Part shown: in pieces, positions 1 to 64,000 of the stretch | How positions within the stretch are numbered: the stretch's first letter is position 1 | Layout: the number at the start of each line of letters is the position of its first letter | Assembly: GCF_024172165.1 (NCBI RefSeq) | Contig: NZ_JAMZEB010000002.1 | Location: 9,336,501 to 9,400,500 of the forward strand | Length of the DNA: 64,000 nucleotides | From: Nonomuraea thailandensis | GTDB lineage: Bacteria; Actinomycetota; Actinomycetes; Streptosporangiales; Streptosporangiaceae | Direction: 5' to 3' | Translations under genes and position numbers: made by a program | The notes under the pieces: generated by a model | Told to the model about the DNA's origin: nothing | Database searches by the model: none | The model's input: only the letters and a program-made list of their open reading frames with translations

Positions 1-540
1 GCGGTGCCGGCCGCGTACGTGCTGGCGCACGAGCACCTGCTGCCCCGCCGCGCCTGGCGGCCCGTCCTGCTGGTGTCGGTGGCCCTGGCGGCGCTGCCGC
101 CGCAGGCGTTCGCCGTGCCGCTGCAGCGCTGGCTGAGCCCGGTCGGCACCCCGCTCGCGCTGGCCATCGTGCACGCGGCGCTGGTGATGCCGCTGGCGGT
201 GCTGGTGCTGCACAACGCGTTCGTCCGGGTTCCCGCCCCCATGCTCGCGCGCGACCGCTGGGAGCTGTTCCACGTCGTACGCGAGGCGCGCCCGGCCGTG
301 GTGCTGGCCGGGGTGCTGGCGTTCGTCCTGGTCTGGAACGACGCGGTCGTCGGGCTGCTGCTCAACTGGCCGTCGGGCGACCACCTGCCGCTGATCCTGC
401 TGGAGCAGGCCCGCCACTTCATGAGCGCCGCGAGCCCGCTGGCGGCCCAGGCGGTGATCGCCACCGCCGTCCCCGTGCTGGTGGTGGCCGTGACGGCGCG
501 CCGGCTCCACAGGGGGCTGACCCGGGGGGTGCGCCGGTGA
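1..540 (+). CDS. ABC transporter permease, MalG-like (5' end outside window)
   Basis: The reading frame is open to the left edge, so only the C-terminal part is present. The visible ~180 residues contain four to five hydrophobic segments arranged like the end of a carbohydrate-import permease of the MalG type (the YVLA...PPQAF region, then a cytoplasmic loop and the WNDAVVGLLL segment). The cytoplasmic EAA loop, normally EAA-x3-G, is poorly conserved here (around APMLARDRWELFHVV), so contact with the ATPase may be unusual. The stop overlaps the next gene's GTG start (GTGA), suggesting coupled translation. Substrate cannot be told from this fragment. Confidence 0.7.
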   Translation, partial: AVPAAYVLAHEHLLPRRAWRPVLLVSVALAALPPQAFAVPLQRWLSPVGTPLALAIVHAALVMPLAVLVLHNAFVRVPAPMLARDRWELFHVVREARPAVVLAGVLAFVLVWNDAVVGLLLNWPSGDHLPLILLEQARHFMSAASPLAAQAVIATAVPVLVVAVTARRLHRGLTRGVRR

Positions 541-2822
541 CGGACATCTCGCGCAGGGAGCGGCTGAGCTTCCGGCTGTCGCGCCTGTACCGGCGGGCCG
601 CGGCGCACCTGCCCGAGCTGGGGGTCGGCGGGGTGCTGACGGTGGGCGGCACCATCCTGATCCTTCAGGAGGAGCTGATCAAGCAGCTCATCGGCGGGCT
701 GCCGACCTGGCTGCTGATCCTCCTCGTCCTGGTGGTGCCGGTCGTGGCCGGCGTGCTCACGTACCTGGTCCGGCGCCGCCGTGAGCCCGCGCCCCGCCCG
801 GTCCTGGCGCCCATGCCGTTCCCCGACCGGATCGACGGCCTCGTGGGCAGGGACGCCGAGCTGCGGCGGATCAAGGACGGGGCGCTGGAGCGCGGGATCG
901 TCGTCGTGCACGGCGGCATCGGCATGGGCACCTCCACCGTGGCCATCCAGGCGGGGTGGGAGCTGGCGGGCGAGGCGCGCAAGCAGCGCTACGCCGACCT
1001 GCGCGGCCCCGACAGGGACCGGCCCGAGACGCCGCTCAGCGTCGCCCAGCGGGTGCTGCGCACGCTGAACCGCCCGCCGGGCGGCATCCAGGAGCCCCAG
1101 GACGCGACCGCGCAGGTCATCGAGGCGCTCAACGGCACGGGCTGCGTGCTCCTGCTGGACAACGTCAGCTCGTGGAGCCAGGTCGAGTGGCTGCCGACCC
1201 GCGTGCCGGGCGCGCACATCGTGGTGGCGGGCACGCTCACCGACACGCCGCCGCAGCACGTCGAGCCCATCCAGCTCGGCCCGCTCGCCCCCGACGCGGG
1301 CCAGGCGCTGCTGGCCCGCCACCTCGGCGCCGAGCGGGTCTCCCGCGACCCGAAGGCGCTGGAGCTGCTGGTCGACGTCTGCCTGGGCAGCCCGCTGGAG
1401 ATCGTCAGGGTCGGCCGCTGGCTGGCGGGCAATCCGGGCGTGCCTCTCCAGACGCTGGTGGACGACCTGCGCAGCCTGTCCGTCGCCGACACCCTCGACT
1501 TCGTGCTCGGCCTCGGTGTCAGGCAGCTCAGGCCGACGGCCAAGCAGCTCTTCGTGCTGCTGGCCGGGCTGCCGATCGCGGAGGTGGACCACCAGGCCGC
1601 CGCCGCGCTGCTCGGCGTGCCGTCCGCCGCGGACGCGATCACGGAGCTGGCCGACCTCGGGCTGGTGGAGAACGTACGGATGACGCGCGTCAGGGTGTCG
1701 AGCGCGTTCCGCGGCGGCGGCGCCGAGGGCACTCCCCGGGAGGCCGCGCGGGAGGTGGCGGCCTGGCAGCGGCTGGTCGAGCACTTCGCCGAGCAGGCCG
1801 GCTCTTTCGCCGGGCGGCTGCCCGCCGAGGAGGCCAGGACCTGGTTCGCGATGGAGGACCGGGTGCTGCTGCAGGTGCTGGCCCGCAAGGCGCCCGCGCC
1901 CAGGACCGGGCGCGCGCTCGCGCGGATCGCGGACGCGCTGGAGGCCTGGTTCCGGCTCGAACAGCGGCACGAGGACCGGCTGCGCGCGGCGGCGGAGCTG
2001 GCCAGGGCCGCCGAGGCGCTCGGGGACGAGCCGGTGCAGGCCACGGCGGAGCTGCGCCGGTGCACGATCCTGCTCACCTCGGGAGACCCGCGCAGGGCGC
2101 GCCAGCACTTCAACCGCTCGGCGGCGCTGCGCGTCAGGGTCGAGTCGTGGCCGGCGGACCTGCACCTGGCGCACGCGGCGATCCTGCTGGCCGGCGGCGA
2201 CGAGTTCACCGCCGTCGAGTCCGCCCTCGTCCGGTACGGGCAGGCGCTGGCCGGCGGCGACGTCCTCGGCCAGGCGATCCGGCTGGCGAACGTGGCGGCG
2301 CTGCTCATGCGCAGGGGCCAGACGCTCGACCACGACGGCCGCGGCCCCGAGGCCCGCAGCCTGCACGCCAACGCCAGGGTGGTGCTGTTCCAGGCACTCG
2401 ACCTGGCGCGGCGGGCCGGCGAGCCCGCGACCGAGGCGCACGCCCGCGAGCTGCTCGCCCTGGCCCACCACTACCTGGGCCAGAGCCACGACGCCGGCCT
2501 CCACCTGGACGAGGCCGAGCGGCTCTACGCCGGGGCGGCGGACGAGCTCGGGCGGGCGCGCTGCCTGGTGCACCGGGCCGGGATCATGCTGGAGGAGGCC
2601 GGGCACGCGCCGGAGGCGGTGGCGGCGCTGCTGGAGGAGGCCGAGCCGCGGCTGCCCGCCGCCGGGGTGAGCACCGCGCTCGCCCACCTGCACCTGGCCC
2701 GGCTGCGGCGGGAGCGGGCCGCCGAGCACCAGGAGGCCGGGCTGGCGGCCCTGTCACCCTGGGACGGGATCGCCGAGCCCAAGCAGGTCAGCGAGCTGCG
2801 GGCGCTGTTATCGGCCCTGTGA
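537..2822 (+). CDS. Membrane-anchored NB-ARC/STAND-like protein with C-terminal helical repeats; P-loop lacks lysine
   Basis: 761 aa. Residues about 29-44 and 57-78 are hydrophobic, followed by a basic RRRR stretch, so the N-terminus is probably a membrane hairpin with the rest in the cytoplasm. A nucleotide-binding region follows: GGIGMGTST at about 126-134 sits where a Walker A (GxxGxGKS/T) should be but has Thr for the catalytic Lys; a Walker B-like VLLLDNV follows about 75 residues later. The C-terminal half is Ala/Leu/Glu-rich helical repeat of TPR type (the AEAL, RAGEPATEAHARELLALAHHYLG region). Proteins of this plan act as signalling or scaffold ATPases. Loss of the lysine suggests binding without efficient hydrolysis, or none. 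It overlaps the permease stop by 4 bp. Partner and trigger are unknown. Confidence 0.65.
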   Translation: MTDISRRERLSFRLSRLYRRAAAHLPELGVGGVLTVGGTILILQEELIKQLIGGLPTWLLILLVLVVPVVAGVLTYLVRRRREPAPRPVLAPMPFPDRIDGLVGRDAELRRIKDGALERGIVVVHGGIGMGTSTVAIQAGWELAGEARKQRYADLRGPDRDRPETPLSVAQRVLRTLNRPPGGIQEPQDATAQVIEALNGTGCVLLLDNVSSWSQVEWLPTRVPGAHIVVAGTLTDTPPQHVEPIQLGPLAPDAGQALLARHLGAERVSRDPKALELLVDVCLGSPLEIVRVGRWLAGNPGVPLQTLVDDLRSLSVADTLDFVLGLGVRQLRPTAKQLFVLLAGLPIAEVDHQAAAALLGVPSAADAITELADLGLVENVRMTRVRVSSAFRGGGAEGTPREAAREVAAWQRLVEHFAEQAGSFAGRLPAEEARTWFAMEDRVLLQVLARKAPAPRTGRALARIADALEAWFRLEQRHEDRLRAAAELARAAEALGDEPVQATAELRRCTILLTSGDPRRARQHFNRSAALRVRVESWPADLHLAHAAILLAGGDEFTAVESALVRYGQALAGGDVLGQAIRLANVAALLMRRGQTLDHDGRGPEARSLHANARVVLFQALDLARRAGEPATEAHARELLALAHHYLGQSHDAGLHLDEAERLYAGAADELGRARCLVHRAGIMLEEAGHAPEAVAALLEEAEPRLPAAGVSTALAHLHLARLRRERAAEHQEAGLAALSPWDGIAEPKQVSELRALLSAL

Positions 2823-2842
2823 GGGCGCGTTTCCGCCCTTTG
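2822..2842. terminator. Hairpin between convergent genes
   Basis: AGGGCG (2822-2827) pairs perfectly with CGCCCT (2834-2839) around a 6-nt loop and is followed by TTT on the + strand. It lies between the stop of the NTPase gene and the stop of the anti-sigma gene, so it could serve both directions. The stem is short. Confidence 0.45.
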
Positions 2843-2847
2843 AGAGG

Positions 2848-3543
2848 TCAGACGGCCACGGTCGCCAGTGTCCTCCCGTCGAAGGTCTGGATGGTGAAGT
2901 GGTTCAGCTCCGACTGCGGGAGGCTGGTGCCGCCGTGCAGGACGAGCGGGTCGGGCGAGCCGGGCACGCCGTACCCCTTCTCCGGCACGCCCCAGCTCGC
3001 GACGACCTCCGAGCGCCCGTCGTCGCCGACCGCCATGAGCCGGCACTGCAGCGGGCCCTTGACGCCCTTGAGCTCCAGCGCGACGTGGGTGCCCCACCCC
3101 TTGTCCTCCAGGCCGACGAGCCCGGACACGCCGGTGGCCTGGTCGGTGACGGAGTAGGTGCGGCCGGTCATGAGCAGGTCGCGGGCCGGGCCGTGGATGC
3201 TGTCGGGGTTGGGGCCGCTGGTCATGGAGCTGATGCCGAGGAAGACGCCGGCCGCGACCACGAGGCACGCGGCGGCGGTCATGAAGCCGCGGTGCAGGCT
3301 GCGGCGCCTGCGCTCCTTGGCGGCGCGGCGGACCAGAAGGGACTCCACCTGCGCGTCCGGTGGGTGGGGCAGGAGGTCGTCCGGGTGGACTCCCTTGATC
3401 AGCTCGCCCATCGCGGCGAACGACCCCACTTCCGACGCGCAGCTCCCGCAGCCGTCGAGGTGGCGCTCGAAGGCGGCCCGCTCCTCCTCGCTGAGCAGGC
3501 CGAGCGCGTACGCGGCCACGTCCTCGTGGTGTACCTCTGTCAT
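2848..3543 (-). CDS. Anti-sigma factor with zinc finger (RskA/RsiW-like)
   Basis: 231 aa. The N-terminus carries a zf-HC2 type motif, HLDGCGSC (H-x3-C-x2-C), the part that holds the partner sigma factor. A single transmembrane segment (about residues 88-107, FMTAAACLVVAAGVFLG) follows a basic patch. The outer domain of ~120 aa (YSVTDQATGVSGLVGLEDKGWGTHVALELKGVKG) resembles the RskA C-terminal domain. It starts 34 bp after the ECF sigma gene on the same strand, the normal sigma-then-anti-sigma order, so the pair is probably co-transcribed. Signal release in this family is by regulated proteolysis; the signal is not visible here. Confidence 0.9.
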   Translation of the reverse strand: MTEVHHEDVAAYALGLLSEEERAAFERHLDGCGSCASEVGSFAAMGELIKGVHPDDLLPHPPDAQVESLLVRRAAKERRRRSLHRGFMTAAACLVVAAGVFLGISSMTSGPNPDSIHGPARDLLMTGRTYSVTDQATGVSGLVGLEDKGWGTHVALELKGVKGPLQCRLMAVGDDGRSEVVASWGVPEKGYGVPGSPDPLVLHGGTSLPQSELNHFTIQTFDGRTLATVAV

Positions 3544-3577
3544 GGCGCCACCCCCCTGTCATCGTGACGCACCTGGA

Positions 3578-4102
3578 TCACGGCAGCGTCACCCCCCTTT
3601 CCTCCAGCGCGACCCGTAAGGCGCGCATGGCGTAGTACACGCGGGACTTCACCGTGCCCACAGGCACGCCGATCGTCTCCGCCGCCTCCTGGACGGTGCG
3701 GTCCAGGAGGAACGTCTGGGTGAGCACCTGCCGGTGCGCCGGGGAGAGCGACATCATCGCGTCGGTCACGACGATCTCCCGCAGGAGCTGCTCGTCCTCG
3801 GCCGCCGTGGGCATGACGCGTTCGGGGATGTCCTCGACGGTGTCGAGGGGGCGGGAGCCGGAGCGGCGGCGGTTGTCGATGACGACCCGCCGCGCGACCG
3901 TGGCCAGCCAGGGCATCAGCGAACCGGACTCCGTACGCAGGTCGTGGAGGTTGCGCCAGGCTCGGACCAGGGTCTCCTGGACGACGTCCTCGGCCCAGCG
4001 GCGATCGCCGCCCGTCAGCCTGACGGCGAAGGCCATCAGGGGGGCGCCGTATTCGCGGTAGAGGGCTCTGACCATGGCCTCGTCGGTTACGCGGTGAGTC
4101 AC
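3578..4102 (-). CDS. ECF RNA polymerase sigma factor
   Basis: 174 aa from the chosen start. Region 2 is seen in AVRLTGGDRRWAEDVVQETLVRAWRN and region 4 in LSPAHRQVLTQTFLLDRTVQEAAETIGVPVGTVKSRVYYAMRALR. A longer frame exists upstream, but GTG at 4102 has GAGGAG seven bases before it and begins right before the conserved MVRALYREYGAPLMAFA, so I use it. It is followed by its likely anti-sigma. Group assignment within the ECF families is not possible from this alone; the zinc-finger anti-sigma suggests a SigK/SigL-like type. Confidence 0.92.
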   Translation of the reverse strand: MTHRVTDEAMVRALYREYGAPLMAFAVRLTGGDRRWAEDVVQETLVRAWRNLHDLRTESGSLMPWLATVARRVVIDNRRRSGSRPLDTVEDIPERVMPTAAEDEQLLREIVVTDAMMSLSPAHRQVLTQTFLLDRTVQEAAETIGVPVGTVKSRVYYAMRALRVALEERGVTLP

Positions 4103-4271
4103 TCCGGGGCTCCTCGCGCAGCGGATATCATGAAATATCGCGCTCGGTAGGCTGATATTGAGAATTATCACTCTAGCCACGAGGCGGGGCCAAGGTTGGG
4201 TAGTTTGCCCGTCTCGCCGTATAGCTAGATTTATCTGTTAAATCGTGCTTCAGTCCCCTGGAGAGGGGATT
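4103..4271. promoter_or_regulatory. Divergent AT-rich control region between ECF sigma and eccC-like gene
   Basis: This stretch is markedly more AT-rich than its surroundings. It holds two inverted repeats: GATAT-CATGAA-ATATC at 4124-4139, and TGATATTGAGAATTATCA at 4153-4170 with five outer pairs (TGATA/TATCA) plus one inner pair. Either could be an operator for the sigma operon or the secretion ATPase gene. I cannot name the regulator. A GAGAGGGG ribosome site precedes the ATG at 4272. Confidence 0.45.
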
Positions 4272-7200
4272 ATGATCATTCGGTTGACGATCCGCGATCC
4301 GGCGGCCTCCACCGCCGTCGACGCCGAGGTGACGGCGGAGCCCGAGACCCTCGTCGGCTCGCTGCTGCGGGCGCTGCCCTTCCCCGTCAGAGGCCGCCCC
4401 TGCTACGTCGGCAGCGACAAGCTCGACCCCGACTCCCCCGTCGCGGACAGCCCGCTGGTGCCGGGGGCGACGATCAGCGTGGGCGAGCCGGAGCGCGTCC
4501 AGCCCTGGCGGCCGCTGGCGGCGGCCGGCGCGATCCGCGTGTTCGCCGGCCCGGACGCCGGCCGGGTGATCTGGCTCAGCCCCGGCAGCCACGTCATCGG
4601 CCGCGAGTGGACCGACATCAGCCTGCTGCGCGACCAGAAGGTCTCCAGGCGGCACGCCCGCCTCGACGTGTCCTGGACCGGCGAGGCCACGGTCCACGAT
4701 CTCGGCTCGCGCAACGGCACCCTCGTCAACGAGCTGGGCGTCCAGGGCCCGGTGGCGCTGCGCCCCGACGGGGTGCTCCAGGTGGGCGACGACCGGCTGC
4801 GGTGGGCGCCGCTGCCGTCCACCCGGCTCAGGACCACCCGCGCGCGTGACGGGCGCATCGACTTCGACCGGGCCTTCTCCCCCGCCCCCGCCGTCGCGGG
4901 CACGCGGATCACCATGCCCAGGAACGAGATCCCGCAGCGCAATATCGCGGTGGCGCTGATTTCGTCGCTGTTGCCGCTGCCGATATCGATCGCGATGGCC
5001 GTCCTGTTGAAAAGCCCATATTTTCTGCTGTTCGGAATTCTGACCCCGATAACGTTCTTCGGCACGCAGTGGGTGGAAGGGCGGCAGCGCAAGAAGAAAG
5101 AGCGCGAGTTCGACCAGCGCAAACGCGACACGATGGAGCGCGTCAGGCAGCACGTCGTGCACGAGCAGTGGCTGCGGCACGTCGTCGCTCCCGACGAGGT
5201 GGACCTGACGTTCGCCGCCACCCACGAGGGGCCCGGCCTGTGGCCGCGCAACGCCGACTCCCCTGACGGGCTGACGCTGCGCGTGGGCGTGGCGGACGAG
5301 CCCGCCACGATCACGTTCGACGGCGAGCCCTGGCCGGAGTTCACGCCGCCGGCCCTGCGCGGGGTGCCCGTCACCGTGGACCTGCGCCAGATCGGCGTGC
5401 TGGGCGTCATCGGCCCGCCCGACCCGGTGGACGCGCTGCTGCGCTGGCTGCTGGTCCAGCTCGGCACCCTGCGCGCGCCCGACGAGCTGCGGCTGGTGCT
5501 GATCACCGCGTCCGGGGGCGAGCACCTGGCCTGGGCCCGCTGGCTGCCGCACCTGAACGTGGACGCCCCCGTACCGTGCCTGGTCGGCAACACGCCCGAG
5601 ACCCGCACGGAACGCATCGAGGAGCTCAAGGACCTGGTCACCGAGCGGCTCAAGGCCAAGGAGCGGCGCGTCGTGTTCGGCGAGGAGATCGTCGTCGTCC
5701 TCGACGGGGCGCGGGCGTTACGCGACATCCCCGGCATGAAGGAGGTGCTCAGGGAGGGCCCCTCCGTCGGCGTGTACGTGATCTGCGCCGACCAGCGCAG
5801 CCTGAACGAGTGCCGCGGCGTCTGCGAGCTCGACGGCGCCGGCATGCTGCTCACCCGGGGCCGCCAGGGGTTGCCGGTCGCCGTGCAGCCGGAGAGCCTC
5901 GGCGAGCAGGCCGCCGAGCGCATCGCCCGCGCGGTGGCGCCGATGCGCGACCGGCTCACCCTGGCCAGGGCCGAGAGCGTCATCCCCGACGCCGTCCGCC
6001 TGCTCGACACGCTCGGCCTGGGCGTCCCCGACGCCGAGGCCGTGCTGTCACGCTGGGCCGCCGACCCCGCGCCGACCACCAGGGTGTGCGTCGGCGCCGA
6101 CGGCACCGGCCCCGTCACCGTGGACCTCGCCGCGGACGGGCCGCACACGATGCTCGGCGGGGCGACCGGCGCGGGCAAGAGCATCCTGCTGCAGACCCTG
6201 GTCACCTCGCTGCTGCTGGCCAACCGGCCCGACGAGCTGAACCTGGTGCTCGTCGACTTCAAGGGCGGCAGCGCGTTCCTGCCGTTCGAGCACTGCCCGC
6301 ACGTGGTGGGGCTGATCCGCTCGACCGGCGACACGGCGGCGGACGTCTTCGACGAGAGCGCGGCCCGCCGCGTGCTGGCCTCCGTCCGGGCCGAGGTTCG
6401 GCGGCGCGAGGCCATCCTGGCCAGGTACGGCGGCGAGATCGACGCCTACTGGAACGCCGGAGGGCGGCTGCCCCGGCTGGTCATGGTGTTCGACGAGTTC
6501 GCCCGCGTGCTGGAGACCTCGCCCGACTTCCTGCGCGAGCTGGTGAACGTGGCGGCCAAGGGCCGCTCGCTCGGCATGCACCTGGTGCTGGCCACGCAGT
6601 CGCTGCAGGGCAAGCTGTCGCCCGAGCTGAAGAACAACATCTCCCTGCGCATCACCCTGCGCCAGAACGAGCCGTCCGACAGCACCGAGGTGCTCGGCGT
6701 GCCCGACGCCGCGACGATCCCGTCACGGCTGCGCGGCCGGGGCATGATCATGCGGGTGGGCGGCGAGCAGCGCACGCCCCAGCTCTTCCAGACCGGCTAC
6801 CTGGGCGACCCGCCGCCCAGCGGCTCGGCCCCCGCCACCGCCCGGGTGGCGCCCTGGCCCGCGCTGGGGCTGCCCAGACCGGAGCTCAGGGACGCGCCGC
6901 GGGCCAGCCGTACCGACCAGGACCTGGCCATCGCGGCCGTGCTGGAGGCCGCGCCGCGCCTGTCCACCGAGCCGCCGTTCCGCCCGCTGCTGCCGCCGCT
7001 GCCCGCCGCGCTGCCGCTGTCCGCGCTGCCGGAGGCCGGCGGGGTGCCGTTCGCGCTGCTGGACGACCCGGTCAACCAGGCGCAGCCCGCCATGGGGCTG
7101 GACCTGGGCGGGACCGAGCGGCTCATGGTGGCAGGAGGGCCGCAGTCGGGGCGGACGACGTTCTGCCGGACGCTCGTCTCCAGCCTGGCGGCTCGCTGCT

Positions 7201-8468
7201 CGCCCGAGCAGGTGTGGCTCTACGTGGTGGAGAACCAGCCCGGCGGGCTGGCCGCGTACGCGTCGCTGCCGCACTGCGGGGCCGTCATCGGCGGCGGCGA
7301 GCCCGACCGGATCAGGCGGCTGGTGACGTGGCTGGCTGAGGAGGTCGAGCGGCGGCGGCTGGCCCGTCTGACGCCCGGCGAGCCGTCCGCGCCGGTGATC
7401 GTGCTCGTCATCGACGGGTGGGAGTACTTCGAGGATCGCGGCAGCCCCGACTTCTTCGAGACGCCGCTGCTCGTCACCCTGCGCGGGATCGTGGCAGGCG
7501 GGCCTCCCGTGGGCATCCACACGGTGGCCGTGGGCGGGCACGACATGCTGCGGGGCAAGACGCCCGACCTGTTCTCACGGCGGCTGTTCCTGCCGTTCCC
7601 CCGGGAGGAGACGCGGCGGTCCTACCTCACGTCGGGCATGGTGTCGCCGCCCGTGCTGGCCGGGCGGGCCATCGAGGCGGCCGGCGGGCTGCACGCCCAG
7701 ATCTGCCTCCCGCCCGAGGACCTGCCCGTCCTGCCCGCGCACCGGCCCTCGCACGCCCGCCGGCCCGTCCGCGGTCCCAGACCCTTCCCGCCGCTCCCCG
7801 CCGCCGTCCCGCTCCGCTCGCTGCCGGACCCGGCCATCGGCGTCGGCGGCCCCGACGTCACCCCCGTCGAGCTGGACCTGTTCGACCACGGACCGCACCT
7901 CGTGCTGGTCTCCGGCCCCTCCGGCTCCGGCCGCAGCAACGCGGCGCTCGTCATGGCCACCGTGCTGCTGCGGGCGGGCGTGCGGGTGCTGGCCATCGGG
8001 CCGCCCCGCTCGCCGCTGGTGCGCTCGCTGCCCGAGGCGCGGGCGCTGGCGGGCGTCTCCTTCACGGACGCCTCCCTGCGGGAGGCCGTGGAGGCCTTCG
8101 AAGGGGAACGGTACGCGGTGGTGGTGGACGACCTCGACCAGGTGACCGTCACGGCCCGGGAGCAGGGCTTCGACACCCTGCCCACGTTGCTGCAGGACAT
8201 CCTCGCGCCGTCGGAGCTGGGGCGGCGGGCGCTGGTGTTGTGCGGGGACGCCACGCCGCTGCTGGAGGGGCATCGGCGGGCGTTGTCGGGTGAGGTGAGC
8301 GAGGTGCTGCGGTCGGGGACGCGGTTCCTGCTGACGCCGACCAGCCGAGTGCACGCTCGCGAGCACGGGATCAACCTGGAGCCGGACCAGTTCTTCGGGG
8401 GGCCGGTGGGGCGGGCGTACATGGGGACGGCTCGGAGGCTGGAACTGGTGCAGTTCGCGGGGTTCTAG
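4272..8468 (+). CDS. eccC: Type VII secretion ATPase, EccC-like FtsK/SpoIIIE protein with FHA domain
   Basis: 1398 aa from ATG 4272. Order: a ubiquitin-like/short N-terminal region; an FHA domain at about 87-180 with GRE, SRRHA and the DLGSRNGT signature; two membrane segments (ALISSLLPLPISIAMAVLL and YFLLFGILTPITFFG, about 235-280); then three FtsK-type ATPase modules. Module 1 has GGATGAGKS at 629-637 and VMVFDEF. Modules 2 and 3 have arginine in place of the P-loop lysine (GGPQSGRTT near 955; SGPSGSGRS near 1214), so only the first looks catalytically complete. EccC drives export of WXG-type substrates. No eccB, eccD, eccE or mycP is in the window. It converges on the toxin operon at 8465-16258, whose small WXG-like proteins and RHS toxin are the natural cargo. 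Confidence 0.9.
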   Translation: MIIRLTIRDPAASTAVDAEVTAEPETLVGSLLRALPFPVRGRPCYVGSDKLDPDSPVADSPLVPGATISVGEPERVQPWRPLAAAGAIRVFAGPDAGRVIWLSPGSHVIGREWTDISLLRDQKVSRRHARLDVSWTGEATVHDLGSRNGTLVNELGVQGPVALRPDGVLQVGDDRLRWAPLPSTRLRTTRARDGRIDFDRAFSPAPAVAGTRITMPRNEIPQRNIAVALISSLLPLPISIAMAVLLKSPYFLLFGILTPITFFGTQWVEGRQRKKKEREFDQRKRDTMERVRQHVVHEQWLRHVVAPDEVDLTFAATHEGPGLWPRNADSPDGLTLRVGVADEPATITFDGEPWPEFTPPALRGVPVTVDLRQIGVLGVIGPPDPVDALLRWLLVQLGTLRAPDELRLVLITASGGEHLAWARWLPHLNVDAPVPCLVGNTPETRTERIEELKDLVTERLKAKERRVVFGEEIVVVLDGARALRDIPGMKEVLREGPSVGVYVICADQRSLNECRGVCELDGAGMLLTRGRQGLPVAVQPESLGEQAAERIARAVAPMRDRLTLARAESVIPDAVRLLDTLGLGVPDAEAVLSRWAADPAPTTRVCVGADGTGPVTVDLAADGPHTMLGGATGAGKSILLQTLVTSLLLANRPDELNLVLVDFKGGSAFLPFEHCPHVVGLIRSTGDTAADVFDESAARRVLASVRAEVRRREAILARYGGEIDAYWNAGGRLPRLVMVFDEFARVLETSPDFLRELVNVAAKGRSLGMHLVLATQSLQGKLSPELKNNISLRITLRQNEPSDSTEVLGVPDAATIPSRLRGRGMIMRVGGEQRTPQLFQTGYLGDPPPSGSAPATARVAPWPALGLPRPELRDAPRASRTDQDLAIAAVLEAAPRLSTEPPFRPLLPPLPAALPLSALPEAGGVPFALLDDPVNQAQPAMGLDLGGTERLMVAGGPQSGRTTFCRTLVSSLAARCSPEQVWLYVVENQPGGLAAYASLPHCGAVIGGGEPDRIRRLVTWLAEEVERRRLARLTPGEPSAPVIVLVIDGWEYFEDRGSPDFFETPLLVTLRGIVAGGPPVGIHTVAVGGHDMLRGKTPDLFSRRLFLPFPREETRRSYLTSGMVSPPVLAGRAIEAAGGLHAQICLPPEDLPVLPAHRPSHARRPVRGPRPFPPLPAAVPLRSLPDPAIGVGGPDVTPVELDLFDHGPHLVLVSGPSGSGRSNAALVMATVLLRAGVRVLAIGPPRSPLVRSLPEARALAGVSFTDASLREAVEAFEGERYAVVVDDLDQVTVTAREQGFDTLPTLLQDILAPSELGRRALVLCGDATPLLEGHRRALSGEVSEVLRSGTRFLLTPTSRVHAREHGINLEPDQFFGGPVGRAYMGTARRLELVQFAGF

Positions 8469-8725
8469 AGGTGCTGGGCGTGCCGGAGCTGCTCTTCCAT
8501 GTCCCAGTCCGGGGGCCGCTTGGATTCCTCGAACCAGGGGCAGCCCTTCGCGATCCAGGCGTTCCTGGCGCGAAGGACGCCCGTCGGCGTGGAGTCGTGG
8601 TAGCCGAATTCGCTGCCGCAGCAGTCGCAGATGTCCCAGGAAGGCGTCTTGTCGTCCTCGCCCCATGGCAGGCCCGGTTGGAGCAGGCCGCAGACCCGGC
8701 AGTAGGGGTTGCCGTCATTGGGCAT
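8465..8725 (-). CDS. Small Cys-rich protein, putative immunity protein for the RHS toxin
   Basis: 86 aa from ATG 8725, which lies 11 bp inside the toxin gene's end, so translation is coupled to the toxin. Two CxxC pairs (CRVCG and CDCCG) suggest a zinc knuckle; the rest includes WGEDDKTPSWDI, FGYHD, WIAKGCPWF and WDMEEQL. This layout matches a family of small Cys-rich proteins often found directly after polymorphic toxin genes. Position and size argue for immunity; binding to the toxin is inference. Its stop and that of eccC are the two strands of the same CTAG (8465-8468). Confidence 0.7.
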   Translation of the reverse strand: MPNDGNPYCRVCGLLQPGLPWGEDDKTPSWDICDCCGSEFGYHDSTPTGVLRARNAWIAKGCPWFEESKRPPDWDMEEQLRHAQHL

Positions 8726-11700
8726 TGAAGTAGTCCAGGTTCGTCGGTCGTCCGTGGATGTGCGGGTCCGGCTTGTAGTAGGTCCGGGGAGCACCCTGGG
8801 CGTTCATCACGCCGAACTGATCTGTTTGCGGATTGTAGCGAACGATGTCCCCGTTCGGACGCTGCCTGGTGAGCGTGCCTGGCTGGTTGCCGCGCAGGAA
8901 GTCCGTAGCCTCTTCCACATACTCCTTGGCGTTGTTCAGGTGCGGGAATTCACCCCCATGAGAGCGCCAGTGACGATAGGCGTTCTGCACCGGGGTCCGG
9001 TTGTTCGTCGCGCTCCAGATGGGATACGGGCTCAACCCCAGCGGGTCCATCCACACCTGTGGATTGACCACGTACGCGTGCGGGTCCCACCCACCCCGCA
9101 ACCCGATCGGATCCGCGGCCGCATAACACCCGGCATCCGGGTCGTAATACCGAAGGAAGTTGTAGAACAGCCCGGATTCGGCATCCTCGTACTGCCCGGG
9201 GAACCGCAGCGGGCAGTCGGCGCCCGAGGTGATCGCGCCCGGTGAGGTGCCCCAGAGGGAGCGGCGGGTGCGCCAGGCGATCTCGCCCTCCGCCGACACC
9301 AGCTCCGCCGGCGTCCCCAGCAGGTCCGTGGCGATGGCGTAGAAGCGTTCGTCCACCCACGACTGGGAGCGTTCGGTCTGGGTCAGGGGGCGGAAGGAGC
9401 CGGGGGCCCAGTCCCAGGAGGTGGTGCGGTCGTCGGTGGACTGCTCGGCCAGGGTGAGGCCGTCCCAGGTGAAGTCGGTGCGGTGGGCGCCGTCGGCGCG
9501 TTCCTTGGCGATGCGGCGGCCCAGCGGGTCGTAGAGGTAGCGCCAGCGGGTGCCGTCGGGGGTGGTGACGGCCGTCAGGCGGTCGTCGGCGTCCCAGGTG
9601 TAGTGCCAGGTGCGGGGCCTGGTGGACAGGCCCTTGCGCTGGCGCAGGACCGTGCGGCCCTGGCGGTCGTACTCGTAGCGGGTGCGGCCCGCCTGGCGGA
9701 CCATGGTGCCGGTGTACGCGCGCGGGCCCTGGGAGTCGCCGGGCGTGGGCCAGGTGGCGTCGGTGATCTGGCCGGCGGGGTTGTACCGGTACGTCTCCGA
9801 CCAGCCGGTCGCGTGGACGGCGGTGACGCGGCCGACGGGGTCGAGGTCGAAGCGGCGGCGGCCGGAGAGGAGGTCGTCGATCTCCGTGAGCTCGCCGTCC
9901 CTGCGGTAGCCGTACGTGCGGCGCTGGGCCGTCCGGCCGGCCGGGCCCCTGGTGAGGGTCTGGGAGCGGAGGCGGCCGTCGTCGTCCCAGTCGTGCAGGA
10001 GGGCGACGCCGGCGCCGAACGTCCTGGAGGTCTCGCGGCCCGCCGGGTCGTGGGTGAAGTGCAGGGTCTGGCCGGCGGTTTCGAGGGTCAGGGGCAGGTG
10101 GCGGGCGTCGTACGTCCACACGGTCTCCGCCCCGGAGGGCGTGCGGCGCAGCACCCTGCGGCCCAGCGCGTCGTATGCGGAGGTGAGCGTCCGGCCGTTG
10201 CAGGTCTCGCGGATGACGCGGCCGCGGGCGTCGCGGCCGATGGTGAGGTCGGCGTCGGGGTTGGCGGCGTGCACGAGGCGGCCGAGCGGGTCGTAGTCGA
10301 ACGTGGTCAGGCGGTCGCCGGCCCGCCGCCCGATGAGCCGGTCCAGGACGTCGTAGACGAAGCTGGTCGACTGCCCGGCGCCGTTGACGCGCTCGGTGAG
10401 GTTGCCCACCGGGTTGTGCAGGTAGCTCAGCACGCGGTGGTCGAAGTCGATCTCCTCGACCAGGTTGCCCGCCGGGTCGTAGACGTACTGCCAGGTCAGG
10501 CCCTGCGGGTTGGTGACCTTGGCGAGGCGCAGCTCGGTGTCGTAGGAGAACTCCAGGCGGGCGCCGTCGGGGGTGGTGCGGGCCGTGGGGACGTCGAAGG
10601 GGCCGATCTCGAAGCGGGTCGGCTCGCCCATCGCGTCCACGTGCTCGACCAGGTTGTTCTCGGCGTCGTAGGCCCAGCGTTCCACCGCGCCGCCGGGGCT
10701 GGTGCGGGTGGCGGGGCGGCCCTCGACGGTCCACGTGTGGCGGGTGGTGCGGCCGAGGGGGTCGGTGACGGCGGTGACGCGGCCGAAGGCGTCGCGTTCG
10801 CAGCGGGTCGTGGCGCCGGTGGGGTCGGTGATCTCCAGGGGGAGGCCGGCCGCGTCGGCGGCGATGGTGTGGGTGTGGCCGAGCGCGTCGGTGATCGCGG
10901 TCAGGCGGCCGTGGTCGTCGTAGGCGCGGGTGGTGTCGTCGGTGGCGACGAGGTTGCCGCGGGCGTCGTGGCGCAGGGTGGTCGTGGTGCCGTCGAAGTC
11001 GGTGACGGTGACCGGCAGGTGCAGGGCGTCGCGCGTGCAGCGGCGGGTGGCGCCGTCCGGGCGGGTGACGGAGAGCGGGGCGCCCGCCTCGTCGTAGGCG
11101 TGGCGGGTGGTGCGGCCGAGCGCGTCCGTACGGGCGAGCAGCCGGTCGTGGCGGTCCCACAGGTAGCGGGTGGTGTGGCCGAGCGGGTCGGTCTCGGCGG
11201 TGACCTGGAGCAGGTCGTTGTGGTGGTAGGTGGTGACGTGGCCGAGCGAGTCGCAGGCCCGGGTGACGCCGTCGCCGTAGGAGAGCTCGGTGTTGAACAC
11301 GCCCGCCGACCCGGTGCCGTACACGCAGCGGCCCTCCAGGTCGTAGGTGTAGGCGTACCAGGTGCCGATGCGGTCCTGCCAGCGCGTCATCCGGCCGTCG
11401 TCGTCGTAGGTGAAGCGCAGCGGCAGGCCGGAGGAGTTGGTCACCTCGGTCAGGTCGCCGGCCTCGTCGTAGGCGTAGGAGAGCAGCCGCTGGCCGGCGC
11501 CGCGCAGCCGGATCTCCACGACGCGGCCCTGGGACGTCTCGATGTCCAGGTGGTAGCCGCCGGAGTGGACGATCTCGCGGGGCAGGCCGTCGGTGTAGCG
11601 CACGTCCATGCGGTTGCCGTTGCGGTCGGTGATCGCGGCGAGGGGCAGCACGCCGGCCTCGGCCGTCTCGGCGAAGTGCGCGGTCCGGCCGGTGAGGGGG

Positions 11701-13103
11701 TCGGTGACCGTGTAACCGTCGTCGGTCTCGCGCAGGGCCAGGCGGGGGCCTTCGTCCGGGTACGCCGGGCGGTCCTGCTCGGGGTAGGGGAACGTGAGCA
11801 GGGCGCCGGTCTCGGTACCCAGGCACAGCCCGTCGGCGTCGGCCTCCAGGCGCTGGTCCAGCGTGGAGGCCCAGGAGCGGCCGAAGCAGCGGCCGGTGCG
11901 GTACGTGGACAGGTGGGTCCGTTCCAGGCGGAGCGGCAGCACGCCCGGCAGCTCGACGTCCGTCTGCGGGAGCAGCACGGTGCCGGTCGGGAAGTGCACC
12001 GGGTCCTGGCTGAAGAACTGGCGCCCGCGCTGCCATGACGCGGTCGCGGCCGTGCCCTGGCGGGCGCCGCCGCTCCGCACCGCCGTACGCAGCGAGGGCG
12101 TGCCCAGCGCGCTCCCGCCGCCGCGCACGCTCAGCGCGCCGGTGCCGGCCAGGGTTCCCCCGCCGCCGCGTACCGCGCCGCTCATGCCCATCACGGCCTT
12201 GGCGCCGCGGCCCGCCAGGGCGATGCCCTTGCCGATCGGGAGCACGCCGAGCGCGGCCAGCCCGACCTGCCCCAGCGAGCCCCTGCCCTGGCGGTATTTG
12301 TTCAGCGCGTCGCCGAGCACCACCGCGCCCGCCGCCACCGCCACGCCGGCCAGGATCACCCCGGCCACCCCGCCGGTGCCGATGACCAGCACCACCAGCC
12401 CGGCCACCGCCCCGACGGTGGCCGCGAACGACACGAAGTCGTCCCAGGACCTGAACGGCGTGCTGATCGTGTCCCAGGCCTTCTGCAGCCACGACCTGTC
12501 CTTGATGCCGCTGCCTTCGAGCGCCTGCTCGATCTCCCGGGTGGCCCGGGTCTCGGCGTCGGCGCGCAGCGCGGCCGCCTCCTCGGCGATGCGGCGGGCC
12601 CGCTCGCGGTCGTCCTCGGCCCGGCGGGCCCGTTGCAGCGCCGGGCGCGCGGCCTCCTGGGTCGGCGGGTCGGCGAGGGCCAGGGCCGACTCGGCCTCGG
12701 GCACGTCGCGCACCGGGCCGGGGAGCTGCGCCTGGATCTCGCGCAGCGCCCCCTGTGACCGGGCGGCGGCGGCCTGGCCCCGGCGCAGCGCCGTACCGGC
12801 CTGGGTCCTGGCCGCCTCCAGGCTGCCCGCGTACGTCATCAGCGCCTCACCGGCGCCCCGGTACGCCCTGCCCAGCTTGGCCAGCTCGCCGGGCAGCTCG
12901 CCCAGCGTCTCGGTGTAGCGGGCCGCGTAGTCGCCGCGCATCCGCAGCGCCGAGCTGCCGCCCGACACGGTGCTCAGCCTGGCCGTGTTGTCCTCGGCCA
13001 GCGCCGCCTCCTTGAGCAGCCGGTCGGCGAGCCCTCTGACCTGCCCGGGGTCCCCCGGGGCGGGGTCGCCGGCCAGCCCCAGCACGTCCCATCCGCCCGG
13101 CAT
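8715..13103 (-). CDS. RHS/YD-repeat polymorphic toxin with WXG-like N-terminus
   Basis: 1462 aa. The first ~120 residues are helical and Ala-rich like T7SS-exported proteins; a hydrophobic region follows near 220-265; then a DUF6531-type entry domain (DPVHFPTGTVLLPQTDVELPG), about 850 residues of YD/RHS repeats (many YDxxGRL, TxxxDPLGRxT units) and the RHS core ending PxxYxxDGLxxL-style in FYNFLRYYDPDAGCYAAADPIGL and DPLGL. The last 105 residues (1358-1462) are the variable toxin tip: HWRSHGGEF, LTRQRPNGDIVRYN, FGVMNAQGAPRTYYKPDP, TNLDYF. This tip resembles RNase-type (BECR-like) toxin tips, with conserved His, Arg, Thr and Tyr, but I am unsure of the exact family. No HINT or protease release module is seen before the tip. 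Confidence 0.88.
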   Translation of the reverse strand: MPGGWDVLGLAGDPAPGDPGQVRGLADRLLKEAALAEDNTARLSTVSGGSSALRMRGDYAARYTETLGELPGELAKLGRAYRGAGEALMTYAGSLEAARTQAGTALRRGQAAAARSQGALREIQAQLPGPVRDVPEAESALALADPPTQEAARPALQRARRAEDDRERARRIAEEAAALRADAETRATREIEQALEGSGIKDRSWLQKAWDTISTPFRSWDDFVSFAATVGAVAGLVVLVIGTGGVAGVILAGVAVAAGAVVLGDALNKYRQGRGSLGQVGLAALGVLPIGKGIALAGRGAKAVMGMSGAVRGGGGTLAGTGALSVRGGGSALGTPSLRTAVRSGGARQGTAATASWQRGRQFFSQDPVHFPTGTVLLPQTDVELPGVLPLRLERTHLSTYRTGRCFGRSWASTLDQRLEADADGLCLGTETGALLTFPYPEQDRPAYPDEGPRLALRETDDGYTVTDPLTGRTAHFAETAEAGVLPLAAITDRNGNRMDVRYTDGLPREIVHSGGYHLDIETSQGRVVEIRLRGAGQRLLSYAYDEAGDLTEVTNSSGLPLRFTYDDDGRMTRWQDRIGTWYAYTYDLEGRCVYGTGSAGVFNTELSYGDGVTRACDSLGHVTTYHHNDLLQVTAETDPLGHTTRYLWDRHDRLLARTDALGRTTRHAYDEAGAPLSVTRPDGATRRCTRDALHLPVTVTDFDGTTTTLRHDARGNLVATDDTTRAYDDHGRLTAITDALGHTHTIAADAAGLPLEITDPTGATTRCERDAFGRVTAVTDPLGRTTRHTWTVEGRPATRTSPGGAVERWAYDAENNLVEHVDAMGEPTRFEIGPFDVPTARTTPDGARLEFSYDTELRLAKVTNPQGLTWQYVYDPAGNLVEEIDFDHRVLSYLHNPVGNLTERVNGAGQSTSFVYDVLDRLIGRRAGDRLTTFDYDPLGRLVHAANPDADLTIGRDARGRVIRETCNGRTLTSAYDALGRRVLRRTPSGAETVWTYDARHLPLTLETAGQTLHFTHDPAGRETSRTFGAGVALLHDWDDDGRLRSQTLTRGPAGRTAQRRTYGYRRDGELTEIDDLLSGRRRFDLDPVGRVTAVHATGWSETYRYNPAGQITDATWPTPGDSQGPRAYTGTMVRQAGRTRYEYDRQGRTVLRQRKGLSTRPRTWHYTWDADDRLTAVTTPDGTRWRYLYDPLGRRIAKERADGAHRTDFTWDGLTLAEQSTDDRTTSWDWAPGSFRPLTQTERSQSWVDERFYAIATDLLGTPAELVSAEGEIAWRTRRSLWGTSPGAITSGADCPLRFPGQYEDAESGLFYNFLRYYDPDAGCYAAADPIGLRGGWDPHAYVVNPQVWMDPLGLSPYPIWSATNNRTPVQNAYRHWRSHGGEFPHLNNAKEYVEEATDFLRGNQPGTLTRQRPNGDIVRYNPQTDQFGVMNAQGAPRTYYKPDPHIHGRPTNLDYFNAQ

Positions 13104-13107
13104 GGCG

Positions 13108-13410
13108 TCACGCTCCCGCGCCGCCGCTGAGCGAGGCGTCCAGCTCGCGGTGCTTGGCGATGGCCGTCTTGAGGAACTGGCTCATGCCCTCCAGGCCCTG
13201 CATGACCTGCTTGGCGCCGTTGTTCCACTGGTCGTAGTCCTGCTGGAACTTGCCGGAGGCCCGCTCGGTGACGAAGTCGCTGCTCACGAGCTGGTCGATC
13301 ATCGCCTTGAGCTGGGTCAGGCGGCTCTCGATGTCCTCCTTCTCCTTGTTCAGCCGGGTGGCGCTGTTCTCCACCTGCGGGAAGCTGAGGTGATGGGTCC
13401 CACCTGCCAT
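13108..13410 (-). CDS. WXG100/ESAT-6-like protein
   Basis: 100 aa, nearly all helical, with a WNNG turn (the W-x-G signature region) in the middle at about 61-64, flanked by two amphipathic helices, which is the size and hairpin plan of WXG100 proteins. It lies 4 bp before the RHS toxin gene and 6 bp after the gene upstream. Its likely job is as secretion partner or substrate for the EccC-like ATPase encoded opposite. Confidence 0.85.
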   Translation of the reverse strand: MAGGTHHLSFPQVENSATRLNKEKEDIESRLTQLKAMIDQLVSSDFVTERASGKFQQDYDQWNNGAKQVMQGLEGMSQFLKTAIAKHRELDASLSGGAGA

Positions 13411-13416
13411 GACGGT

Positions 13417-14013
13417 TCACTCTCCTTGGGGGTCGGACCAGGCCAGGGTGGCGCTGATCGCGTCGAACAGGTCGAGCATGGGCTCGGCCAGGCTGAGGTG
13501 CGGGCTGGTGAGCACCAGGTCCAGCACGCCGTGCCCGCCGGGCACGGGGATGAGGGTCTGCATGACCACCGAGTCGAGCTCGCCGGTCTCGACGCCGGTC
13601 ACGCGTACGGCGCGGCCCGCGTCCAGCTCCACGATCTCGACGCCGCGCCAGGCGGGCGTGCCGGGCGTGGGCGGCACGGCGACGATGCCGGAGGCGATCG
13701 CCTCGACCGTGTTGCCCTCGGGGTCGGAGCGGCCCGGCGTGTGCAGGACCATGAGGGTGGCCAGCAGGGTGCCGGCGTCCTCGACGTGGTCGGTCATCGC
13801 CGCGCCGAACACCGCACCGTGCCGCGCCGCCAGGTCGGCGACCTCGCGCAGCACCTTCAGCAGCACCGAGCGGTGCGGGGCCAGCTCCGGCGTGGCCGCC
13901 ACACGGGCGTCCACCAGGCGGGCCAGATCACCGGTACGGCCGGCGCGCCAGACGTCGAACTCGTACCAGGAGTCGGGCACCCGCAACGTGAATCCGAAGG
14001 GTAGGTCAGCCAT
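13417..14013 (-). CDS. Unknown T7SS-locus protein (198 aa)
   Basis: No domain recognised. No signal peptide or membrane segment. It begins MADLPFGFTLRVPDSWYEFDVW, then a helical part rich in Leu/Ala and a beta-rich C-terminal half with GVEIVELDAGRAVRVTG and LIPVPGGHGVLDLVLTSPHL. The last part resembles lipoprotein LpqN-like or chaperone-type folds only vaguely. It overlaps the upstream gene by 8 bp and precedes the WXG gene by 6 bp, so a role in folding or escort of the exported proteins is plausible but unproven. Confidence 0.7.
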   Translation of the reverse strand: MADLPFGFTLRVPDSWYEFDVWRAGRTGDLARLVDARVAATPELAPHRSVLLKVLREVADLAARHGAVFGAAMTDHVEDAGTLLATLMVLHTPGRSDPEGNTVEAIASGIVAVPPTPGTPAWRGVEIVELDAGRAVRVTGVETGELDSVVMQTLIPVPGGHGVLDLVLTSPHLSLAEPMLDLFDAISATLAWSDPQGE

Positions 14014-14698
14014 CGGTCAGCTCCTCCATGAAGGCGTCCACGGGCTCGGGTTCGAGGGTGACGTCGTCGACCAGGACCTCGCCGCCCGGCACGAGCCGGG
14101 GTGCGGGCCGCTCGACGCCGCCGACGTTCACGGCGCCGACCTGGCGGCCGTCCGGCAGGACGATCCAGCCGCCGACGACCGACGCGCCGCGTACCTGGCC
14201 CGTCGCCCGGTACAGGCCCGACGGCCGCTCGACGACGGGCGCGGTGAAGCGGAAGGCGTCCTCGCCGAGCACCAGGTCCCCGGTCGCGCCGTCCTCGTCC
14301 AGGGCGGCGGTCATCAGGGCCTTGCCGCCCCTGGGGGCCGTGAGCGTCACGCGGTTGTCGCGGGCGGCGCCCGACATCCAGACCTCGCGGCGGCCGTCGC
14401 AGAAGTAGCCGACGGCCTTGCCCTGGCGCACCGACAGCGCGACGAGCGCGCCGCTGCGGGCCACCCGCCCGGCGAAGTCGCCCTTGTCCGGTGTGGGGTC
14501 CTCGCTCCGCGGGGGCGCCGCCGGCGTGGCGTCCGGGGTCCTTTCGGGCGCGGCGGCCTGTCCCGAAGGCTCCTCGATGAACACGGCTCGCGCGCCGGCG
14601 GGCGCCGCGGGCCGGTCCGTCAGCGCGAACACCAGCGACACCGCGACCGTCGCGATCAGGACGCCGGTGAGCACGCCGAGGCCGAGCGCCTTCATCAC
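14006..14698 (-). CDS. Membrane-anchored extracytoplasmic protein of T7SS locus
   Basis: 230 aa. One N-terminal hydrophobic helix (LGLGVLTGVLIATVAVSLVFAL) anchors it; a Pro/Ala-rich linker (about 30-75) follows; the rest is a beta-rich outer domain (ALVALSVRQGKAVGYFCDGRREVWMSG, repeated Val/Gly strands). GTG 14698 or ATG 14695 could start it; both overlap the preceding stop. No family name recognised. Its orientation puts the C-terminal domain outside the membrane, where it could touch exported cargo. Confidence 0.72.
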   Translation of the reverse strand: MMKALGLGVLTGVLIATVAVSLVFALTDRPAAPAGARAVFIEEPSGQAAAPERTPDATPAAPPRSEDPTPDKGDFAGRVARSGALVALSVRQGKAVGYFCDGRREVWMSGAARDNRVTLTAPRGGKALMTAALDEDGATGDLVLGEDAFRFTAPVVERPSGLYRATGQVRGASVVGGWIVLPDGRQVGAVNVGGVERPAPRLVPGGEVLVDDVTLEPEPVDAFMEELTDG

Positions 14699-14988
14699 GA
14701 GCCGCCCGTGCTGGTCGAAAGGGAGTCGGCCAGGGAGCCGTCGAGCGTGCCGGTGCCCTCGACGAGGGCGTCCAGCAGGCCCGCCGCGCGCTCCAGGAGC
14801 TGGTTCATGCGCTCCCGGTTGTCGGAGGACTCCTCGAAGAACCTCCGTAAGGCGTCGTCGACCTTCTCCGAGCCGGTCTTCGCGTCGAGCGCGCCGGCGT
14901 TGCCGCCGTCGAGCGCCGCGCGGATGGCCTTGAGATCCCGCGAGACGTTCGCGGCTTCCTGGCGGTTCGCGGTGAATTCCTCAGCCAT
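14695..14988 (-). CDS. Small helical WXG-like protein of T7SS operon
   Basis: 97 aa, strongly helical (ANRQEAANVSRDLKAIRAAL, DALRRFFEESSDNRERMNQLLERAAGLLDAL) with a Gly-rich turn between the helices. It has no W-x-G but matches the length and hairpin shape of T7SS small partners, with a Ser/Thr/Gly-rich tail. It starts 8 bp inside the pseudokinase gene and ends in an overlap with the next gene. It may pair with the WXG100 protein at 13108-13410. Confidence 0.75.
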   Translation of the reverse strand: MAEEFTANRQEAANVSRDLKAIRAALDGGNAGALDAKTGSEKVDDALRRFFEESSDNRERMNQLLERAAGLLDALVEGTGTLDGSLADSLSTSTGGS

Positions 14989-16258
14989 TGGTCGTCTCCC
15001 CCTTGATGGCCTCGAATGCGCGCCAATCCCGATAGACGGTCTCGATGATCTGGGGCACGCTGCCGCGGCCTTCCAGGCGCAGTTGCAGCCGTACCGGCAG
15101 GCCCTGGCCGTCCACCTGCAGCCGGAACCGCACCGGACCCTCGGCCGGCAGGCCCGCGTAGGTGTTCCGCCCCTCCTCGCCCCTGACCCGGTGGGCCGGG
15201 GCCGATCCGCTGAGCGTGCGGCCGTTCGCGCCGGCGGGCGCGCTGGTCACGTTCGATCCGGCCGCGTCGATGAGGCCCTTGATGGTGCGCGGCGAGCTGA
15301 GCTCCCTGACGACGGCCGCCGTCCGCTGGGCGCAGGGCTCCACCGGCGGCTGGTCGGCGTCGAACGCCACGCCTCCCGCCACGCCCCTGCTGCCGACGAG
15401 GGACACGGGGGTGGGGCGTGGATCGTTCCCGCAGGCGAGTTTCATGTCGTACGACGTGGCGGGCGCGCCCGGGTCGAAGCTCAGCCGGCCCTCGGCCACC
15501 GCCTGCCCCGTCGCCCGCGTCTCCTCGATCACCTGGCGGAACGTGGCCGTGCGCCGGCCGACCGCGCTCAGCACGTCTCCCGCGGCGGGCTCCGGCCCGC
15601 CTTCCGCACCGGCGATCATGACCACCGCGCCGGCCGCCCCCGCGACGAGCGCGATGCCGATGGCGATGCCCGTGAGGTAGGCCGGCCTGCGCCAGAACGG
15701 CGTGGGCACGACGTGGTCCGCGTACGGCGCCGGCTCCTCCGGCCTGGTCCGCCGCTCGGCCTCCAGCAGCAGCTCGTGCACCGTGGCGCCCTGGGCGGCG
15801 CCGGAGTGGCCGAGCAGGATGCGTACCAGGTCCACGGCCGACGGGCGGGAGGCCGCGTCGGAGCGGCGGCACTCGCCGATCACCGCGCGCAGCGCGGGAA
15901 GCAGCCTGTCGAGGTCGGCCCCGTCGTCGGGCTCGCGGCCCGTCGCCGCGAACACGACCACGCCGGCCCAGTCCTTGACGTCGTGGGCGGGGAAGAGGCT
16001 GTCGCGCGGCCCGGGGGCGAGGAACACCTGGCCGCGCGGCCCGATCATGACGTTGCCCGGGCTGAGCCGCAGCCCCGCGATGCCGCCCAGGTGCAGCCTG
16101 GCCATGGCGGCGGCGCTGCCGAGCGCGAACAGGTGGAGCGCCTCGTCCCCGAGGGGGCCCGCCGTCCTGACGGCAGCGGCGAGCGTCTGGCCCTTTCCCA
16201 GGTAATCGCGCGGCCGCAGGGCCAGGCCGTCGCTCCATCCCTGAAATTCCATCGCCAT
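14981..16258 (-). CDS. Membrane receptor-like pseudokinase, first gene of the toxin operon
   Basis: 425 aa. Residues ~1-170 follow the C-lobe plan of bacterial Ser/Thr kinases: AAAMARLHLGGIAGLRLSPGNVMIGPRGQVFLAPGPRDSL lines up with the HRDLKPxNVLL...DFG region, but the catalytic Asp is replaced (LRLSPGN) and DFG reads APG. The later KDWAGVVVFAATGREP and RPSAVDLVRILLGH match the end of such domains. The N-lobe is much shortened. A transmembrane helix at about 208-230 and an outer beta-rich domain follow. A catalytically dead sensor is the best reading. It overlaps the next gene and leads a seven-gene, tightly packed operon. Confidence 0.75.
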   Translation of the reverse strand: MAMEFQGWSDGLALRPRDYLGKGQTLAAAVRTAGPLGDEALHLFALGSAAAMARLHLGGIAGLRLSPGNVMIGPRGQVFLAPGPRDSLFPAHDVKDWAGVVVFAATGREPDDGADLDRLLPALRAVIGECRRSDAASRPSAVDLVRILLGHSGAAQGATVHELLLEAERRTRPEEPAPYADHVVPTPFWRRPAYLTGIAIGIALVAGAAGAVVMIAGAEGGPEPAAGDVLSAVGRRTATFRQVIEETRATGQAVAEGRLSFDPGAPATSYDMKLACGNDPRPTPVSLVGSRGVAGGVAFDADQPPVEPCAQRTAAVVRELSSPRTIKGLIDAAGSNVTSAPAGANGRTLSGSAPAHRVRGEEGRNTYAGLPAEGPVRFRLQVDGQGLPVRLQLRLEGRGSVPQIIETVYRDWRAFEAIKGETTNG

Positions 16259-16521
16259 CCCCGTGGCAGCCGGTCAGCGCGGCAGGGCACGCTCGAAATC
16301 CGCCTTCGCGCAGGTCAGGTGGCGTTTTTCGGTGTCGGTGCGTGCTGTTGTCCGACAGGTTGTACGCCGTCGGGCGGGGATGGGTTCAATCGAATTCCCG
16401 AAAATCTTTCCCGCTGGCGGGAACCGGTATGAGCGTTGTTCCCATCGGCATTCCGCACTTGACCTTGACGCGACGTCAACGTTTCTAATCGGAGGTCAGG
16501 CCGCCTGGAGGGAGGAACGTG
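16259..16521. promoter_or_regulatory. Divergent intergenic region with a 15-bp palindrome
   Basis: This holds the promoters for the toxin operon (leftward) and the membrane protein gene (rightward). TTGACG-CGA-CGTCAA at 16465-16479 is a perfect inverted repeat with 6-bp arms, close to the rightward gene. TTGACC at 16460-16465 could act as a -35 element. No sure -10 was found for the toxin operon. Confidence 0.45.
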
Positions 16522-17130
16522 ATGGTCCGGGTCGCGCTGCGGATGCTGGGGTTCGAGCTCAAGGGCCTGGCCGCCATCGGGCTGTGGGTGCTTCGCCGCA
16601 GGCACGGGGTGCCGGTGGGCGCGACCGTCGTGACGTACGCCAAGGAGCAGGCCTTCGTGCTGACGCTGTTCTCGTTCGCCATGGCGGTCGAGACCGTGGT
16701 GATCGATCTGCTGCTGCTCGCGCTGGACGTGCCGGCGTGGCTGCGGTTCGGGGTGCTGATCGCCGACCTGTACGGCCTGCTGTTCGTGGCCACGATGGCC
16801 GCCTCCTGCGCGACCAGGCCGCATGTGGTGACCCGTGACGAGCTGCTGATCAGGTACGGCGCCTACTTCGAGCTGCGCGTGCCCCGTCACCTCATCACCG
16901 CCGTCCGGGCCGGCGGGTCGTACAACGAGGACAGCATGGTCACGGTCAAGGACGGCAGGCTGACCGTGGCGGTCTCCTCGCGGGTGAACGTGGCGATCGA
17001 GCTGGCCGAGCCGCTCACCGCCGTGCGGCCGCTCGGCCGCACGGCCGAGGTGACCTCGATCCGGTTCTTCGCCGACTCACCGAACGCCGTCCTGGCGGCG
17101 CTGCGGGCCGAGGAGACGGCCCAGCCCTGA
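16522..17130 (+). CDS. Small membrane protein, function unknown
   Basis: 202 aa from ATG 16522, with GGAGG six bases upstream; a GTG directly before it is the alternative. Two hydrophobic helices (FVLTLFSFAMAVETVVIDLLLLAL and FGVLIADLYGLLFVATMAASCA) sit in the first half; the rest is a soluble beta-rich domain resembling a PH-like fold (LLIRYGAYFELRVPRHLITAVRAGG, DSMVTVKDGRLTVAVSS). Similar actinomycete membrane proteins have no assigned role. It stands alone. Confidence 0.75.
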   Translation: MVRVALRMLGFELKGLAAIGLWVLRRRHGVPVGATVVTYAKEQAFVLTLFSFAMAVETVVIDLLLLALDVPAWLRFGVLIADLYGLLFVATMAASCATRPHVVTRDELLIRYGAYFELRVPRHLITAVRAGGSYNEDSMVTVKDGRLTVAVSSRVNVAIELAEPLTAVRPLGRTAEVTSIRFFADSPNAVLAALRAEETAQP

Positions 17131-17204
17131 TGTCCTCAGGTCCGGCCCCGGCGGCCTCACACCAGGCCTAGGCGAACCCCATTTGCGGCGTTACGTTCCA
17201 GTAA

Positions 17205-18785
<1,581 letters not shown>

Positions 18786-18788
18786 CTC

Positions 18789-18822
18789 TCCGGGCCGGTC
18801 CACGGAGAAGGACCGGCCCGGA
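18789..18822 (+). terminator. Strong hairpin after M28 gene
   Basis: Twelve perfect pairs, CCGGGCCGGTCC (18790-18801) with GGACCGGCCCGG (18810-18821), plus an outer T-A pair, around an 8-nt loop. It starts five bases after the stop. No U-tract, as is common in actinomycete terminators. Confidence 0.75.
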
Positions 18823-18849
18823 ACACCCCAGCATCCTCATGGAGCCGTC

Positions 18850-20238
18850 ATGGCACTATCTCTATTTGCCCTGAAAAGAGTCCGTAAATCAGCCTTGCCC
18901 CTTCTCGTCGTCGTCCTGCTCGCCGGGGTGCTGACCCCCGCCGCCGAGGCGGGCGCGCCGCGCGATCCGGAGATCGAGAAGATGGTCCGGCAGGTGGACG
19001 CGCGCAACCTCGGCCGGATCATCGCCAGGCTGGCCTCGTTCGGCACCCGGCACACGCTGTCCAGCCAGGACGATCCCGTGCGCGGCATCGGCGCCGCCCG
19101 CGACTACATCCACGACGAGTTCTCCAGGATCGCCGCCACCTCCGGCGGGCGCATGACGGTGGAGAAGCAGTCGTTCGTCCAGCCCGTCTCGCCGCGCATC
19201 CCCGCCCCGACGGTGATCACGAACGTGGTCGCCACGCTGCGCGGCAGCCAGGACGCCGCCGCCGGCCGCACGTACGTGGTCAGCGGCCACTACGACTCCC
19301 GCTGCAGCGACGTCATGAACGCCACCTGCGACGCTCCCGGCGCGAACGACGACGCCTCGGGGGTGGCGGTCGCCATCGAGGCCGCCCGCGTCATGGCCAC
19401 CCGCACGTTCGACGCGACCGTGGTGTTCATGGCGGTCGCGGGCGAGGAGCAGGGCCTGTACGGATCCGCGTACTACGCCCAGCAGGCCAGGCAGAACAAC
19501 GCCGACGTGCAGGGCATGTTCACCAACGACATCGTGGGCAGCGCCGACGGCGAGAACGGGCGCGACGCCGGGGCCGTGCGGGTGTTCTCCGAGGGCGTGC
19601 CCACCTCGGAGACCCCGGCCCAGGCCGCCGTCCGCCAGTCGGTCGGCGGCGAGAACGACGGGGTGTCGCGGCAGCTCGCCAGGTTCGTGCACGAGACGGC
19701 CGAGCAGTACGTGCCGTGGTTCGACGCGCGCCTGTACTACCGCAGGGACCGGTACCTGCGGGGCGGCGACCAGATCCCGTTCCTGCAGCAGGGGTACGCG
19801 GCGGTGCGTTTCTCGGAGGTCCACGAGAACTACCGGCACCAGCACCAGGACGTGCGGGTGGAGGACGGCGTGCAGTACGGGGACCTGCTGCGGTTCGTCG
19901 AGAACGACTACGTGGCGCGGGTGGCGCAGGTCAACCTGGCGGCGCTGGCGGTGCTGGCCCGCGCGCCGCGCTCTCCCGGACGGGCGGCGATCGTGACGAG
20001 CCGGCTCACCAACGACACGGATCTGCGGTGGGACGCGAACCCCGAACCCGACATTTCGGGCTATGAGGTGGTCTGGCGGGACACGACCGAGCCGTTGTGG
20101 ACGCACTCCCGCTTCGTGGGGAACGTGACCTCGTACACCGTGGAGGGGTTGTCGAAGGACAACTTCCAGTTCGGGGTGCGCGCGGTGGACAAGCAGGGGC
20201 ATCGCGGCCCCGTCAGCCATCCGACCCCCGCGAGCTGA
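18850..20238 (+). CDS. Secreted M28 family peptidase with C-terminal Fn3-like domain
   Basis: 462 aa. Signal peptide (LLVVVLLAGVLTPAAEAGA). M28 metal residues: H147/D149 in HYDS, D167 in GANDD, E199/E200 in AGEEQGLYG, and later NDIVGS and a SEVHENYRHQHQDV segment for the last ligand. The last ~85 residues (TNDTDLRWDANPEPDISGYEVVWRDTTEPLWTHS...) are a fibronectin type III-like fold, found on secreted enzymes that bind surfaces. No close RBS is obvious before ATG 18850. It is the second of three M28 genes here and differs from the others in sequence and in its extra domain. Confidence 0.9.
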   Translation: MALSLFALKRVRKSALPLLVVVLLAGVLTPAAEAGAPRDPEIEKMVRQVDARNLGRIIARLASFGTRHTLSSQDDPVRGIGAARDYIHDEFSRIAATSGGRMTVEKQSFVQPVSPRIPAPTVITNVVATLRGSQDAAAGRTYVVSGHYDSRCSDVMNATCDAPGANDDASGVAVAIEAARVMATRTFDATVVFMAVAGEEQGLYGSAYYAQQARQNNADVQGMFTNDIVGSADGENGRDAGAVRVFSEGVPTSETPAQAAVRQSVGGENDGVSRQLARFVHETAEQYVPWFDARLYYRRDRYLRGGDQIPFLQQGYAAVRFSEVHENYRHQHQDVRVEDGVQYGDLLRFVENDYVARVAQVNLAALAVLARAPRSPGRAAIVTSRLTNDTDLRWDANPEPDISGYEVVWRDTTEPLWTHSRFVGNVTSYTVEGLSKDNFQFGVRAVDKQGHRGPVSHPTPAS

Positions 20239-20293
20239 GCACGCTCCGCGACGCGGGCGCGGCCCGGCCGGTGGGCGCGGGCCGGCGCGAGGC

Positions 20294-20330
20294 CCGGCCG
20301 GGTGGGCGGGAGCACCGCCCACCCGGCCGG
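20294..20330. terminator. Bidirectional hairpin between convergent M28 genes
   Basis: A perfect 16-bp stem: 20294-20309 pairs with 20315-20330 around a GAGCA loop. It lies between the stop at 20238 and the opposite-strand stop at 20336, so it can end transcription from both sides. Confidence 0.8.
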
Positions 20331-20335
20331 ATCTC

Positions 20336-21841
20336 CTAGCTGGTGGTCGACTCCGCCGACAGGGCGGCCGCCGCCTGGGGCGCCGTCCTCGGCGGGATGG
20401 CGCGCAGGTTGAAGGCGAACCGGGCGACCGAGTCCGCGATCGCGTCCGAGTCCACGTCGAGCGCGGTGGCGTTGACGTTGGCGAGCGTGTCGCACGCCTG
20501 GTGGTAGCAGACGTCGTACGCCACGCCGGCCGTGCCGCCGAACAGCGCCGCCTCCTCGGGCGTCTTGATGCCCTCCGCGCCGGTGAAGATGCCACCGGAC
20601 GGGATGCCGACGGCGATGAACGGCCCGTAGTCGGAGCGTCCGTCGAAGTCGGTGCCCACGGTGGGCAGCGACCGGGAGCCGAAGAACGCCGCGAGCTGCG
20701 CCTCGATCTCGGCCGAGCCGGGCGGTCCGGCGGGCGAGCCGACGCCGTCCGAGTCGTCGCCGTCGTACAGCTTGTACGCGTAGTTCGGCGAGGCGATCAT
20801 GTCGAAGTTCAGGTACACCCTGATCCGGTCGCGCTGCGCCTCCGACAGGGAATCGACGTACTGGTCGGAGCCGAGCAGGCCGATCTCCTCGGCCGCCCAG
20901 AACGCGAAGCGCACCTTGTTCTTGGTCGGGACGAGCGCCATCTCCTCGGCGATCTCGATGAGGGCCGCGCTGCCGGAGCCGTTGTCGTTGATGCCGGGCC
21001 CCTCCGTCACGCTGTCCAGGTGCGCGCCGACCATGACGACGTTGCGCGGGTCGCCGAAGCGGCTCTCGGCGATCACGTTGTCGTTGGTGCCGAGCACGAG
21101 GTTCGCGTCGACCTTGAGGCGGACGGTGGCGCCGGGCGTGGCGGCCAGCTCGTTGCCCACGGCGAAGCTGGAGAACACCATGGGGATCCCGCCCCGCCAC
21201 TCGCCGATGTCCAGCGGGAAGGGGTCCGTGCGCCCCGGCTGGCCCTCGTTGAACACGATGAGCCCGGACGCTCCGGCCGCGGCCGCGTTCATCACCTTGT
21301 TGACGAAGGGACAGGTGCCGCGCTGGATGAGCGCGATGCGGCCGGCGACGAAGCCGGCGAAGTCCGAGGCCTCGCAGCCGCTGGTCGAGCTGGGCGACGG
21401 GGTCGGCGGCAGCGTCAGGTCCACGCCCTGGACCTGCGCGGTCACGTCACCGGGCGGCGAGGGCTGGAAGGTGACGAAGTCGGTGCCGGGCACGTACGAC
21501 TTCGGCGTGGGCGCGGTGAGGTCGAGCACGGGCGGGCTGTTCTCGCTCCAGCTCTCGACGAAGTTGATCGGCTGGCGTGTGACCTTGTAGCCGGCCCTGC
21601 GCAGCTTGCTCTCGACGTAGGCGACGGAGGCGTCGTAACCGGGCGTGCCGGCGGCGCGGTTGCCGCCGTTGGCGTCGGCGATGGCCTGGAACGCGTCGAG
21701 ATGCTTCTGGACGTTGCTGCCCTTGACCTTCTTGACGAGCACCTTGGCGAAGGCGTCGTCGAGGCCGCCCGCGTTCGCGGGCACGGCCATGGCCAGGGGT
21801 AAGGCGAGGGTGGCGATCAGGACGGTGATGACTCTTCGCAT
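20336..21841 (-). CDS. Secreted M28 family peptidase with PA domain
   Basis: 501 aa from ATG 21841, chosen because GGGGGA lies six bases upstream; an in-frame ATG 15 bp earlier lacks this. Signal peptide MRRVITVLIATLALPLAMAVPANA. A protease-associated domain is inserted at about 130-235 (SDFAGFVAGRIALIQRGTCPFVNKVMNAAAAGASGLIVFNEG). The M28 core follows with [39 protein letters not shown] and CYHQACDT. The core is very close to that of the first M28 gene at 17253, suggesting duplication and a swap of accessory domains. Exported; likely cell-wall or medium peptide scavenging. Confidence 0.92.
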   Translation of the reverse strand: MRRVITVLIATLALPLAMAVPANAGGLDDAFAKVLVKKVKGSNVQKHLDAFQAIADANGGNRAAGTPGYDASVAYVESKLRRAGYKVTRQPINFVESWSENSPPVLDLTAPTPKSYVPGTDFVTFQPSPPGDVTAQVQGVDLTLPPTPSPSSTSGCEASDFAGFVAGRIALIQRGTCPFVNKVMNAAAAGASGLIVFNEGQPGRTDPFPLDIGEWRGGIPMVFSSFAVGNELAATPGATVRLKVDANLVLGTNDNVIAESRFGDPRNVVMVGAHLDSVTEGPGINDNGSGSAALIEIAEEMALVPTKNKVRFAFWAAEEIGLLGSDQYVDSLSEAQRDRIRVYLNFDMIASPNYAYKLYDGDDSDGVGSPAGPPGSAEIEAQLAAFFGSRSLPTVGTDFDGRSDYGPFIAVGIPSGGIFTGAEGIKTPEEAALFGGTAGVAYDVCYHQACDTLANVNATALDVDSDAIADSVARFAFNLRAIPPRTAPQAAAALSAESTTS

Positions 21842-21957
21842 GCAGGGTCCCCCCATGGGTTACCAGGGACGCGGCCTTTCCCCCGAGGCGCCGCTGCCCG
21901 ACCGTAACCCGGCGAAGAATCAGCGTGAAGACCCACTATTGTCGCAAATTTGCGACA

Positions 21958-22905
21958 TCACTCCGCGCGGCGGGCGCGGGCCCTCCGCTTGCCCTCGTGC
22001 ATCGCCTGTACGCGGGCGACCGGGATCGTGTGCCCCTCCTCGACGAGGTCGGCGGGCAGCCGCTGCGGCGCGGGCATGTGCCCGGCCCACGGGTCGGCGT
22101 CCTTCAGCAGCCCCGGCGCGGTACGCACGGTGAAGTCCCGCGGCGACACCCGGTCCAGCTCCGACCACGCCAGCGGGAAGGAGACGGGCACGCCCGGCCG
22201 GATGCGCGGGCTGTAGGCGGCCACCACCGTGGCCCCGCCCGCCCGGGTGGAGTCGAGGAACACCTTGCCCTCGCGGTCCTCCCGGATGAACGCCGTGGTC
22301 GCCAGCGCCGGGTCCAGCCGCTCGGCCCGCGCCGCCAGCGCCCGGGTGGCCGCCGCGAGATCGTCCATCGCCGTGCCCGCCACCACGGGCACGAACACGT
22401 GCACGCCCTTGGCGCCGCTCGTCTTCACCGCGCCCGCCAGCCCCATGTCCGCGAGGGCCTGCCGGACCAGCAGCGCGCCGCGCACCGCCAGCGAGAACGA
22501 GTCGTCGTGCTCGGGCGGGTCGAGGTCGAGCACCAGGTGGGTGGCGTGCTCGCCGGCGAACAGCGCCGGGTGGTACTCCACCGCCCGCTGGTTGGCGAAC
22601 CACAACAACGTCTTCCTGTCGTCGCACAGCGCGTACGTCACCTGCCTGCGCGACGCCTCCGCCCACATCGACACCGACCGCACCCAGTCGGGGGCGTACT
22701 TGGGCAGGTTCTTCTGCATGAACGGCGCCTGCCCCGGGCGCACGCGGACGACCGAGAGCGGGCGGTCGCGCAGCACCGGGATGATGCGGTCGCGGACGGC
22801 GTCGAGGTAGTCGACCAGGTCACGCTTGGTGGCGTCGGCGCCGTCGAACAACGGCTGGTCCAGGTTGGTCAGCTCGACCCCGTCACGCGTCTCATCAGCG
22901 GCCAC
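21958..22905 (-). CDS. ligD: Stand-alone LigD-type DNA polymerase/primase domain protein
   Basis: 315 aa, the size of a single LigD Pol domain. Signatures: LTNLDQPLFDGADATKRDLVDYL near the start, VLDLDPPEHDD (metal-binding aspartates), KTSGAKGVHVFVP, and SFPLAWSELD near the end. This family fills and extends ends in non-homologous end joining with Ku and a ligase. Neither Ku nor an ATP ligase domain lies in the window, so partners must be elsewhere. It starts 43 bp after the MBL enzyme gene on the same strand and may ride on that transcript. Confidence 0.9.
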   Translation of the reverse strand: MAADETRDGVELTNLDQPLFDGADATKRDLVDYLDAVRDRIIPVLRDRPLSVVRVRPGQAPFMQKNLPKYAPDWVRSVSMWAEASRRQVTYALCDDRKTLLWFANQRAVEYHPALFAGEHATHLVLDLDPPEHDDSFSLAVRGALLVRQALADMGLAGAVKTSGAKGVHVFVPVVAGTAMDDLAAATRALAARAERLDPALATTAFIREDREGKVFLDSTRAGGATVVAAYSPRIRPGVPVSFPLAWSELDRVSPRDFTVRTAPGLLKDADPWAGHMPAPQRLPADLVEEGHTIPVARVQAMHEGKRRARARRAE

Positions 22906-22948
22906 CCGCCCTACGATGCCGAATGCTCGAACGTATGGTCAACAACCG

Positions 22949-23725
22949 TCAGGCGATCCGGACCGCGTAGCCCTCCAGGCCCGGCACGGCCGGGTAGCGC
23001 TCCAGCACGAGCGGGTCGTGCCCGGCCACGACCAGCTCGGGAGAGCCGGCCAGCGCCCGGACGCGGTCGAAGGCGTCGTACATGGCCGGCAGGTGGTCCA
23101 CGATCCCGTACGGGCGGTCGGCCTCGATGTTGTCGTAGAAGTGACCGGCGTCCGAGGCGACGACCGCGTCCCCGCGGGCGGTGCGCACGCGGACGACCTG
23201 CATGCCCGGCGTGTGGCCGCCGACGTGGTGCACGCTCAGGCCGGGCAGCAGCTCGTGGTCGCCGTCGAGCTGCCGCACGCGGCCGGTGAAGTTCTCCCGC
23301 ACCAGGTAGGCGATGTCGTCGGGGTCGGCCAGGTGTGGGTAGTCGCCGCGGTGGGCGTGCGGGCCTGTCCAGAACGCCAGCTCGGAGCGCTGGAGCACGA
23401 TCCGGGCCTCGGGGAAGTCGCGCAGGTGACCGGTGTGGTCGTAGTGCAGGTGGCTGAGCACGACGTGACCGACCCCGTCGGCCGCCACGCCCAGGGCGGC
23501 CAGGGTGTCCACGGGCGAGCGCAGGTAGTGGCGGTTGCCGCGGCGCCCGGCGGTCTCCTCGGTGAAGCCCGCGTCCACCAGCACCACGCCGTGCTCCCCG
23601 ATGGCCGCCCAGACGTAGTAGTCGATCGGGTAGGGGTCGAGGGCGCACGGGTCGTGGCCGTAGAAGTGCTCGCCGCGGACGGAGGCGTCGCGGTGCGCGT
23701 AGCGGAGGGCGTAGAGCTCATACAT
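22949..23725 (-). CDS. MBL-fold hydrolase, N-acyl homoserine lactonase family
   Basis: 258 aa. HLHYDH (HxHxDH) binds the two zincs; GGHTPG and SDAGHFYDN complete the site. The N-terminal pattern, with a DPYPIDYYVWAA strand before the metal motif, is that of the AHL-lactonase-like group, which opens lactone rings. It begins 8 bp inside the flavoprotein gene's end and is last in the five-gene catabolic operon. In that setting it more likely opens a lactone made from the imported acid than quenches signalling. The real substrate is unknown. Confidence 0.88.
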   Translation of the reverse strand: MYELYALRYAHRDASVRGEHFYGHDPCALDPYPIDYYVWAAIGEHGVVLVDAGFTEETAGRRGNRHYLRSPVDTLAALGVAADGVGHVVLSHLHYDHTGHLRDFPEARIVLQRSELAFWTGPHAHRGDYPHLADPDDIAYLVRENFTGRVRQLDGDHELLPGLSVHHVGGHTPGMQVVRVRTARGDAVVASDAGHFYDNIEADRPYGIVDHLPAMYDAFDRVRALAGSPELVVAGHDPLVLERYPAVPGLEGYAVRIA

Positions 23726-25202
23726 GGGACGCCCCGGCCGCGTGGGCGCCCGCGCGGCGGCCGAAGACGGTGCCGGAGGTGAGCCCCGAGCCGCCCGGGT
23801 AGTTGCCGGAGAACAGGCCGCCGACCAGCTCGCCCGCCGCGTACAGGCCGGAGATCGGCACGCCGCCCGCGTCGAGCACGCGGGCGTCGGTGTCCACCCG
23901 CACCCCGCCGAACGTGAACGTGATGCCGCAGGTCACCGCGTACCCGTAGTAGGGCGGGGCGTCGAGCGCGAGCGCCCAGTTCGACTTGGGCGGCTGGACG
24001 GCCGCCGCCCGGCCGTCCTTGACCGACGGGTCGAACGGCACGCCGTCGTCGATCGAGGCGTTGAAGCGCGCCACGGTCTCCTCCAGCCCTCCCGGGTCGA
24101 TGCCCAGCTCGGCGGCCAGCTCCGCCAGAGTGTCCGCCCGCGCGGCGGTGATCGGGTGGGAGTCGTACTCCTCGCGGCGCAGCAGCGGCCTGCTCTTGGC
24201 GTCGAAGAGCTGGAAGGCGACGCCGCCCGGCTGGCGCAGGATCTCCCTGCCGTACTTGGCGTAGGTGTAGTTGCGGTAGTCGGCGCCCTCGTCCACGAAG
24301 CGGCGGCCCTCGCGGTTGACCACGACGCCGACCGGATAGCTCTGGCGGGTGAGCTGGTTGGTCAGGGTGCGGTTGCCGCCGCTGTCGGGCGCGCCCGCGT
24401 CCCAGGCGGTGCTGTGGCAGGAGGCCCAGTCGCCGTACGGCTGCGCGCCCGCAGCCAGCGCGAGGTCGAGCACCTCGCCGGTGTTCAGGGGGTTGCCGCG
24501 GATCTTGGCCCGCCGCCATTCCGGGCCGAGGTGCCTGGCCCGCCGCTCCGGGTCGGCCTCGAAGCCGCCCGCCGCCAGCACGACCGCGGGCGCGGTGACC
24601 TCGTGCGCGGCTCCCGACGCGTCGCGGTACTCCACGCCCGTCACCCGCTGCCCGTCGCGCAGCAGCGAGGTGACCGCCGCGCCGTACCGGATCTCGACGC
24701 CCGACGCGACCGCCGCCCCGGTGTGCCCGGCGATCAGCCCCTTCCCGCCGCCGACCGTGCCGACGACCAGGCCGCCGAAGAAGCGCCAGCGCCCGTCCGA
24801 CTCGTACGCCTGCCGCTCGTACATCAGCCGCCACCGGATCCCCTTGCCGGCCAGCCAGCCGACCGCGCCGGCCGCGTCACCCACCAGCAGGCCGGTGAGC
24901 ACGGGGTCGCAGCGGCCGTCGGTGACCCGCTTCATGTCGGCCAGGAAGTCCTCCGCCGTGTAGGGCGGCACGTCCGTCGTGGCGTGCCTGGGGTCCTCCT
25001 CGATCAGCGGCCGCAGCTCGTCCAGCCCGGAGCAGGGGAAGCGGAAGGCGCCCGCCGTGTAGTAGGAGTTGCCGCCGGCCTCGCCGGCCGTGCCCTTCTC
25101 CAGGAGCAGCACGCGGGCGCCGCGCTCGCGGGCCGCGTGGGCGGCGGAGAAACCGGCGTTGCCGCCGCCGACCACGATCACGTCGTACGAGGTCATGCTC
25201 AT
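23718..25202 (-). CDS. FAD-dependent dehydrogenase, TcuA/fumarate reductase-like
   Basis: 494 aa from ATG 25202, which overlaps the previous stop (ATGA); ATG 25196 is equally placed for the GGAGAAGGA ribosome site. FAD motif VVGGGNAGFSAAHAARERGARVLLLEK, then PERRARHLGPEW, the capping region and C-terminal GLYAAGELVGGLFSGNYPGGSGL with TFGGVRVD. This pattern is closest to tricarballylate dehydrogenase TcuA and relatives, which oxidise di- or tricarboxylates with FAD. It is the likely entry oxidation of the pathway here. No partner TcuB (iron-sulfur/haem) gene is present, so the electron acceptor is open. Confidence 0.85.
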   Translation of the reverse strand: MSMTSYDVIVVGGGNAGFSAAHAARERGARVLLLEKGTAGEAGGNSYYTAGAFRFPCSGLDELRPLIEEDPRHATTDVPPYTAEDFLADMKRVTDGRCDPVLTGLLVGDAAGAVGWLAGKGIRWRLMYERQAYESDGRWRFFGGLVVGTVGGGKGLIAGHTGAAVASGVEIRYGAAVTSLLRDGQRVTGVEYRDASGAAHEVTAPAVVLAAGGFEADPERRARHLGPEWRRAKIRGNPLNTGEVLDLALAAGAQPYGDWASCHSTAWDAGAPDSGGNRTLTNQLTRQSYPVGVVVNREGRRFVDEGADYRNYTYAKYGREILRQPGGVAFQLFDAKSRPLLRREEYDSHPITAARADTLAELAAELGIDPGGLEETVARFNASIDDGVPFDPSVKDGRAAAVQPPKSNWALALDAPPYYGYAVTCGITFTFGGVRVDTDARVLDAGGVPISGLYAAGELVGGLFSGNYPGGSGLTSGTVFGRRAGAHAAGASHV

Positions 25203-26089
25203 TCCTTCTCCGAGATGGGGCGGCCGGTCCACTGCTCCCACAGGGTGGCGATCGAGGCGTAGTCCTGCCGGCCGAGCCCGCCGCCGACGGCGATCTCGTA
25301 CACGCTGTGGCAGGCCTGGATGGCGAAGAGCGGGATGCCGGCGTCCTGGGCCAGGGCCAGCGCGAGCGTGGAGTCCTTGCGGGCCGCGGAGGTCGGCATG
25401 CCGCCCTCGTAGTCGCCGGGCAGGACGCGCTCAAGGAAGCGGTGGGTGAGCGGGCGGGTGAGCCCGGCCTCCGGATCGGCCAGCAGCTCGGCGAGCCGCC
25501 GCTCGGACACGCCGGTGGCCGCCGCCATCGCGCCGGCCTCGGCGAGCACGACCATGACGGCGTGCGCCACGGCGTTGTTGATGACCTTGGCGGCCATGCC
25601 CGCGCCCAGCTCGCCGAGCACGAGCTGCCGCGGCGCGAGCGCGTCGAGCACCGGGCGGGCGCGGGCGACGTCCGCCTCGTCCCCGCCGATGAGCAGCGTG
25701 GACGTGCCCGCCGCCATCTGCGCCACGCCGGACAGGATTGCGGCGTCGAGCACGCGGACCCCGTGCGGCGCGCACAGCTCGCGCAGCCGGTGCATGTCGG
25801 CCGGGTTGACCGTGCTGGTCTCGACGATCAGCGACCCCGGGCGCATGCCGGGCGCGATCGCGGCGGCGGCCTGCGCCGAGACGGCCGGGGTGGGCAGCGA
25901 CAGCACGACCGTCTCCGCCTGCGCCAGGTCGGCCACTTCCGCGACCCCCGTCACGCCGTCCAGCTCGCCCGCGGCCCCGGTGCGGGCGGGGTCGAGGTCG
26001 TAGGCGAGCACTTGGCAGGTCCCGGAGAGCCGCCGCGCGACGGCGGACCCCATGTTGCCGAGGCCGCACAGCCCCACTGGTGATCTCAT
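25199..26089 (-). CDS. NAD(P)-dependent beta-hydroxyacid dehydrogenase family oxidoreductase
   Basis: 296 aa. Rossmann motif GLCGLGNMGSAVARRL at the start; ETSTVNPAD and the ILSGVAQMAAGTSTLLIGGD region match substrate binding in the 3-hydroxyisobutyrate/tartronate-semialdehyde reductase family; ELGAGMAAKVINNAVAHAVMVVLAEA carries the catalytic Lys in the GxxxxxKxxNN motif. It turns a hydroxy acid into the matching semialdehyde or the reverse, so it fits directly with the aldehyde dehydrogenase encoded 12 bp upstream. The exact substrate cannot be read off. Confidence 0.88.
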   Translation of the reverse strand: MRSPVGLCGLGNMGSAVARRLSGTCQVLAYDLDPARTGAAGELDGVTGVAEVADLAQAETVVLSLPTPAVSAQAAAAIAPGMRPGSLIVETSTVNPADMHRLRELCAPHGVRVLDAAILSGVAQMAAGTSTLLIGGDEADVARARPVLDALAPRQLVLGELGAGMAAKVINNAVAHAVMVVLAEAGAMAAATGVSERRLAELLADPEAGLTRPLTHRFLERVLPGDYEGGMPTSAARKDSTLALALAQDAGIPLFAIQACHSVYEIAVGGGLGRQDYASIATLWEQWTGRPISEKE

Positions 26090-26101
26090 GTGGTGTTCCC
26101 T

Positions 26102-27562
26102 TCAGGTCCGCATGGCGAACGGGTCGGCGGCCCGGCCGGACAGGTCGATCATGACGTTCTTGGTGCGCAGGTACTCCTCCATGGCCTCCTCGCCGCGCTC
26201 GCGGCCGTACCCGGACATCCGGGTGCCGCCGAACGGAGCCTGCGCCGCGCTCGCCCGGTACGTGTTGACCCAGACGGTGCCCGCGACCAGCCGCTTGGCG
26301 ACGCGGTGGGCGCGGGCCAGGCTCGTGGTCCAGATGCCGGAGGCCAGGCCGAAGTCGCTGTCGTTGGCGATCGCGACGGCCTCCTCCTCGTCGCCGAACG
26401 GGATGACGCTCAGCACCGGCCCGAAGACCTCCTCCCTGGCGATCGGCATGCCGTTGTGCACGTCGGCGAAGACGGTGGGGGGCACGAACAGCCCCTTGTC
26501 CGGCAGCTCCCGCTCGCCGGCGACCCGGCGCGCGCCGGCCTCGGCCCCGGCCGCGATCATGCGCTGGATGCGCTCGTGCTGCGGAGCGTTGGCGACCGGG
26601 CCCATCTGGGTGTCCGGCAGCAGCGGGTCGCCCAGCCGGATGGCGTCCGCGCGCCGCGCCAGCTCCTCCACGACCCGCTGGTAGACGGGCCGCTCGACGA
26701 GCAGGCGGCTGCCCGCGATGCAGGTCTGGCCGCCCGCGGCGAAGATCCCGGCCATCGCGCCCGTGATCGCCGCGTCGAGGTCGGCGTCGGCGAAGACGAG
26801 GTTGGGCGACTTGCCGCCGAGCTCCAGCGTGACGGGGACGAGCGTGCGGGCCGCCGTGGCGGCGATGGCCTGGCCGGTGGCGACGCTGCCGGTGAAGCTG
26901 ATGCGGCCCAGGCGCGGATCGCCGACCAGGCTCGTGCCCGCCTCGGCGCCACCGGTCACGATGTTGATCACGCCGGGCGGGAAACCGGCCCGCTCGACCA
27001 GCTCGGCCAGCTCCAGCGTGGTGGCGGAGGCGTGCTCCGACGGCTTGATCACCACGCAGTTGCCGGTGGCCAGCGCGGGGGCGAGCTTGTTGGCCAGGAG
27101 CTGCATCGGGGAGTTCCACGCCGTGACGAGCGCGGCCACGCCCACGGGCTCGCGCAGCGTGTAGTCCAGGGTGTCCGGGTTGTCCAGCGGGATCGTGCGG
27201 CCGTACAGCTTGTCCGCGTACCCGGCGAAGAACCGGTAGTTGCGCGCGGCGAACCTGGCCTGGCCGGCGGTCTCCTTGAGCAGCTTGCCGTTGTCGGTGC
27301 TCTCCAGCCGGCCCAGCTCGTCGGCGCGCTCCTCGATCAGGTCGGCCAGCCGGTGCATCAGCCGCGCCCGCGCCACCCCGGGCGTCGCCGCCCACGTGCT
27401 CTCGAACGCCTCGCTCGCGGCCGTGACCGCCGCGGCCACGTCGGCGGCGCTGGCGTCGGGCACCGTGGCGAACTCCGCCCCGGTGTACGGGTTGACCGCC
27501 GCGAGCCTGCGGTCGCCGCCGGCGTCCACCCGCTCGCCGCCGATCAGCATGCGATATCTCAT
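26102..27562 (-). CDS. Aldehyde dehydrogenase
   Basis: 486 aa. Full-length ALDH: WNSPMQLLANKLAPALATGN (NAD site), FTGSVATG, LELGGKSP (general base Glu), and the catalytic Cys281 in GGQTCIAGSR; EEVFGPVLSVIPF follows. ATG 27562 overlaps the hydrolase stop (ATGA). A much longer frame extends upstream to 30082 but is only an open frame antisense to the MHS transporter. Family position suggests a betaine/muconic-semialdehyde type enzyme oxidising a carboxylic semialdehyde. It works in the operon 22949-28878. Confidence 0.92.
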   Translation of the reverse strand: MRYRMLIGGERVDAGGDRRLAAVNPYTGAEFATVPDASAADVAAAVTAASEAFESTWAATPGVARARLMHRLADLIEERADELGRLESTDNGKLLKETAGQARFAARNYRFFAGYADKLYGRTIPLDNPDTLDYTLREPVGVAALVTAWNSPMQLLANKLAPALATGNCVVIKPSEHASATTLELAELVERAGFPPGVINIVTGGAEAGTSLVGDPRLGRISFTGSVATGQAIAATAARTLVPVTLELGGKSPNLVFADADLDAAITGAMAGIFAAGGQTCIAGSRLLVERPVYQRVVEELARRADAIRLGDPLLPDTQMGPVANAPQHERIQRMIAAGAEAGARRVAGERELPDKGLFVPPTVFADVHNGMPIAREEVFGPVLSVIPFGDEEEAVAIANDSDFGLASGIWTTSLARAHRVAKRLVAGTVWVNTYRASAAQAPFGGTRMSGYGRERGEEAMEEYLRTKNVMIDLSGRAADPFAMRT

Positions 27563-28878
27563 CCGGCCGTCCCTCTCGCCTTGCCGTCGATCTCGTCCAG
27601 CGCCCACATCAGGTGCCCGGCGAACTCCCCCGGGTTCTCGGCCATCGGGAAGTGGCCGAGCCGGGGCATCGTCCTGAAGAGCGCGCCGGGGATGCGCCCG
27701 GCCGTCCGCCGGGACATCTCCGGCGTGCACGAGTAGTCGTACTCGCCGGTCAGCATCACCACCGGGCAGCGCGCCGTGTCGATGCGGCCGACGCGGTCCC
27801 GCGCGTCCCAGTCGCCGCTGTAGAACAGGATGTCCCCGGAGAACGTGCCGAACCCGCCCTGGGAGTAGCCCCACCACACCTCGCGCCGGTGCTCGGGCGG
27901 GCTCTGCGGCGCCATCAGCCCTTCCACCCATTCCGGCACGAACAGCGCCTGGTTGACGCGGGGGTCGCGGGCCCAGGCGACCTGCCGGCCCGGCACGTGG
28001 TCGGCGGCCTCGCAGGCCACGACGCCGCCGAGCCGGCCCGGATGGCGCAGGGCCAGCTCCAGGCAGATCTCGCCGCCCATCGAGCAGCCGACCACGATCG
28101 GGTCGTCGAGCTCCAGGCCCTCGACGACGGCCATGATCGTGGCGACGTACCGTTCGGTGTCCAGCGCGTACGCGCCGGGCGGCTCGCTGGGCGGGCCGGA
28201 GGAGCGGCCGTGCCAGGGCAGGTCGAAGGCCACCATGCGGCAGCGCTCCGCCAGCCGATCGTCGTTCATGAGGTGGTGGAACTGGCGGGCGTCCGCGCCG
28301 GCGGTGTGCAGGAAGAGCACGTCGCGACCGGTGCCCGCGTGCTCGCAGAACAGCCGCACGGGCTCCCCGCCCACCTCGGCCCGCAGGTAACGCCCCTCGA
28401 TGCGATCCGGCCGCGCCGGACCCGCGACCACCGCGCCGCCCGGCTCCCCTGCCGCCTCGGGTGCCTGGTCCGCGACCACCGCGCCGCCCGGCTCCGCCGC
28501 CGCCTCGGGCGCCGGGCCCGCGAGGACCGCGCGGCCGATCTCCAGCACCCGCCGCACCAGGTGGGCGTGCTGGGCGAAGCACACCTCGTCCCCGGTGACG
28601 GCGGTCCCCGGAACGCGCATGAGCATCCCGAAGAGGTGATGGTGCGGCGGCCGGGGCTCGGCCGCGAAGAACAGCCGCCACGCCTCGGGCTCCGCGACCA
28701 CCTCGAAGCCGGTCCGCCGGGCGGCGCCGGTGAGCCTTCCGTCGCGGAAGGCGAAGGTCACGACGTCGTCGCCGGCCCTGATGCCGAAGCCGACCTCTCC
28801 GGGGCAGCCCAGCGCCGCCAGTGCGGCGTCGGCCGCGCAGGCCGCGTGCCAGTCGTCGGCCCGCTCCGCCAGCCTCAC
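27559..28878 (-). CDS. Alpha/beta hydrolase with N-terminal SCP2-like domain
   Basis: 439 aa from GTG 28878, chosen for the GAGGAG six bases upstream. The first ~130 residues look like a small SCP2/sterol-carrier-like domain. A linker with a 16-residue repeat (APEAAAEPGGAVVADQ, then APEAAGEPGGAVVAGP) joins it to the hydrolase: VLFLHTAG oxyanion region, nucleophile Ser in GCSMGG, Asp in TGEYDYS, His in LGHFPM. Enzymes of this class cleave C-C bonds (meta-cleavage type) or esters. It is first in the catabolic operon and its stop overlaps the aldehyde dehydrogenase start. Substrate unknown. Confidence 0.82.
   Translation of the reverse strand: MRLAERADDWHAACAADAALAALGCPGEVGFGIRAGDDVVTFAFRDGRLTGAARRTGFEVVAEPEAWRLFFAAEPRPPHHHLFGMLMRVPGTAVTGDEVCFAQHAHLVRRVLEIGRAVLAGPAPEAAAEPGGAVVADQAPEAAGEPGGAVVAGPARPDRIEGRYLRAEVGGEPVRLFCEHAGTGRDVLFLHTAGADARQFHHLMNDDRLAERCRMVAFDLPWHGRSSGPPSEPPGAYALDTERYVATIMAVVEGLELDDPIVVGCSMGGEICLELALRHPGRLGGVVACEAADHVPGRQVAWARDPRVNQALFVPEWVEGLMAPQSPPEHRREVWWGYSQGGFGTFSGDILFYSGDWDARDRVGRIDTARCPVVMLTGEYDYSCTPEMSRRTAGRIPGALFRTMPRLGHFPMAENPGEFAGHLMWALDEIDGKARGTAG
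28423..28518 (-). repeat. 48-bp in-frame tandem repeat in hydrolase linker
   Basis: Two copies of a 48-bp unit start at 28423 and 28471; both open with CGCGACCACCGCGCCGCC. They encode the two 16-residue Ala/Pro/Gly-rich linker repeats between the SCP2-like and hydrolase domains. Being a multiple of three, copy-number change would only alter linker length. Confidence 0.8.
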
Positions 28879-29053
28879 GGACACCTCCTCGTGCAATGTA
28901 TACCGTTGAATACGGAAATATCCATGTATCGGTGCCCCTGTCAACCATCACGGCCAACCATTGACAATCGCGGGATACCGTTGCATACACTCGCTCCTCA
29001 CACGCTCCGGCACCCCATCGTGCGACCGGGTGCAAGGCAGAGAGGCAGCACCT
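28879..29053. promoter_or_regulatory. Divergent promoters and two matching operators for the catabolic operon and MHS transporter
   Basis: Leftward promoter: TTGACA (complement of 28939-28944), 17-bp spacer, ATATTT (28916-28921). Rightward promoter: TTGACA at 28961-28966, 17-bp spacer, CATACA at 28984-28989. The 14-mer ATACCGTTGAATAC at 28900-28913 lies at the leftward start site, and ATACCGTTGCATAC at 28975-28988 covers the rightward spacer and -10. One base differs between them. This is the layout of one repressor shutting both directions. The motif's GTAT...ATAC ends suit a GntR-type dimer, but no regulator gene is adjacent. Confidence 0.75.
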
Positions 29054-30352
29054 GTGACCCCCCAGAACCAGCAGCCGATCAGGCAGGTCGTGCTCGCCAG
29101 CTTCATCGGCACCACCATCGAGTGGTACGACTTCTTCATCTACGGCACGGCCGCCGCGTTGATCTTCAACGAGCTCTTCTTCCCGACGTTCTCCGACGTC
29201 GCGGGCAAGCTCGCCGCCTTCGCCGTCTTCGGCGCCGGCTTCGTGGTCCGCCCGCTGGGCGGCATCGTCTTCGGCCACTTCGGCGACCGGCTCGGCCGCA
29301 AGTCGATGCTGGTCCTGAGCCTGTTCATCATGGGCGCGGCCACGTTCCTGATCGGGCTGCTGCCCACGTACGACTCGTTCGGCGTGCTCGCCCCCGTCCT
29401 GCTGGTCGTGCTGCGGCTGCTGCAGGGCTTCGCGGTCGGCGGCGAGTGGGGCGGAGCCGTGCTCATGGCGGTCGAGCACTCGCCCAAGGAGCGTCGCGGC
29501 TACCACGGCAGCTGGCCGCAGTCCGGCGCGCCCGCCGGGCTGGTGCTGGCCTCCGCCGCGTTCGCCCTGGTCTCGCTGCTGCCGAAGGAGCAGTTCATGA
29601 CGTGGGGCTGGCGGGTGCCGTTCCTGTGCAGCGTGGCGTTGCTGCTGGTCGGCCTGGTGATCCGGCTGCGGCTGGCGGAGACCCCCGACTTCGAGCGGGT
29701 CAAGCAGTCGGGGCGCCAGGTGCGGCTGCCGGTCATCGAGGCCATCCGGCGTCATCCGAAGAACCTGCTGCTGGCCTTCGGCGCCTGCATCGCGCCGTTC
29801 CTGCAGTTCTACCTGTTCGGCACGTACATCCTCACGTACGCGACCACCGAGCTGAAGATCGAGCGCGGCACGGTGCTGCTCATCGTCTCCATCGCCGCCG
29901 CGCTTGAGGTGATCACGATCCCGGCGTTCGCGGCGCTGTCCGACCGGATCGGCCGACGCAAGGTGTTCCTGGCCGGCACCGTCGCCTACGTCCTGTACGC
30001 CTACCCGTTCTTCCTGCTCATCGACTCGGGCTCGCCGCTGGTGCTGGCCGTCGCCACGATCATCGGCCTGTCGGTCATCCACCCCGCCATGTACGGGCCG
30101 CTCGCCGCGCTGTTCGCCGACATGTTCAGCGCCCGCGTCCGCTACAGCGGCGCCTCGCTCGGCTACCAGATCGGCGGCATGCTCGGCGGCGGCTTCGCGC
30201 CCGTGATCCTGACCTCGCTGCAGGCCGCGGCGGGCAGCGCCGTCCTCGGCATCCCGCCCTACATGATCGCGGCCGGGCTGATCACCATCGTCGCCACCTA
30301 CCTGGCCACCCGGGCCGCCACGGCGGAGGAGGCCCGCGCCGTCGAGGTCTGA
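29054..30352 (+). CDS. MHS-family MFS transporter for organic acids
   Basis: 432 aa from GTG 29054 with GAGG eight bases before it. Twelve membrane segments. The N-terminus SFIGTTIEWYDFFIYGTAAAL and GGIVFGHFGDRLGRKSMLVLSL (the RxGRK loop) are hallmarks of the metabolite:proton symporter branch (KgtP, ShiA, TcuC relatives); GGEWGGAVLMAVEHSP and ALSDRIGRRKVFL follow. It is divergent from the carboxylate-type catabolic operon and shares its operators, so it should import that pathway's substrate by proton symport. Confidence 0.9.
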   Translation: MTPQNQQPIRQVVLASFIGTTIEWYDFFIYGTAAALIFNELFFPTFSDVAGKLAAFAVFGAGFVVRPLGGIVFGHFGDRLGRKSMLVLSLFIMGAATFLIGLLPTYDSFGVLAPVLLVVLRLLQGFAVGGEWGGAVLMAVEHSPKERRGYHGSWPQSGAPAGLVLASAAFALVSLLPKEQFMTWGWRVPFLCSVALLLVGLVIRLRLAETPDFERVKQSGRQVRLPVIEAIRRHPKNLLLAFGACIAPFLQFYLFGTYILTYATTELKIERGTVLLIVSIAAALEVITIPAFAALSDRIGRRKVFLAGTVAYVLYAYPFFLLIDSGSPLVLAVATIIGLSVIHPAMYGPLAALFADMFSARVRYSGASLGYQIGGMLGGGFAPVILTSLQAAAGSAVLGIPPYMIAAGLITIVATYLATRAATAEEARAVEV

Positions 30353-30373
30353 GCGCCTGTTACAGTGGCCGTT

Positions 30374-30450
30374 GACGCGGGGTGCCCGGAAGGCCGGGCT
30401 GAGATCACACCCGTCGAACCTGATCTAGTTCGGACTAGCGAAGGGACGTC
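30374..30450 (+). promoter_or_regulatory. TPP riboswitch (THI element)
   Basis: The conserved TPP core is present: GGGTGCCC, GGCTGAGATCACACCC, then ACCTGATCTAG and GGACTAGCGAAGGGA. GACG at 30374-30377 pairs with CGTC at 30447-30450 to close P1. The GAAGGGA near the 3' end could double as the thiD ribosome site, so control at translation is likely. Confidence 0.95.
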
Positions 30451-30456
30451 ACGGCC

Positions 30457-31260
30457 ATGGCCGCTGTACCCAAGGTCCTGTCCATCGCGGGCACCGATCC
30501 CAGCGGCGGCGCCGGGATCCAGGCCGACCTGAAGACCTTCTCCGCCCTCGGCGCGTACGGCATGACCGTCGTCACCGCGCTGGTCGCGCAGACCACCACC
30601 GGCGTGACCGGCATCCACGAGGTGCCGGCCGAGTTCGTCGCCGAGCAGCTCGACACGCTGCTGACCGACGTGCCGGCCGACGCGGTGAAGATCGGCATGC
30701 TGGGCAACGCGGCGCTGATCAAGGCGGTGGCGGCGGCGCTCGACGCCTACCGGCCCGCCTACGTCGTGCTCGACCCCGTCATGGTGGCCAAGAGCGGCGA
30801 CCGGCTGCTGCCCTCCGACGCGGTGGCCGCGCTGCGCGAGACGCTGCTGCCCCGCGTGCACCTGATCACCCCCAACCTGCCGGAGGCGGCCGACCTGCTC
30901 GGCGAGCAGCCGGCCGGAAGCCTGGCCGAGATGCACGAGCAGGCGCAGCGGCTGCGGGCGCTGGGCGCGCGGCAGGTGCTGCTCAAGGGCGGCCACCTCG
31001 ACGGCGACACGTGCGTGGACGTGCTGGCCACGCCGGAGGGCACGATCGAGCTGGCCGCGCCCCGCGTGGACACGAAGAACACGCACGGCACCGGCTGCAC
31101 GCTGTCCTCGGCCATCGCGGCGCTGCGCCCGCGCCACGACGACTGGGCGGGCGCGGTGCGGGCGGCCAAGGCGTACCTCACCGAGGCGCTGCGCGCGGCC
31201 GACAGCCTGCACGTCGGTCACGGCCACGGTCCCGTCCACCACTTCCACGCCATCTGGTAG
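30457..31260 (+). CDS. thiD: Hydroxymethylpyrimidine/phosphomethylpyrimidine kinase
   Basis: 267 aa, normal length. Ribokinase-fold signatures: SIAGTDPSGGAGIQADLKTFSALGAYGM at the start, DPVMVAKSGDRLL in the middle, and NTHGTGCTLSSAIAA with the catalytic residue near the end. It phosphorylates HMP and HMP-P in thiamine synthesis and salvage. It sits directly behind a TPP riboswitch and 7 bp before tenA, so it is shut off when thiamine diphosphate is high. Confidence 0.97.
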   Translation: MAAVPKVLSIAGTDPSGGAGIQADLKTFSALGAYGMTVVTALVAQTTTGVTGIHEVPAEFVAEQLDTLLTDVPADAVKIGMLGNAALIKAVAAALDAYRPAYVVLDPVMVAKSGDRLLPSDAVAALRETLLPRVHLITPNLPEAADLLGEQPAGSLAEMHEQAQRLRALGARQVLLKGGHLDGDTCVDVLATPEGTIELAAPRVDTKNTHGTGCTLSSAIAALRPRHDDWAGAVRAAKAYLTEALRAADSLHVGHGHGPVHHFHAIW

Positions 31261-31267
31261 GCCGCGC

Positions 31268-31933
31268 ATGTTCTGCGACGACATGTGGCAGCGCACGGCC
31301 GGGCTGATGCGCGCCATCCACGAGCACCCCTTCATCACCGCACTCGGCGACGGCACCCTCGACCGTGAGCGGTTCGGCTTCTACATGCTGCAGGACGCCC
31401 GCTACCTGGAGGCGTTCTCCAAGGCGCTGGCCACGGCCTCCGTCCGGGCCGCCACCGCGGACGACGCGGCGTTCTGGGCGCGGAGCGCGCACACGGCGCT
31501 GGCGGCCGAGCGGATGTTGCACGCCGGGTACATCGAGGAGCTCGACGCCAAGGGCCCCACCTCGCCGGCCTGCCTGGCGTACGCGTCGTACCTCCAGGCC
31601 ACCGCGCTGACCGAGCCCTACCCGGTCATCGCGGCGGCGGTGCTGCCGTGCTTCTGGATCTACCAGGACGTCGGCACGGCGCTGCTGGAGCGCGTCGGCG
31701 ACACCGCAGGCCACCCGTACGGCGCGTGGATCTCCACCTACGCCGACCCGGGCTTCGCGGCCTCCGTCGAGCAGGCCAAGGCCATCGCCGACAGGCTCGC
31801 GGCCGCCGCCGGGCCGGACACCCGCGCGGCGATGGCGCAGGCGTACTGCCGGGCGGCGGCGTACGAGTGGATGTTCTGGGACAGCGCGTGGCGGCTGGAG
31901 GGCTGGCCCACGCAGCGGTGGCTACCCGCTTGA
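31268..31933 (+). CDS. tenA: TenA-family thiaminase II / aminopyrimidine aminohydrolase
   Basis: 221 aa, standard size. Active-site Cys128 in VLPCFWIYQDVG and Glu200 in YEWMFWDSAW are the TenA pair; YMLQDARYLEAFSKALA forms the pyrimidine pocket. It recovers HMP from degraded thiamine, which ThiD then phosphorylates. It is in the riboswitch-controlled thiD operon and overlaps the end of the opposite cstA gene by 12 bp. Confidence 0.95.
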   Translation: MFCDDMWQRTAGLMRAIHEHPFITALGDGTLDRERFGFYMLQDARYLEAFSKALATASVRAATADDAAFWARSAHTALAAERMLHAGYIEELDAKGPTSPACLAYASYLQATALTEPYPVIAAAVLPCFWIYQDVGTALLERVGDTAGHPYGAWISTYADPGFAASVEQAKAIADRLAAAAGPDTRAAMAQAYCRAAAYEWMFWDSAWRLEGWPTQRWLPA

Positions 31934-34045
31934 GGAGGCCCTGGCCATCATCTCCTTCTCCTCGCGGGTGGCGATGAGCCCGGCGGGGGCGTAGATCTTC
32001 GACTCCTCGAACGGCGCCTCCGTGCTGGGCAGCGGCTCCCGCATCCGGATCGCCTTGATCCACACGCGGGCGGCGTCGAGGAGCACTACGATGATCAGGA
32101 TCGCGAACAGCGCCGCCAGGATGCCGTCCACGGTGGAGTTGACCACGATCTGCCGCATGGCGCCGGTCGTCTTGGCCGGCGCGAGGAGCTGCCCCTGGTC
32201 GAGCGCCGTCTGGTAGCGGTCGCGCTGGGCGAAGAAGCCGAGCGTCGGGTCGGGCGAGAACACCTTCTGGTAGCTGGCGGTCAGCGTGACCGCCGCGTCC
32301 CAGGCCAGTGGCACGCCCGTCACCCAGGCCCATTTGAGCCGCCCGCTCTTGATCAGCAGGGTCGTGGCCACGGTCAGCGCCACGGCGGCCAGGAGCTGGT
32401 TGGCGATGCCGAACAGCGGGAAGAGCTGGTTGATGCCGCCGAGCGGATCGTTGACGCCCTGGTAGAGGAAGTACCCCCAGGCGGCCACGACCACGCCGCT
32501 GGTCACCACCAGCCCCGGCCACCAGCTCACCCGGGAGATCGGCTTCCACAGGTTGCCCAGCGTGTCCTGGAGCATGAACCGCCCCACCCGCGTGCCGGCG
32601 TCCACGGTGGTGAGGATGAACAGCGCCTCGAACATGATCGCGAAGTGGTACCAGAACGCCTGCAGCGCCGCGCCGCCGAGGAAGCCGGAGAAGATCTGCG
32701 AGATGCCCACGGCCAGCGTGGGCGCGCCACCCGTCCTGGCGATCAGCGTCTCCTCCTGCACGGCCGCGGCGGCTGCCTCAAGGTCCTGCGGCGTGATGAC
32801 GAAGCCCATGTTCGTGACCGCCTCGGCGGCCGTCTGGACGGTGGGGCCGAGGACTCCGGCCGGGGAGTTCATCGCGAAGTAGAGGCCGGGCGTCAGCACG
32901 CAGGCCGCCGTGATCGCCATGATGGCCACGAACGACTCCATGAGCATGGAGCCGTAGCCGATCATGCGAACCTGGGTCTCCTTCTGGATCATCTTGGGCG
33001 TCGTGCCCGACGAGATCAGCGAGTGGAAGCCCGACAGCGCGCCGCAGGCGATGATGATGAACACGAACGGGAACAGCGACCCGGCGAACACCGGGCCCTT
33101 GCCGTTGAAGGCGAAGTCGGTGAAGGCCGTGGTCTGCAGCGGAGGCGCGGTGATCGCGATGCCGATGGCGATCAGCACGATCGTGCCGATCTTCATGAAC
33201 GTCGACAGGTAGTCGCGCGGCGCGAGCAGCATCCACACGGGCAGCACGGCCGCGACGAACCCGTACGCGATCAGCCACAGCGCCAGCGCCGACGGGCTCA
33301 GCGTGAAGAACGGCGCCCAGCTCGACTCCTGCACCCAGCCGCCGGCCACGATCGACAGGAGCAGCAGCGCGACGCCGATGACCGTGGTCTCGACGACCCT
33401 GCCCGGCCTGATCACCCGCAGGTAGAACCCCATGAACAGGGCGATCGGGATCGTCATCGCGATCGAGAAGACGCCCCACGGCGACTGCGCCAGCGCGTTC
33501 ACCACGACCAGCGCCAGCACCGCCAGCAGGATGATCATGATGGCGAAGACCGCGATGAGCGCCGCGGCCCCGCCGATCGGCCCGATCTCCTCGCGGGCCA
33601 TCTGCCCGAGGCTCCTGCCGTTGCGGCGCATGGAGAAGAACAGGATCACCATGTCCTGCACGGCCCCGGCGAAGATCACGCCCGCGATGATCCAGATGGT
33701 GCCGGGCAGGTAGCCCATCTGGGCCGCCAGCACGGGCCCCACCAGCGGCCCCGCGCCGGCGATGGCGGCGAAGTGGTGGCCGAACAGGATCCGGCGGTCG
33801 GTCGGCTGGTAGTCGATGCCGTTGTCGAGCCGCTCGGCAGGGGTGGCCCTGCGGTCGTCGGCACGCAGCACCTTGCGCACGATGAAGCGGGCATAGAACC
33901 GGTAGGCGATGGCGTACGAGCCGAGCGCGGCGCACAGCAGCCACACCGCGTTGACGTTCTCGCCCCTGGACAGGGCGAGCACCGCCCACCCCACGGCGCC
34001 GACGATGGCCACCGCCGTCCAGATGATGATGGAACGCAGCTTCAC
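31922..34045 (-). CDS. cstA: CstA-family peptide/pyruvate transporter (carbon starvation protein)
   Basis: 707 aa, about 16-18 membrane segments. CstA signatures: FGHHFAAIAGAGPLVGPVLAAQMGYLPGTIWI, GRSLGQMAREEIGPIGG, SGFHSLISSGTTPKMI and the FLLQDTLGN-like RFMLQDTLGNLW. GTG 34045 has GGAGGT five bases upstream, inside the end of the preceding small gene, so the two are coupled. CstA proteins take up pyruvate or small peptides during carbon limitation. Confidence 0.95.
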   Translation of the reverse strand: MKLRSIIIWTAVAIVGAVGWAVLALSRGENVNAVWLLCAALGSYAIAYRFYARFIVRKVLRADDRRATPAERLDNGIDYQPTDRRILFGHHFAAIAGAGPLVGPVLAAQMGYLPGTIWIIAGVIFAGAVQDMVILFFSMRRNGRSLGQMAREEIGPIGGAAALIAVFAIMIILLAVLALVVVNALAQSPWGVFSIAMTIPIALFMGFYLRVIRPGRVVETTVIGVALLLLSIVAGGWVQESSWAPFFTLSPSALALWLIAYGFVAAVLPVWMLLAPRDYLSTFMKIGTIVLIAIGIAITAPPLQTTAFTDFAFNGKGPVFAGSLFPFVFIIIACGALSGFHSLISSGTTPKMIQKETQVRMIGYGSMLMESFVAIMAITAACVLTPGLYFAMNSPAGVLGPTVQTAAEAVTNMGFVITPQDLEAAAAAVQEETLIARTGGAPTLAVGISQIFSGFLGGAALQAFWYHFAIMFEALFILTTVDAGTRVGRFMLQDTLGNLWKPISRVSWWPGLVVTSGVVVAAWGYFLYQGVNDPLGGINQLFPLFGIANQLLAAVALTVATTLLIKSGRLKWAWVTGVPLAWDAAVTLTASYQKVFSPDPTLGFFAQRDRYQTALDQGQLLAPAKTTGAMRQIVVNSTVDGILAALFAILIIVVLLDAARVWIKAIRMREPLPSTEAPFEESKIYAPAGLIATREEKEMMARASSSG

Positions 34046-34048
34046 CGG

Positions 34049-34390
34049 TTACCTCCCGTAGTGAGGGCCATATAGGGGGCGCCCCAGGCAGCAGCGCAGG
34101 CCGGCGTCCGGCGGCAGATCGGAGACGAAGCGCCGCCAGCGCCACAGCGGGCGGCAGTCGATCGTGACGGGGAGGTCGGTGAGATGCACCCAGGCGGTGG
34201 GGTGGGCGTACACCAGGCCGGTCGGCCCCAGCGGGCGGGCCCGGCGGGGCAGCTTGGCGCGGCTCAACGCCCTGACCGAGAACTCCCCCGCGTCCGCGCA
34301 GCAGAGGCCGGTGACGTGCCAGTCGAAGAAGATCACTTCTCCGTCGCGGAGCGCTTCACGGGCTGCGGGAGTGAGTGTGATACGGGACAT
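34049..34390 (-). CDS. Small Cys-containing protein upstream of cstA, unknown
   Basis: 113 aa. ATG 34390 has AGGAG six bases upstream. It has two CC pairs (HVTGLCCADAGEFSVR and LRCCLGRPLYGPHYGR), TGLVYAHPTAWVHL and DLPVTIDCRPLWRWRRFVSDLPP; no membrane segment. It is not YbdD/KiuA, the usual small partner of CstA, which is shorter and has a different sequence. Four Cys in two pairs could bind a metal. It ends only 3 bp before cstA. Confidence 0.7.
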   Translation of the reverse strand: MSRITLTPAAREALRDGEVIFFDWHVTGLCCADAGEFSVRALSRAKLPRRARPLGPTGLVYAHPTAWVHLTDLPVTIDCRPLWRWRRFVSDLPPDAGLRCCLGRPLYGPHYGR

Positions 34391-34461
34391 CTGGGGCTCC
34401 TGAAGATCAGGCAGCTCAGAATCAACACGGGCCTACCCGCAGTGGTCACGTCCGAAACGAC

Positions 34462-34495
34462 AGGAGCGCCCCCCGTTTTCACGGGAGGCGCTCCT
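34462..34495 (-). terminator. Hairpin downstream of the subtilase gene
   Basis: AGGAGCGCC (34462-34470) pairs with GGCGCTCCT (34487-34495); inside, CCCGT and ACGGG pair as well. It begins 12 bp after the subtilase stop in the leftward direction. Confidence 0.75.
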
Positions 34496-34506
34496 TGGTC
34501 AGAAGG

Positions 34507-37500
34507 TCACTGCTTCCACGGCTCGAAGTAGGCCACCGTGGCGAAGTCGATCTCCAGGGCGAACGGCGGGGTGCCGCCGGTCGCGCTGGAGCCCGTCACG
34601 AAGATCCGGACCCCTTCGGCGTCGGTCGCGTCCACGGCCAGGCCGTGGGCGTCGTCGGAGGCGCCGACCGCGCCGTCGTAGCGGCCCACCCAGAGCTGCT
34701 CGCCACTCCCGGCGTCGTACGCGACGGTCACGTAGTCGGTGCCCTTCGCCTGGTCGTCGGCGCTCTGACCGGCGATGACGACCTTGCTTCCGTCCGGCGT
34801 CACCCTGACGGCCCAGGCGTAGTCCTCGTTCCCGGCCTGCCCGTCGAAGCGCTGCACCCAGGACCGCTCACCGGTGGCCGCGTCGTAGGCGAGCGTGGTG
34901 AAGTCGGAGCCGGTGCCCTCGCCGGTGGTGTTGCCGGTGACGTACAGCCTGCCCTGCGCGAGCGTCAGGTCGTGCGGGGTGTCGCTCTCGTGCCCGGGGC
35001 CGTCGTAGCGGTCGGCCCACAGCTCCTTTCCTGTGGCGGCGTCGTAGGCGACCGTCATCACGTCGCTCTGGGTGTCCTGCGTCTCGATGCTGCCCGTGAC
35101 GTAGACGGCCCCGGCGTCGGCGGCCATGCCGGAAGGCACGTCGATGCGGTTGGCCGGGCCGTTGTTCCCGGCCGTCCAGAGCTGCCGGCCGGTGGCGGCG
35201 TCGTAGGCGACCGTGCCCCAGTCGGACAGGCCGGTGCCCTCCTCGCCCTGGCTCTGGCCGCTGACGAAGAGCTTCGTGCCGTCGGGGGTCAGCTCGATCA
35301 CCCGGGCGTCGTCGGTGCCCTTGCCGGGGCCGTCGTAGCGGGTCTGCCACTTCTCCCTGCCGTCGGCGGTGTCGTAGGCGGCGACGAAGTAGTCGGCCTC
35401 GCCGTTGTCGCCGACCGTGGTCATGCCGGTGACGTAGGCGGTTCTGCCGTCGGGCGCGACCTTCACCGCGTTGGCGTGGTCGGAGTGCGCGTTCGCCGCG
35501 GTGTAGCGGGCCGTCCACAGCGGCTCGCCGGAGGCCGCGTCGTAGGCGAGCGTGACGGCGTCGGTGCCGGTCTCGGTGCCCGCGCTGACGCCCGCCACGA
35601 GCAGCTTGCTCCCGTCCGGGGTCAGCTCCAGCGCGAACGGCTCGTCGTAGTTGCCGGCCGGGCCCGCGTACGTCCTGCTCCACAGCTCCTTGCCGGTCAC
35701 GGCGTCGTAGGCGACGGTGGCGATGCTCGGGCTGAGCAGGCCGGGCGTGGAGCCGTAGCTGGCGCCGGTCACGTAGACGCGCTTGCCCGCGGGGTCGTTG
35801 ACGATGAACTCGGCGGTGTCCTTGCCTCCGGCGACGCCGTACGTGGCCGCCCACTTCTCGGGCACCGGGCGCACCACGACGGGCGTCCGCACGGTGTGCC
35901 TGCGCTCCTTCCAGGTGAGCCGGCCGCCCACGTAGGCGTTCATGGGGGCCGTGGTCCGGGTGAACGTGACCGTGAACGACTTCGTCTGCCCGGAGCGCAG
36001 CGTCAGCCGGCTCGGCGACACCTTGACGTCGATGCCGTCGAGGCCGGTGACGGAGGCGGTGTACGTGGCGGTCGAGCGGCCCACGTTGGTCACCTGACGG
36101 GTCACCTGCTGCGTGCCGGGGAGCCTGCCGATGGCGATCGAGGGCACGTTCAGGTCGCTGGGGTCGAAGGAGCGGCCCTTGCCCGCCAGCGCCTGGCACA
36201 CCTTCGGCTCGACGGCGTTCGTGCTGCCGCACAGGAAGGCCGTCCAGTCCTCGATGCCGCTGTCGTAGACGAGGCCGGGGTCGGCGGCGCTGTTCGGGGT
36301 GACGTGCCCGGCGCCCTGGCCGAAGATGACCGACGGGTCGGTGGACGGGCCGTCCTTGACGTCGGAGCCGCTGGTCATCAGGGCCGACTTGACCGCCATC
36401 GGGGACCAGCGCGGGTTGAGGTCCTTCAGCAGGGCGGCCAGCCCTGCCACGTGCGGGGCGGCCATGGAGGTGCCGCTGGAGACGTTGAATTCCAGCCCGT
36501 TCGCTCCCGGCGGCGCGTAGGCGGCCAGGATGTCCTGACCGGGGGCGATCAGGTCGGGCTTGAGCAGGTCGCCGCCCGCCGCCTGGAGCGGGCCGCGCGA
36601 GGAGAACGCGGCCACGTACGGGGCGGGGGCGTCCGAGGTGATCCTCGCCTGCTCGACCGTGGCCGTGGCGCCGGCCGTGGCGGCGTAGTCCTTGACGGCC
36701 TGCCGGTCCTTGACCGCGAGGTGCACGGTGGGGATGACATGCAGGTCGGCGTTCAGGGAGTTCTCGTCCGCGTTCGTCATGATCACGCCGAGGCCGCCCG
36801 CCTCGGAGACCGCGACGCTCTTGTTGACCCGCGGCGTGGTGCCGCGGTCACAGATCACGATCTTGCCCTTCACCTTGGCCGGGTCCAGCACCGCCGTGCC
36901 GCCGTTGTCCCTGGCGGCCCAGCACTGCGCGGCCTTCACCGGGTCCGCGCCGGCCACCGCGGCCGCTGCGGCGTCGACCAGCGGCGCGGGGCCCGCCTTG
37001 GTCGCGGCCAGCGAGACGCCTTCGTACGAGGCGCCGTTCCCGAGCGTCGCCGAGCCGTGCGTGGCGCGGTCGTGGGTGCCGGCCGCGACCGTGGTCACCC
37101 ACGGGGACGGGTGCGCCACCGTGGCGGCCCCCGGCCCGTCGTTGCCGCCCGCCGCGGCCACGAACACGCCCGCCTCCGCCGCCGCCAGGAACGCCAGCTC
37201 GGCGGGGTCGAGCAGGTCCGTGCTGGTGCCCGAGACCGAGTAGTTGATCACGTCCACGCCGTCGGCCACCGCCTGGTCGATGGCGGCGACCAGGTCGGAG
37301 TAGTAGCCGTTCGCCGTGGAGGCGTCCTGCGTGGACCACAGCGCCTTGTACGCGGCGATCCTGGCGCGCGGCGCGATGCCGCTGATCTTGCCGAACGCCG
37401 CCGCCGGGCCCGTCACGGTCACGTCGTGGTTGCCGCCCGCCGTGGAGGCCGTGTGCGTGCCGTGGCCGTTGTAGTCGCGCGGCGACTGGAACTCCCACGG

Positions 37501-38250
37501 GAGCTGCTCCTTGACGCCCGCGTCACCGCCCCAGCCGGCGTTGAAGTGCCTGGCCGCGACGACCTTGCCGTTGCACAGCTTGGCGTCCCATGACTGGTCG
37601 GGGCTGCTCTGCGCGCAGCCGCCGTGGAAGCCGCGCAGCGGGCCGTACCGCCTGCCGCTCGTGTCCGGGTTGGCGAAGCTCTGGCTGCCCGCCCAGATGC
37701 CGCTGTCGATCACCCCGATGACCAGGCCGTCACCGGCGCCCTCGCCCTTCCTGCCGCCGGTCGGGCCGCCGAGCCGGTCCCACAGGCCGCCGCGGTCGTC
37801 CAGGCCGAGGAAGGCCGGGGTCGAGGAGGTGGCCACCGAGACCTTCCTGTCCTCGGTCACCGACACGACCTCGGGTAAGGCCCGCATCTTGGCCACCTGG
37901 TCGGCGGTCAGGCGCGCGGCGAAGCCCTCGTAGGAGTAGACGTACTCGTAGAGCTTGTGGCCGCCGGCCTTGCGCAGCGCGGCGTCGTGGCGGCCCTTCA
38001 GATGATCGACGTACTCGGTCACCTCGGCCGAGCCCGTCTCGATCTTCTCGCCCTCGGCGGGCTTGGTCCTCGCCAGACCGGCCACGTCACCCTCGTACGT
38101 CGCCACCGGCTCCGCGGCGAGCCGCACGAGATAAGTCTTCTGCTCCTCCGCGCCGGCCTCCGCCGTGCTCGGCCAGGCGAGCCCGGCCATCGCCAGCCCG
38201 GTCAGCGCGGCAGTCGCCACCAACCGTCTGGGGGATGTGGACAGATGCAT
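34507..38250 (-). CDS. Secreted S8 subtilase with PA insert and C-terminal beta-propeller-like repeats
   Basis: 1247 aa from ATG 38250, five bases after AAGGGG. Signal peptide LVATAALTGLAMAGLAWPSTAEAG; an I9 propeptide (YLVRLAAEPVATYEGDVAGL...); catalytic Asp in VIGVIDSGIW, His in NGHGTHTASTAGG, Ser in GTSMAAPHVAGLAALL; a PA insert before the Ser (GKIVICDRG...GGLGVIMTNAD). After a Fn3-like domain (RQVTNVGRSTATYTASVTG) come about seven repeats of ~57 residues with the core TVAYDAATGKxLWxxRYxGP and LTPDGSKLxVxG, a PQQ/YncE-like propeller. Subtilases with such a tail are uncommon. It is divergent from the LAL regulator gene. Confidence 0.93.
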   Translation of the reverse strand: MHLSTSPRRLVATAALTGLAMAGLAWPSTAEAGAEEQKTYLVRLAAEPVATYEGDVAGLARTKPAEGEKIETGSAEVTEYVDHLKGRHDAALRKAGGHKLYEYVYSYEGFAARLTADQVAKMRALPEVVSVTEDRKVSVATSSTPAFLGLDDRGGLWDRLGGPTGGRKGEGAGDGLVIGVIDSGIWAGSQSFANPDTSGRRYGPLRGFHGGCAQSSPDQSWDAKLCNGKVVAARHFNAGWGGDAGVKEQLPWEFQSPRDYNGHGTHTASTAGGNHDVTVTGPAAAFGKISGIAPRARIAAYKALWSTQDASTANGYYSDLVAAIDQAVADGVDVINYSVSGTSTDLLDPAELAFLAAAEAGVFVAAAGGNDGPGAATVAHPSPWVTTVAAGTHDRATHGSATLGNGASYEGVSLAATKAGPAPLVDAAAAAVAGADPVKAAQCWAARDNGGTAVLDPAKVKGKIVICDRGTTPRVNKSVAVSEAGGLGVIMTNADENSLNADLHVIPTVHLAVKDRQAVKDYAATAGATATVEQARITSDAPAPYVAAFSSRGPLQAAGGDLLKPDLIAPGQDILAAYAPPGANGLEFNVSSGTSMAAPHVAGLAALLKDLNPRWSPMAVKSALMTSGSDVKDGPSTDPSVIFGQGAGHVTPNSAADPGLVYDSGIEDWTAFLCGSTNAVEPKVCQALAGKGRSFDPSDLNVPSIAIGRLPGTQQVTRQVTNVGRSTATYTASVTGLDGIDVKVSPSRLTLRSGQTKSFTVTFTRTTAPMNAYVGGRLTWKERRHTVRTPVVVRPVPEKWAATYGVAGGKDTAEFIVNDPAGKRVYVTGASYGSTPGLLSPSIATVAYDAVTGKELWSRTYAGPAGNYDEPFALELTPDGSKLLVAGVSAGTETGTDAVTLAYDAASGEPLWTARYTAANAHSDHANAVKVAPDGRTAYVTGMTTVGDNGEADYFVAAYDTADGREKWQTRYDGPGKGTDDARVIELTPDGTKLFVSGQSQGEEGTGLSDWGTVAYDAATGRQLWTAGNNGPANRIDVPSGMAADAGAVYVTGSIETQDTQSDVMTVAYDAATGKELWADRYDGPGHESDTPHDLTLAQGRLYVTGNTTGEGTGSDFTTLAYDAATGERSWVQRFDGQAGNEDYAWAVRVTPDGSKVVIAGQSADDQAKGTDYVTVAYDAGSGEQLWVGRYDGAVGASDDAHGLAVDATDAEGVRIFVTGSSATGGTPPFALEIDFATVAYFEPWKQ

Positions 38251-38322
38251 CGTCGCCCCTTCATGCGTCCCGCGGATCACGCGGATGATCGCCGACGCTA
38301 ATAAGGGACGGACTGGGCCGGT

Positions 38323-38341
38323 ATCCGTACTGGATACGGAT
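38323..38341. promoter_or_regulatory. 19-bp inverted repeat between subtilase and LAL regulator
   Basis: ATCCGTA-CTGGA-TACGGAT is perfect over 7-bp arms, and a second repeat GTATCC...GGATAC (38321-38337) overlaps it. It lies in the AT-richer gap between the divergent starts at 38250 and 38414, a natural operator site for one or both genes. Confidence 0.55.
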
Positions 38342-38413
38342 TTATGGCGTCACAAAACGGAAATTTAACATCAGGTAGCCTGTTGCCGCTGATATCCGGT
38401 AGGAGGTGGCCGC

Positions 38414-41281
38414 TTGCCTCTGGGACCGGCCCCCTCGGGCTCGCTCTCCGACGTGCTCGTCGGCCGCCGCTCCGAGCTGGCGCTGCTGCGCTCGGTCATC
38501 GGGTCACCGCCGTCGCTCGCCCTGGTCGAGGGCGAGGCGGGCATCGGCAAGAGCCGGCTGGTGGCGGAGCTGTTCGCCGCGCCCGACCTGGCCGGCACCC
38601 GGCGGCTCGTCGGCCAGTGCGAGCAGCTCCAGGAGCCGCTGCCCCTCTCACCGCTGCTCGACGCGTTCCGCTCGGCGGGGGCCGAGCTGGCCCGCTCGCG
38701 CCTGCCGCTCAACCCCGTGGCCGGGGCGCTGGCGCCGCTGCTGCCCGAGATCGCCGAGCACCTGCCCCCGCCCCTCCCGCCGCTGCCCGACCAGCGGGCG
38801 GAGCGGCACCGGGTGTTCCGCGCGGCGGTCGCGCTGCTCGACCACCTCGGCCCGCTGGTGCTCGTGCTGGAGGACGTGCACTGGGCCGACGCCGGCACCC
38901 ACGACTTCCTCGCCTTCCTGGCCGCCCACCGGCCGCGCGACGTGGCGGTGATCCTCACCGTACGCACCGAGGCGGGCCTGCTGCCCATCCGCGAGGCCTT
39001 CGCCAGGGCGCCGTCGGGCCCGGCCCGCACGATCAGCCTGGCCCCGCTGAGCCTGCCCGAGGTGGAGGAGCTGGCAGGCGGCGTGCTCGGGGTCGAGCTC
39101 CCCCGCACGTTCGCCGGCCCCCTCTACGAGAAGACGGGCGGCATCCCGTTCGTCGTGGAGGAGGTGCTGCGCACGCTGCTGGAGCGGCTGCCCGCCGGCG
39201 AGATCCCCGGCCGCCCCGACGTGCTGGCCGACCTGGCCGTCCCCACCGTGCTGCGGGACGTGGTGCTGCAGCGCCTGTCCTCCCTCGACGACCCCTCTCA
39301 GGAGATCCTGGGCGCCGCGGCCGTCATCGGCATGACCCCCGACGACCGCGTGCTGGCCGAGGTCAGCGACCGCAGCCCGCCGGAGGTGGCCAGGGCGCTG
39401 GCCAAGGCGCAGGCGGTGGGGCTGCTGCACGAGGAGGACGGCCGCTCCCGGTTCAGGCACGCGCTGGCGCGGCAGATCGTGTACGAGTCCGTCGCCGTGT
39501 CCGGGCGGCGGTGGCTGCACCTGAGGACCGCGCGGGCCCTGGAGTCCCGCGGCGGTCCCCGGCCGGTGGCCCGGCTGGCGCACCACTTCCTGCACGCGGG
39601 CCGCACCTCCGACTTCGTGGGCAACGCCGAGGCCGCCGCCGACACGGCGCTCTCCCACGGGGACGACGCCACGGCCGCCCGCTTCCTGCTGCGCGCGCTG
39701 GAGGTCGGCGAGCTGTCCCGCGACGTACGCGTACGGCTGGCCGTCAAGCTGGGCCGGGCGGCCGTGGACGGGCTCGCGCATGCGGAGGCCGTGCCGATAC
39801 TCGAACGCCTGCTGGCCACCGAGCCGCTGCCCGCCCCGCTGCGCGGCGAGCTGCGCTTCGCCCTCGGCCGCCTGCTGCGCCAGCACGGGCAGGCGCGAGC
39901 GGGATACCTGCAGATCGAGCACGCGATCGACGACCTCGGCGAGCGGCCCGCGCTCCTGGGCCGCGCGCTGGCCGTGCTGGCCGCGCCGGAGACCGTCGTG
40001 GACCGGCACGTCAGCGAGCACACCGCCCGCTGCGAGCAGGCGGAGCGGGCCGCGCTCCGCAGCGGCGACCCGGACGTGGCCATCGCGGTCCGCATCACGC
40101 GCGCGAGCCTGCTGCTGGAGCAGGGCGACCCGGAGAGCCGGCGGCTGATCGACGCGCTGCTGGCCGACGAGCGGCTGCGCGCCTCGCCCCGCGAGCACGC
40201 CCGCGCCTGCCTCAACTGGGCCCAGGGCGCCCTGCACGCCGGGCGGCTCGACCGGGCCGAGATCCTGCTCGCGGAGGGGCGGCGAGTGGCCGACGAGGCC
40301 GAGTACCTGCGGGTGGCGGAGGTCGTCTCGCTGGTGACGGCCGCCGTGGACCGGGCCGCCGGGCGGTGGGACGGGCTGGAGGAGCGGCTGCGCCGGCTGG
40401 GCGACACCTCCGCCACGTTCGCCGCGGCCTCCCTGGACTCGCGACTGCTGCGCGGGGCGCTGCTGGCCGCGACGGGCCCCGCCGAGCAGGCCGTCGAGGT
40501 CCTGCGCGAGGTGATCGCGATCGCCGGGCGGACGGGGGCGGTGTGGCCGCTCATCCCGGCCAGGACGACGCTGTCGCGGCTGCTGCTGTCGCTGGACGAC
40601 GCCGCCGGCGCCGCCGAGCACGCCACCGCCGCCCTGGACCTGGCGCGGGCCAAGGGGAACTGGGTGTGGGCGGCCGAGAGCGTGTCGTGCCTGGTGGACG
40701 CCCTGGACGCCCTGGGCGGGCGCGGCGGCGCGGAGGAGGTGGCGGAGCTGCGCGCAGGTCTCGGCAGGGCCGACGCGCCGCTCGCGCAGGCGGCGCTGCT
40801 GACCGCCGAGGCCGTGCTCGCGCGCGCGGACGACGCCGGGCGGGCCGACCGGCTCCTCGACGAGGCGCGGGTCCTGCTGCGCAAGGCCGGGCTGCGGTAC
40901 GAGGAGGCGCTGGCCGGGGAGCGGCTGGGGCGGTGGCGCTGCGAGCGCGGGTCCGGCGACGGCGGGGCGCTGCTGGAGGAGGCCCTGCGGGCGTACGGGG
41001 CGATGGGGGCGGACCGCGACCTCGCGCGGGTCTGCCGGGTGATGCGGCAGAACGGGGTGCCGATCCCGTACCCGTGGCGGGGCGGGCGGCCCTCGCACGG
41101 CGGGACGCTGTCGTCGCGGGAACGCGAGGTGGCGCTGCTGGCCGCGGCCGGGAAGACGAACCAGGAGATCGCCGACGCGCTGTTCCTGTCCAGGCGCACG
41201 GTGGAGAGCCACATCGCCAACGCGCTGCGCAAGCTGGGGCTGGCCTCGCGCAAGGAGCTGCGCACGTTCCCCGTGGAGTGA
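38414..41281 (+). CDS. LAL-type LuxR-family transcriptional regulator with AAA ATPase domain
   Basis: 955 aa. TTG 38414 is the start: AGGAGG lies seven bases upstream. Walker A VEGEAGIGKSRLVAEL and Walker B LVLVLEDVHWAD are in the first 170 residues; a long helical repeat region follows; the last ~60 residues are a LuxR HTH (LSSREREVALLAAAGKTNQEIADALFLSRRTVESHIANALRKLG). Large ATP-dependent regulators of this plan often sit next to the genes they control; here that would be the divergent subtilase. Confidence 0.93.
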   Translation: MPLGPAPSGSLSDVLVGRRSELALLRSVIGSPPSLALVEGEAGIGKSRLVAELFAAPDLAGTRRLVGQCEQLQEPLPLSPLLDAFRSAGAELARSRLPLNPVAGALAPLLPEIAEHLPPPLPPLPDQRAERHRVFRAAVALLDHLGPLVLVLEDVHWADAGTHDFLAFLAAHRPRDVAVILTVRTEAGLLPIREAFARAPSGPARTISLAPLSLPEVEELAGGVLGVELPRTFAGPLYEKTGGIPFVVEEVLRTLLERLPAGEIPGRPDVLADLAVPTVLRDVVLQRLSSLDDPSQEILGAAAVIGMTPDDRVLAEVSDRSPPEVARALAKAQAVGLLHEEDGRSRFRHALARQIVYESVAVSGRRWLHLRTARALESRGGPRPVARLAHHFLHAGRTSDFVGNAEAAADTALSHGDDATAARFLLRALEVGELSRDVRVRLAVKLGRAAVDGLAHAEAVPILERLLATEPLPAPLRGELRFALGRLLRQHGQARAGYLQIEHAIDDLGERPALLGRALAVLAAPETVVDRHVSEHTARCEQAERAALRSGDPDVAIAVRITRASLLLEQGDPESRRLIDALLADERLRASPREHARACLNWAQGALHAGRLDRAEILLAEGRRVADEAEYLRVAEVVSLVTAAVDRAAGRWDGLEERLRRLGDTSATFAAASLDSRLLRGALLAATGPAEQAVEVLREVIAIAGRTGAVWPLIPARTTLSRLLLSLDDAAGAAEHATAALDLARAKGNWVWAAESVSCLVDALDALGGRGGAEEVAELRAGLGRADAPLAQAALLTAEAVLARADDAGRADRLLDEARVLLRKAGLRYEEALAGERLGRWRCERGSGDGGALLEEALRAYGAMGADRDLARVCRVMRQNGVPIPYPWRGGRPSHGGTLSSREREVALLAAAGKTNQEIADALFLSRRTVESHIANALRKLGLASRKELRTFPVE

Positions 41282-41291
41282 TCTTCGCGGA

Positions 41292-41936
41292 CTAGCGCAC
41301 GAGCCGGCTCTCCCAGGCCCAGGCGACGACCTCGACCCGGTTGCGCATCCCGAGCTTGGTCATGACGGACGACACGTGGCCCTTCACCGTGCTGAGCGAG
41401 ATGCACAGCTCGGTGGCGATCTCCTGGTTGGTGCGGCCCCTGGCGACCGCCCGCACGACCTCGCTCTCGCGCTCCGACAGCGGCTGCCCGGGGGCGGGCC
41501 TGGGAGCGGCGGCCGTGACGTGGCGCAGCAGGCGCAGCGTGATCGACGGCGAGATCAGCGCGTCGCCCGCGTGCGCGGCCCTGACCGCCTCCACGAGCAG
41601 CTCGGGCCCGGCGTCCTTGAGCACGAAGCCGGCCGCGCCACCCCGCAGCGCGCCGTAGACGTACTCGTCGAGGTCGAACGTGGTGACCACGATCACCCGC
41701 AGCGGGTCGCGCGTGTCGGGTCCGGCCAGGGCGGCGGTGACCTCGATGCCGTCGAGCCTGGGCATCTGCACGTCCACGAGGCACACGTCGGGCCGCAGCC
41801 TGCGTGCCATCGCGACCGCCTCCGCGCCGTCACCGGCCTCGGCGATCACGCGGATGTCGGGCTGGTCCTCCAGGATGAGGCGCAGGCAACCGCGGATCAT
41901 GGGCTGGTCGTCGGCCAGCAGCACCGTGATGCTCAC
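41292..41936 (-). CDS. NarL-family response regulator
   Basis: 214 aa. Receiver domain with acidic pair D9/D10 and phospho-acceptor D55 in CLVDVQMPRLDG; LuxR-type HTH at about 148-200 (LSERESEVVRAVARGRTNQEIATELCISLSTVKGHVSSVMTKLG). ATG 41936 overlaps the kinase stop (ATGA), so it is the kinase's partner. It ends 10 bp from the LAL regulator, which runs toward it. Confidence 0.96.
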   Translation of the reverse strand: MSITVLLADDQPMIRGCLRLILEDQPDIRVIAEAGDGAEAVAMARRLRPDVCLVDVQMPRLDGIEVTAALAGPDTRDPLRVIVVTTFDLDEYVYGALRGGAAGFVLKDAGPELLVEAVRAAHAGDALISPSITLRLLRHVTAAAPRPAPGQPLSERESEVVRAVARGRTNQEIATELCISLSTVKGHVSSVMTKLGMRNRVEVVAWAWESRLVR

Positions 41937-43108
41937 CGCCGCCCCTGCCCGCCGGCCCCGGCCGGCGTCCCCCGGGAGGCGGCCGGCGTCCGGTGCGCAT
42001 CGCGTTCCGGCAGGGGCAGCGTGGCGTGCACGGTCCAGCCGCCCGCGGGGCGCGGGCCCGCCGACAGCGTGCCGCCGAGCGCCTCGACCCGCTCGCGCAT
42101 CCCGACCAGCCCGTAGCCGCCGCCCAGGCGGTCGCGGTGGGTCCGGTGGGACGGCGGGGCGTCGTCCGTCACCTCCACCACCAGCTCCTCAGTTGCCTGC
42201 GTGACGCTGACGGTGACCGCGCTCGCGCCGGGTGCGTGGCGGGAGACGTTGGTCAGGGACTCCTGGACCAGCCGGTAGACGGTGCCCGCCACCTCCGACG
42301 GCCACGCCGGCTCCCCGTCGGGCAGCCGCAGCGCCACGGGAGGCCCGTCGAAGTGCGCGACCAGCTCGCCGAGCCGCTCCGCCGGCCCGAAGTCCGCGGG
42401 CCCGCCGGGCTCGCGCAGCAGGCCGACGACGCGCCGGGTCGCGGCCAGCGCGTCGGATCCGGCCGCCTCGATGTCGGCGAGCGAGCCGGCCACCCGGCCG
42501 GGGTCCTTGCGGGCGACGAGCTGCGCGGCCTGAGCCTGGAGGACGACGCACGTGACGTGGTGGGCGACGACGTCGTGCAGCTCCCTGGCCAGCCTCAGCC
42601 GTTCGGCGTGGCGTACGCGCTCGGCGGCGGCGGACCGGCGGATCGCCAGCCACCGCGGCCCCAGACCGCCCGCGAGGGCGGCGAGCCAGGCCCCGAGGTT
42701 CAGCGCGAGGACGGCGGTGTGCGTGGACCCGGAGAGCTGGCTGCCGAGGGCGACCGCGAGCCCGCCCGCGCCGACGCCGGCGGCCTGCGGCGCCGGCAGC
42801 GTCCTGAGCGCGGAGCCGACCAGCACGGACAGCCCGAGAGCCAGTCCGGGCCCCGGCTCGGCGGGCAGGTCGAAGAGCCGCGCGAGCAGGATGGCCAGCG
42901 CCGCGACCGCCATGCCCGCCACGGCCGTCCACAGCCGGGCGCGGCGGCGCAGGAGGGCGAGCACGCCCACCGTCACGCCCGCCACGCAGCCGGGCACCCA
43001 GTAGCCGCCGCCCCAGCTGTCCACGAGCCGGTGGGCCCAGTCGGCGAGCACCACCGCGAACGCGACGCCGAGCCCGGCCGCCTCCCACCGCTCCCGCATG
43101 CCTCCCAC
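41933..43108 (-). CDS. NarL-type (HisKA_3) sensor histidine kinase
   Basis: 391 aa counted from GTG 43108; ATG 43099 is an alternative, and neither has an ideal ribosome site. Five or six membrane segments fill residues 10-155 with almost no outer loop, so it may sense the membrane itself. Phospho-acceptor His178 in LARELHDVVAHHVTCVV; HATPase region VYRLVQESLTNVSRHAPGA and GGYGLVGMRERV. Translationally coupled to the response regulator. This is the cell-envelope-type two-component layout common in actinomycetes. Confidence 0.94.
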   Translation of the reverse strand: MGGMRERWEAAGLGVAFAVVLADWAHRLVDSWGGGYWVPGCVAGVTVGVLALLRRRARLWTAVAGMAVAALAILLARLFDLPAEPGPGLALGLSVLVGSALRTLPAPQAAGVGAGGLAVALGSQLSGSTHTAVLALNLGAWLAALAGGLGPRWLAIRRSAAAERVRHAERLRLARELHDVVAHHVTCVVLQAQAAQLVARKDPGRVAGSLADIEAAGSDALAATRRVVGLLREPGGPADFGPAERLGELVAHFDGPPVALRLPDGEPAWPSEVAGTVYRLVQESLTNVSRHAPGASAVTVSVTQATEELVVEVTDDAPPSHRTHRDRLGGGYGLVGMRERVEALGGTLSAGPRPAGGWTVHATLPLPERDAHRTPAASRGTPAGAGGQGRR

Positions 43109-43271
43109 GGTAGGAGCCGGGACGTGATCGCAGTACCGGCCGAAAGTACGGTTCGACCCTGTCGGCGGGTTTTACACCATGGACAACATTCCGTCACGTT
43201 GTTACGTTCGCACCAGCAGATGACAACGCTGTCATTCCTGGTCTCCCCCCGACGAGGAGCAGTGAACGCCG
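43109..43271. promoter_or_regulatory. Divergent gap between kinase and GxGYxYP gene
   Basis: AT-richer spacer holding both promoters. TGACA-ACGC-TGTCA at 43221-43234 is a small inverted repeat about 40 bp before the rightward start. I could not fix -35/-10 elements with confidence. Confidence 0.35.
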
Positions 43272-45278
43272 ATGGTGTCCCGACGTACCTTCCTGCGCGC
43301 GAACGGCATGGTGCTGGCGGCCGGCGGGCTCGGAGTCTCCCTCCCCGCCCGAGCCGCCACCGCCGCGGCCCCCCTCCTCCCCGGCTTCGGCCGCCCCACC
43401 CACCTCGACTTCGCCGACGTCAGCGCCCTGCACGGCGACGACCAGTTGCTCCTGACCACCCTCCAGGGAGTCGTCAACCGCCGCCGCCCCCGCCTGTACT
43501 TCAACTACAACGCCGAGAACTACGACACCGCCTGGCTGGACGGCACCGGCGCCCGGATCACCCGCCACGACCGCCCGCTCGACCTGATCGCCCGCTACCG
43601 GGACGAGGCCCGCGGCGCGATCCTGCACGACCCGGCCGTCCCCGACTCCGTGAACGTCGCCACCACCCTGGCCGGCCTGGAGAACGCCGTCGCCGCCACC
43701 GCGGAACAGGCCGTCGAGCACGGCTTCGAGGTCATCACCGACCTGCGCGGCCGCTTCGACCCCGGCGACGTGCTCGCCACCTACCGCTGGCAGCTCGGCA
43801 ACCTCTTCCCCCGCTGCACCAAGGCCCTGCTCAGCGGCCTGCCACCGACCAGGACAGTACGCGTCGAGGACGTACGGTGGCGCGAAGTGGCCAGGGAGAC
43901 CCAGCGGATCAGGGACTCCTCGAACCGGCAGGTGCGCACGTTCGACCTCAGCCAGGAGCTGACCGGCCAGGACGGCGTCTACCTGCGCTTCCAGGACTCG
44001 CTGGGCGACGACGGCTGGGGCGCCTCGGTCGGCTCGGTCGTGGTCAGGGCCGACGGGGCGCAACTCGCCTCCTTCACCCCCGGCACCGACGCCGAGACCG
44101 CGTACCTCTTCGACGGCCTCAACTCCGCTGTCGGCGCGGACGCCAACCGCTTCGCCGACGGCGGCAACTACTTCGTCTACCGCTTCACCGCCCCCGCCGG
44201 CACGCGTCAACTGCTCGTCGAGGTGGACCTGTGGAACCAGTTCCTGGTCACCGCCACCACCACGGCGCCCACCCGGGTGGAGCCCTTCCCGTACTTCCGC
44301 GACTACACGGTGGCGATGCGGGCCATGGTGTTCTGGCTGCCGCCCAGCGGCGGGACGGGCGCGCTGCTCGACGAGATCCTGAGCCAGGTGAGGCCCACGA
44401 CGCCGTACGCGGGCTGGTTCTCCAACGACGTGGCGGGCGAGTGGGGCGGGGTGGACCGGGCCTCGCAACACGCGGTCGAGGTGGTGCCCGCCGACTACTA
44501 CATGAACGCCACCGTGCACGCGGGCGTCCAGGCGCGCGTCTCCGACCGCGTACGCCCGAGGCCGCGCACCACGCTGCGCGACCGCGTCTACCTGACGCTC
44601 ACCGTCGGCGAGGGCGACAACATCCAGTACTGCCAGCGCAGGATGCGCCAGATCTGGGACGACCCCGCGCGCGGCCGGGTGCCCACCAACTGGACGGTCA
44701 GCCCGCTGCTGGCCGAGATCGGGCCCGCGCTGCTGGCGTACTACCAGCGCACGGCCACGGACCACGACCTGCTGATCGCGGGCCCGTCCGGCGCGGGCTA
44801 CACCTACCCGGGGTCGTGGCCGCGCGAGGCCCTCGACGCCTACACCGCGCTGACCGGGCGGTTCCTGCGCCGCACGGGGATGGACCTGGTCTACGCCTAC
44901 AACCATCGCAACGCGGCGGGCGACGGCTGGGTGGCCCTCGACGCGCGGATCGCGGCCTCGTACAGGAAGAACACGCCGCTGCGCGGCATCATCCAGTCGT
45001 GGGAGAGCGGCGACCTGCAGGCCGCTCCGGCGGGGCTGCCCGTGATCGGGAACTTCTCGCCGCAGGGCAGGGCTCAGGAGTACCGGGACACGCTGGTCCG
45101 GCACATCGAGGGCTGGGACGGCGCGCGCCCGCTGTTCATCGCCGGCGCCGTCAACGCCTGGAACTGGGCGCCGGCCGACATCGCGGAGCTGGGCGAGCTG
45201 CTCGGCGACCCGTTCGAGATCGTCCGCGGCGACGCGTTCTTCGCGCTGCTCGGGGAGGTGCTGAACAGCCGGACCTGA
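43272..45278 (+). CDS. Exported GxGYxYP-family protein, putative glycoside hydrolase
   Basis: 668 aa. The N-terminus VSRRTFLRANG followed by a hydrophobic stretch and an ARA-like end is a Tat signal, so it is exported folded. The family name motif is present as GPSGAGYTYPGSW; around it VYLTLTVGEGDNIQYCQRRM and NWTVSPLLAEIGPALLAYY match the same family. A beta-sandwich insert (about 190-330, FDLSQELTGQDGVYLRFQDSLGDDGWG) looks carbohydrate-binding. Activity in the family is predicted, not proven. The next gene starts 37 bp on. Confidence 0.85.
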   Translation: MVSRRTFLRANGMVLAAGGLGVSLPARAATAAAPLLPGFGRPTHLDFADVSALHGDDQLLLTTLQGVVNRRRPRLYFNYNAENYDTAWLDGTGARITRHDRPLDLIARYRDEARGAILHDPAVPDSVNVATTLAGLENAVAATAEQAVEHGFEVITDLRGRFDPGDVLATYRWQLGNLFPRCTKALLSGLPPTRTVRVEDVRWREVARETQRIRDSSNRQVRTFDLSQELTGQDGVYLRFQDSLGDDGWGASVGSVVVRADGAQLASFTPGTDAETAYLFDGLNSAVGADANRFADGGNYFVYRFTAPAGTRQLLVEVDLWNQFLVTATTTAPTRVEPFPYFRDYTVAMRAMVFWLPPSGGTGALLDEILSQVRPTTPYAGWFSNDVAGEWGGVDRASQHAVEVVPADYYMNATVHAGVQARVSDRVRPRPRTTLRDRVYLTLTVGEGDNIQYCQRRMRQIWDDPARGRVPTNWTVSPLLAEIGPALLAYYQRTATDHDLLIAGPSGAGYTYPGSWPREALDAYTALTGRFLRRTGMDLVYAYNHRNAAGDGWVALDARIAASYRKNTPLRGIIQSWESGDLQAAPAGLPVIGNFSPQGRAQEYRDTLVRHIEGWDGARPLFIAGAVNAWNWAPADIAELGELLGDPFEIVRGDAFFALLGEVLNSRT

Positions 45279-45315
45279 GGACGCCCGTGGTCGGATCGCA
45301 CGCATGGAGGCATCG

Positions 45316-46350
45316 ATGCCGGATGAGCGGGACACGACGGTGGAGTGGTACCGGCGGTTCGCGACGCTGGAGGCCCGCGGCGCCTCGCCCCTCTACGAGC
45401 GGCTCGCCTCCGGCGTCGCGTCCGACCATGAGGTGCTGCGCCTGCTGTTCGAGCTGCCGCCGGCCAAGCGGCAGCCCAACCTGCTCTTCGCCGCCGTCCG
45501 GTACGTCACCGGCACCCCGTCCGGGTACGACGACTTCCGCCGCTCGCTCCTGGAGCACCGTGAGGCCGTCGTCGCGACGATGCTCGCCCGGCGCACCCAG
45601 ACCAACGAGCCGGCCAGGTGCGCGGCCCTGTACCCGCTGCTCGCCGCGCTGCCCCAGCCGCTGGCGCTGCTGGAAGCAGGCGCGTCGGCCGGGTTGTGCC
45701 TGCTGCCCGACCGGTACGCCTACACCTACGACCTGCCGGGCGGGCCCGCCCATGACCGCGCTTCTCCCGGCCGGCCCGCCCGCGTGGACGAAGGTCACGT
45801 GACCGGTGCCGTGGACAGCCCGCTGCGCCTGCGCTGCCAGGTGGAGGGCGTGCCGCCGCCACACCTCGCCCACCCCGGCCCGATCACCGTCGCCTGGCGG
45901 TCGGGCATCGACCTCAACCCCCTCGACGTCGACGACCCCGACGACGTCCGGTGGCTGCGCACGCTGATCTGGCCGGAGCAGCGGGAGCGGCTGCACCGCC
46001 TGGAGGCGGCGATGGACCTGGCCCGCGAGGACCCGCCGCCCATCGTGCGCGGCGACCTCAACGACCGGCTCGCCGACGTGGCCGCCCAGGCGCCCCCGCA
46101 CGCCACGCTCGTCGTCTACCACACGGCGGTGCTCTACCTCATGCCCGGCGAGGGCCGGGCCGCGTTCACGCAGCAGCTCGCACGGCTCGGCTGCCACTGG
46201 ATCTCGCAGGAGACCGAGAGTGTCCTCCCGCAGGTCACCGCCCGCCTCCCCCGCCGTCCCCCGACGGACGCCGTCATGTACGTGCTGGCCCTGGACGGGC
46301 AGCCGGCGGCGTTCTCCGCGATGCACGGCGGCCGGCTGCGCTGGTTGTGA
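45316..46350 (+). CDS. DUF2332 family protein
   Basis: 344 aa from ATG 45316, six bases after GGAGG. It matches DUF2332 throughout: ASPLYERLASGVASDHEVLRLL, NLLFAAVRYV, LLEAGASAGLCLLPDRYAYTYD, WRSGIDLNPLDV and the late VVYHTAVLYLMPGEGR. The GASAGL and D residues recall a methyltransferase-like fold, but no activity is known for this family. The stop codon lies in a short direct duplication (see repeat at 46341). Confidence 0.88.
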   Translation: MPDERDTTVEWYRRFATLEARGASPLYERLASGVASDHEVLRLLFELPPAKRQPNLLFAAVRYVTGTPSGYDDFRRSLLEHREAVVATMLARRTQTNEPARCAALYPLLAALPQPLALLEAGASAGLCLLPDRYAYTYDLPGGPAHDRASPGRPARVDEGHVTGAVDSPLRLRCQVEGVPPPHLAHPGPITVAWRSGIDLNPLDVDDPDDVRWLRTLIWPEQRERLHRLEAAMDLAREDPPPIVRGDLNDRLADVAAQAPPHATLVVYHTAVLYLMPGEGRAAFTQQLARLGCHWISQETESVLPQVTARLPRRPPTDAVMYVLALDGQPAAFSAMHGGRLRWL

Positions 46351-46381
46351 GCGCCGTTGTGAGCCCTGGTTGTGAGCGCCG
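46341..46381 (+). repeat. Duplication spanning the DUF2332 stop codon
   Basis: CTGGTTGTGAGCGCCG occurs at 46341-46356, covering the stop, and again at 46366-46381. A shorter TTGTGAGC copy lies between them. Confidence 0.85.
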
Positions 46382-46387
46382 GGCCGC

Positions 46388-47086
46388 CTACGGGACGGGC
46401 CGGCGGGCGACGAACACGTACTCGCGGCTGTCCTCGGTGAACGGCTCGCGGGCGAACCCTCCGTACAACGCCTCCAGCTCCAGCCCCGCGACGTCGATCA
46501 GCCCGAGCCACTCGTTCTTCGTCGCCCACCAGGACGAGCTCGTCGCCCCGTCGTCCAGCACGATGTCGATGCGGTTGTCGCCCACGGCGAAGCGGGTCGT
46601 GTGCGGCACCGGCTCCAGCCGCCGCGTCCCGTCGAAGCGGGCGGCGACGTGGTGGTCGAAGGCGAGGGCGTTCCAGGCGAAGCGGCCACCCGGGCGCAGC
46701 GACGCGGCCACCCGCTCGAAGAGGCGGCGGCGGTCGGCCCAGGCCGGGAGGTGCTGCAGCGACCGGAACGGGCAGTAGACCAGCGCCGCCGGCTCCTCCA
46801 GGGTGAGCTCGCGCAGGTCGCCCTCGCGCAGGTCGAGCTGGACGCCCTGTTCGGCGGCGTTCGTGCGGGCCTGTTCGAGCATCGACGGGGAGAGGTCCAC
46901 GCCGATGACGCACCGTCCGGTCGCCCGCGCGACCGGGATGGCGACCCGCCCGTTCCCGATCGCCAGCTCGACGAGCGGCCCGTCCGCCTCCTGGGCGAGG
47001 CCGACGTAGAACGCGATGTCGGCCGCCATGTGCGCCGACCATTCCGCATACCGATCCGCGAACGCCTCATCCCAGGTAGATGTCAC
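46388..47086 (-). CDS. Class I SAM-dependent methyltransferase
   Basis: 232 aa from GTG 47086. SAM motif I is LVELAIGNGRVAIPVA, with the acidic VIGVDLS at strand 2 and LREGDLREL at motif II; PGGRFAWNALAFDHH follows. This is the common small-molecule methyltransferase fold; the acceptor is unknown. A longer open frame extends far upstream but overlaps the divergent LysE gene and is not supported. The two genes start 39 bp apart on opposite strands. Confidence 0.85.
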   Translation of the reverse strand: MTSTWDEAFADRYAEWSAHMAADIAFYVGLAQEADGPLVELAIGNGRVAIPVARATGRCVIGVDLSPSMLEQARTNAAEQGVQLDLREGDLRELTLEEPAALVYCPFRSLQHLPAWADRRRLFERVAASLRPGGRFAWNALAFDHHVAARFDGTRRLEPVPHTTRFAVGDNRIDIVLDDGATSSSWWATKNEWLGLIDVAGLELEALYGGFAREPFTEDSREYVFVARRPVP

Positions 47087-47125
47087 ACTTTTTCCCGTCT
47101 TGGACGCCATGGGAGAATTCGTGTC

Positions 47126-47758
47126 ATGCCTATCGACCCCCATCTTCTCGCCCTCTTCACTGTGACCACCATTGTCGCCATGATCACTCCTGGGCCCGAC
47201 ATGCTGTTCGTGCTGGGGTGCGGAATGCGCGGCGGCCCGCGGGCCGGGCTGCTCGCCACCGCGGGCGTGGCCACCAGTGAGGCCGTTCACGTCGCGGTGG
47301 CGGCGGCCGGTCTGGCGGCGCTGTTCGAGGCGGTGCCGGTCGCGTTCACCGTGGTGCGGATCGCGGGGGCCGCGTACCTGATCTACCTGGGTGTCCAGGC
47401 CATCCGCAACCGCCATGACAGCCCCTTGGAGGCGGCGGTGGGCAGCGGCGGCATGTCGGGCCGCCGGGCGTATCTGAGCGGTCTGATGACCAACCTGCTG
47501 AACCCGAAGATGGTCACCTTCACCATTGCCTTCCTGCCGCAGTTCATCAATCCGAGTCTCGGTCAGGTCTGGTTGCAGTTCGCGATTCTCGGGGCCGTTC
47601 TCATCGCGCTGGAATTCCTCGTGGACGGCGCGGTCGGCGTGCTCGCGGGCCGCATCGGCGGCTGGCTGCGCCACCGGCGCGCCGCCCGGCGCCGCATCGA
47701 GGTCGCCACGGGCGGCCTCTTCGTCGGGCTCGGCGTGAAACTGGCGCTGGACCGGTGA
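47126..47758 (+). CDS. LysE/RhtB-family exporter
   Basis: 210 aa from ATG 47126 (GGGAGA nine bases before). Six membrane segments with the family signature ITPGPDMLFVLGCGMRGGPRAGLLATAGVATSE at the start and MTNLLNPKMVTFTIAFLPQFI in the middle. Members export amino acids and related small molecules. Divergent from the methyltransferase gene. Confidence 0.93.
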   Translation: MPIDPHLLALFTVTTIVAMITPGPDMLFVLGCGMRGGPRAGLLATAGVATSEAVHVAVAAAGLAALFEAVPVAFTVVRIAGAAYLIYLGVQAIRNRHDSPLEAAVGSGGMSGRRAYLSGLMTNLLNPKMVTFTIAFLPQFINPSLGQVWLQFAILGAVLIALEFLVDGAVGVLAGRIGGWLRHRRAARRRIEVATGGLFVGLGVKLALDR

Positions 47759-47843
47759 AGCGGGCGCGCGGAAGGCTGATCGGCTGGTACTGGCGCCTGG
47801 ACGCCGCCCTGGGCGGCGACGCCTCTCCCACAGGATCCGCCCC

Positions 47844-48305
47844 ATGACGCCTGATCTGCGCCTCGTGCCCGTCACCCTCGCCAACCTCGACGCGGCCATC
47901 GCCGTACGGGTCCGCCCCGACCAGGAGCAGTTCGTCACGTCGGTGGTGAAGTCGCTGGCCGAGGCCTACGTCCGCCCGCGGACGGCCTGGCCGCGCCTCA
48001 TCCTCGACGGCGCCGACGCCGTGGGGTTCCTCATGGCGTTCCTCGACATCGACTGGAACGGCGAGGGGGTCGACTTCCGGTCGGGGCTGTGGCGGCTCAA
48101 CGTGACACCCGGCGCGCAGGGGCGCGGCGTCGGCCGCTTCGCCGTCTCGTCCGTGGCGGCCGAGCTCAGGCGGCGGGGGGCGACGCGGATGTACGTCACG
48201 TGGCATCCGGGCGACGGCGGCCCCGAGGGGTTCTACCGCAGGCTCGGGTTCGAGCTCACAGGGGAGGTGAGCGGCGACCAGACGGTCGGCGTGCTCACCC
48301 TGTGA
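47844..48305 (+). CDS. GNAT family N-acetyltransferase
   Basis: 153 aa. Acetyl-CoA motif NVTPGAQGRGVGRFAVSSVAAELRRRGATRMYVTWHPGDGGPEGFYRRLGFELTGE is clear (R/Q-x2-G-x-G/A as QGRGVG). The substrate cannot be inferred. Its last codons and stop lie in a 35-bp tandem duplication. Confidence 0.9.
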   Translation: MTPDLRLVPVTLANLDAAIAVRVRPDQEQFVTSVVKSLAEAYVRPRTAWPRLILDGADAVGFLMAFLDIDWNGEGVDFRSGLWRLNVTPGAQGRGVGRFAVSSVAAELRRRGATRMYVTWHPGDGGPEGFYRRLGFELTGEVSGDQTVGVLTL

Positions 48306-48336
48306 GCGGTGACCAGACGGTCGGCGTGCTCACCGT
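48267..48336 (+). repeat. 35-bp tandem duplication across the GNAT stop
   Basis: Two units, 48267-48301 and 48302-48336, each beginning GTGAGCGG and containing GACCAGACGGTCGGCGTGCTC, differ at about three positions. The gene stop (48303-48305) is at the start of the second unit. Confidence 0.9.
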
Positions 48337-48423
48337 GTGAACGAGCGCGGCCGGTGGGAGCGGGCCACGGCCACGTATCCTTGGGCCGGTCGCCGAGCGC
48401 GCGACCGCGAAGGGATTGCGGGC

Positions 48424-49161
48424 ATGCGTCGTTACTCACGTGTCGTGGTCAAGCTCAGCGGCGAGGCACTGTCCGGGGAGGCCGGCTGGGGCACCGACCC
48501 GGGGAGCCTGGCCCAGCTCGCGGACGAGATCCTCTCCGTCCACGACCTCGGCGTGCAGATCGCCGTGGTGATCGGCGGCGGCAACTACTTCCGCGGCCGC
48601 ATGGCCGAGGGCTGGGGCATCGGCAGGGCCGAGGCCGACAACATCGGCATGCTCGGCACGGTCATGAACGCGTTGATGCTGCGCGGCGTGCTGACCGCCC
48701 GCTCGGACACGGACGTCCGGGTCATGACCGCCATGCCCATGCAGAGCGTGGCCGAGCCGTTCATCCGGCTGCGCGCCGACCGGCACCTGCGGCGCGACCT
48801 CATCGTGCTGCTGGCCGGCGGCATCGGCCAGCCGTACGTCACGACCGACTACCCCGCCGTGCAGCGGGCCCTGGAGCTCGACGCGGACGCCCTGCTGGTC
48901 GCCAAGCGCGGCGTGGACGGCGTGTACGACAGCGACCCGAACCTCGACCCCGACGCCAAGCGCTACACGAACCTCACCTACCGGGAGGCGCTGGCCGCCG
49001 GGGTGCGGGTGATGGACGAGAGCGCGTTCGTGCTGGCCAACGAGCAGGGCCTGCGCATGCACGTCTTCGACGTCGCCGCCAGAGGCGTCATGCGGGCGAT
49101 CTGCGAGGGCGAGGACATCGGCACCCGCATCACCACCGATGACCCGCCGTTGCCCGCCTAG
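48424..49161 (+). CDS. UMP kinase-like protein, isolated PyrH paralog
   Basis: 245 aa from ATG 48424; the upstream extension is unconserved. UMP kinase motifs are present: VVVKLSGEAL, VIGGGNYFRGR, TAMPMQSVAEPF, DALLVAKRGVDGVYDSDP and YREALAAGVRVMDESAF. Several positions differ from housekeeping PyrH, for example GGIGQPYVTTDY where GTGNPFFTTDT is usual. Neighbours are not tsf or frr as for the usual gene, so this is likely a second copy with a special role. Its stop shares a CTAG with the gene opposite. Confidence 0.85.
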   Translation: MRRYSRVVVKLSGEALSGEAGWGTDPGSLAQLADEILSVHDLGVQIAVVIGGGNYFRGRMAEGWGIGRAEADNIGMLGTVMNALMLRGVLTARSDTDVRVMTAMPMQSVAEPFIRLRADRHLRRDLIVLLAGGIGQPYVTTDYPAVQRALELDADALLVAKRGVDGVYDSDPNLDPDAKRYTNLTYREALAAGVRVMDESAFVLANEQGLRMHVFDVAARGVMRAICEGEDIGTRITTDDPPLPA

Positions 49162-51164
49162 GTCAGAAGCGTGTAGTCGGTGAGGGCCAGGGGCCAGATG
49201 GGGTCCCTTCCCGAGGCCATCGTGTCGGGCGAGTAGGTGTGGAGCTCCAGGATCAGGTCGTCGGCGCACCAGTCCGAGGCCTTGCCCTGCGCGTCCTTGC
49301 CGCACCACAGGGCACGGGTCCGGTGGATGACGTACAGGAAGTACGCGTACGACGCCACGTCGTCGTGGGCCGGGCGCGCGTCCTCAAGGCTCTCGTGCAC
49401 CTCGTAGATCCGGCCGGTCCCGCCGTCGAGGAAGAGGTACCAGCTGTCCATGGAGTCGATCATGAACAGCGACTCCAGGGGGCAGGGCGAGATCGCGGCC
49501 AGCTCGTCGTGGTCGTCGGGCCACTGCCCGGTCATCGGCTCGGTGAACAGCTCGAGCTCTCCCAGCCCTGTGTACAGGCCGTCCTTCGGCAGGCCGACCT
49601 CGGCCATGAACCTCCTGGTGGGCCCATGGGCAAGGGCCGGATGGAACGCGCGCGGGCGGGCGAGCTCGCAGCCCAGGCCGTCCATCATCTCGCGGGTGAC
49701 CTCGACCGGGGGACGGCACAGGGGCAGCGGTGGGATCGGGGTGCCGGCCAGCCGTTCGTGGGCCTCCAGGTGGACGCTCGCGTAGGAGGGGGTGGACAGG
49801 TCGGCGCAGCGCGGCCAGCCGCGCATCACCGCCACCAGCTCGCTGTGCCCGTGGAGCGGCGGGTCCAGCGCCGCCTTGAGCTCCGGCAGTGACACCGCGT
49901 ACGACGGGAACCCCGCCACGGCGAGCGGCAGGGACGCGGCGGCCTCCGCCACGCCCCGCGCGGCCTCGGCGGGATCGTCGCGGCGGCGCCCGCAGTGCAA
50001 CAGCCGCCAGGTGTAGGGCCCGGCCGGGCCGAGCGTCAGGGCCAGGGTCTGCGCGGCGTCCCGCGCGGCCGGCGACACTCCGTCGAGCCAGGCCGCCGTC
50101 ACCCGTTCGGCGATCGTGCCCTCTCCCGGATCGGCGCCCTTCGCCCGTGCCGCCAGCGCCGCCAGACCGGGTGACGGGTAGACCTGGCCCGCGGTGAAGG
50201 GAGAAGGCGCGTCCTCGGCGGCGTACCACTCCGGGAAGGGGGAGTGCGGGCTCTGGGCCGCGTACCACCCGGCGAACGCCTCGCGGTCGGTGCAGCGGGG
50301 ATCGTCGAGGTCGAGGACGAAGGCCTCGCACGGGAGGGCGGCCGGGTCCGGCCACTCCAGGAGCAGGCGGACATGGGGGTTCTCGATCAGCGGAATGATC
50401 AGCTCCGTGAGCATGGCCTCGGGGTCCAGGCTCCGCTGGGGGTCGCCCAGCGTGACGAGGACCGTCTCGTCGAGGCCGTCCAGGCCCTTCCGCCCGAGCT
50501 CGGCTTCCAGCTCCGCGCGGGCCTCGGCCACCGAGAGGCTGCGCAGCAGGACCGCCGCCTCCTTGCCCGGGTATCCGGACCAGGACGGCAGGCCCGACAG
50601 GCAGGACCAGGCGAGCAGCGTCGTCTTGCCCGAGGCGGGAGAGCCGGTGACGACGCAGACCCGCGGGCCGTACCGGTCGTCCCGCCAGCGCAGCAGCGCG
50701 TCGCAGGCGGGCCCGCGCCCGGCGGTGGGCTCCTCGCGGATGCCGCGGTCGGGCCGCCCGGCGACCCAGGCCGGCCACGGCCCGGCGAGGTAGTCGCTCG
50801 TGGCCGCCCGCTCGGCCACGAGCGCGCGAGCCACGCTCCGGACGGCCTCGTGGAGCTCCTCCACCTGGCCGATGGTCTCGGCCCAGGTGTCCCGCACGGC
50901 GCTCACGCAGGGCCGGTCCTTGTGGCGCAGGATCCTCATGGCGTCGCCGCCGTGCTCGTCGGCGATGTCGCGCAACATGCGGAAGAACAGGTCCTGTCCC
51001 CTGCGCAACATCCGGAAGCGTTCGTGGACCCGCTCGGACTCCGGCCGGTCGCCCAGCTCTTCCAGCACCCGCTCCAACTGGTCGATCCTGATGTCCGGCC
51101 AGGGCAGGCCGACGGCGTGGAACGCGCTGTCGAGCTCACGCGGCAGATCCTGGGGAACATCCAT
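49158..51164 (-). CDS. STAND-type NTPase fused to C-terminal SUKH-like domain
   Basis: 668 aa from ATG 51164. Residues ~1-130 are helical. P-loop GSPASGKTT at about 174-182 and a hydrophobic LVTLGDPQ later mark an NTPase. About residues 515-645 match the SUKH-4 type: LARPRAFHPALAHGPTRRFMAEVGLPKDG, LGELELFTEP, LFMIDSMDSWYLFLDGGTGRIYEVHESL. SUKH domains are typically immunity proteins against toxins; joining one to a STAND ATPase suggests a sensor or defence factor. It is divergent from the PHP hydrolase gene; no toxin is adjacent. Confidence 0.72.
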   Translation of the reverse strand: MDVPQDLPRELDSAFHAVGLPWPDIRIDQLERVLEELGDRPESERVHERFRMLRRGQDLFFRMLRDIADEHGGDAMRILRHKDRPCVSAVRDTWAETIGQVEELHEAVRSVARALVAERAATSDYLAGPWPAWVAGRPDRGIREEPTAGRGPACDALLRWRDDRYGPRVCVVTGSPASGKTTLLAWSCLSGLPSWSGYPGKEAAVLLRSLSVAEARAELEAELGRKGLDGLDETVLVTLGDPQRSLDPEAMLTELIIPLIENPHVRLLLEWPDPAALPCEAFVLDLDDPRCTDREAFAGWYAAQSPHSPFPEWYAAEDAPSPFTAGQVYPSPGLAALAARAKGADPGEGTIAERVTAAWLDGVSPAARDAAQTLALTLGPAGPYTWRLLHCGRRRDDPAEAARGVAEAAASLPLAVAGFPSYAVSLPELKAALDPPLHGHSELVAVMRGWPRCADLSTPSYASVHLEAHERLAGTPIPPLPLCRPPVEVTREMMDGLGCELARPRAFHPALAHGPTRRFMAEVGLPKDGLYTGLGELELFTEPMTGQWPDDHDELAAISPCPLESLFMIDSMDSWYLFLDGGTGRIYEVHESLEDARPAHDDVASYAYFLYVIHRTRALWCGKDAQGKASDWCADDLILELHTYSPDTMASGRDPIWPLALTDYTLLT

Positions 51165-51306
51165 GCGCCGTCCACATCCGTGTCGTCGAGTAGTCGCAGC
51201 AGTCGGGACAACTGCTCGAAACCATGATGAGTTCCGCACCGCGATCACGCGGGCTGGGCCGGTGCGAGTCTCCCATCACCGGGCGGCGCACCGGTACGCT
51301 GCCGGC

Positions 51307-52275
51307 ATGGCGACGGATCATGGCCCGGCCCGCTGGTTCCGGGGTGACTGTCATGTGCACTCGTACCTCTCGCAGGGCGCGGACCTGACGCCGGCGCAGC
51401 TGGCGGCCGCCGCCCGCACCGCCGGGCTCGACTTCGTCGCCGTCACCGAGCACAACACCCCCGCCGCGCACGACGAGTGGAGCGCGCTGTCCGGGGACGG
51501 CCTGCTGGTGATCCACGGCCAGGAGGTGACGACCCGCACCGGACACTGGCTGGCGCTCGGTCTCGCCCCCGGCGAGGTGGTCGAATGGCGTTACGGCGTC
51601 CGCGACGACGTCGTGGACCGCCACCTGGGCCAGGTGCGGCGCTCCGGCGGCCTGTGCGTGGCCGCCCACCCGCACGCGCCGTACCCGTCCGGGGTGTTCA
51701 TGTACCCGTACCAGGGGTTCGACGTGGTGGAGGTGTGGAACGGCCAGTGGGCCTCCGACCTGCCGTGGAACGCGAACAACGAGGCCGCGCTGGCCGAGTG
51801 GGGCCGTGGCCTGGCCCATGACGTCCACCGGGGCTCGTGGCGGCCCGCGATGGGCAACAGCGACGCCCATCTGGAGGGCCAGCTCGGCACTCCGCACACC
51901 GTCGTCCTGGCCGATGAGCTCAGCGCCGGCGCCCTGCTCGCCGCGATCCGCGCCGGCCGGAGCTGGATCGCCGGATCGGCCGCGGTCGAGCTGTCCTTCG
52001 AGGCGACCGCCGGTGACGCCCGGGCCGGTGTCGGGGAGTGCCTGGAGACCGGCGGCGGGCCGGTCGCCGTACGGGTGGACGTGCGCGGCGTCCCCTCCGG
52101 GGCCGTCACCTTCCACACCGAACGCGGCACGGTGCTGCGCGAGTCGTTGCCCGGCGGCGGGGCGGGCGTCGTGGAGTGGCGGACCGGTGCGGCGGAGTCG
52201 GCGTTCGTCCGGGCCGAGATCCGTCACGCGGACGGGCGCATGGCTGCGCTCACCAACCCCGTCGTCCTGCGCTGA
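51307..52275 (+). CDS. PHP-domain metallohydrolase (CehA/McbA-like)
   Basis: 322 aa from ATG 51307. Metal motifs: RGDCHVHSYLSQGADLT, DFVAVTEHNTPAAH, VAAHPHAP and GNSDAHLEG are the ordered PHP ligands. The C-terminal ~100 residues are beta-rich. The family hydrolyses phosphoesters or carbamate-type bonds; this one has no assigned substrate. The stop is at the end of the first unit of a 48-bp duplication. Confidence 0.9.
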   Translation: MATDHGPARWFRGDCHVHSYLSQGADLTPAQLAAAARTAGLDFVAVTEHNTPAAHDEWSALSGDGLLVIHGQEVTTRTGHWLALGLAPGEVVEWRYGVRDDVVDRHLGQVRRSGGLCVAAHPHAPYPSGVFMYPYQGFDVVEVWNGQWASDLPWNANNEAALAEWGRGLAHDVHRGSWRPAMGNSDAHLEGQLGTPHTVVLADELSAGALLAAIRAGRSWIAGSAAVELSFEATAGDARAGVGECLETGGGPVAVRVDVRGVPSGAVTFHTERGTVLRESLPGGGAGVVEWRTGAAESAFVRAEIRHADGRMAALTNPVVLR

Positions 52276-52323
52276 GCGGACGGGCGCATGCCGGCGCTCG
52301 CCAACCCCGTCGTCCTGCTCCGA
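52228..52323 (+). repeat. 48-bp tandem duplication directly after and including the PHP stop
   Basis: Unit 1 (52228-52275) ends in the stop; unit 2 (52276-52323) repeats it with a few changes, including loss of the stop (CTCCGA for GCTGA region). Both begin GCGGACGGGCGCATG. Confidence 0.9.
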
Positions 52324-52353
52324 CCCGTGCCGGGTGCTGCTTTCCGTCGGAGC
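52317..52353 (+). terminator. Possible terminator hairpin after PHP gene
   Basis: GCTCCGAC (52317-52324) pairs with GTCGGAGC (52346-52353) around a 21-nt loop. It overlaps the end of the duplicated unit. Confidence 0.4.
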
Positions 52354-52402
52354 GGGTTGTTAACATTCCTCTTCCCCGAAAGCTGATCATCAGGAGCTCT
52401 CC

Positions 52403-52786
52403 ATGCGATCGTTAGCCGGTTTGATCACCCTGCTCGCCGTGCTCGTGACGGGCTGCTCGGCAGCGGGCGGCGAGCAGAGTGTCGCCGTTCCCGACAGCCC
52501 GGCCGGCAAGCAGCTCCAGTGGTATCTGGACGCCGTCAACCGCACGCCGATCCCCGAGAAAGAGCTCGGCGAGCACCTCACCGAGACGTTCCTCAAGGAG
52601 GTGCCCGCGGAGAAGTTCAACGCGCTCGCCAAGGACCTGGCCGGGCTCAGGCTGGAGGAGCTGAGCAGCACGAAGCCGACCGAGCTGGCCGGGGTGACGT
52701 CCATCCCCGTCGGGCAGAAGTACGACACGAAGATCTCCGTCGGCGACGACGGCAAGATCGACTACCTGCTCCTCGAACCGAGGTGA
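52403..52786 (+). CDS. Lipoprotein with LpqF/ORF12-type N-terminal domain only
   Basis: 127 aa. Signal with lipobox LVTGC at residues ~15-19 (Cys19). The mature part (PAGKQLQWYLDAVNR, PEKELGEHLTETFLKEVPAEKFNALAKDLAGLRLEEL, TLGVTSIPVGQKYDTKISVGDDGKIDYLLL-type strands) matches the small N-terminal domain of Cpe/LpqF-like esterases, which is normally followed by a beta-lactamase-like catalytic domain. Here that domain is absent, so it may be a binding module alone. AGGAG precedes ATG 52403. Confidence 0.8.
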   Translation: MRSLAGLITLLAVLVTGCSAAGGEQSVAVPDSPAGKQLQWYLDAVNRTPIPEKELGEHLTETFLKEVPAEKFNALAKDLAGLRLEELSSTKPTELAGVTSIPVGQKYDTKISVGDDGKIDYLLLEPR

Positions 52787-52794
52787 CCGCCGGG

Positions 52795-53079
52795 ATGACG
52801 TCGGTCGTGAGCGGCGGCGTGCCGATCGTGGCGCAGGACCACGGCGGGTCGGGTCAGGACGTCCTGCTCCTGCACGGCGGCCGCCGCCTGCCGGGAGATG
52901 ACCGCGTTCCTGGCGGAGCTGGGCTGGAAGCGTACTGCTCGTGGACGCGGCGGCAGCTCGACGCGGCCACGCGGGAGTGCCCGCTGATCCGGGAGGTGTC
53001 CCTGCCGACGGGGCACGACCCGCACGTCGAGGCGCCCGGGACGCTGCTGCGCCTCCTGGTCGAACACCTCGACCGGTGA
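52795..53079 (+). pseudogene. Alpha/beta hydrolase remnant
   Basis: About 95 codons. The start (VPIVAQDHGGSGQDVLLLHGG) and the end (GHDPHVEAPGTLLRLLVEHLD) are those of an alpha/beta hydrolase, but the catalytic middle is missing. Between them the frame appears shifted: another frame reads MTAFLAELGWK, a typical hydrolase stretch. So an internal deletion with frameshift has destroyed the gene. It starts 8 bp after the lipoprotein stop. Confidence 0.7.
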
Positions 53080-53093
53080 CGACCGGAGGTGGG

Positions 53094-54059
53094 ATGAGCG
53101 CGCCACGCCGGGAAAGGAGCCCGCGCGCCCGCGGGCCGTGGGTCCTGGTCTCGTCGGCCGTGCTGGTCGCCGGGCTGCTGGCGTTCCACCCCGCCGTGCC
53201 CAACGCGGTGGGCAACGTGGGCAGCCTGCTGGAGACGTTCCTGGCCTGGCTCGGCCTGGTGGTCGTGGCGCTGCTCGTCCTGGCGGCGTTACGGCGCTCG
53301 GCCATCGCGGTCGCGGCCGTGGCGCTGCCCGCGGTGGTCTGGGTGGTCGTGTTCGGCGCCTCGGTGTTCTCCGGCTCGGGGATCGCCGGCGTGCGTGAGC
53401 AGGCGTCCGTCCTCACGGTGCTGCAGCACAACGTCGCCGACGACAACGCCGACCCCGGAGGAACGGCCCGCGCCCTCGCCGGCGCGGGAGCCGACCTCGT
53501 CGCCCTCCAGGAGCTGACACCTCAGGCCCTGCCCGTCTACGAGGCCGCCCTCGCGCCGGAGCATCCCCATCGCCTCGTCGTGGGCACCGTCGGGCTCTGG
53601 TCCCGGTACCCCCTCACCGACGGCCGCCCCGTCGACATCAAGCCCAAGGACATCACCGCCGACTGGAACCGCGGCCTGCGCGCCACCGTACGAACCCCGG
53701 CAGGCGACATCGCCGCATATGTCGCCCACCTCCCCTCGGTCCGCATCCGCCCTCAGGACGGCTTCGGCACGGCCTGGCGCGACGAGAGCGCCGCCGCGCT
53801 GGCCACCGCCCTCGACGCCGAGAAGCTGGAGCGGGTCGTGCTGCTGGGCGACCTCAACGGCACCGTCCACGACCGCGGCCTGTCCCCGCTCACCTCCCGG
53901 CTGACCCCGGCGCTCGACGGGTTCGGCTTCACCTGGCCCGCCGCCTTCCCTCTCGCCCGGATCGACCACGTCATGGCCCGCGGCGCGACCCCGACCGGCA
54001 CCTGGGTCCTGCCCGCCACCGGCAGCGACCATCTCCCCACCGTGGCGAGGCTCCGGTAA
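53094..54059 (+). CDS. Membrane-anchored endonuclease/exonuclease/phosphatase (EEP) family protein
   Basis: 321 aa from ATG 53094 with GGAGG four bases upstream. Three membrane segments cover the first ~100 residues; the EEP domain follows with LQHNVADDN, LVALQELTP (catalytic Glu), AYVAHLPSVR, LLGDLNGTV (Asp/Asn) and SDHLPTVA (Asp/His). Such membrane-tethered EEP proteins are common in actinomycetes; phosphodiester or lipid phosphate cleavage outside the membrane is likely. Confidence 0.9.
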   Translation: MSAPRRERSPRARGPWVLVSSAVLVAGLLAFHPAVPNAVGNVGSLLETFLAWLGLVVVALLVLAALRRSAIAVAAVALPAVVWVVVFGASVFSGSGIAGVREQASVLTVLQHNVADDNADPGGTARALAGAGADLVALQELTPQALPVYEAALAPEHPHRLVVGTVGLWSRYPLTDGRPVDIKPKDITADWNRGLRATVRTPAGDIAAYVAHLPSVRIRPQDGFGTAWRDESAAALATALDAEKLERVVLLGDLNGTVHDRGLSPLTSRLTPALDGFGFTWPAAFPLARIDHVMARGATPTGTWVLPATGSDHLPTVARLR

Positions 54060-54074
54060 GAAATCCGACGGTGA

Positions 54075-54101
54075 TGTCGAGAACGCCCGCCCGGCTCCGT
54101 C
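54075..54101 (+). promoter_or_regulatory. ECF42-type promoter before the PPOX-family gene
   Basis: TGTCGA at 54075-54080 and CGTC at 54098-54101, 17 bp apart. TGTCGA with a CGTC-type -10 is the reported ECF42 sigma promoter; the ECF42 gene is 1 kb downstream. The start would give a leader of about 35 nt. Confidence 0.7.
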
Positions 54102-54141
54102 CCAGGGACATCAGCGGCAGCCCCGACGAGAGGGAACGACC

Positions 54142-54636
54142 ATGGAGCCGAGCCGGATCACCGAGATCCTGAACCGCCCGTACAGCAAGGAACTGCTCGC
54201 CCGCGACCTGACCCGCCTGGCCTACGTCGCCAAGGACGGCACCCCCCGCAACGTCCCGATCGGGTTCACCTGGAACGGCTCGCAGATCGTCATGTGCACC
54301 ACGAAGAACGCCCCGAAGCTCGCGGCCCTGCGCGAGAACCCGATGGTCGCCCTGACGATCGACACCGAGGTGCACCCGCCCAAGACCCTGCTCATCCGCG
54401 GCCGGGCCGAGCTGGACGTCGTCGAGGGCATCCCGGACGAGTACCTCCAGATGAACGGCTCCTACCGGATGACCCCCGAGCAGCGGGTCGAGTGGGAGGC
54501 GGAGGTGCGTTCGCTCTACGACGGCATGGTGCGGATCGTCGTGACCCCGACGTGGGTGAAGCTGATCGACTTCGAGACGACCCTGCCGAGCCCGGTGGAG
54601 GAGCTGATGCGGCAGAGGGAGGAACGCCGGCTCTGA
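54142..54636 (+). CDS. Pyridoxamine 5'-phosphate oxidase-like flavin/F420-binding protein
   Basis: 164 aa. Split-barrel fold: RLAYVAKDGTPRNVPIGFTWNGSQIVMCTTKNAPKLAALRENPMVALTID and the later ILLI-type strand TLLIRGRAELDVVEG. These bind FMN, haem or F420 and act in redox of small molecules. It has the same promoter type as the YCII/sigma pair downstream, so it probably belongs to that stress regulon. Confidence 0.88.
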   Translation: MEPSRITEILNRPYSKELLARDLTRLAYVAKDGTPRNVPIGFTWNGSQIVMCTTKNAPKLAALRENPMVALTIDTEVHPPKTLLIRGRAELDVVEGIPDEYLQMNGSYRMTPEQRVEWEAEVRSLYDGMVRIVVTPTWVKLIDFETTLPSPVEELMRQREERRL

Positions 54637-54654
54637 GAAGGTCCGGCGGCGGGA

Positions 54655-54681
54655 TGTCGAGATCCCGCGCACGGCTCCGTC
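54655..54681 (+). promoter_or_regulatory. ECF42-type promoter before the YCII gene
   Basis: TGTCGA at 54655-54660 and CGTC at 54678-54681, again 17 bp apart; the shared CGGCTCCGTC stretch makes it nearly a copy of the promoter at 54075. This fits autoregulation of the YCII-sigma operon by its own sigma factor. Confidence 0.75.
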
Positions 54682-54732
54682 CCCGCAGTGAACACCGGCC
54701 ACAATGGGCCGTACCGCACAAAGGAGAACACG

Positions 54733-55140
54733 ATGGCCAAGTACCTGCTCCTCAAGCACTACCGGGGCGCGCCGGCACCGGCCAACGACGTGCCGATGGA
54801 CCAGTGGACGCCGGAGGAGGTCTCGGCCCACATGCAGTACATGCGCGACTTCGCCCACCGGCTCGAGAGCAGCGGCGAGTTCGTCGACAGCAAGGAGCTC
54901 TCCCCGGAGGGCACGTTCGTCCGGTACGACGGCGAGGGCCGCCCGCCGGTCACCGACGGCCCGTTCGCGGAGACCAAGGACCTGATCGCCGGCTGGATGG
55001 TGATCGACGTCGACACGTACGAGCGGGCGCTGGAGCTGGCCGCGGAGCTGTCCGCGGCTCCGGGCGCGGGCGGCAGGCCGATCCACGAGTGGCTCGAGGT
55101 GCGCCCGCTGATGTCCGCGTGCCCGCCCCTCACGGACTGA
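54733..55140 (+). CDS. YCII/DGPF-domain protein linked to ECF42 sigma
   Basis: 135 aa from ATG 54733 with AAGGAG upstream. MAKYLLLKHYRGAP, the FVRYDGEGRPPVTDGPFAETKDLIAGW stretch (DGPF motif) and YERALELAAELSAAPG are diagnostic. These small proteins always sit beside ECF42 sigma genes and are thought to sense or act in the same stress response. The sigma gene starts 6 bp after its stop. Confidence 0.95.
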   Translation: MAKYLLLKHYRGAPAPANDVPMDQWTPEEVSAHMQYMRDFAHRLESSGEFVDSKELSPEGTFVRYDGEGRPPVTDGPFAETKDLIAGWMVIDVDTYERALELAAELSAAPGAGGRPIHEWLEVRPLMSACPPLTD

Positions 55141-55146
55141 CGAACG

Positions 55147-56292
55147 GTGGACGAGCTCCTGCTGCGGGCCCTCACCCCCACGGTGATCAGCGTCCTCGTC
55201 CGTCGCGGGGCCGACTTCGCGGCGGCCGAGGACGCCGTGCAGGAAGCCCTGATCGAGGCCGTGCGCAAGTGGCCGGACGATCCGCCGCGCGACCCCAAGG
55301 GCTGGCTGGTCACCGTGGCCTGGCGCAAGTTCCTCGACGCCGCCCGCGCCGACACCTCCAGGCGAAACCGCGAGGTGCTGGTGGAGGGCGAGCCCGAGCC
55401 CGCGCCCGGCGAGGAGGCCGACGACACGCTCCAGCTGTACTTCCTGTGCGCGCACCCGTCGCTCACCCCGGCCTCGGCCGTCGCGCTGACGCTGCGCGCG
55501 GTCGGCGGCCTGACCACGCGCCAGATCGCGCAGGCCTACCTGGTGCCGGAGGCGACGATGGCGCAGCGCATCAGTCGGGCCAAGCGGACCGTCTCGGCCG
55601 TCCGGTTCAACCAGCCCGGTGACGTCGCCACGGTGCTGCGCGTGCTCTACCTCGTCTTCAACGAGGGCTACTCCGGCGACGTGGACCTCGCCGCCGAGGC
55701 CATCCGGCTCACCCGCCAGCTCGCCGCCACGACGAGGCACGAGGAGGTGGCGGGCCTGCTCGCGCTCATGCTGCTGCACCACGCCCGCCGCCCTGCGCGG
55801 ACGGGCCCCGACGGCAGGCTCGTGCCGCTCGCCGAGCAGGACCGCCGCCTGTGGGACACCCGCATGATCGCCGAGGGCGTCGACGTCCTCCAGGCCGCCC
55901 TCGCCCGCGACCGGCTGGGCGAGTTCCAGGCCCAGGCCGCGATCGCCGCGCTGCACGCCGACGCCCTGACGGCCGCGGAGACCGACTGGGTGCAGATCGT
56001 CGAGTGGTACGACGAGCTGGTGCGCCTCACCGGCAGCCCGGTGGCCCGCCTCAACCGGGCCGTCGCGGTCGGGGAGGCCGACGGCCCGCGGGCCGGCCTG
56101 GCCGCCCTGACAGACCTCGACCCCTCCCTGCCCCGCTACACCGCCGCCGCGGCGTACCTGCACGAGCGTGACGGCGACCTGGTGACGGCGGCACGCCTCT
56201 ACGCCGAAGCCGCCCGATCAGCGACGAACCTCCCCGAACGCGACCACCTCACCCGCCAGGCCGCCCGGCTCAACGCGAAGCTCCGCGACTGA
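55147..56292 (+). CDS. ECF42-group RNA polymerase sigma factor with C-terminal TPR-like domain
   Basis: 381 aa, much longer than ordinary ECF factors. Region 2: RRGADFAAAEDAVQEALIEAVRKWP and GWLVTVAWRKFLDAARAD; region 4: LTTRQIAQAYLVPEATMAQRISRAKRTV. The C-terminal ~190 residues are helical repeat (GYSGDVDLAAEAIRLTRQL, LNRAVAVGEADGPRAGL), which in this group replaces a separate anti-sigma. GTG 55147 is coupled to the YCII gene. Its own promoter type lies before both upstream genes. Confidence 0.95.
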   Translation: MDELLLRALTPTVISVLVRRGADFAAAEDAVQEALIEAVRKWPDDPPRDPKGWLVTVAWRKFLDAARADTSRRNREVLVEGEPEPAPGEEADDTLQLYFLCAHPSLTPASAVALTLRAVGGLTTRQIAQAYLVPEATMAQRISRAKRTVSAVRFNQPGDVATVLRVLYLVFNEGYSGDVDLAAEAIRLTRQLAATTRHEEVAGLLALMLLHHARRPARTGPDGRLVPLAEQDRRLWDTRMIAEGVDVLQAALARDRLGEFQAQAAIAALHADALTAAETDWVQIVEWYDELVRLTGSPVARLNRAVAVGEADGPRAGLAALTDLDPSLPRYTAAAAYLHERDGDLVTAARLYAEAARSATNLPERDHLTRQAARLNAKLRD

Positions 56293-56326
56293 TGCACAAG
56301 AGCCGTTGTACAAGAGCTCTTGTGCA
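56292..56326 (+). promoter_or_regulatory. Operator for the ArsR-MFS operon
   Basis: A near-perfect 20-bp palindrome at 56307-56326 (TGTACAAGAGCTCTTGTGCA) and a third half-site ATGCACAAGAGC at 56292-56303. It overlaps the sigma stop and ends 14 bp before the ArsR start, where an ArsR protein would be expected to bind and repress itself. Confidence 0.8.
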
Positions 56327-56340
56327 TCTACGCTGAGCCC

Positions 56341-56904
56341 ATGCCCGACCGTCCGACGCGCGAGATCCGCGACTCCAAGGTGCTCGCCGCGATGTCCCAC
56401 CCCCTGCGCCGGCGCCTGCTCGACCTCCTCCGGGTCGACGGCCCCTCGACGGCCTCGGCGCTCGCCGCGAAGACCGGCCAGGCCGTCGGCAACCTCAGCC
56501 ACCACCTCAAGGTCCTCGCCGCCTGCGACCTCGTGGAGGAGGCCCCCGAGCTCGCCCGCGACCGCCGCGAACGCTGGTGGCGCAGATCGCCGGACGTCCT
56601 GAGCTGGTCACCGTCGGACTTCCCCGACGACCCTGTCGCGGCCGCGGCGGAGTCGTTGCTGCTCGACCGCCAGGCCGGCCTGGTCAGGCAGTGGATCGCC
56701 GAGCGCGACGGCTACCCGGAGCCGTGGCGGCGGGCGGCGTTCACGTCCGACCACTGGGCGCGGCTGTCGGTGGCCGAGCTCGCCGAGGTGGAGGAGCGGA
56801 TCCTCGCCCTGCTGACCTCCCTGGCCGGCAGGGAGATCCCCGATGACGGGCAGGAGCGCAAGCTCGTCTTCCTCACCGTCCGCGCCGTGCCCGGACAGCC
56901 GTGA
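56341..56904 (+). CDS. ArsR-family winged-helix regulator
   Basis: 187 aa from ATG 56341. HTH: VLAAMSHPLRRRLLDLLRVDGPSTASALAAKTGQAVGNLSHHLKVLAACDLVEEAP. The long C-terminal half is helical and lacks the Cys metal sites of classical ArsR, so it likely senses an organic ligand or membrane stress. Its stop overlaps the MFS start (GTGA) and a clear operator lies just upstream; it should repress the exporter. Confidence 0.92.
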   Translation: MPDRPTREIRDSKVLAAMSHPLRRRLLDLLRVDGPSTASALAAKTGQAVGNLSHHLKVLAACDLVEEAPELARDRRERWWRRSPDVLSWSPSDFPDDPVAAAAESLLLDRQAGLVRQWIAERDGYPEPWRRAAFTSDHWARLSVAELAEVEERILALLTSLAGREIPDDGQERKLVFLTVRAVPGQP

Positions 56905-58286
56905 CCCCGGCCCCGCCGGTCACGCCCGGCGGGCTGCTGCGGATGCGCGACTTCCGGCTGTTGTGGGCCGGCGAGACGACCAGCATGCTGGGCAGCTCCG
57001 TCGCCGGCGTCGCGCTCCCCCTGGTCGCCGTGGTGACGCTGGACGCCGGCACGTTCACCGTCGGGCTGCTGACCGCGGCCGCGTGGTCGCCGTGGCTGGT
57101 GGTCGGGCTGCCCGCCGGCGCGTGGGTGGACCGGATGCCGAAACGGCCGATGATGCTGGCCTGCGACAGCGTGTCGGCGGTGGCGTTCGCGAGCGTGCCG
57201 GTCGCGGCGTGGCTGGGCGGGCTCACGATGGCGCACCTGCTCGTGGTGGCCTCGGTGGGCGGCGTGGCGAAGGTGTTCTTCACCCTCGCCTACCGGGCGT
57301 ACCTGCCCGTCCTGGTGGGCGGCGAGCGGCTGCTGGAGGCGAACACCAAGCTCCAGGGCAGCGAATCGGCGGCGCAGATCGCCGGCCCCGGCCTGGCCGG
57401 GCTCCTCGCGCACGCCTTCGGGGCGGTCAGCGGCGTGCTGGCCGACGCGGTCAGCTTCGCGATCGCCGCGCTGTGCCTGCGCTCCGTCCGTACGCGCGAG
57501 TCCCACCCGCGCGAGTCCCGCCTGCGCGAGTCCCGCCTGCGCGAGTCCCGCACGGGCGAGGCCCGCCTGCGCGAGTCCCGCACGCGCGAGGCCCACCCAC
57601 GTGAGGCAGGCTCACGCGAGGCGGGCTCACGTGAGGCAGGCTCGCGCGGCCCGGCGGAGCGGCGGCTGCTCGCGGAGATCCGGGACGGGGTGCGGTTCGT
57701 CGTCCCCGACCCGTACCTGCGCACGCTCACCCTCTTCAGCGCGATGTCCAACCTCGCGTTGATGGGATACCAGTCGATCCAGGTCGTCTTCCTCACCCGC
57801 CATCTCGGCGCGGGCGCGGGCCAGGTGGGCCTGGTGCTCGCGCTGGCCGGCGCGGGCGGTCTGGCCGGGGCGGCGCTGGCCGGCCGCATCGCCGCCCGGT
57901 CGGGCACGGCCCGCGGGTTCCTGCTGTGCGAGGCGTTCGCCGCGCCGATGTTGCTGCTCGGCCCGACCGGCGACAGCCTGGCCCTCTTCACCCTGGCGGG
58001 CTTCTGCGCCGGCGCGGGCATCGTCGCCTCCAACATCCTGACCAGCACCTTCCGCCAGCAGTACTGCCCGCCCGAGCTGCTCGGCCGGATCACCGCGAGC
58101 ACCTCGGCCCTGAACTACGGAGCGATCCCCCTGGGCGCGCTGCTCGGCGGCGTGCTGGGCGAGTCGATCGGGGTCCGGCAGACCCTGTGGCTGATGGCCG
58201 CCGTCCAGCTCGGCTCGCTCGCCATCCTGCTGCTCAGCCCGATCCGCCGCAGACGCGACTTCCCCGGACCTACCCCAGCGATCTAG
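56901..58286 (+). CDS. MFS drug-efflux-type transporter with repeat-built central loop
   Basis: 461 aa, 12 membrane segments. Signatures LLRMRDFRLLWAGETTSMLGSSVAG, LPAGAWVDRMPKRPMMLACD and GPGLAGLLAHAFG place it with tetracycline/macrolide-type (MFS_3-like) exporters. Between TM6 and TM7 (about residues 199-248) the cytoplasmic loop is ten 5-residue units of the R-E-S/A-R/H/G-x type encoded by a 15-bp tandem repeat. GTG 56901 overlaps the ArsR stop. Probably exports the compound sensed by the regulator. Confidence 0.92.
   Translation: MTPAPPVTPGGLLRMRDFRLLWAGETTSMLGSSVAGVALPLVAVVTLDAGTFTVGLLTAAAWSPWLVVGLPAGAWVDRMPKRPMMLACDSVSAVAFASVPVAAWLGGLTMAHLLVVASVGGVAKVFFTLAYRAYLPVLVGGERLLEANTKLQGSESAAQIAGPGLAGLLAHAFGAVSGVLADAVSFAIAALCLRSVRTRESHPRESRLRESRLRESRTGEARLRESRTREAHPREAGSREAGSREAGSRGPAERRLLAEIRDGVRFVVPDPYLRTLTLFSAMSNLALMGYQSIQVVFLTRHLGAGAGQVGLVLALAGAGGLAGAALAGRIAARSGTARGFLLCEAFAAPMLLLGPTGDSLALFTLAGFCAGAGIVASNILTSTFRQQYCPPELLGRITASTSALNYGAIPLGALLGGVLGESIGVRQTLWLMAAVQLGSLAILLLSPIRRRRDFPGPTPAI
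57495..57644 (+). repeat. 15-bp coding minisatellite, ten units
   Basis: Ten head-to-tail 15-bp units, consensus CGCGAGTCCCGCCTG, drifting to CGTGAGGCAGGCTCA at the 3' end. All keep frame. The strong identity of units 2-6 points to recent expansion. Confidence 0.95.
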
Positions 58287-58287
58287 G

Positions 58288-59118
58288 GTGTTCGCCGTGC
58301 AGGACGACGTCTACCGCTACAACGAGGAACGCTGGGAAGCCCTGGTGGAGGCGGACGCGCTGTTCACGCGTCCGATGCTCGACCTGGACGCCGAGAAGGC
58401 CCGGGCCTATCTGGGCCTCGAACGGCTCGGCATCCCCGGCGACCTCACGGGCCGGAGGGTGCTCTGCCTGGCAGGCGGGGGCGGGCAGCAGTCGGCGGCC
58501 TTCGCCCTGCTCGGGGCCGACGTGACGGTCTTCGACATCTCCTCGGGGCAACTGGAGCGGGACCGCTCGGCCGCCGAGCACCACGGCGTCACCGTCCGCA
58601 CGGTGCAAGGGGACATGCGGGACCTGTCGGCCCTCGACGGCTCCTCCTTCGAGCTGGTCTGGCATCCGTACTCGCTGACCTTCGTCCCGGACTGCCGGGT
58701 CGTGTTCCGCGAGGTCGCGAAAGTCGTCGAAGAAGGCGGCCACTATTACCTGATGTGCGCGAACCCGTTCTTCTCCGGGCTCACCCACCATTCTTGGAAC
58801 GGCTCCGGTTACCCGCTCACCGACCCCTACACGGACGAGACCGTGACCTCCTATCCCGACCAGGAATGGGTCTACGAGTCGTCCGGGAGCCGCATCCAGG
58901 AACCCCGCGAGTACCGGCAGACATTGAGCCGGATGACCAACAGCCTGATCCAGGAAGGCTTCGTGCTGAGGTTCCTGTCGGAAGTGCGCGGCGACCATCC
59001 CGGCGCGGAGCCGGGCAGCTGGGCGCACTTCACGGGAGTCGCCCCGCCGTGGCTGGAGTTCGTCTGGCAGTACCGGCCCGGCGCTCTCGACTCTCCCTGG
59101 ACACTGCCAGGCCGTTGA
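58288..59118 (+). CDS. SAM-dependent methyltransferase
   Basis: 276 aa from GTG 58288; GTG 58297 is an alternative. Motif I VLCLAGGGGQQSAAFALLG, strand 2 VTVFDISSGQLERD, then VQGDMRDLSAL and the later FELVWHPYSLTFVPD. The GGGGQQS loop is typical of a small-molecule methyltransferase group in actinomycetes. It starts right after the MFS gene, possibly in the same operon. Acceptor unknown. Confidence 0.88.
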   Translation: MFAVQDDVYRYNEERWEALVEADALFTRPMLDLDAEKARAYLGLERLGIPGDLTGRRVLCLAGGGGQQSAAFALLGADVTVFDISSGQLERDRSAAEHHGVTVRTVQGDMRDLSALDGSSFELVWHPYSLTFVPDCRVVFREVAKVVEEGGHYYLMCANPFFSGLTHHSWNGSGYPLTDPYTDETVTSYPDQEWVYESSGSRIQEPREYRQTLSRMTNSLIQEGFVLRFLSEVRGDHPGAEPGSWAHFTGVAPPWLEFVWQYRPGALDSPWTLPGR

Positions 59119-59404
59119 TGAAGGCGAACCTGACCTGTCCGATGCCGAGCAGACCCGCGATTCTCGGTCCGGCCTGGCAGCGCACACCGGCGACCCCCGC
59201 CTCCTCGCCACCCTGATGACCGACGCCGACCCCAAGGTCCGCGCGCACACGGCCCAGAACCCCCTCACCACCCTGGACGGCCACCGCCTCCTCGCGAACG
59301 ACAGGCAGGCCATCTGGCCGTCCACCCCGGCGGCCGTCCTGCGGGTTCTCGCCGAGGACCCGCATCCCGAGGTGAAGTCCCAAGCCCAGGCGAGGCTCAG
59401 GTAG
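59119..59404 (+). pseudogene. Fragment of a HEAT/LRR-variant repeat protein
   Basis: A frame running through 59216-59404 reads TGDPRLLATLMTDADPKVRAHTAQNPLTT and VLRVLAEDPHPEVKSQAQARLR, the pattern of variant leucine-rich/HEAT repeats. It continues upstream (LSDAEQTRDSRSGLAAHTGDPRLL) without a start codon and runs into the methyltransferase end. So it is the 3' remainder of a larger repeat protein; an ATG at 59216 would give only 62 aa. Confidence 0.55.
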
Positions 59405-59667
59405 CGCACCTCGACCGGTCCGCGAGCGGATCGGTGGCGTTCGCGGTCACCACGGCCTGGCCCGGTCCTCGCCAAGCTCAACGACGTCATCGTCGAGCTG
59501 CCCGAATGGATCACCACTGGTGTCGGCTCATGCCGAGGTCGCCATGTCAGCGCCCGCATCAGTGCCGCAACGGCCCCGTGTCAGAGCGGTCCGCGACAGT
59601 AAGGCACATGAACGGCGCGACACCCCGCCCGTTCGAACCGGAACCCTCCCCAAGGAGCACACCCACC
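59405..59667 (+). other. Unassigned stretch with possible coding remnant
   Basis: No full gene. One frame reads VLAKLNDVIVELPEWITTG near 59470-59520, which looks like protein-coding sequence, but it has no start and soon runs into an unconserved tail. The last ~80 bp hold the AAGGAG ribosome site of the next gene at 59653-59658. Confidence 0.35.
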
Positions 59668-60069
59668 ATGTCGATCACCTTCTCCGAGCAGGACCAGACC
59701 ACCCTCCGCACCGCCGCCTGGGGCGCCGTCTACCTCATGTCCGCCGCCGGCGCCGCCGGCTCCGCCCACAAGGCCGCCACCAACGGCTCCATCGCCCTGA
59801 CCTCCGCCACCGGCGCCATCGGCCACGTCCTGGCCAAGGCCCCCAAGAACCTGTCCGGCAAGACCGTCGCCGCCCTCGCCGACCAGGTCCTGCCCGCCCT
59901 GACCGCCTCCACCGCCCTGCTCAAGCAGCACACCCCCGACCAAGCCGACAACTTCCGCCGCACCGTCACCGTCGCCATCGACGCCGCCATCCAGTCCCAG
60001 ACCGGCGAGCCCAGCCCCACCATGACCGACATGGCCCGCAAGATCACCGAAGCCCTCGACGCCGCCTGA
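59668..60069 (+). CDS. Small Ala/Thr-rich protein of unknown function
   Basis: 133 aa from ATG 59668. Helical, no signal peptide: TLRTAAWGAVYLMSAAGAAGSAHKAATNGSIALTSATGAIGHVLAKAP, then ADQVLPALTASTALLKQHTPDQADNFRRTVTVAIDAAI. Nearly every codon ends in C, even more than its neighbours, which may mean strong expression or different origin. A hairpin terminator follows directly. No family recognised. Confidence 0.7.
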   Translation: MSITFSEQDQTTLRTAAWGAVYLMSAAGAAGSAHKAATNGSIALTSATGAIGHVLAKAPKNLSGKTVAALADQVLPALTASTALLKQHTPDQADNFRRTVTVAIDAAIQSQTGEPSPTMTDMARKITEALDAA

Positions 60070-60091
60070 CCCCCATGCCCACCACCGGCCC

Positions 60092-60120
60092 GTCACGGGG
60101 TCCCCACCAGACCCCGTGAC
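60092..60120 (+). terminator. Hairpin after the 133-aa gene
   Basis: GTCACGGGGTC (60092-60102) pairs perfectly with GACCCCGTGAC (60110-60120) around a 7-nt loop, 22 bp after the stop. Confidence 0.8.
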
Positions 60121-60187
60121 CCTTCAAGGACGTTCCAGCTTGTCCGCAGGAAACGACGCGCTCGACGGAGCTTGCCGCGGGCGGCGA

Positions 60188-61042
60188 TCAGTGCCGGCCG
60201 CCCAGCCCGTCACGAGCTAGAGCCGCTCGGATCTGGCCGAGCCACTCCAGGCCCAGCCGCCGCCCGTCCGGCAGCTGATCGTCGCGATCCCAGCGCCACG
60301 CCGTGACCATCGCCAGCATGAGGATCCGGCACTCGCCCAGCAGCTCCTGATCGGCACCCGGATAGTGCTCGCCGACTTCTTCCGGCGCATGGGCGAGGTC
60401 GAACTCGACAGGCCCACGGCAACACGTCTCGAAGTCGATGAACAGCAGGCCGTTCTCCGTGGTGAGCACGTTGCCCGGGTGCGGCTCCCCGTGCAGCAAC
60501 TGCTCGGGTGCGCCCCGCTCGCCGACCACTCGTCTCAGGCGCCGTAACGTGTCGCCCAGCAACTCGCGGTCCGCGTCAGAGAGCGCCGGCGAGCGCTCGC
60601 GGCTCGCCACCAGTTGCTGCGCCTCCTCGACCCGATCCGTGAAGTGCGGCGTCGGGACGCCGTCGGCCTCGCGCATGCCGGCATGCAACCGCTGGAGCGC
60701 CTTGGCGTAGTCGGCCGGCGGGACCTCTCCAGGGGTCACGGGTGCGTAGTACGTCCACAACGTGACCTCGAAGCCGTCGCGCGCATGAACGCGCGGCTCC
60801 ACCCGCGGCTCAAGTGCGGCCACGGGGCACCCCGCGCCCGCGAGCCGCCGAGCGAGATCGACCTCGAACTGTGCGACCTGGGACGCCTCGGGCGCCACCC
60901 GCGCCAGGACGTCACAGGGCAGCAGCCGCAGAGTGAGCTTGTTCGAGTTCTGCAGAACGACCGCGTCGTCGGCCGTCAGGCCGAGTGCCGAGGCGACCGA
61001 TCTGGCCACGGCCACCGCACGCCGGACCTCTGACGCCTCCAT
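60188..61042 (-). CDS. Aminoglycoside phosphotransferase (APH)-like kinase
   Basis: 284 aa. APH fold: TLRLLPCDVLARVAP region in the N-lobe and the catalytic loop LLHGEPHPGNVLTTENGLLFIDFE, followed by CRGPVEFDLAH. The usual HGD is HGE, as in a subgroup of these proteins, so activity is plausible. It may phosphorylate a small molecule; resistance to an aminoglycoside cannot be claimed. ATG 61042. Confidence 0.88.
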   Translation of the reverse strand: MEASEVRRAVAVARSVASALGLTADDAVVLQNSNKLTLRLLPCDVLARVAPEASQVAQFEVDLARRLAGAGCPVAALEPRVEPRVHARDGFEVTLWTYYAPVTPGEVPPADYAKALQRLHAGMREADGVPTPHFTDRVEEAQQLVASRERSPALSDADRELLGDTLRRLRRVVGERGAPEQLLHGEPHPGNVLTTENGLLFIDFETCCRGPVEFDLAHAPEEVGEHYPGADQELLGECRILMLAMVTAWRWDRDDQLPDGRRLGLEWLGQIRAALARDGLGGRH

Positions 61043-61135
61043 CGTCGCGTGGTGTCCTCTCCCTCGAACGCCGCCAAGTGGGACGACCTCGGCACCATAC
61101 CAAGCCGCGGTCCACGACTTCCTCGGGATTTTCGC

Positions 61136-61882
61136 TCACCAGCTCAGCGCCTTCGACCGGCCGGTGAGGGCAGGCAGCCACCCCCGCGACACCCGTACGC
61201 CCAGCGGGACCAGCGCCACGCAGAGCAGACCGGTGACCAGGACGTCGGGGACGGAGGCGCCCTTCAACACCCCCATCCAGGTGCCTCCCGCCAGCAGCAA
61301 CATCAAGGACCGGGCGGTGCCGAACAGGCCCGCGCGCCAGGCGGCGACGGCCAGCAGGAGCGAGCCCGCGTACTGTCCCACCGACGCCCACACCGGAACC
61401 CGCCACGGCCCGTAGGAGATGTCCACGTACTCCTTCATGATCGCGTTCGTCGCCTGGTCCAGCCCCACGGCCTCCGTGAGCTGGAAGGCGCTCTGATCGG
61501 CGCCGGCGAAGTACAGGCGGGCGAAGAGCCCCGCGATCAGCAGAGTGGCCCCCCACCAGGCAAGGCCGCCGCCCGCGAGCTGGGCCAGAGCGGCGAAGGC
61601 GGGGAAGAGCAGGATCGCGCCCAGCGCGAAGACCGCGTAGGAGAGGGTGAGCAGGGCCGGCTCCGAGGTGTAGGCGAGAAGCTGACCGTAGGCGGCGAAA
61701 GGCTGCCCCTCGGCCCACGCCTGCTGCTGAGGGCTGAGGGCGGTGACCGTGCTCAGATGGCGCAGCAGGTACCCGGCACACATGACCACCGGCCCCACGA
61801 CGAGCGCCACACCACCGATCCACCGCCCCGGAAAGAACGTGTCCACGGACGTCACCCTGCCGAATCCGGGCCGGCGGATCAT
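61136..61882 (-). CDS. Six-TM membrane protein of unknown function
   Basis: 248 aa. About six hydrophobic segments: IGGVALVVGPVVMCAGYLL, LLTLSYAVFALGAILLFPAFAALA, GGLAWWGATLLIAGLFARLYFA, VGQYAGSLLLAVAAWRAGLFG, SLMLLLAGGTWMGVL and VLVTGLLCVALVPLGV. A DQSAF...GLDQATNAI loop is the most conserved-looking outer part. Comparable actinomycete proteins have no known role. Several Met/Val starts are possible. Confidence 0.75.
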   Translation of the reverse strand: MIRRPGFGRVTSVDTFFPGRWIGGVALVVGPVVMCAGYLLRHLSTVTALSPQQQAWAEGQPFAAYGQLLAYTSEPALLTLSYAVFALGAILLFPAFAALAQLAGGGLAWWGATLLIAGLFARLYFAGADQSAFQLTEAVGLDQATNAIMKEYVDISYGPWRVPVWASVGQYAGSLLLAVAAWRAGLFGTARSLMLLLAGGTWMGVLKGASVPDVLVTGLLCVALVPLGVRVSRGWLPALTGRSKALSW

Positions 61883-62094
61883 CCGTCCATCGTCAACCGA
61901 TGCCCCTGTCGAAAGTCAGGTCCGTCTCGGACGCGCTTGGACGGCACGCGCGTCGCATGAGATCATCCCGGCCATGCCTGCCATCAGAAAGGGCCATGCC
62001 GCGTAGGCGCCCTTCCCAGGTCCGTACGCGAGGATCGGCGTGCGGGGCCCACAGAGCCGTGATCCATCACGTTCCCGGGCTCGGCCGTCGCCCC

Positions 62095-62460
62095 ATGACC
62101 GCGGTGATCGCCCTCGAACACACCCGGATGTGGCCGGGCGCGGTAGCGGACGCCCTGGTCGCCTGGCAGGAGGCCGTCCTGATCGGGACCGCCGACCGCC
62201 ACTTCAGCAGGTGCCCATGCGATGAGTGCAGCGGAAACGCGCCCCGCCGGCGACTGCACCAGGCTCTCGTCGCCCTGCCTCCGTGGGCCGGAGCGCACCT
62301 GTACGCGTTGGTCCTGCCCATCGACCGGTATCACCTGCGTCGCACCTCACCCGCACCGCTCGTCTCCCCGGACTCCCATGGACCGTGGTGGCAACATCGA
62401 CTGCGACGTGACACGACGAGCGCCCCCAGGGCACGCGCCGATCCCGGTTCGCGTGCCTGA
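62095..62460 (+). CDS. Small protein with CPCDEC motif, unknown
   Basis: 121 aa from ATG 62095. The core LEHTRMWPGAVADALVAWQEAVLIGTADRHFSRCPCDECSGNAPRRRLHQALVALPPWAGAHLYALVLPIDRYHLRRTSP resembles a family of small actinomycete proteins with a CxC-x2-C site and PPWA..L..LV..LD.YxLRRT pattern. Three closely spaced Cys may bind a metal. Upstream codons in the same frame look unconserved. Confidence 0.6.
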   Translation: MTAVIALEHTRMWPGAVADALVAWQEAVLIGTADRHFSRCPCDECSGNAPRRRLHQALVALPPWAGAHLYALVLPIDRYHLRRTSPAPLVSPDSHGPWWQHRLRRDTTSAPRARADPGSRA

Positions 62461-62621
62461 ACGAGACGCACAGCGTTGCCCACGCACGACCTTGGCCTGC
62501 ACCCCGACGGGGAGCAAGGCATCGCCGTCTGGCGGTGTACCGGCGATGGGACGCATACCGTCGCACCGGTCGGCGAACTACCTTGAGCACGCCGACGGTT
62601 GAGCTCTTGAATCGGAGACGC

Positions 62622-63044
62622 ATGAACGGCCTTGCGAGGATCTGTGCTGCCTTCATGGTGAGCATCGCCTTGGCCGCCACCACCATCACCGGCTGCGGAG
62701 CCATGTGCGAGGCACAGGCGCAACAGGAGATCAACGAACTGAAGCAGATCGTGTTGAGGCTGCTCCCGAAGACCATCGCTGAGACCGTCGCGGAGGAGGA
62801 CGACTGCGACTCCGGAAGTGGCGGTTCCCTGAGCTTCAGAGCCGATCCCGCGCTGATGACCAGCGAGCAGATATTCGAGAAGTTCCTCGCCGAAGGATGG
62901 AGCCGGATCGATGAACCACGGGATGGGTGCTTGATCTGTGTCGACGGGCTCGACGGCGTGAGCACTGAGTGGGGTGGCCAGGAGGTCTATCTGAGGATCA
63001 CGAACTCGGATGGCTTCATGGACATCCTGGCGGCGTTCGCATGA
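62622..63044 (+). CDS. Putative lipoprotein
   Basis: 140 aa from ATG 62622 with GGAG close upstream. Signal MNGLARICAAFMVSIALAATTITGC ends at a lipobox Cys. The mature protein has a helical start (QAQQEINELKQIVLRLLPKTIAETVAEEDDCDSG) and a beta-rich part (GGSLSFRADP, CLICVDG, QEVYLRITNSDG) with about four more Cys that could form disulfides outside. Family not recognised. Confidence 0.75.
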   Translation: MNGLARICAAFMVSIALAATTITGCGAMCEAQAQQEINELKQIVLRLLPKTIAETVAEEDDCDSGSGGSLSFRADPALMTSEQIFEKFLAEGWSRIDEPRDGCLICVDGLDGVSTEWGGQEVYLRITNSDGFMDILAAFA

Positions 63045-63094
63045 TGTGCGGCGGCGGTGCGCACGGCGTGCAGAGCGATGCGGCGACCATGAAG

Positions 63095-63604
63095 TCAGGT
63101 CGCCGGCTGGAGTTGGACGAGGATCATCGCGTTGTCCTCGTCCTCGGCGTAGGCGGCTCGAACCCTGTACCGGGCAGGTTCGAGATCGATGACGAGCCGC
63201 TCGTCAGGCTCCACCTCAGCACCGGGGATGGCGGAGTCGAAGAGCACGACCGGCTCCCGTACCTCCCAGTGCAGGTCCTCGTCATCGTCCCAGTCCGGAT
63301 CGGCCGCCAGGGCTCGCTGGGCTGCCGCGACAAGCTCACCCTCGGAAGATGCGGCAGCCCAACGCAGGAAGAGACGTTCGGCCGGCAGAAAGGTCGTCAT
63401 GGCAGGTTCGTCGCCGAGGACGAGAGCCTGCTGCGCGCCAACGGTGACGGCACCGATGTAGCCCTCGACGGCGCAGGCGCGGCCGTAGTCTCCCCACGTC
63501 TCGACGGGGCCGTCATCGTCGTCCACACCCGCCCACATGCTCAGCTCCGACTGAGGGACGGCGATCAACGGACCTCCTGCGGTGCTGACCCAGGTTTGCA
63601 GCAC
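63095..63604 (-). CDS. Imm21-family immunity protein
   Basis: 169 aa from GTG 63604, six bases after AAGGGGG. The start VLQTWVSTAGGPLIAVPQSELSMWAGVDDDDGPVETWGDYGRACAVEGYIG and the QQALVLGDEPAMTTFLP stretch are characteristic of Imm21. These neutralise a cognate polymorphic toxin. No toxin gene is beside it in the window, so it may be a lone protective gene or the toxin lies beyond the edge. Confidence 0.85.
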   Translation of the reverse strand: MLQTWVSTAGGPLIAVPQSELSMWAGVDDDDGPVETWGDYGRACAVEGYIGAVTVGAQQALVLGDEPAMTTFLPAERLFLRWAAASSEGELVAAAQRALAADPDWDDDEDLHWEVREPVVLFDSAIPGAEVEPDERLVIDLEPARYRVRAAYAEDEDNAMILVQLQPAT

Positions 63605-63893
63605 TGATGACCCCCTTGGTCGTTCCTGGCGACAGAGTATGGGCAACTACCGAAGCCCTGTAAGGGATCATCCCGGAGCAGGAGCGCCCGGCCGGGGGCG
63701 CGGGTTTGTCTGTCTCGTCACCGCTCTTCGGTGACTCGGACGATACGACAACAGCGGCTTCGCCGAAGGTCACCCGCTGGTGTGTGAAAGATGATGAGGC
63801 CGGCGGCTGAGCGCTCGTGCCCGCCTGCTGCTCGGCCTACCGAGGTCAATCGGGCCGGCCCGTCCAGGTGCAGATCGGCGACGGTCCAGACCC
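63605..63893. other. No gene recognised
   Basis: Short open frames on both strands here lack conserved patterns. The part nearest 63604 should hold the Imm21 promoter. Confidence 0.4.
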
Positions 63894-64000
63894 TCAGAGG
63901 ACGACGCCCGTGAGGAGACCTCCCAGCCCGATGCCGACCGACGCGATCGCTCTTCGGACGCGCCGACGGACGCCATCGGCATACCTCGGACATACCGCCT
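63894..64000 (-). CDS. Possible C-terminus of a membrane protein (cut by window edge)
   Basis: A frame open to the right edge ends at the stop 63894-63896 and reads ADGVRRRVRRAIASVGIGLGGLLTGVVL, basic residues followed by a Gly-rich hydrophobic helix, like the end of a small membrane protein. Too short for a name. Confidence 0.35.
   Translation of the reverse strand, partial: AVCPRYADGVRRRVRRAIASVGIGLGGLLTGVVL

Follow-up and report, generated by a model that had tools for sequence, protein, structure and literature searches.

Predicted operators of a distant FCD-type GntR repressor at the divergent promoters of an organic-acid catabolic cluster in Nonomuraea thailandensis

Two short, nearly identical sites in a divergent promoter region of Nonomuraea thailandensis are, with high probability, operators of one trans-acting, self-regulated FCD-type GntR repressor of an organic-acid catabolic cluster, with the regulator gene located ~2.5 Mb away. 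This reading is built from sequence, that is, from the sites themselves, the ortholog of the regulator, the site at the regulator gene, the conservation across genera and the predicted functional residues. The stretch of DNA that was analysed, called the window here, is 64,000 nucleotides long, and the genome to which it belongs is referred to as G000.

The original prediction had described two near-identical 14-bp elements 75 bp apart, and both were found on the + strand of the intergenic region, copy 1 (ATACCGTTGAATAC) at 28900-28913 and copy 2 (ATACCGTTGCATAC) at 28975-28988, with the 75-bp spacing kept in 3/3 Nonomuraea genomes (G000, G018 and G028). On one side of them the leftward gene begins with a GTG at 28878, preceded by AGGAGGTG, and on the other the rightward gene begins with a GTG at 29054, both start codons having been picked by eye. 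Perfect TTGACA -35 boxes for both directions, likewise predicted, are present at 28944-28939 and 28961-28966. The leftward box is part of a promoter at 28917-28944 (- strand; 16-bp spacer, GATATT at 28922-28917, 10/12 consensus positions), the one promoter found by the scan (shuffles mean 0.0), so that the start point expected for the leftward direction falls within site 1. On the rightward side (+ strand) the -35 box is followed by no consensus -10, and the scan of this side recognised no promoter and no -10; site 2 starts six bases past the -35 box and reaches into the -10 zone. Both positions are those of the original prediction.

In other genomes the arms are kept and the centre differs, for which reason the 14-bp direct repeat gave way to a 16-bp double hexamer as the unit. 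Predicted operator 1 (GTATACCGTTGAATAC) accordingly spans 28898-28913, where leftward transcription is expected to start, and predicted operator 2 (GGATACCGTTGCATAC) spans 28973-28988, lying over the rightward -35/-10 interval, with a single position off the palindrome. Each has no strand assigned, consists of a pair of GYATRC-type hexamers whose starts are 10 bp apart, and is invariant in the three genomes.

We considered how rare these elements are. Across the whole 13.77-Mb genome the 14-mer occurs exactly only at the two window copies, with no place at one mismatch and 13 at two mismatches, as compared to 6 for the reversed-pattern control at up to two mismatches. The shared pattern GYATNCAACGGTATNC at up to one mismatch was found at exactly 3 places in G000, two at the divergent promoter and one at a gntR gene (reversed control 0), which is at odds with the random genome-wide scatter that would have spoken against the original prediction. 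A looser search of the window is uninformative: at up to three mismatches it returned the same 2 copies and nothing further, where shuffles gave a mean of 1.03, and since this is chance level it proves nothing at that looseness. Close pairs of similar 14-mers are common as well (230 overlapping pairs within 100 bp at up to one mismatch in the window, against 2-17 in random windows). When such pairs were restricted to at most 7 G/C letters, a single further repeat (in three overlapping frames) remained in the window beside the present pair, and 0/10 random windows, generated with a first-order model, held any. The chance-level count at three mismatches is what would be expected if the sites were a chance pair or a leftover of kinship without function; this reading is scarcely credible given that operator columns are unchanged where their surroundings vary, and that the sites recur at the regulator gene and, with a different centre, in other genera, as described below.

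The leftward genes, all on the - strand, begin with an alpha/beta hydrolase (27559-28878; start picked by eye), the N-terminal ~150 aa of which have no Pfam match, followed by an aldehyde dehydrogenase (26102-27559; PF00171, E 3e-170), a dehydrogenase of the beta-hydroxyacid (3-hydroxyisobutyrate-type) group (25199-26089; under the curated cut-offs), an FAD-dependent dehydrogenase of the TcuA (tricarballylate dehydrogenase) family (23718-25202; start by eye) and a lactonase-like metallo-beta-lactamase-fold hydrolase (22949-23725; under the curated lactonase cut-offs). The TcuA assignment comes from NF006130 (546.7 bits, cut-off 369); on TIGR02485, also named TcuA, the protein scores 259.5, below the cut-off of 372.55. 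The rightward gene (29054-30352, +) encodes an MHS-type metabolite:H+ symporter, with 441.0 bits on TIGR00883, slightly below the cut-off of 443.45, and 248.9 on the TcuC family NF011656, for which the cut-off is 445. TcuB (TIGR02484) had 0 matches in G000, a result with a weak control, since the 14 control genomes gave one match, below cut-off. Because there is no TcuB family match and the symporter falls below the TcuC cut-off, we do not claim tricarballylate as the fixed substrate. The tcuRABC system of Salmonella also combines a TcuA-family dehydrogenase with a proton symporter of the TcuC superfamily. It differs from the present system, which has no TcuB match, a GntR regulator and additional hydrolase, aldehyde dehydrogenase, hydroxyacid dehydrogenase and lactonase-like genes; TcuR of Salmonella is of the LysR type. 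The role of tcuABC there is tricarballylate utilisation (PMC10468695). ThiD and TenA had been candidate targets of operator 2 and were dropped: a TPP riboswitch (30368-30463, +; 67.9 bits, cut-off 54.3) directly precedes thiD-tenA, and both genes are therefore left out of the cluster and set apart from control of the symporter.

The hydrolase itself gave a structural model with a mean pLDDT of 81.5. Its ~150-aa N-terminal part (28430-28878, -) resembles, by eye, a separate ORF in Streptomyces sp. CT34, where the hydrolase is a gene of its own located after that ORF (L018 9504-10846). In genome G302 the hydrolase frame (L080 16476-16787) seems, by eye, to be short of a large inner part, with 103 aa left, and the rest of the cluster and the sites are kept.

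The scan of 10 window proteins revealed no regulator. With the hydrolase as the query, 10 loci were recovered in named genomes (L009-L018), and in six of these relatives (L010, L012-L016) a GntR gene lies at the cluster end; the FCD domain was tested for that of L013. Against G000, the L013 protein had one clear ortholog at 70% identity, with the runner-up at 37%, and all 41 matches to the GntR protein in G000 lie outside the window. This FCD-GntR ortholog is encoded at G000:C2:6840772-6841398, ~2.5 Mb from the window sites, and is preceded by GCATACAACGGTATGC, so that both expectations of the original prediction, a single regulator encoded away from the cluster and a GntR-type gene with the motif upstream, were borne out. 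The upstream site is one of the 13 two-mismatch places and starts 42 bp before the matched gntR stretch; it had been listed before the gene was known, and by simple arithmetic the chance that any of 13 sites in 13.77 Mb falls in the 100 bp upstream of a given gene is ~1 in ten thousand. The gntR gene directly follows tctC, tctB and tctA (TctA and TctB identified by Pfam, TctC by eye). Divergent from tctCBA is a second TcuA-family gene, tcuA2 (542.8 bits, cut-off 369; 61% identical to that of the window), and before it, at G000:C2:6844532-6844557, there are three hexamers 10 bp apart that make up two one-mismatch sites; this region is a probable further target of the regulator. Upstream of the conserved N-terminus of the G000 regulator (G000:C2:6841398; L031 10370-10460, -) we saw no in-frame ATG, GTG or TTG, and the likely start is a CTG after AGGAGG, as it is in G018, G028, G037 and G045 (all by eye).

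Within the genus, represented by 54 genomes including G000, the hydrolase is found in three (G000, G018, G028), all of which have the ortholog. GntR matches at E 1e-50 or better are present in 6/54, five at 90-100% identity and the one in G013 at 48%; G037 and G045 carry the ortholog, tctCBA and tcuA2, with the hydrolase absent. At up to one mismatch GYATNCAACGGTATNC occurs at 3 places each in G000 and G018, at 4 in G028 and at 1 each in G037 and G045 (reversed control 0 in four genomes and 1 in G028). G000, G018 and G028 share one layout, in which the divergent promoter carries a pair of places 75 bp apart and a third place precedes gntR, the fourth place in G028 being a one-mismatch place elsewhere. 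The single place in G037 is that at gntR, and the single place in G045 is a one-mismatch place elsewhere: that pattern misses the genome's own gntR site, GCATACATCTGTATGC, in which the arms are as elsewhere and the centre is different. In G018 no tct or tcuA2 gene was seen in 10 kb around gntR, and gntR and its site are retained. In the three-genome alignment the operators have 0/32 variable columns, as opposed to 21/69 among the comparison columns, which run from site 2 to the ribosome-binding site of the leftward gene with operators excluded and gaps counted (Fisher p 1.3e-4). As the hydrolase is present in only 3/54 genomes, the conservation of the window's two operators is that of a small sample of three related genomes. 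The symporter leader (window 28989-29053, +) is also well conserved, with 4/70 columns variable.

For a comparison across genera we used the palindrome GYATNC-N4-GNATRC, a pattern drawn up once the gntR sites of the genus and the hydrolase upstream stretches of L009-L018 had been viewed, and checked it at gntR genes. A perfect palindrome was present 18-63 bp upstream in 13/13 distinct orthologs at 60% identity or higher (G000, G018, G028, G037, G045, L010, which is the same as G343, L012, L013, L014, L015, L016, G413 and G302), as counted from the codon aligned to the first codon of the G000 protein, P0004. Eight of these gntR sites (L010, L012-L016, G413, G302) were unseen when the pattern was written; they are not fully independent cases, because three come from sister Saccharopolyspora species. 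Six matches at 51-52% identity, all of one genus, had no perfect site upstream and had one 55-57 bp beyond the matched stretch, ahead of the following gene. GntR genes below 50% identity were dropped as extra support, as a perfect site within 200 bp was present in 0/4 (L047, L076, L077, L078). L047 shows a one-mismatch site on its downstream side (29 bp of its upstream side are on the contig), L078 shows one upstream, and for the other two the 200 bp on each side contain no site. At the cluster promoters themselves, 8/10 hydrolase loci (L009-L016) have a site at up to one mismatch, which in L014-L016 precedes the aldehyde dehydrogenase and transporter genes. L011, with a one-mismatch site, has no gntR in the 21 kb examined; there is no site at the hydrolase loci of L017 (a Rokubacteria bin) and L018 (Streptomyces), and the different GntR of the latter (35%) has no perfect site. 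A GntR match at E 1e-50 or better was found in 12/394 sampled genomes of the class, including G000, and the regulator is therefore sparse. The loose palindrome was dropped as a genome-wide target finder, since its 11 places in G000 equal the 11 of the control; position and conservation therefore carry the case, and the pattern cannot list further targets.

These comparisons bear on which protein uses the sites. A different FCD-GntR paralog of similar specificity, or two regulators sharing the sites, would be suggested by one gene in particular, the 37% paralog L020 (G000:C2:10585062-10585631), which is preceded, 76 bp before its start, by a one-mismatch site, GTACACTCCTGTATAC, and may overlap with the ortholog in specificity. 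We regard this alternative as improbable: GTACACTCCTGTATAC does not have the AACG centre of the window's sites, the cluster-linked gene in relatives is the ortholog and not the paralog, and every hydrolase-bearing genome of the genus has the ortholog. Among the own-genome paralogs (29-39% identity) 0/11 have a perfect site within 200 bp and L020 is the 1/11 with a one-mismatch site. A maximum-likelihood tree built from 35 GntR proteins places the unlinked Nonomuraea genes within the cluster-linked clade (99/96, 100/98, 98/90), with 99/96 for a ten-row clade and 98/90 for its join with Saccharopolyspora; 10/11 own paralogs fall away from the ortholog clade, and the eleventh, L020, has a very long branch and is placed, without certainty, in a neighbouring group. 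A regulator of another family could also be proposed, such as the LuxR-type or two-component proteins 9-14 kb to the right, given that 38414-41281, 41292-41936 and 41933-43108 are (by eye) the nearest regulator-like frames on that side. Such a role is very unlikely, as these frames are linked to the cluster in none of the named relatives examined except the close relative L009, and it would leave the recurrence of sites at gntR genes unexplained.

The favoured reading, in which the unlinked FCD-GntR protein acts at the sites, is accompanied by a defined operator structure. The eight distinct gntR sites have GCATAC-N4-GTAT[GA]C in common, with 11/12 arm positions kept and all four central bases variable. 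As GYATRC is self-complementary, each site amounts to two hexamers with starts 10 bp apart. Counting hexamers that match at least 5/6 letters, there are three in L010, four each in L012, L013, L081 and L082 and five in register in L079, and the window has two arrays of two. Over 17 promoter regions, which were picked for having sites and some of which are from sister species, we counted 38 hexamer pairs at 10 bp (500 shuffles: mean 0.61, maximum 4) and 18 pairs at 20 bp. The 16-bp pattern itself requires one pair at 10 bp, so that the 10-bp count is partly built in; this requirement does not account for the third, fourth and fifth hexamers or for the 18 pairs at 20 bp. What is less usual in this regulon is that the operator forms an array, with 2-5 hexamers placed every 10 bp.

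P0004 is a protein of 209 aa with matches to PF00392 (E 5.3e-19) and PF07729 (E 1.4e-27), which assigns it to the FCD (FadR) subfamily, and its model (pLDDT 88.3) has GntR-family PDB entries as fold matches. N121, H125, H169, H191 and R36 are invariant in 15/15 aligned relatives, and the first four correspond to the Asp/Asn plus three His pocket of the subfamily, a predicted Asn-His-His-His metal site. In a comparison with the NCBIfam GntR equivalogs (PhnR, CsiR, NanR, LldR, PdhR, GlcC and others) 16 families match and none is over its cut-off, the best being phnR_burk (111.1 bits, cut-off 271.5). The top solved relatives by E-value are PmiR and Atu1419/VanR. PmiR of Pseudomonas aeruginosa (PDB 7xp0, 7xp1), first by both sequence (2.6e-22) and fold, differs in its targets and in having Asp as the aligned acid ligand in place of Asn121; it senses 2-methylisocitrate, going by the title of a cited study.

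Atu1419 (VanR) of Agrobacterium fabrum (PDB 6z74, 6za3) is likewise an FCD-GntR protein, with an identical SRTPVREAL stretch; the Arg of SRT in P0004 aligns with its Arg45, and N121, H125, H169 and H191 align with its Asn137, His141, His192 and His214. The sites described here have the GTATAC-centred palindromic form of operators of Atu1419-like repressors, with GYATRC as the consensus and not strict GTATAC. According to the published account (PMC7797058), an Atu1419 dimer binds ATGTATACAT, with Arg45 reading a guanine of the palindrome, and Asn137 and the three histidines hold a zinc near a bound citrate that is a fortuitous ligand. The palindromes overlap a -10 or sit between -10 and -35, Atu1419 represses, and its tetramers loop two palindromes 190 bp apart (PMC7797058). 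Atu1419 differs in serving hydroxycinnamate degradation, in having its gene beside its targets and in using isolated 10-bp palindromes, as opposed to hexamers every 10 bp. NanR of Escherichia coli is likewise a GntR repressor on tandem hexamers, (GGTATA)3, and belongs to sialic acid metabolism. Its hexamers are closer together than those here and are not self-complementary. Three NanR dimers bind the three GGTATA repeats cooperatively (PMC8012715). This cooperativity needs a 32-residue N-terminal extension. P0004, unlike NanR, begins at the DNA-binding domain.

For DNA binding, repression, dimer count, effector and start points we infer the following. The two hexamers of each operator (self-complementary GYATRC, similar to GTATAC) are spaced by about one helical turn, and each operator would most likely take two dimers side by side, by analogy with the one Atu1419 dimer per GTATAC-centred palindrome. 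When the effector is absent, the protein would sit on the leftward start point as well as on the rightward -35/-10 interval, keeping the catabolic operon and the transporter off, and through the site before gntR it would limit its own synthesis. A di- or tricarboxylic acid derived from the substrate may bind at the Asn-His-His-His metal site and cause release. One dimer per hexamer and a carboxylate effector are supported, rather than shown, by what is known of Atu1419 and NanR. The same regulator might instead be mainly an activator, or a dual regulator, in keeping with the lack of a recognised rightward -10, as in promoters that need help. We think this unlikely, since site 1 is at the expected start of a near-consensus promoter and site 2 is inside a -35/-10 interval. 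Sites at such positions usually block polymerase, and Atu1419, with sites at like positions, represses (PMC7797058). With repression as the preferred reading, we tentatively suggest, with some doubt, that the modular array sets repression strength by copy number through side-by-side dimers, and that one unlinked Nonomuraea regulator ties together the tctCBA/tcuA2 and hydrolase/TcuA routes, possibly bridging by a loop the operators 75 bp (~seven turns) apart; the retention of this spacing in all three genomes would be compatible with such looping.

In the open-access literature searched we found no published account of this regulon, no paper joining GTATAC, GntR, operator and FCD, and no account of a PmiR operator. 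An orphan promoter motif has become a complete, testable pair of predicted regulator and operator, and the target cluster was assigned to a GntR protein by genome comparison and not by neighbourhood. This assignment points to carboxylic acids as possible inducers of an uncharacterised actinomycete catabolic cluster, and the periodic hexamer arrays would provide a natural series for the study of how GntR dimers cooperate along DNA.
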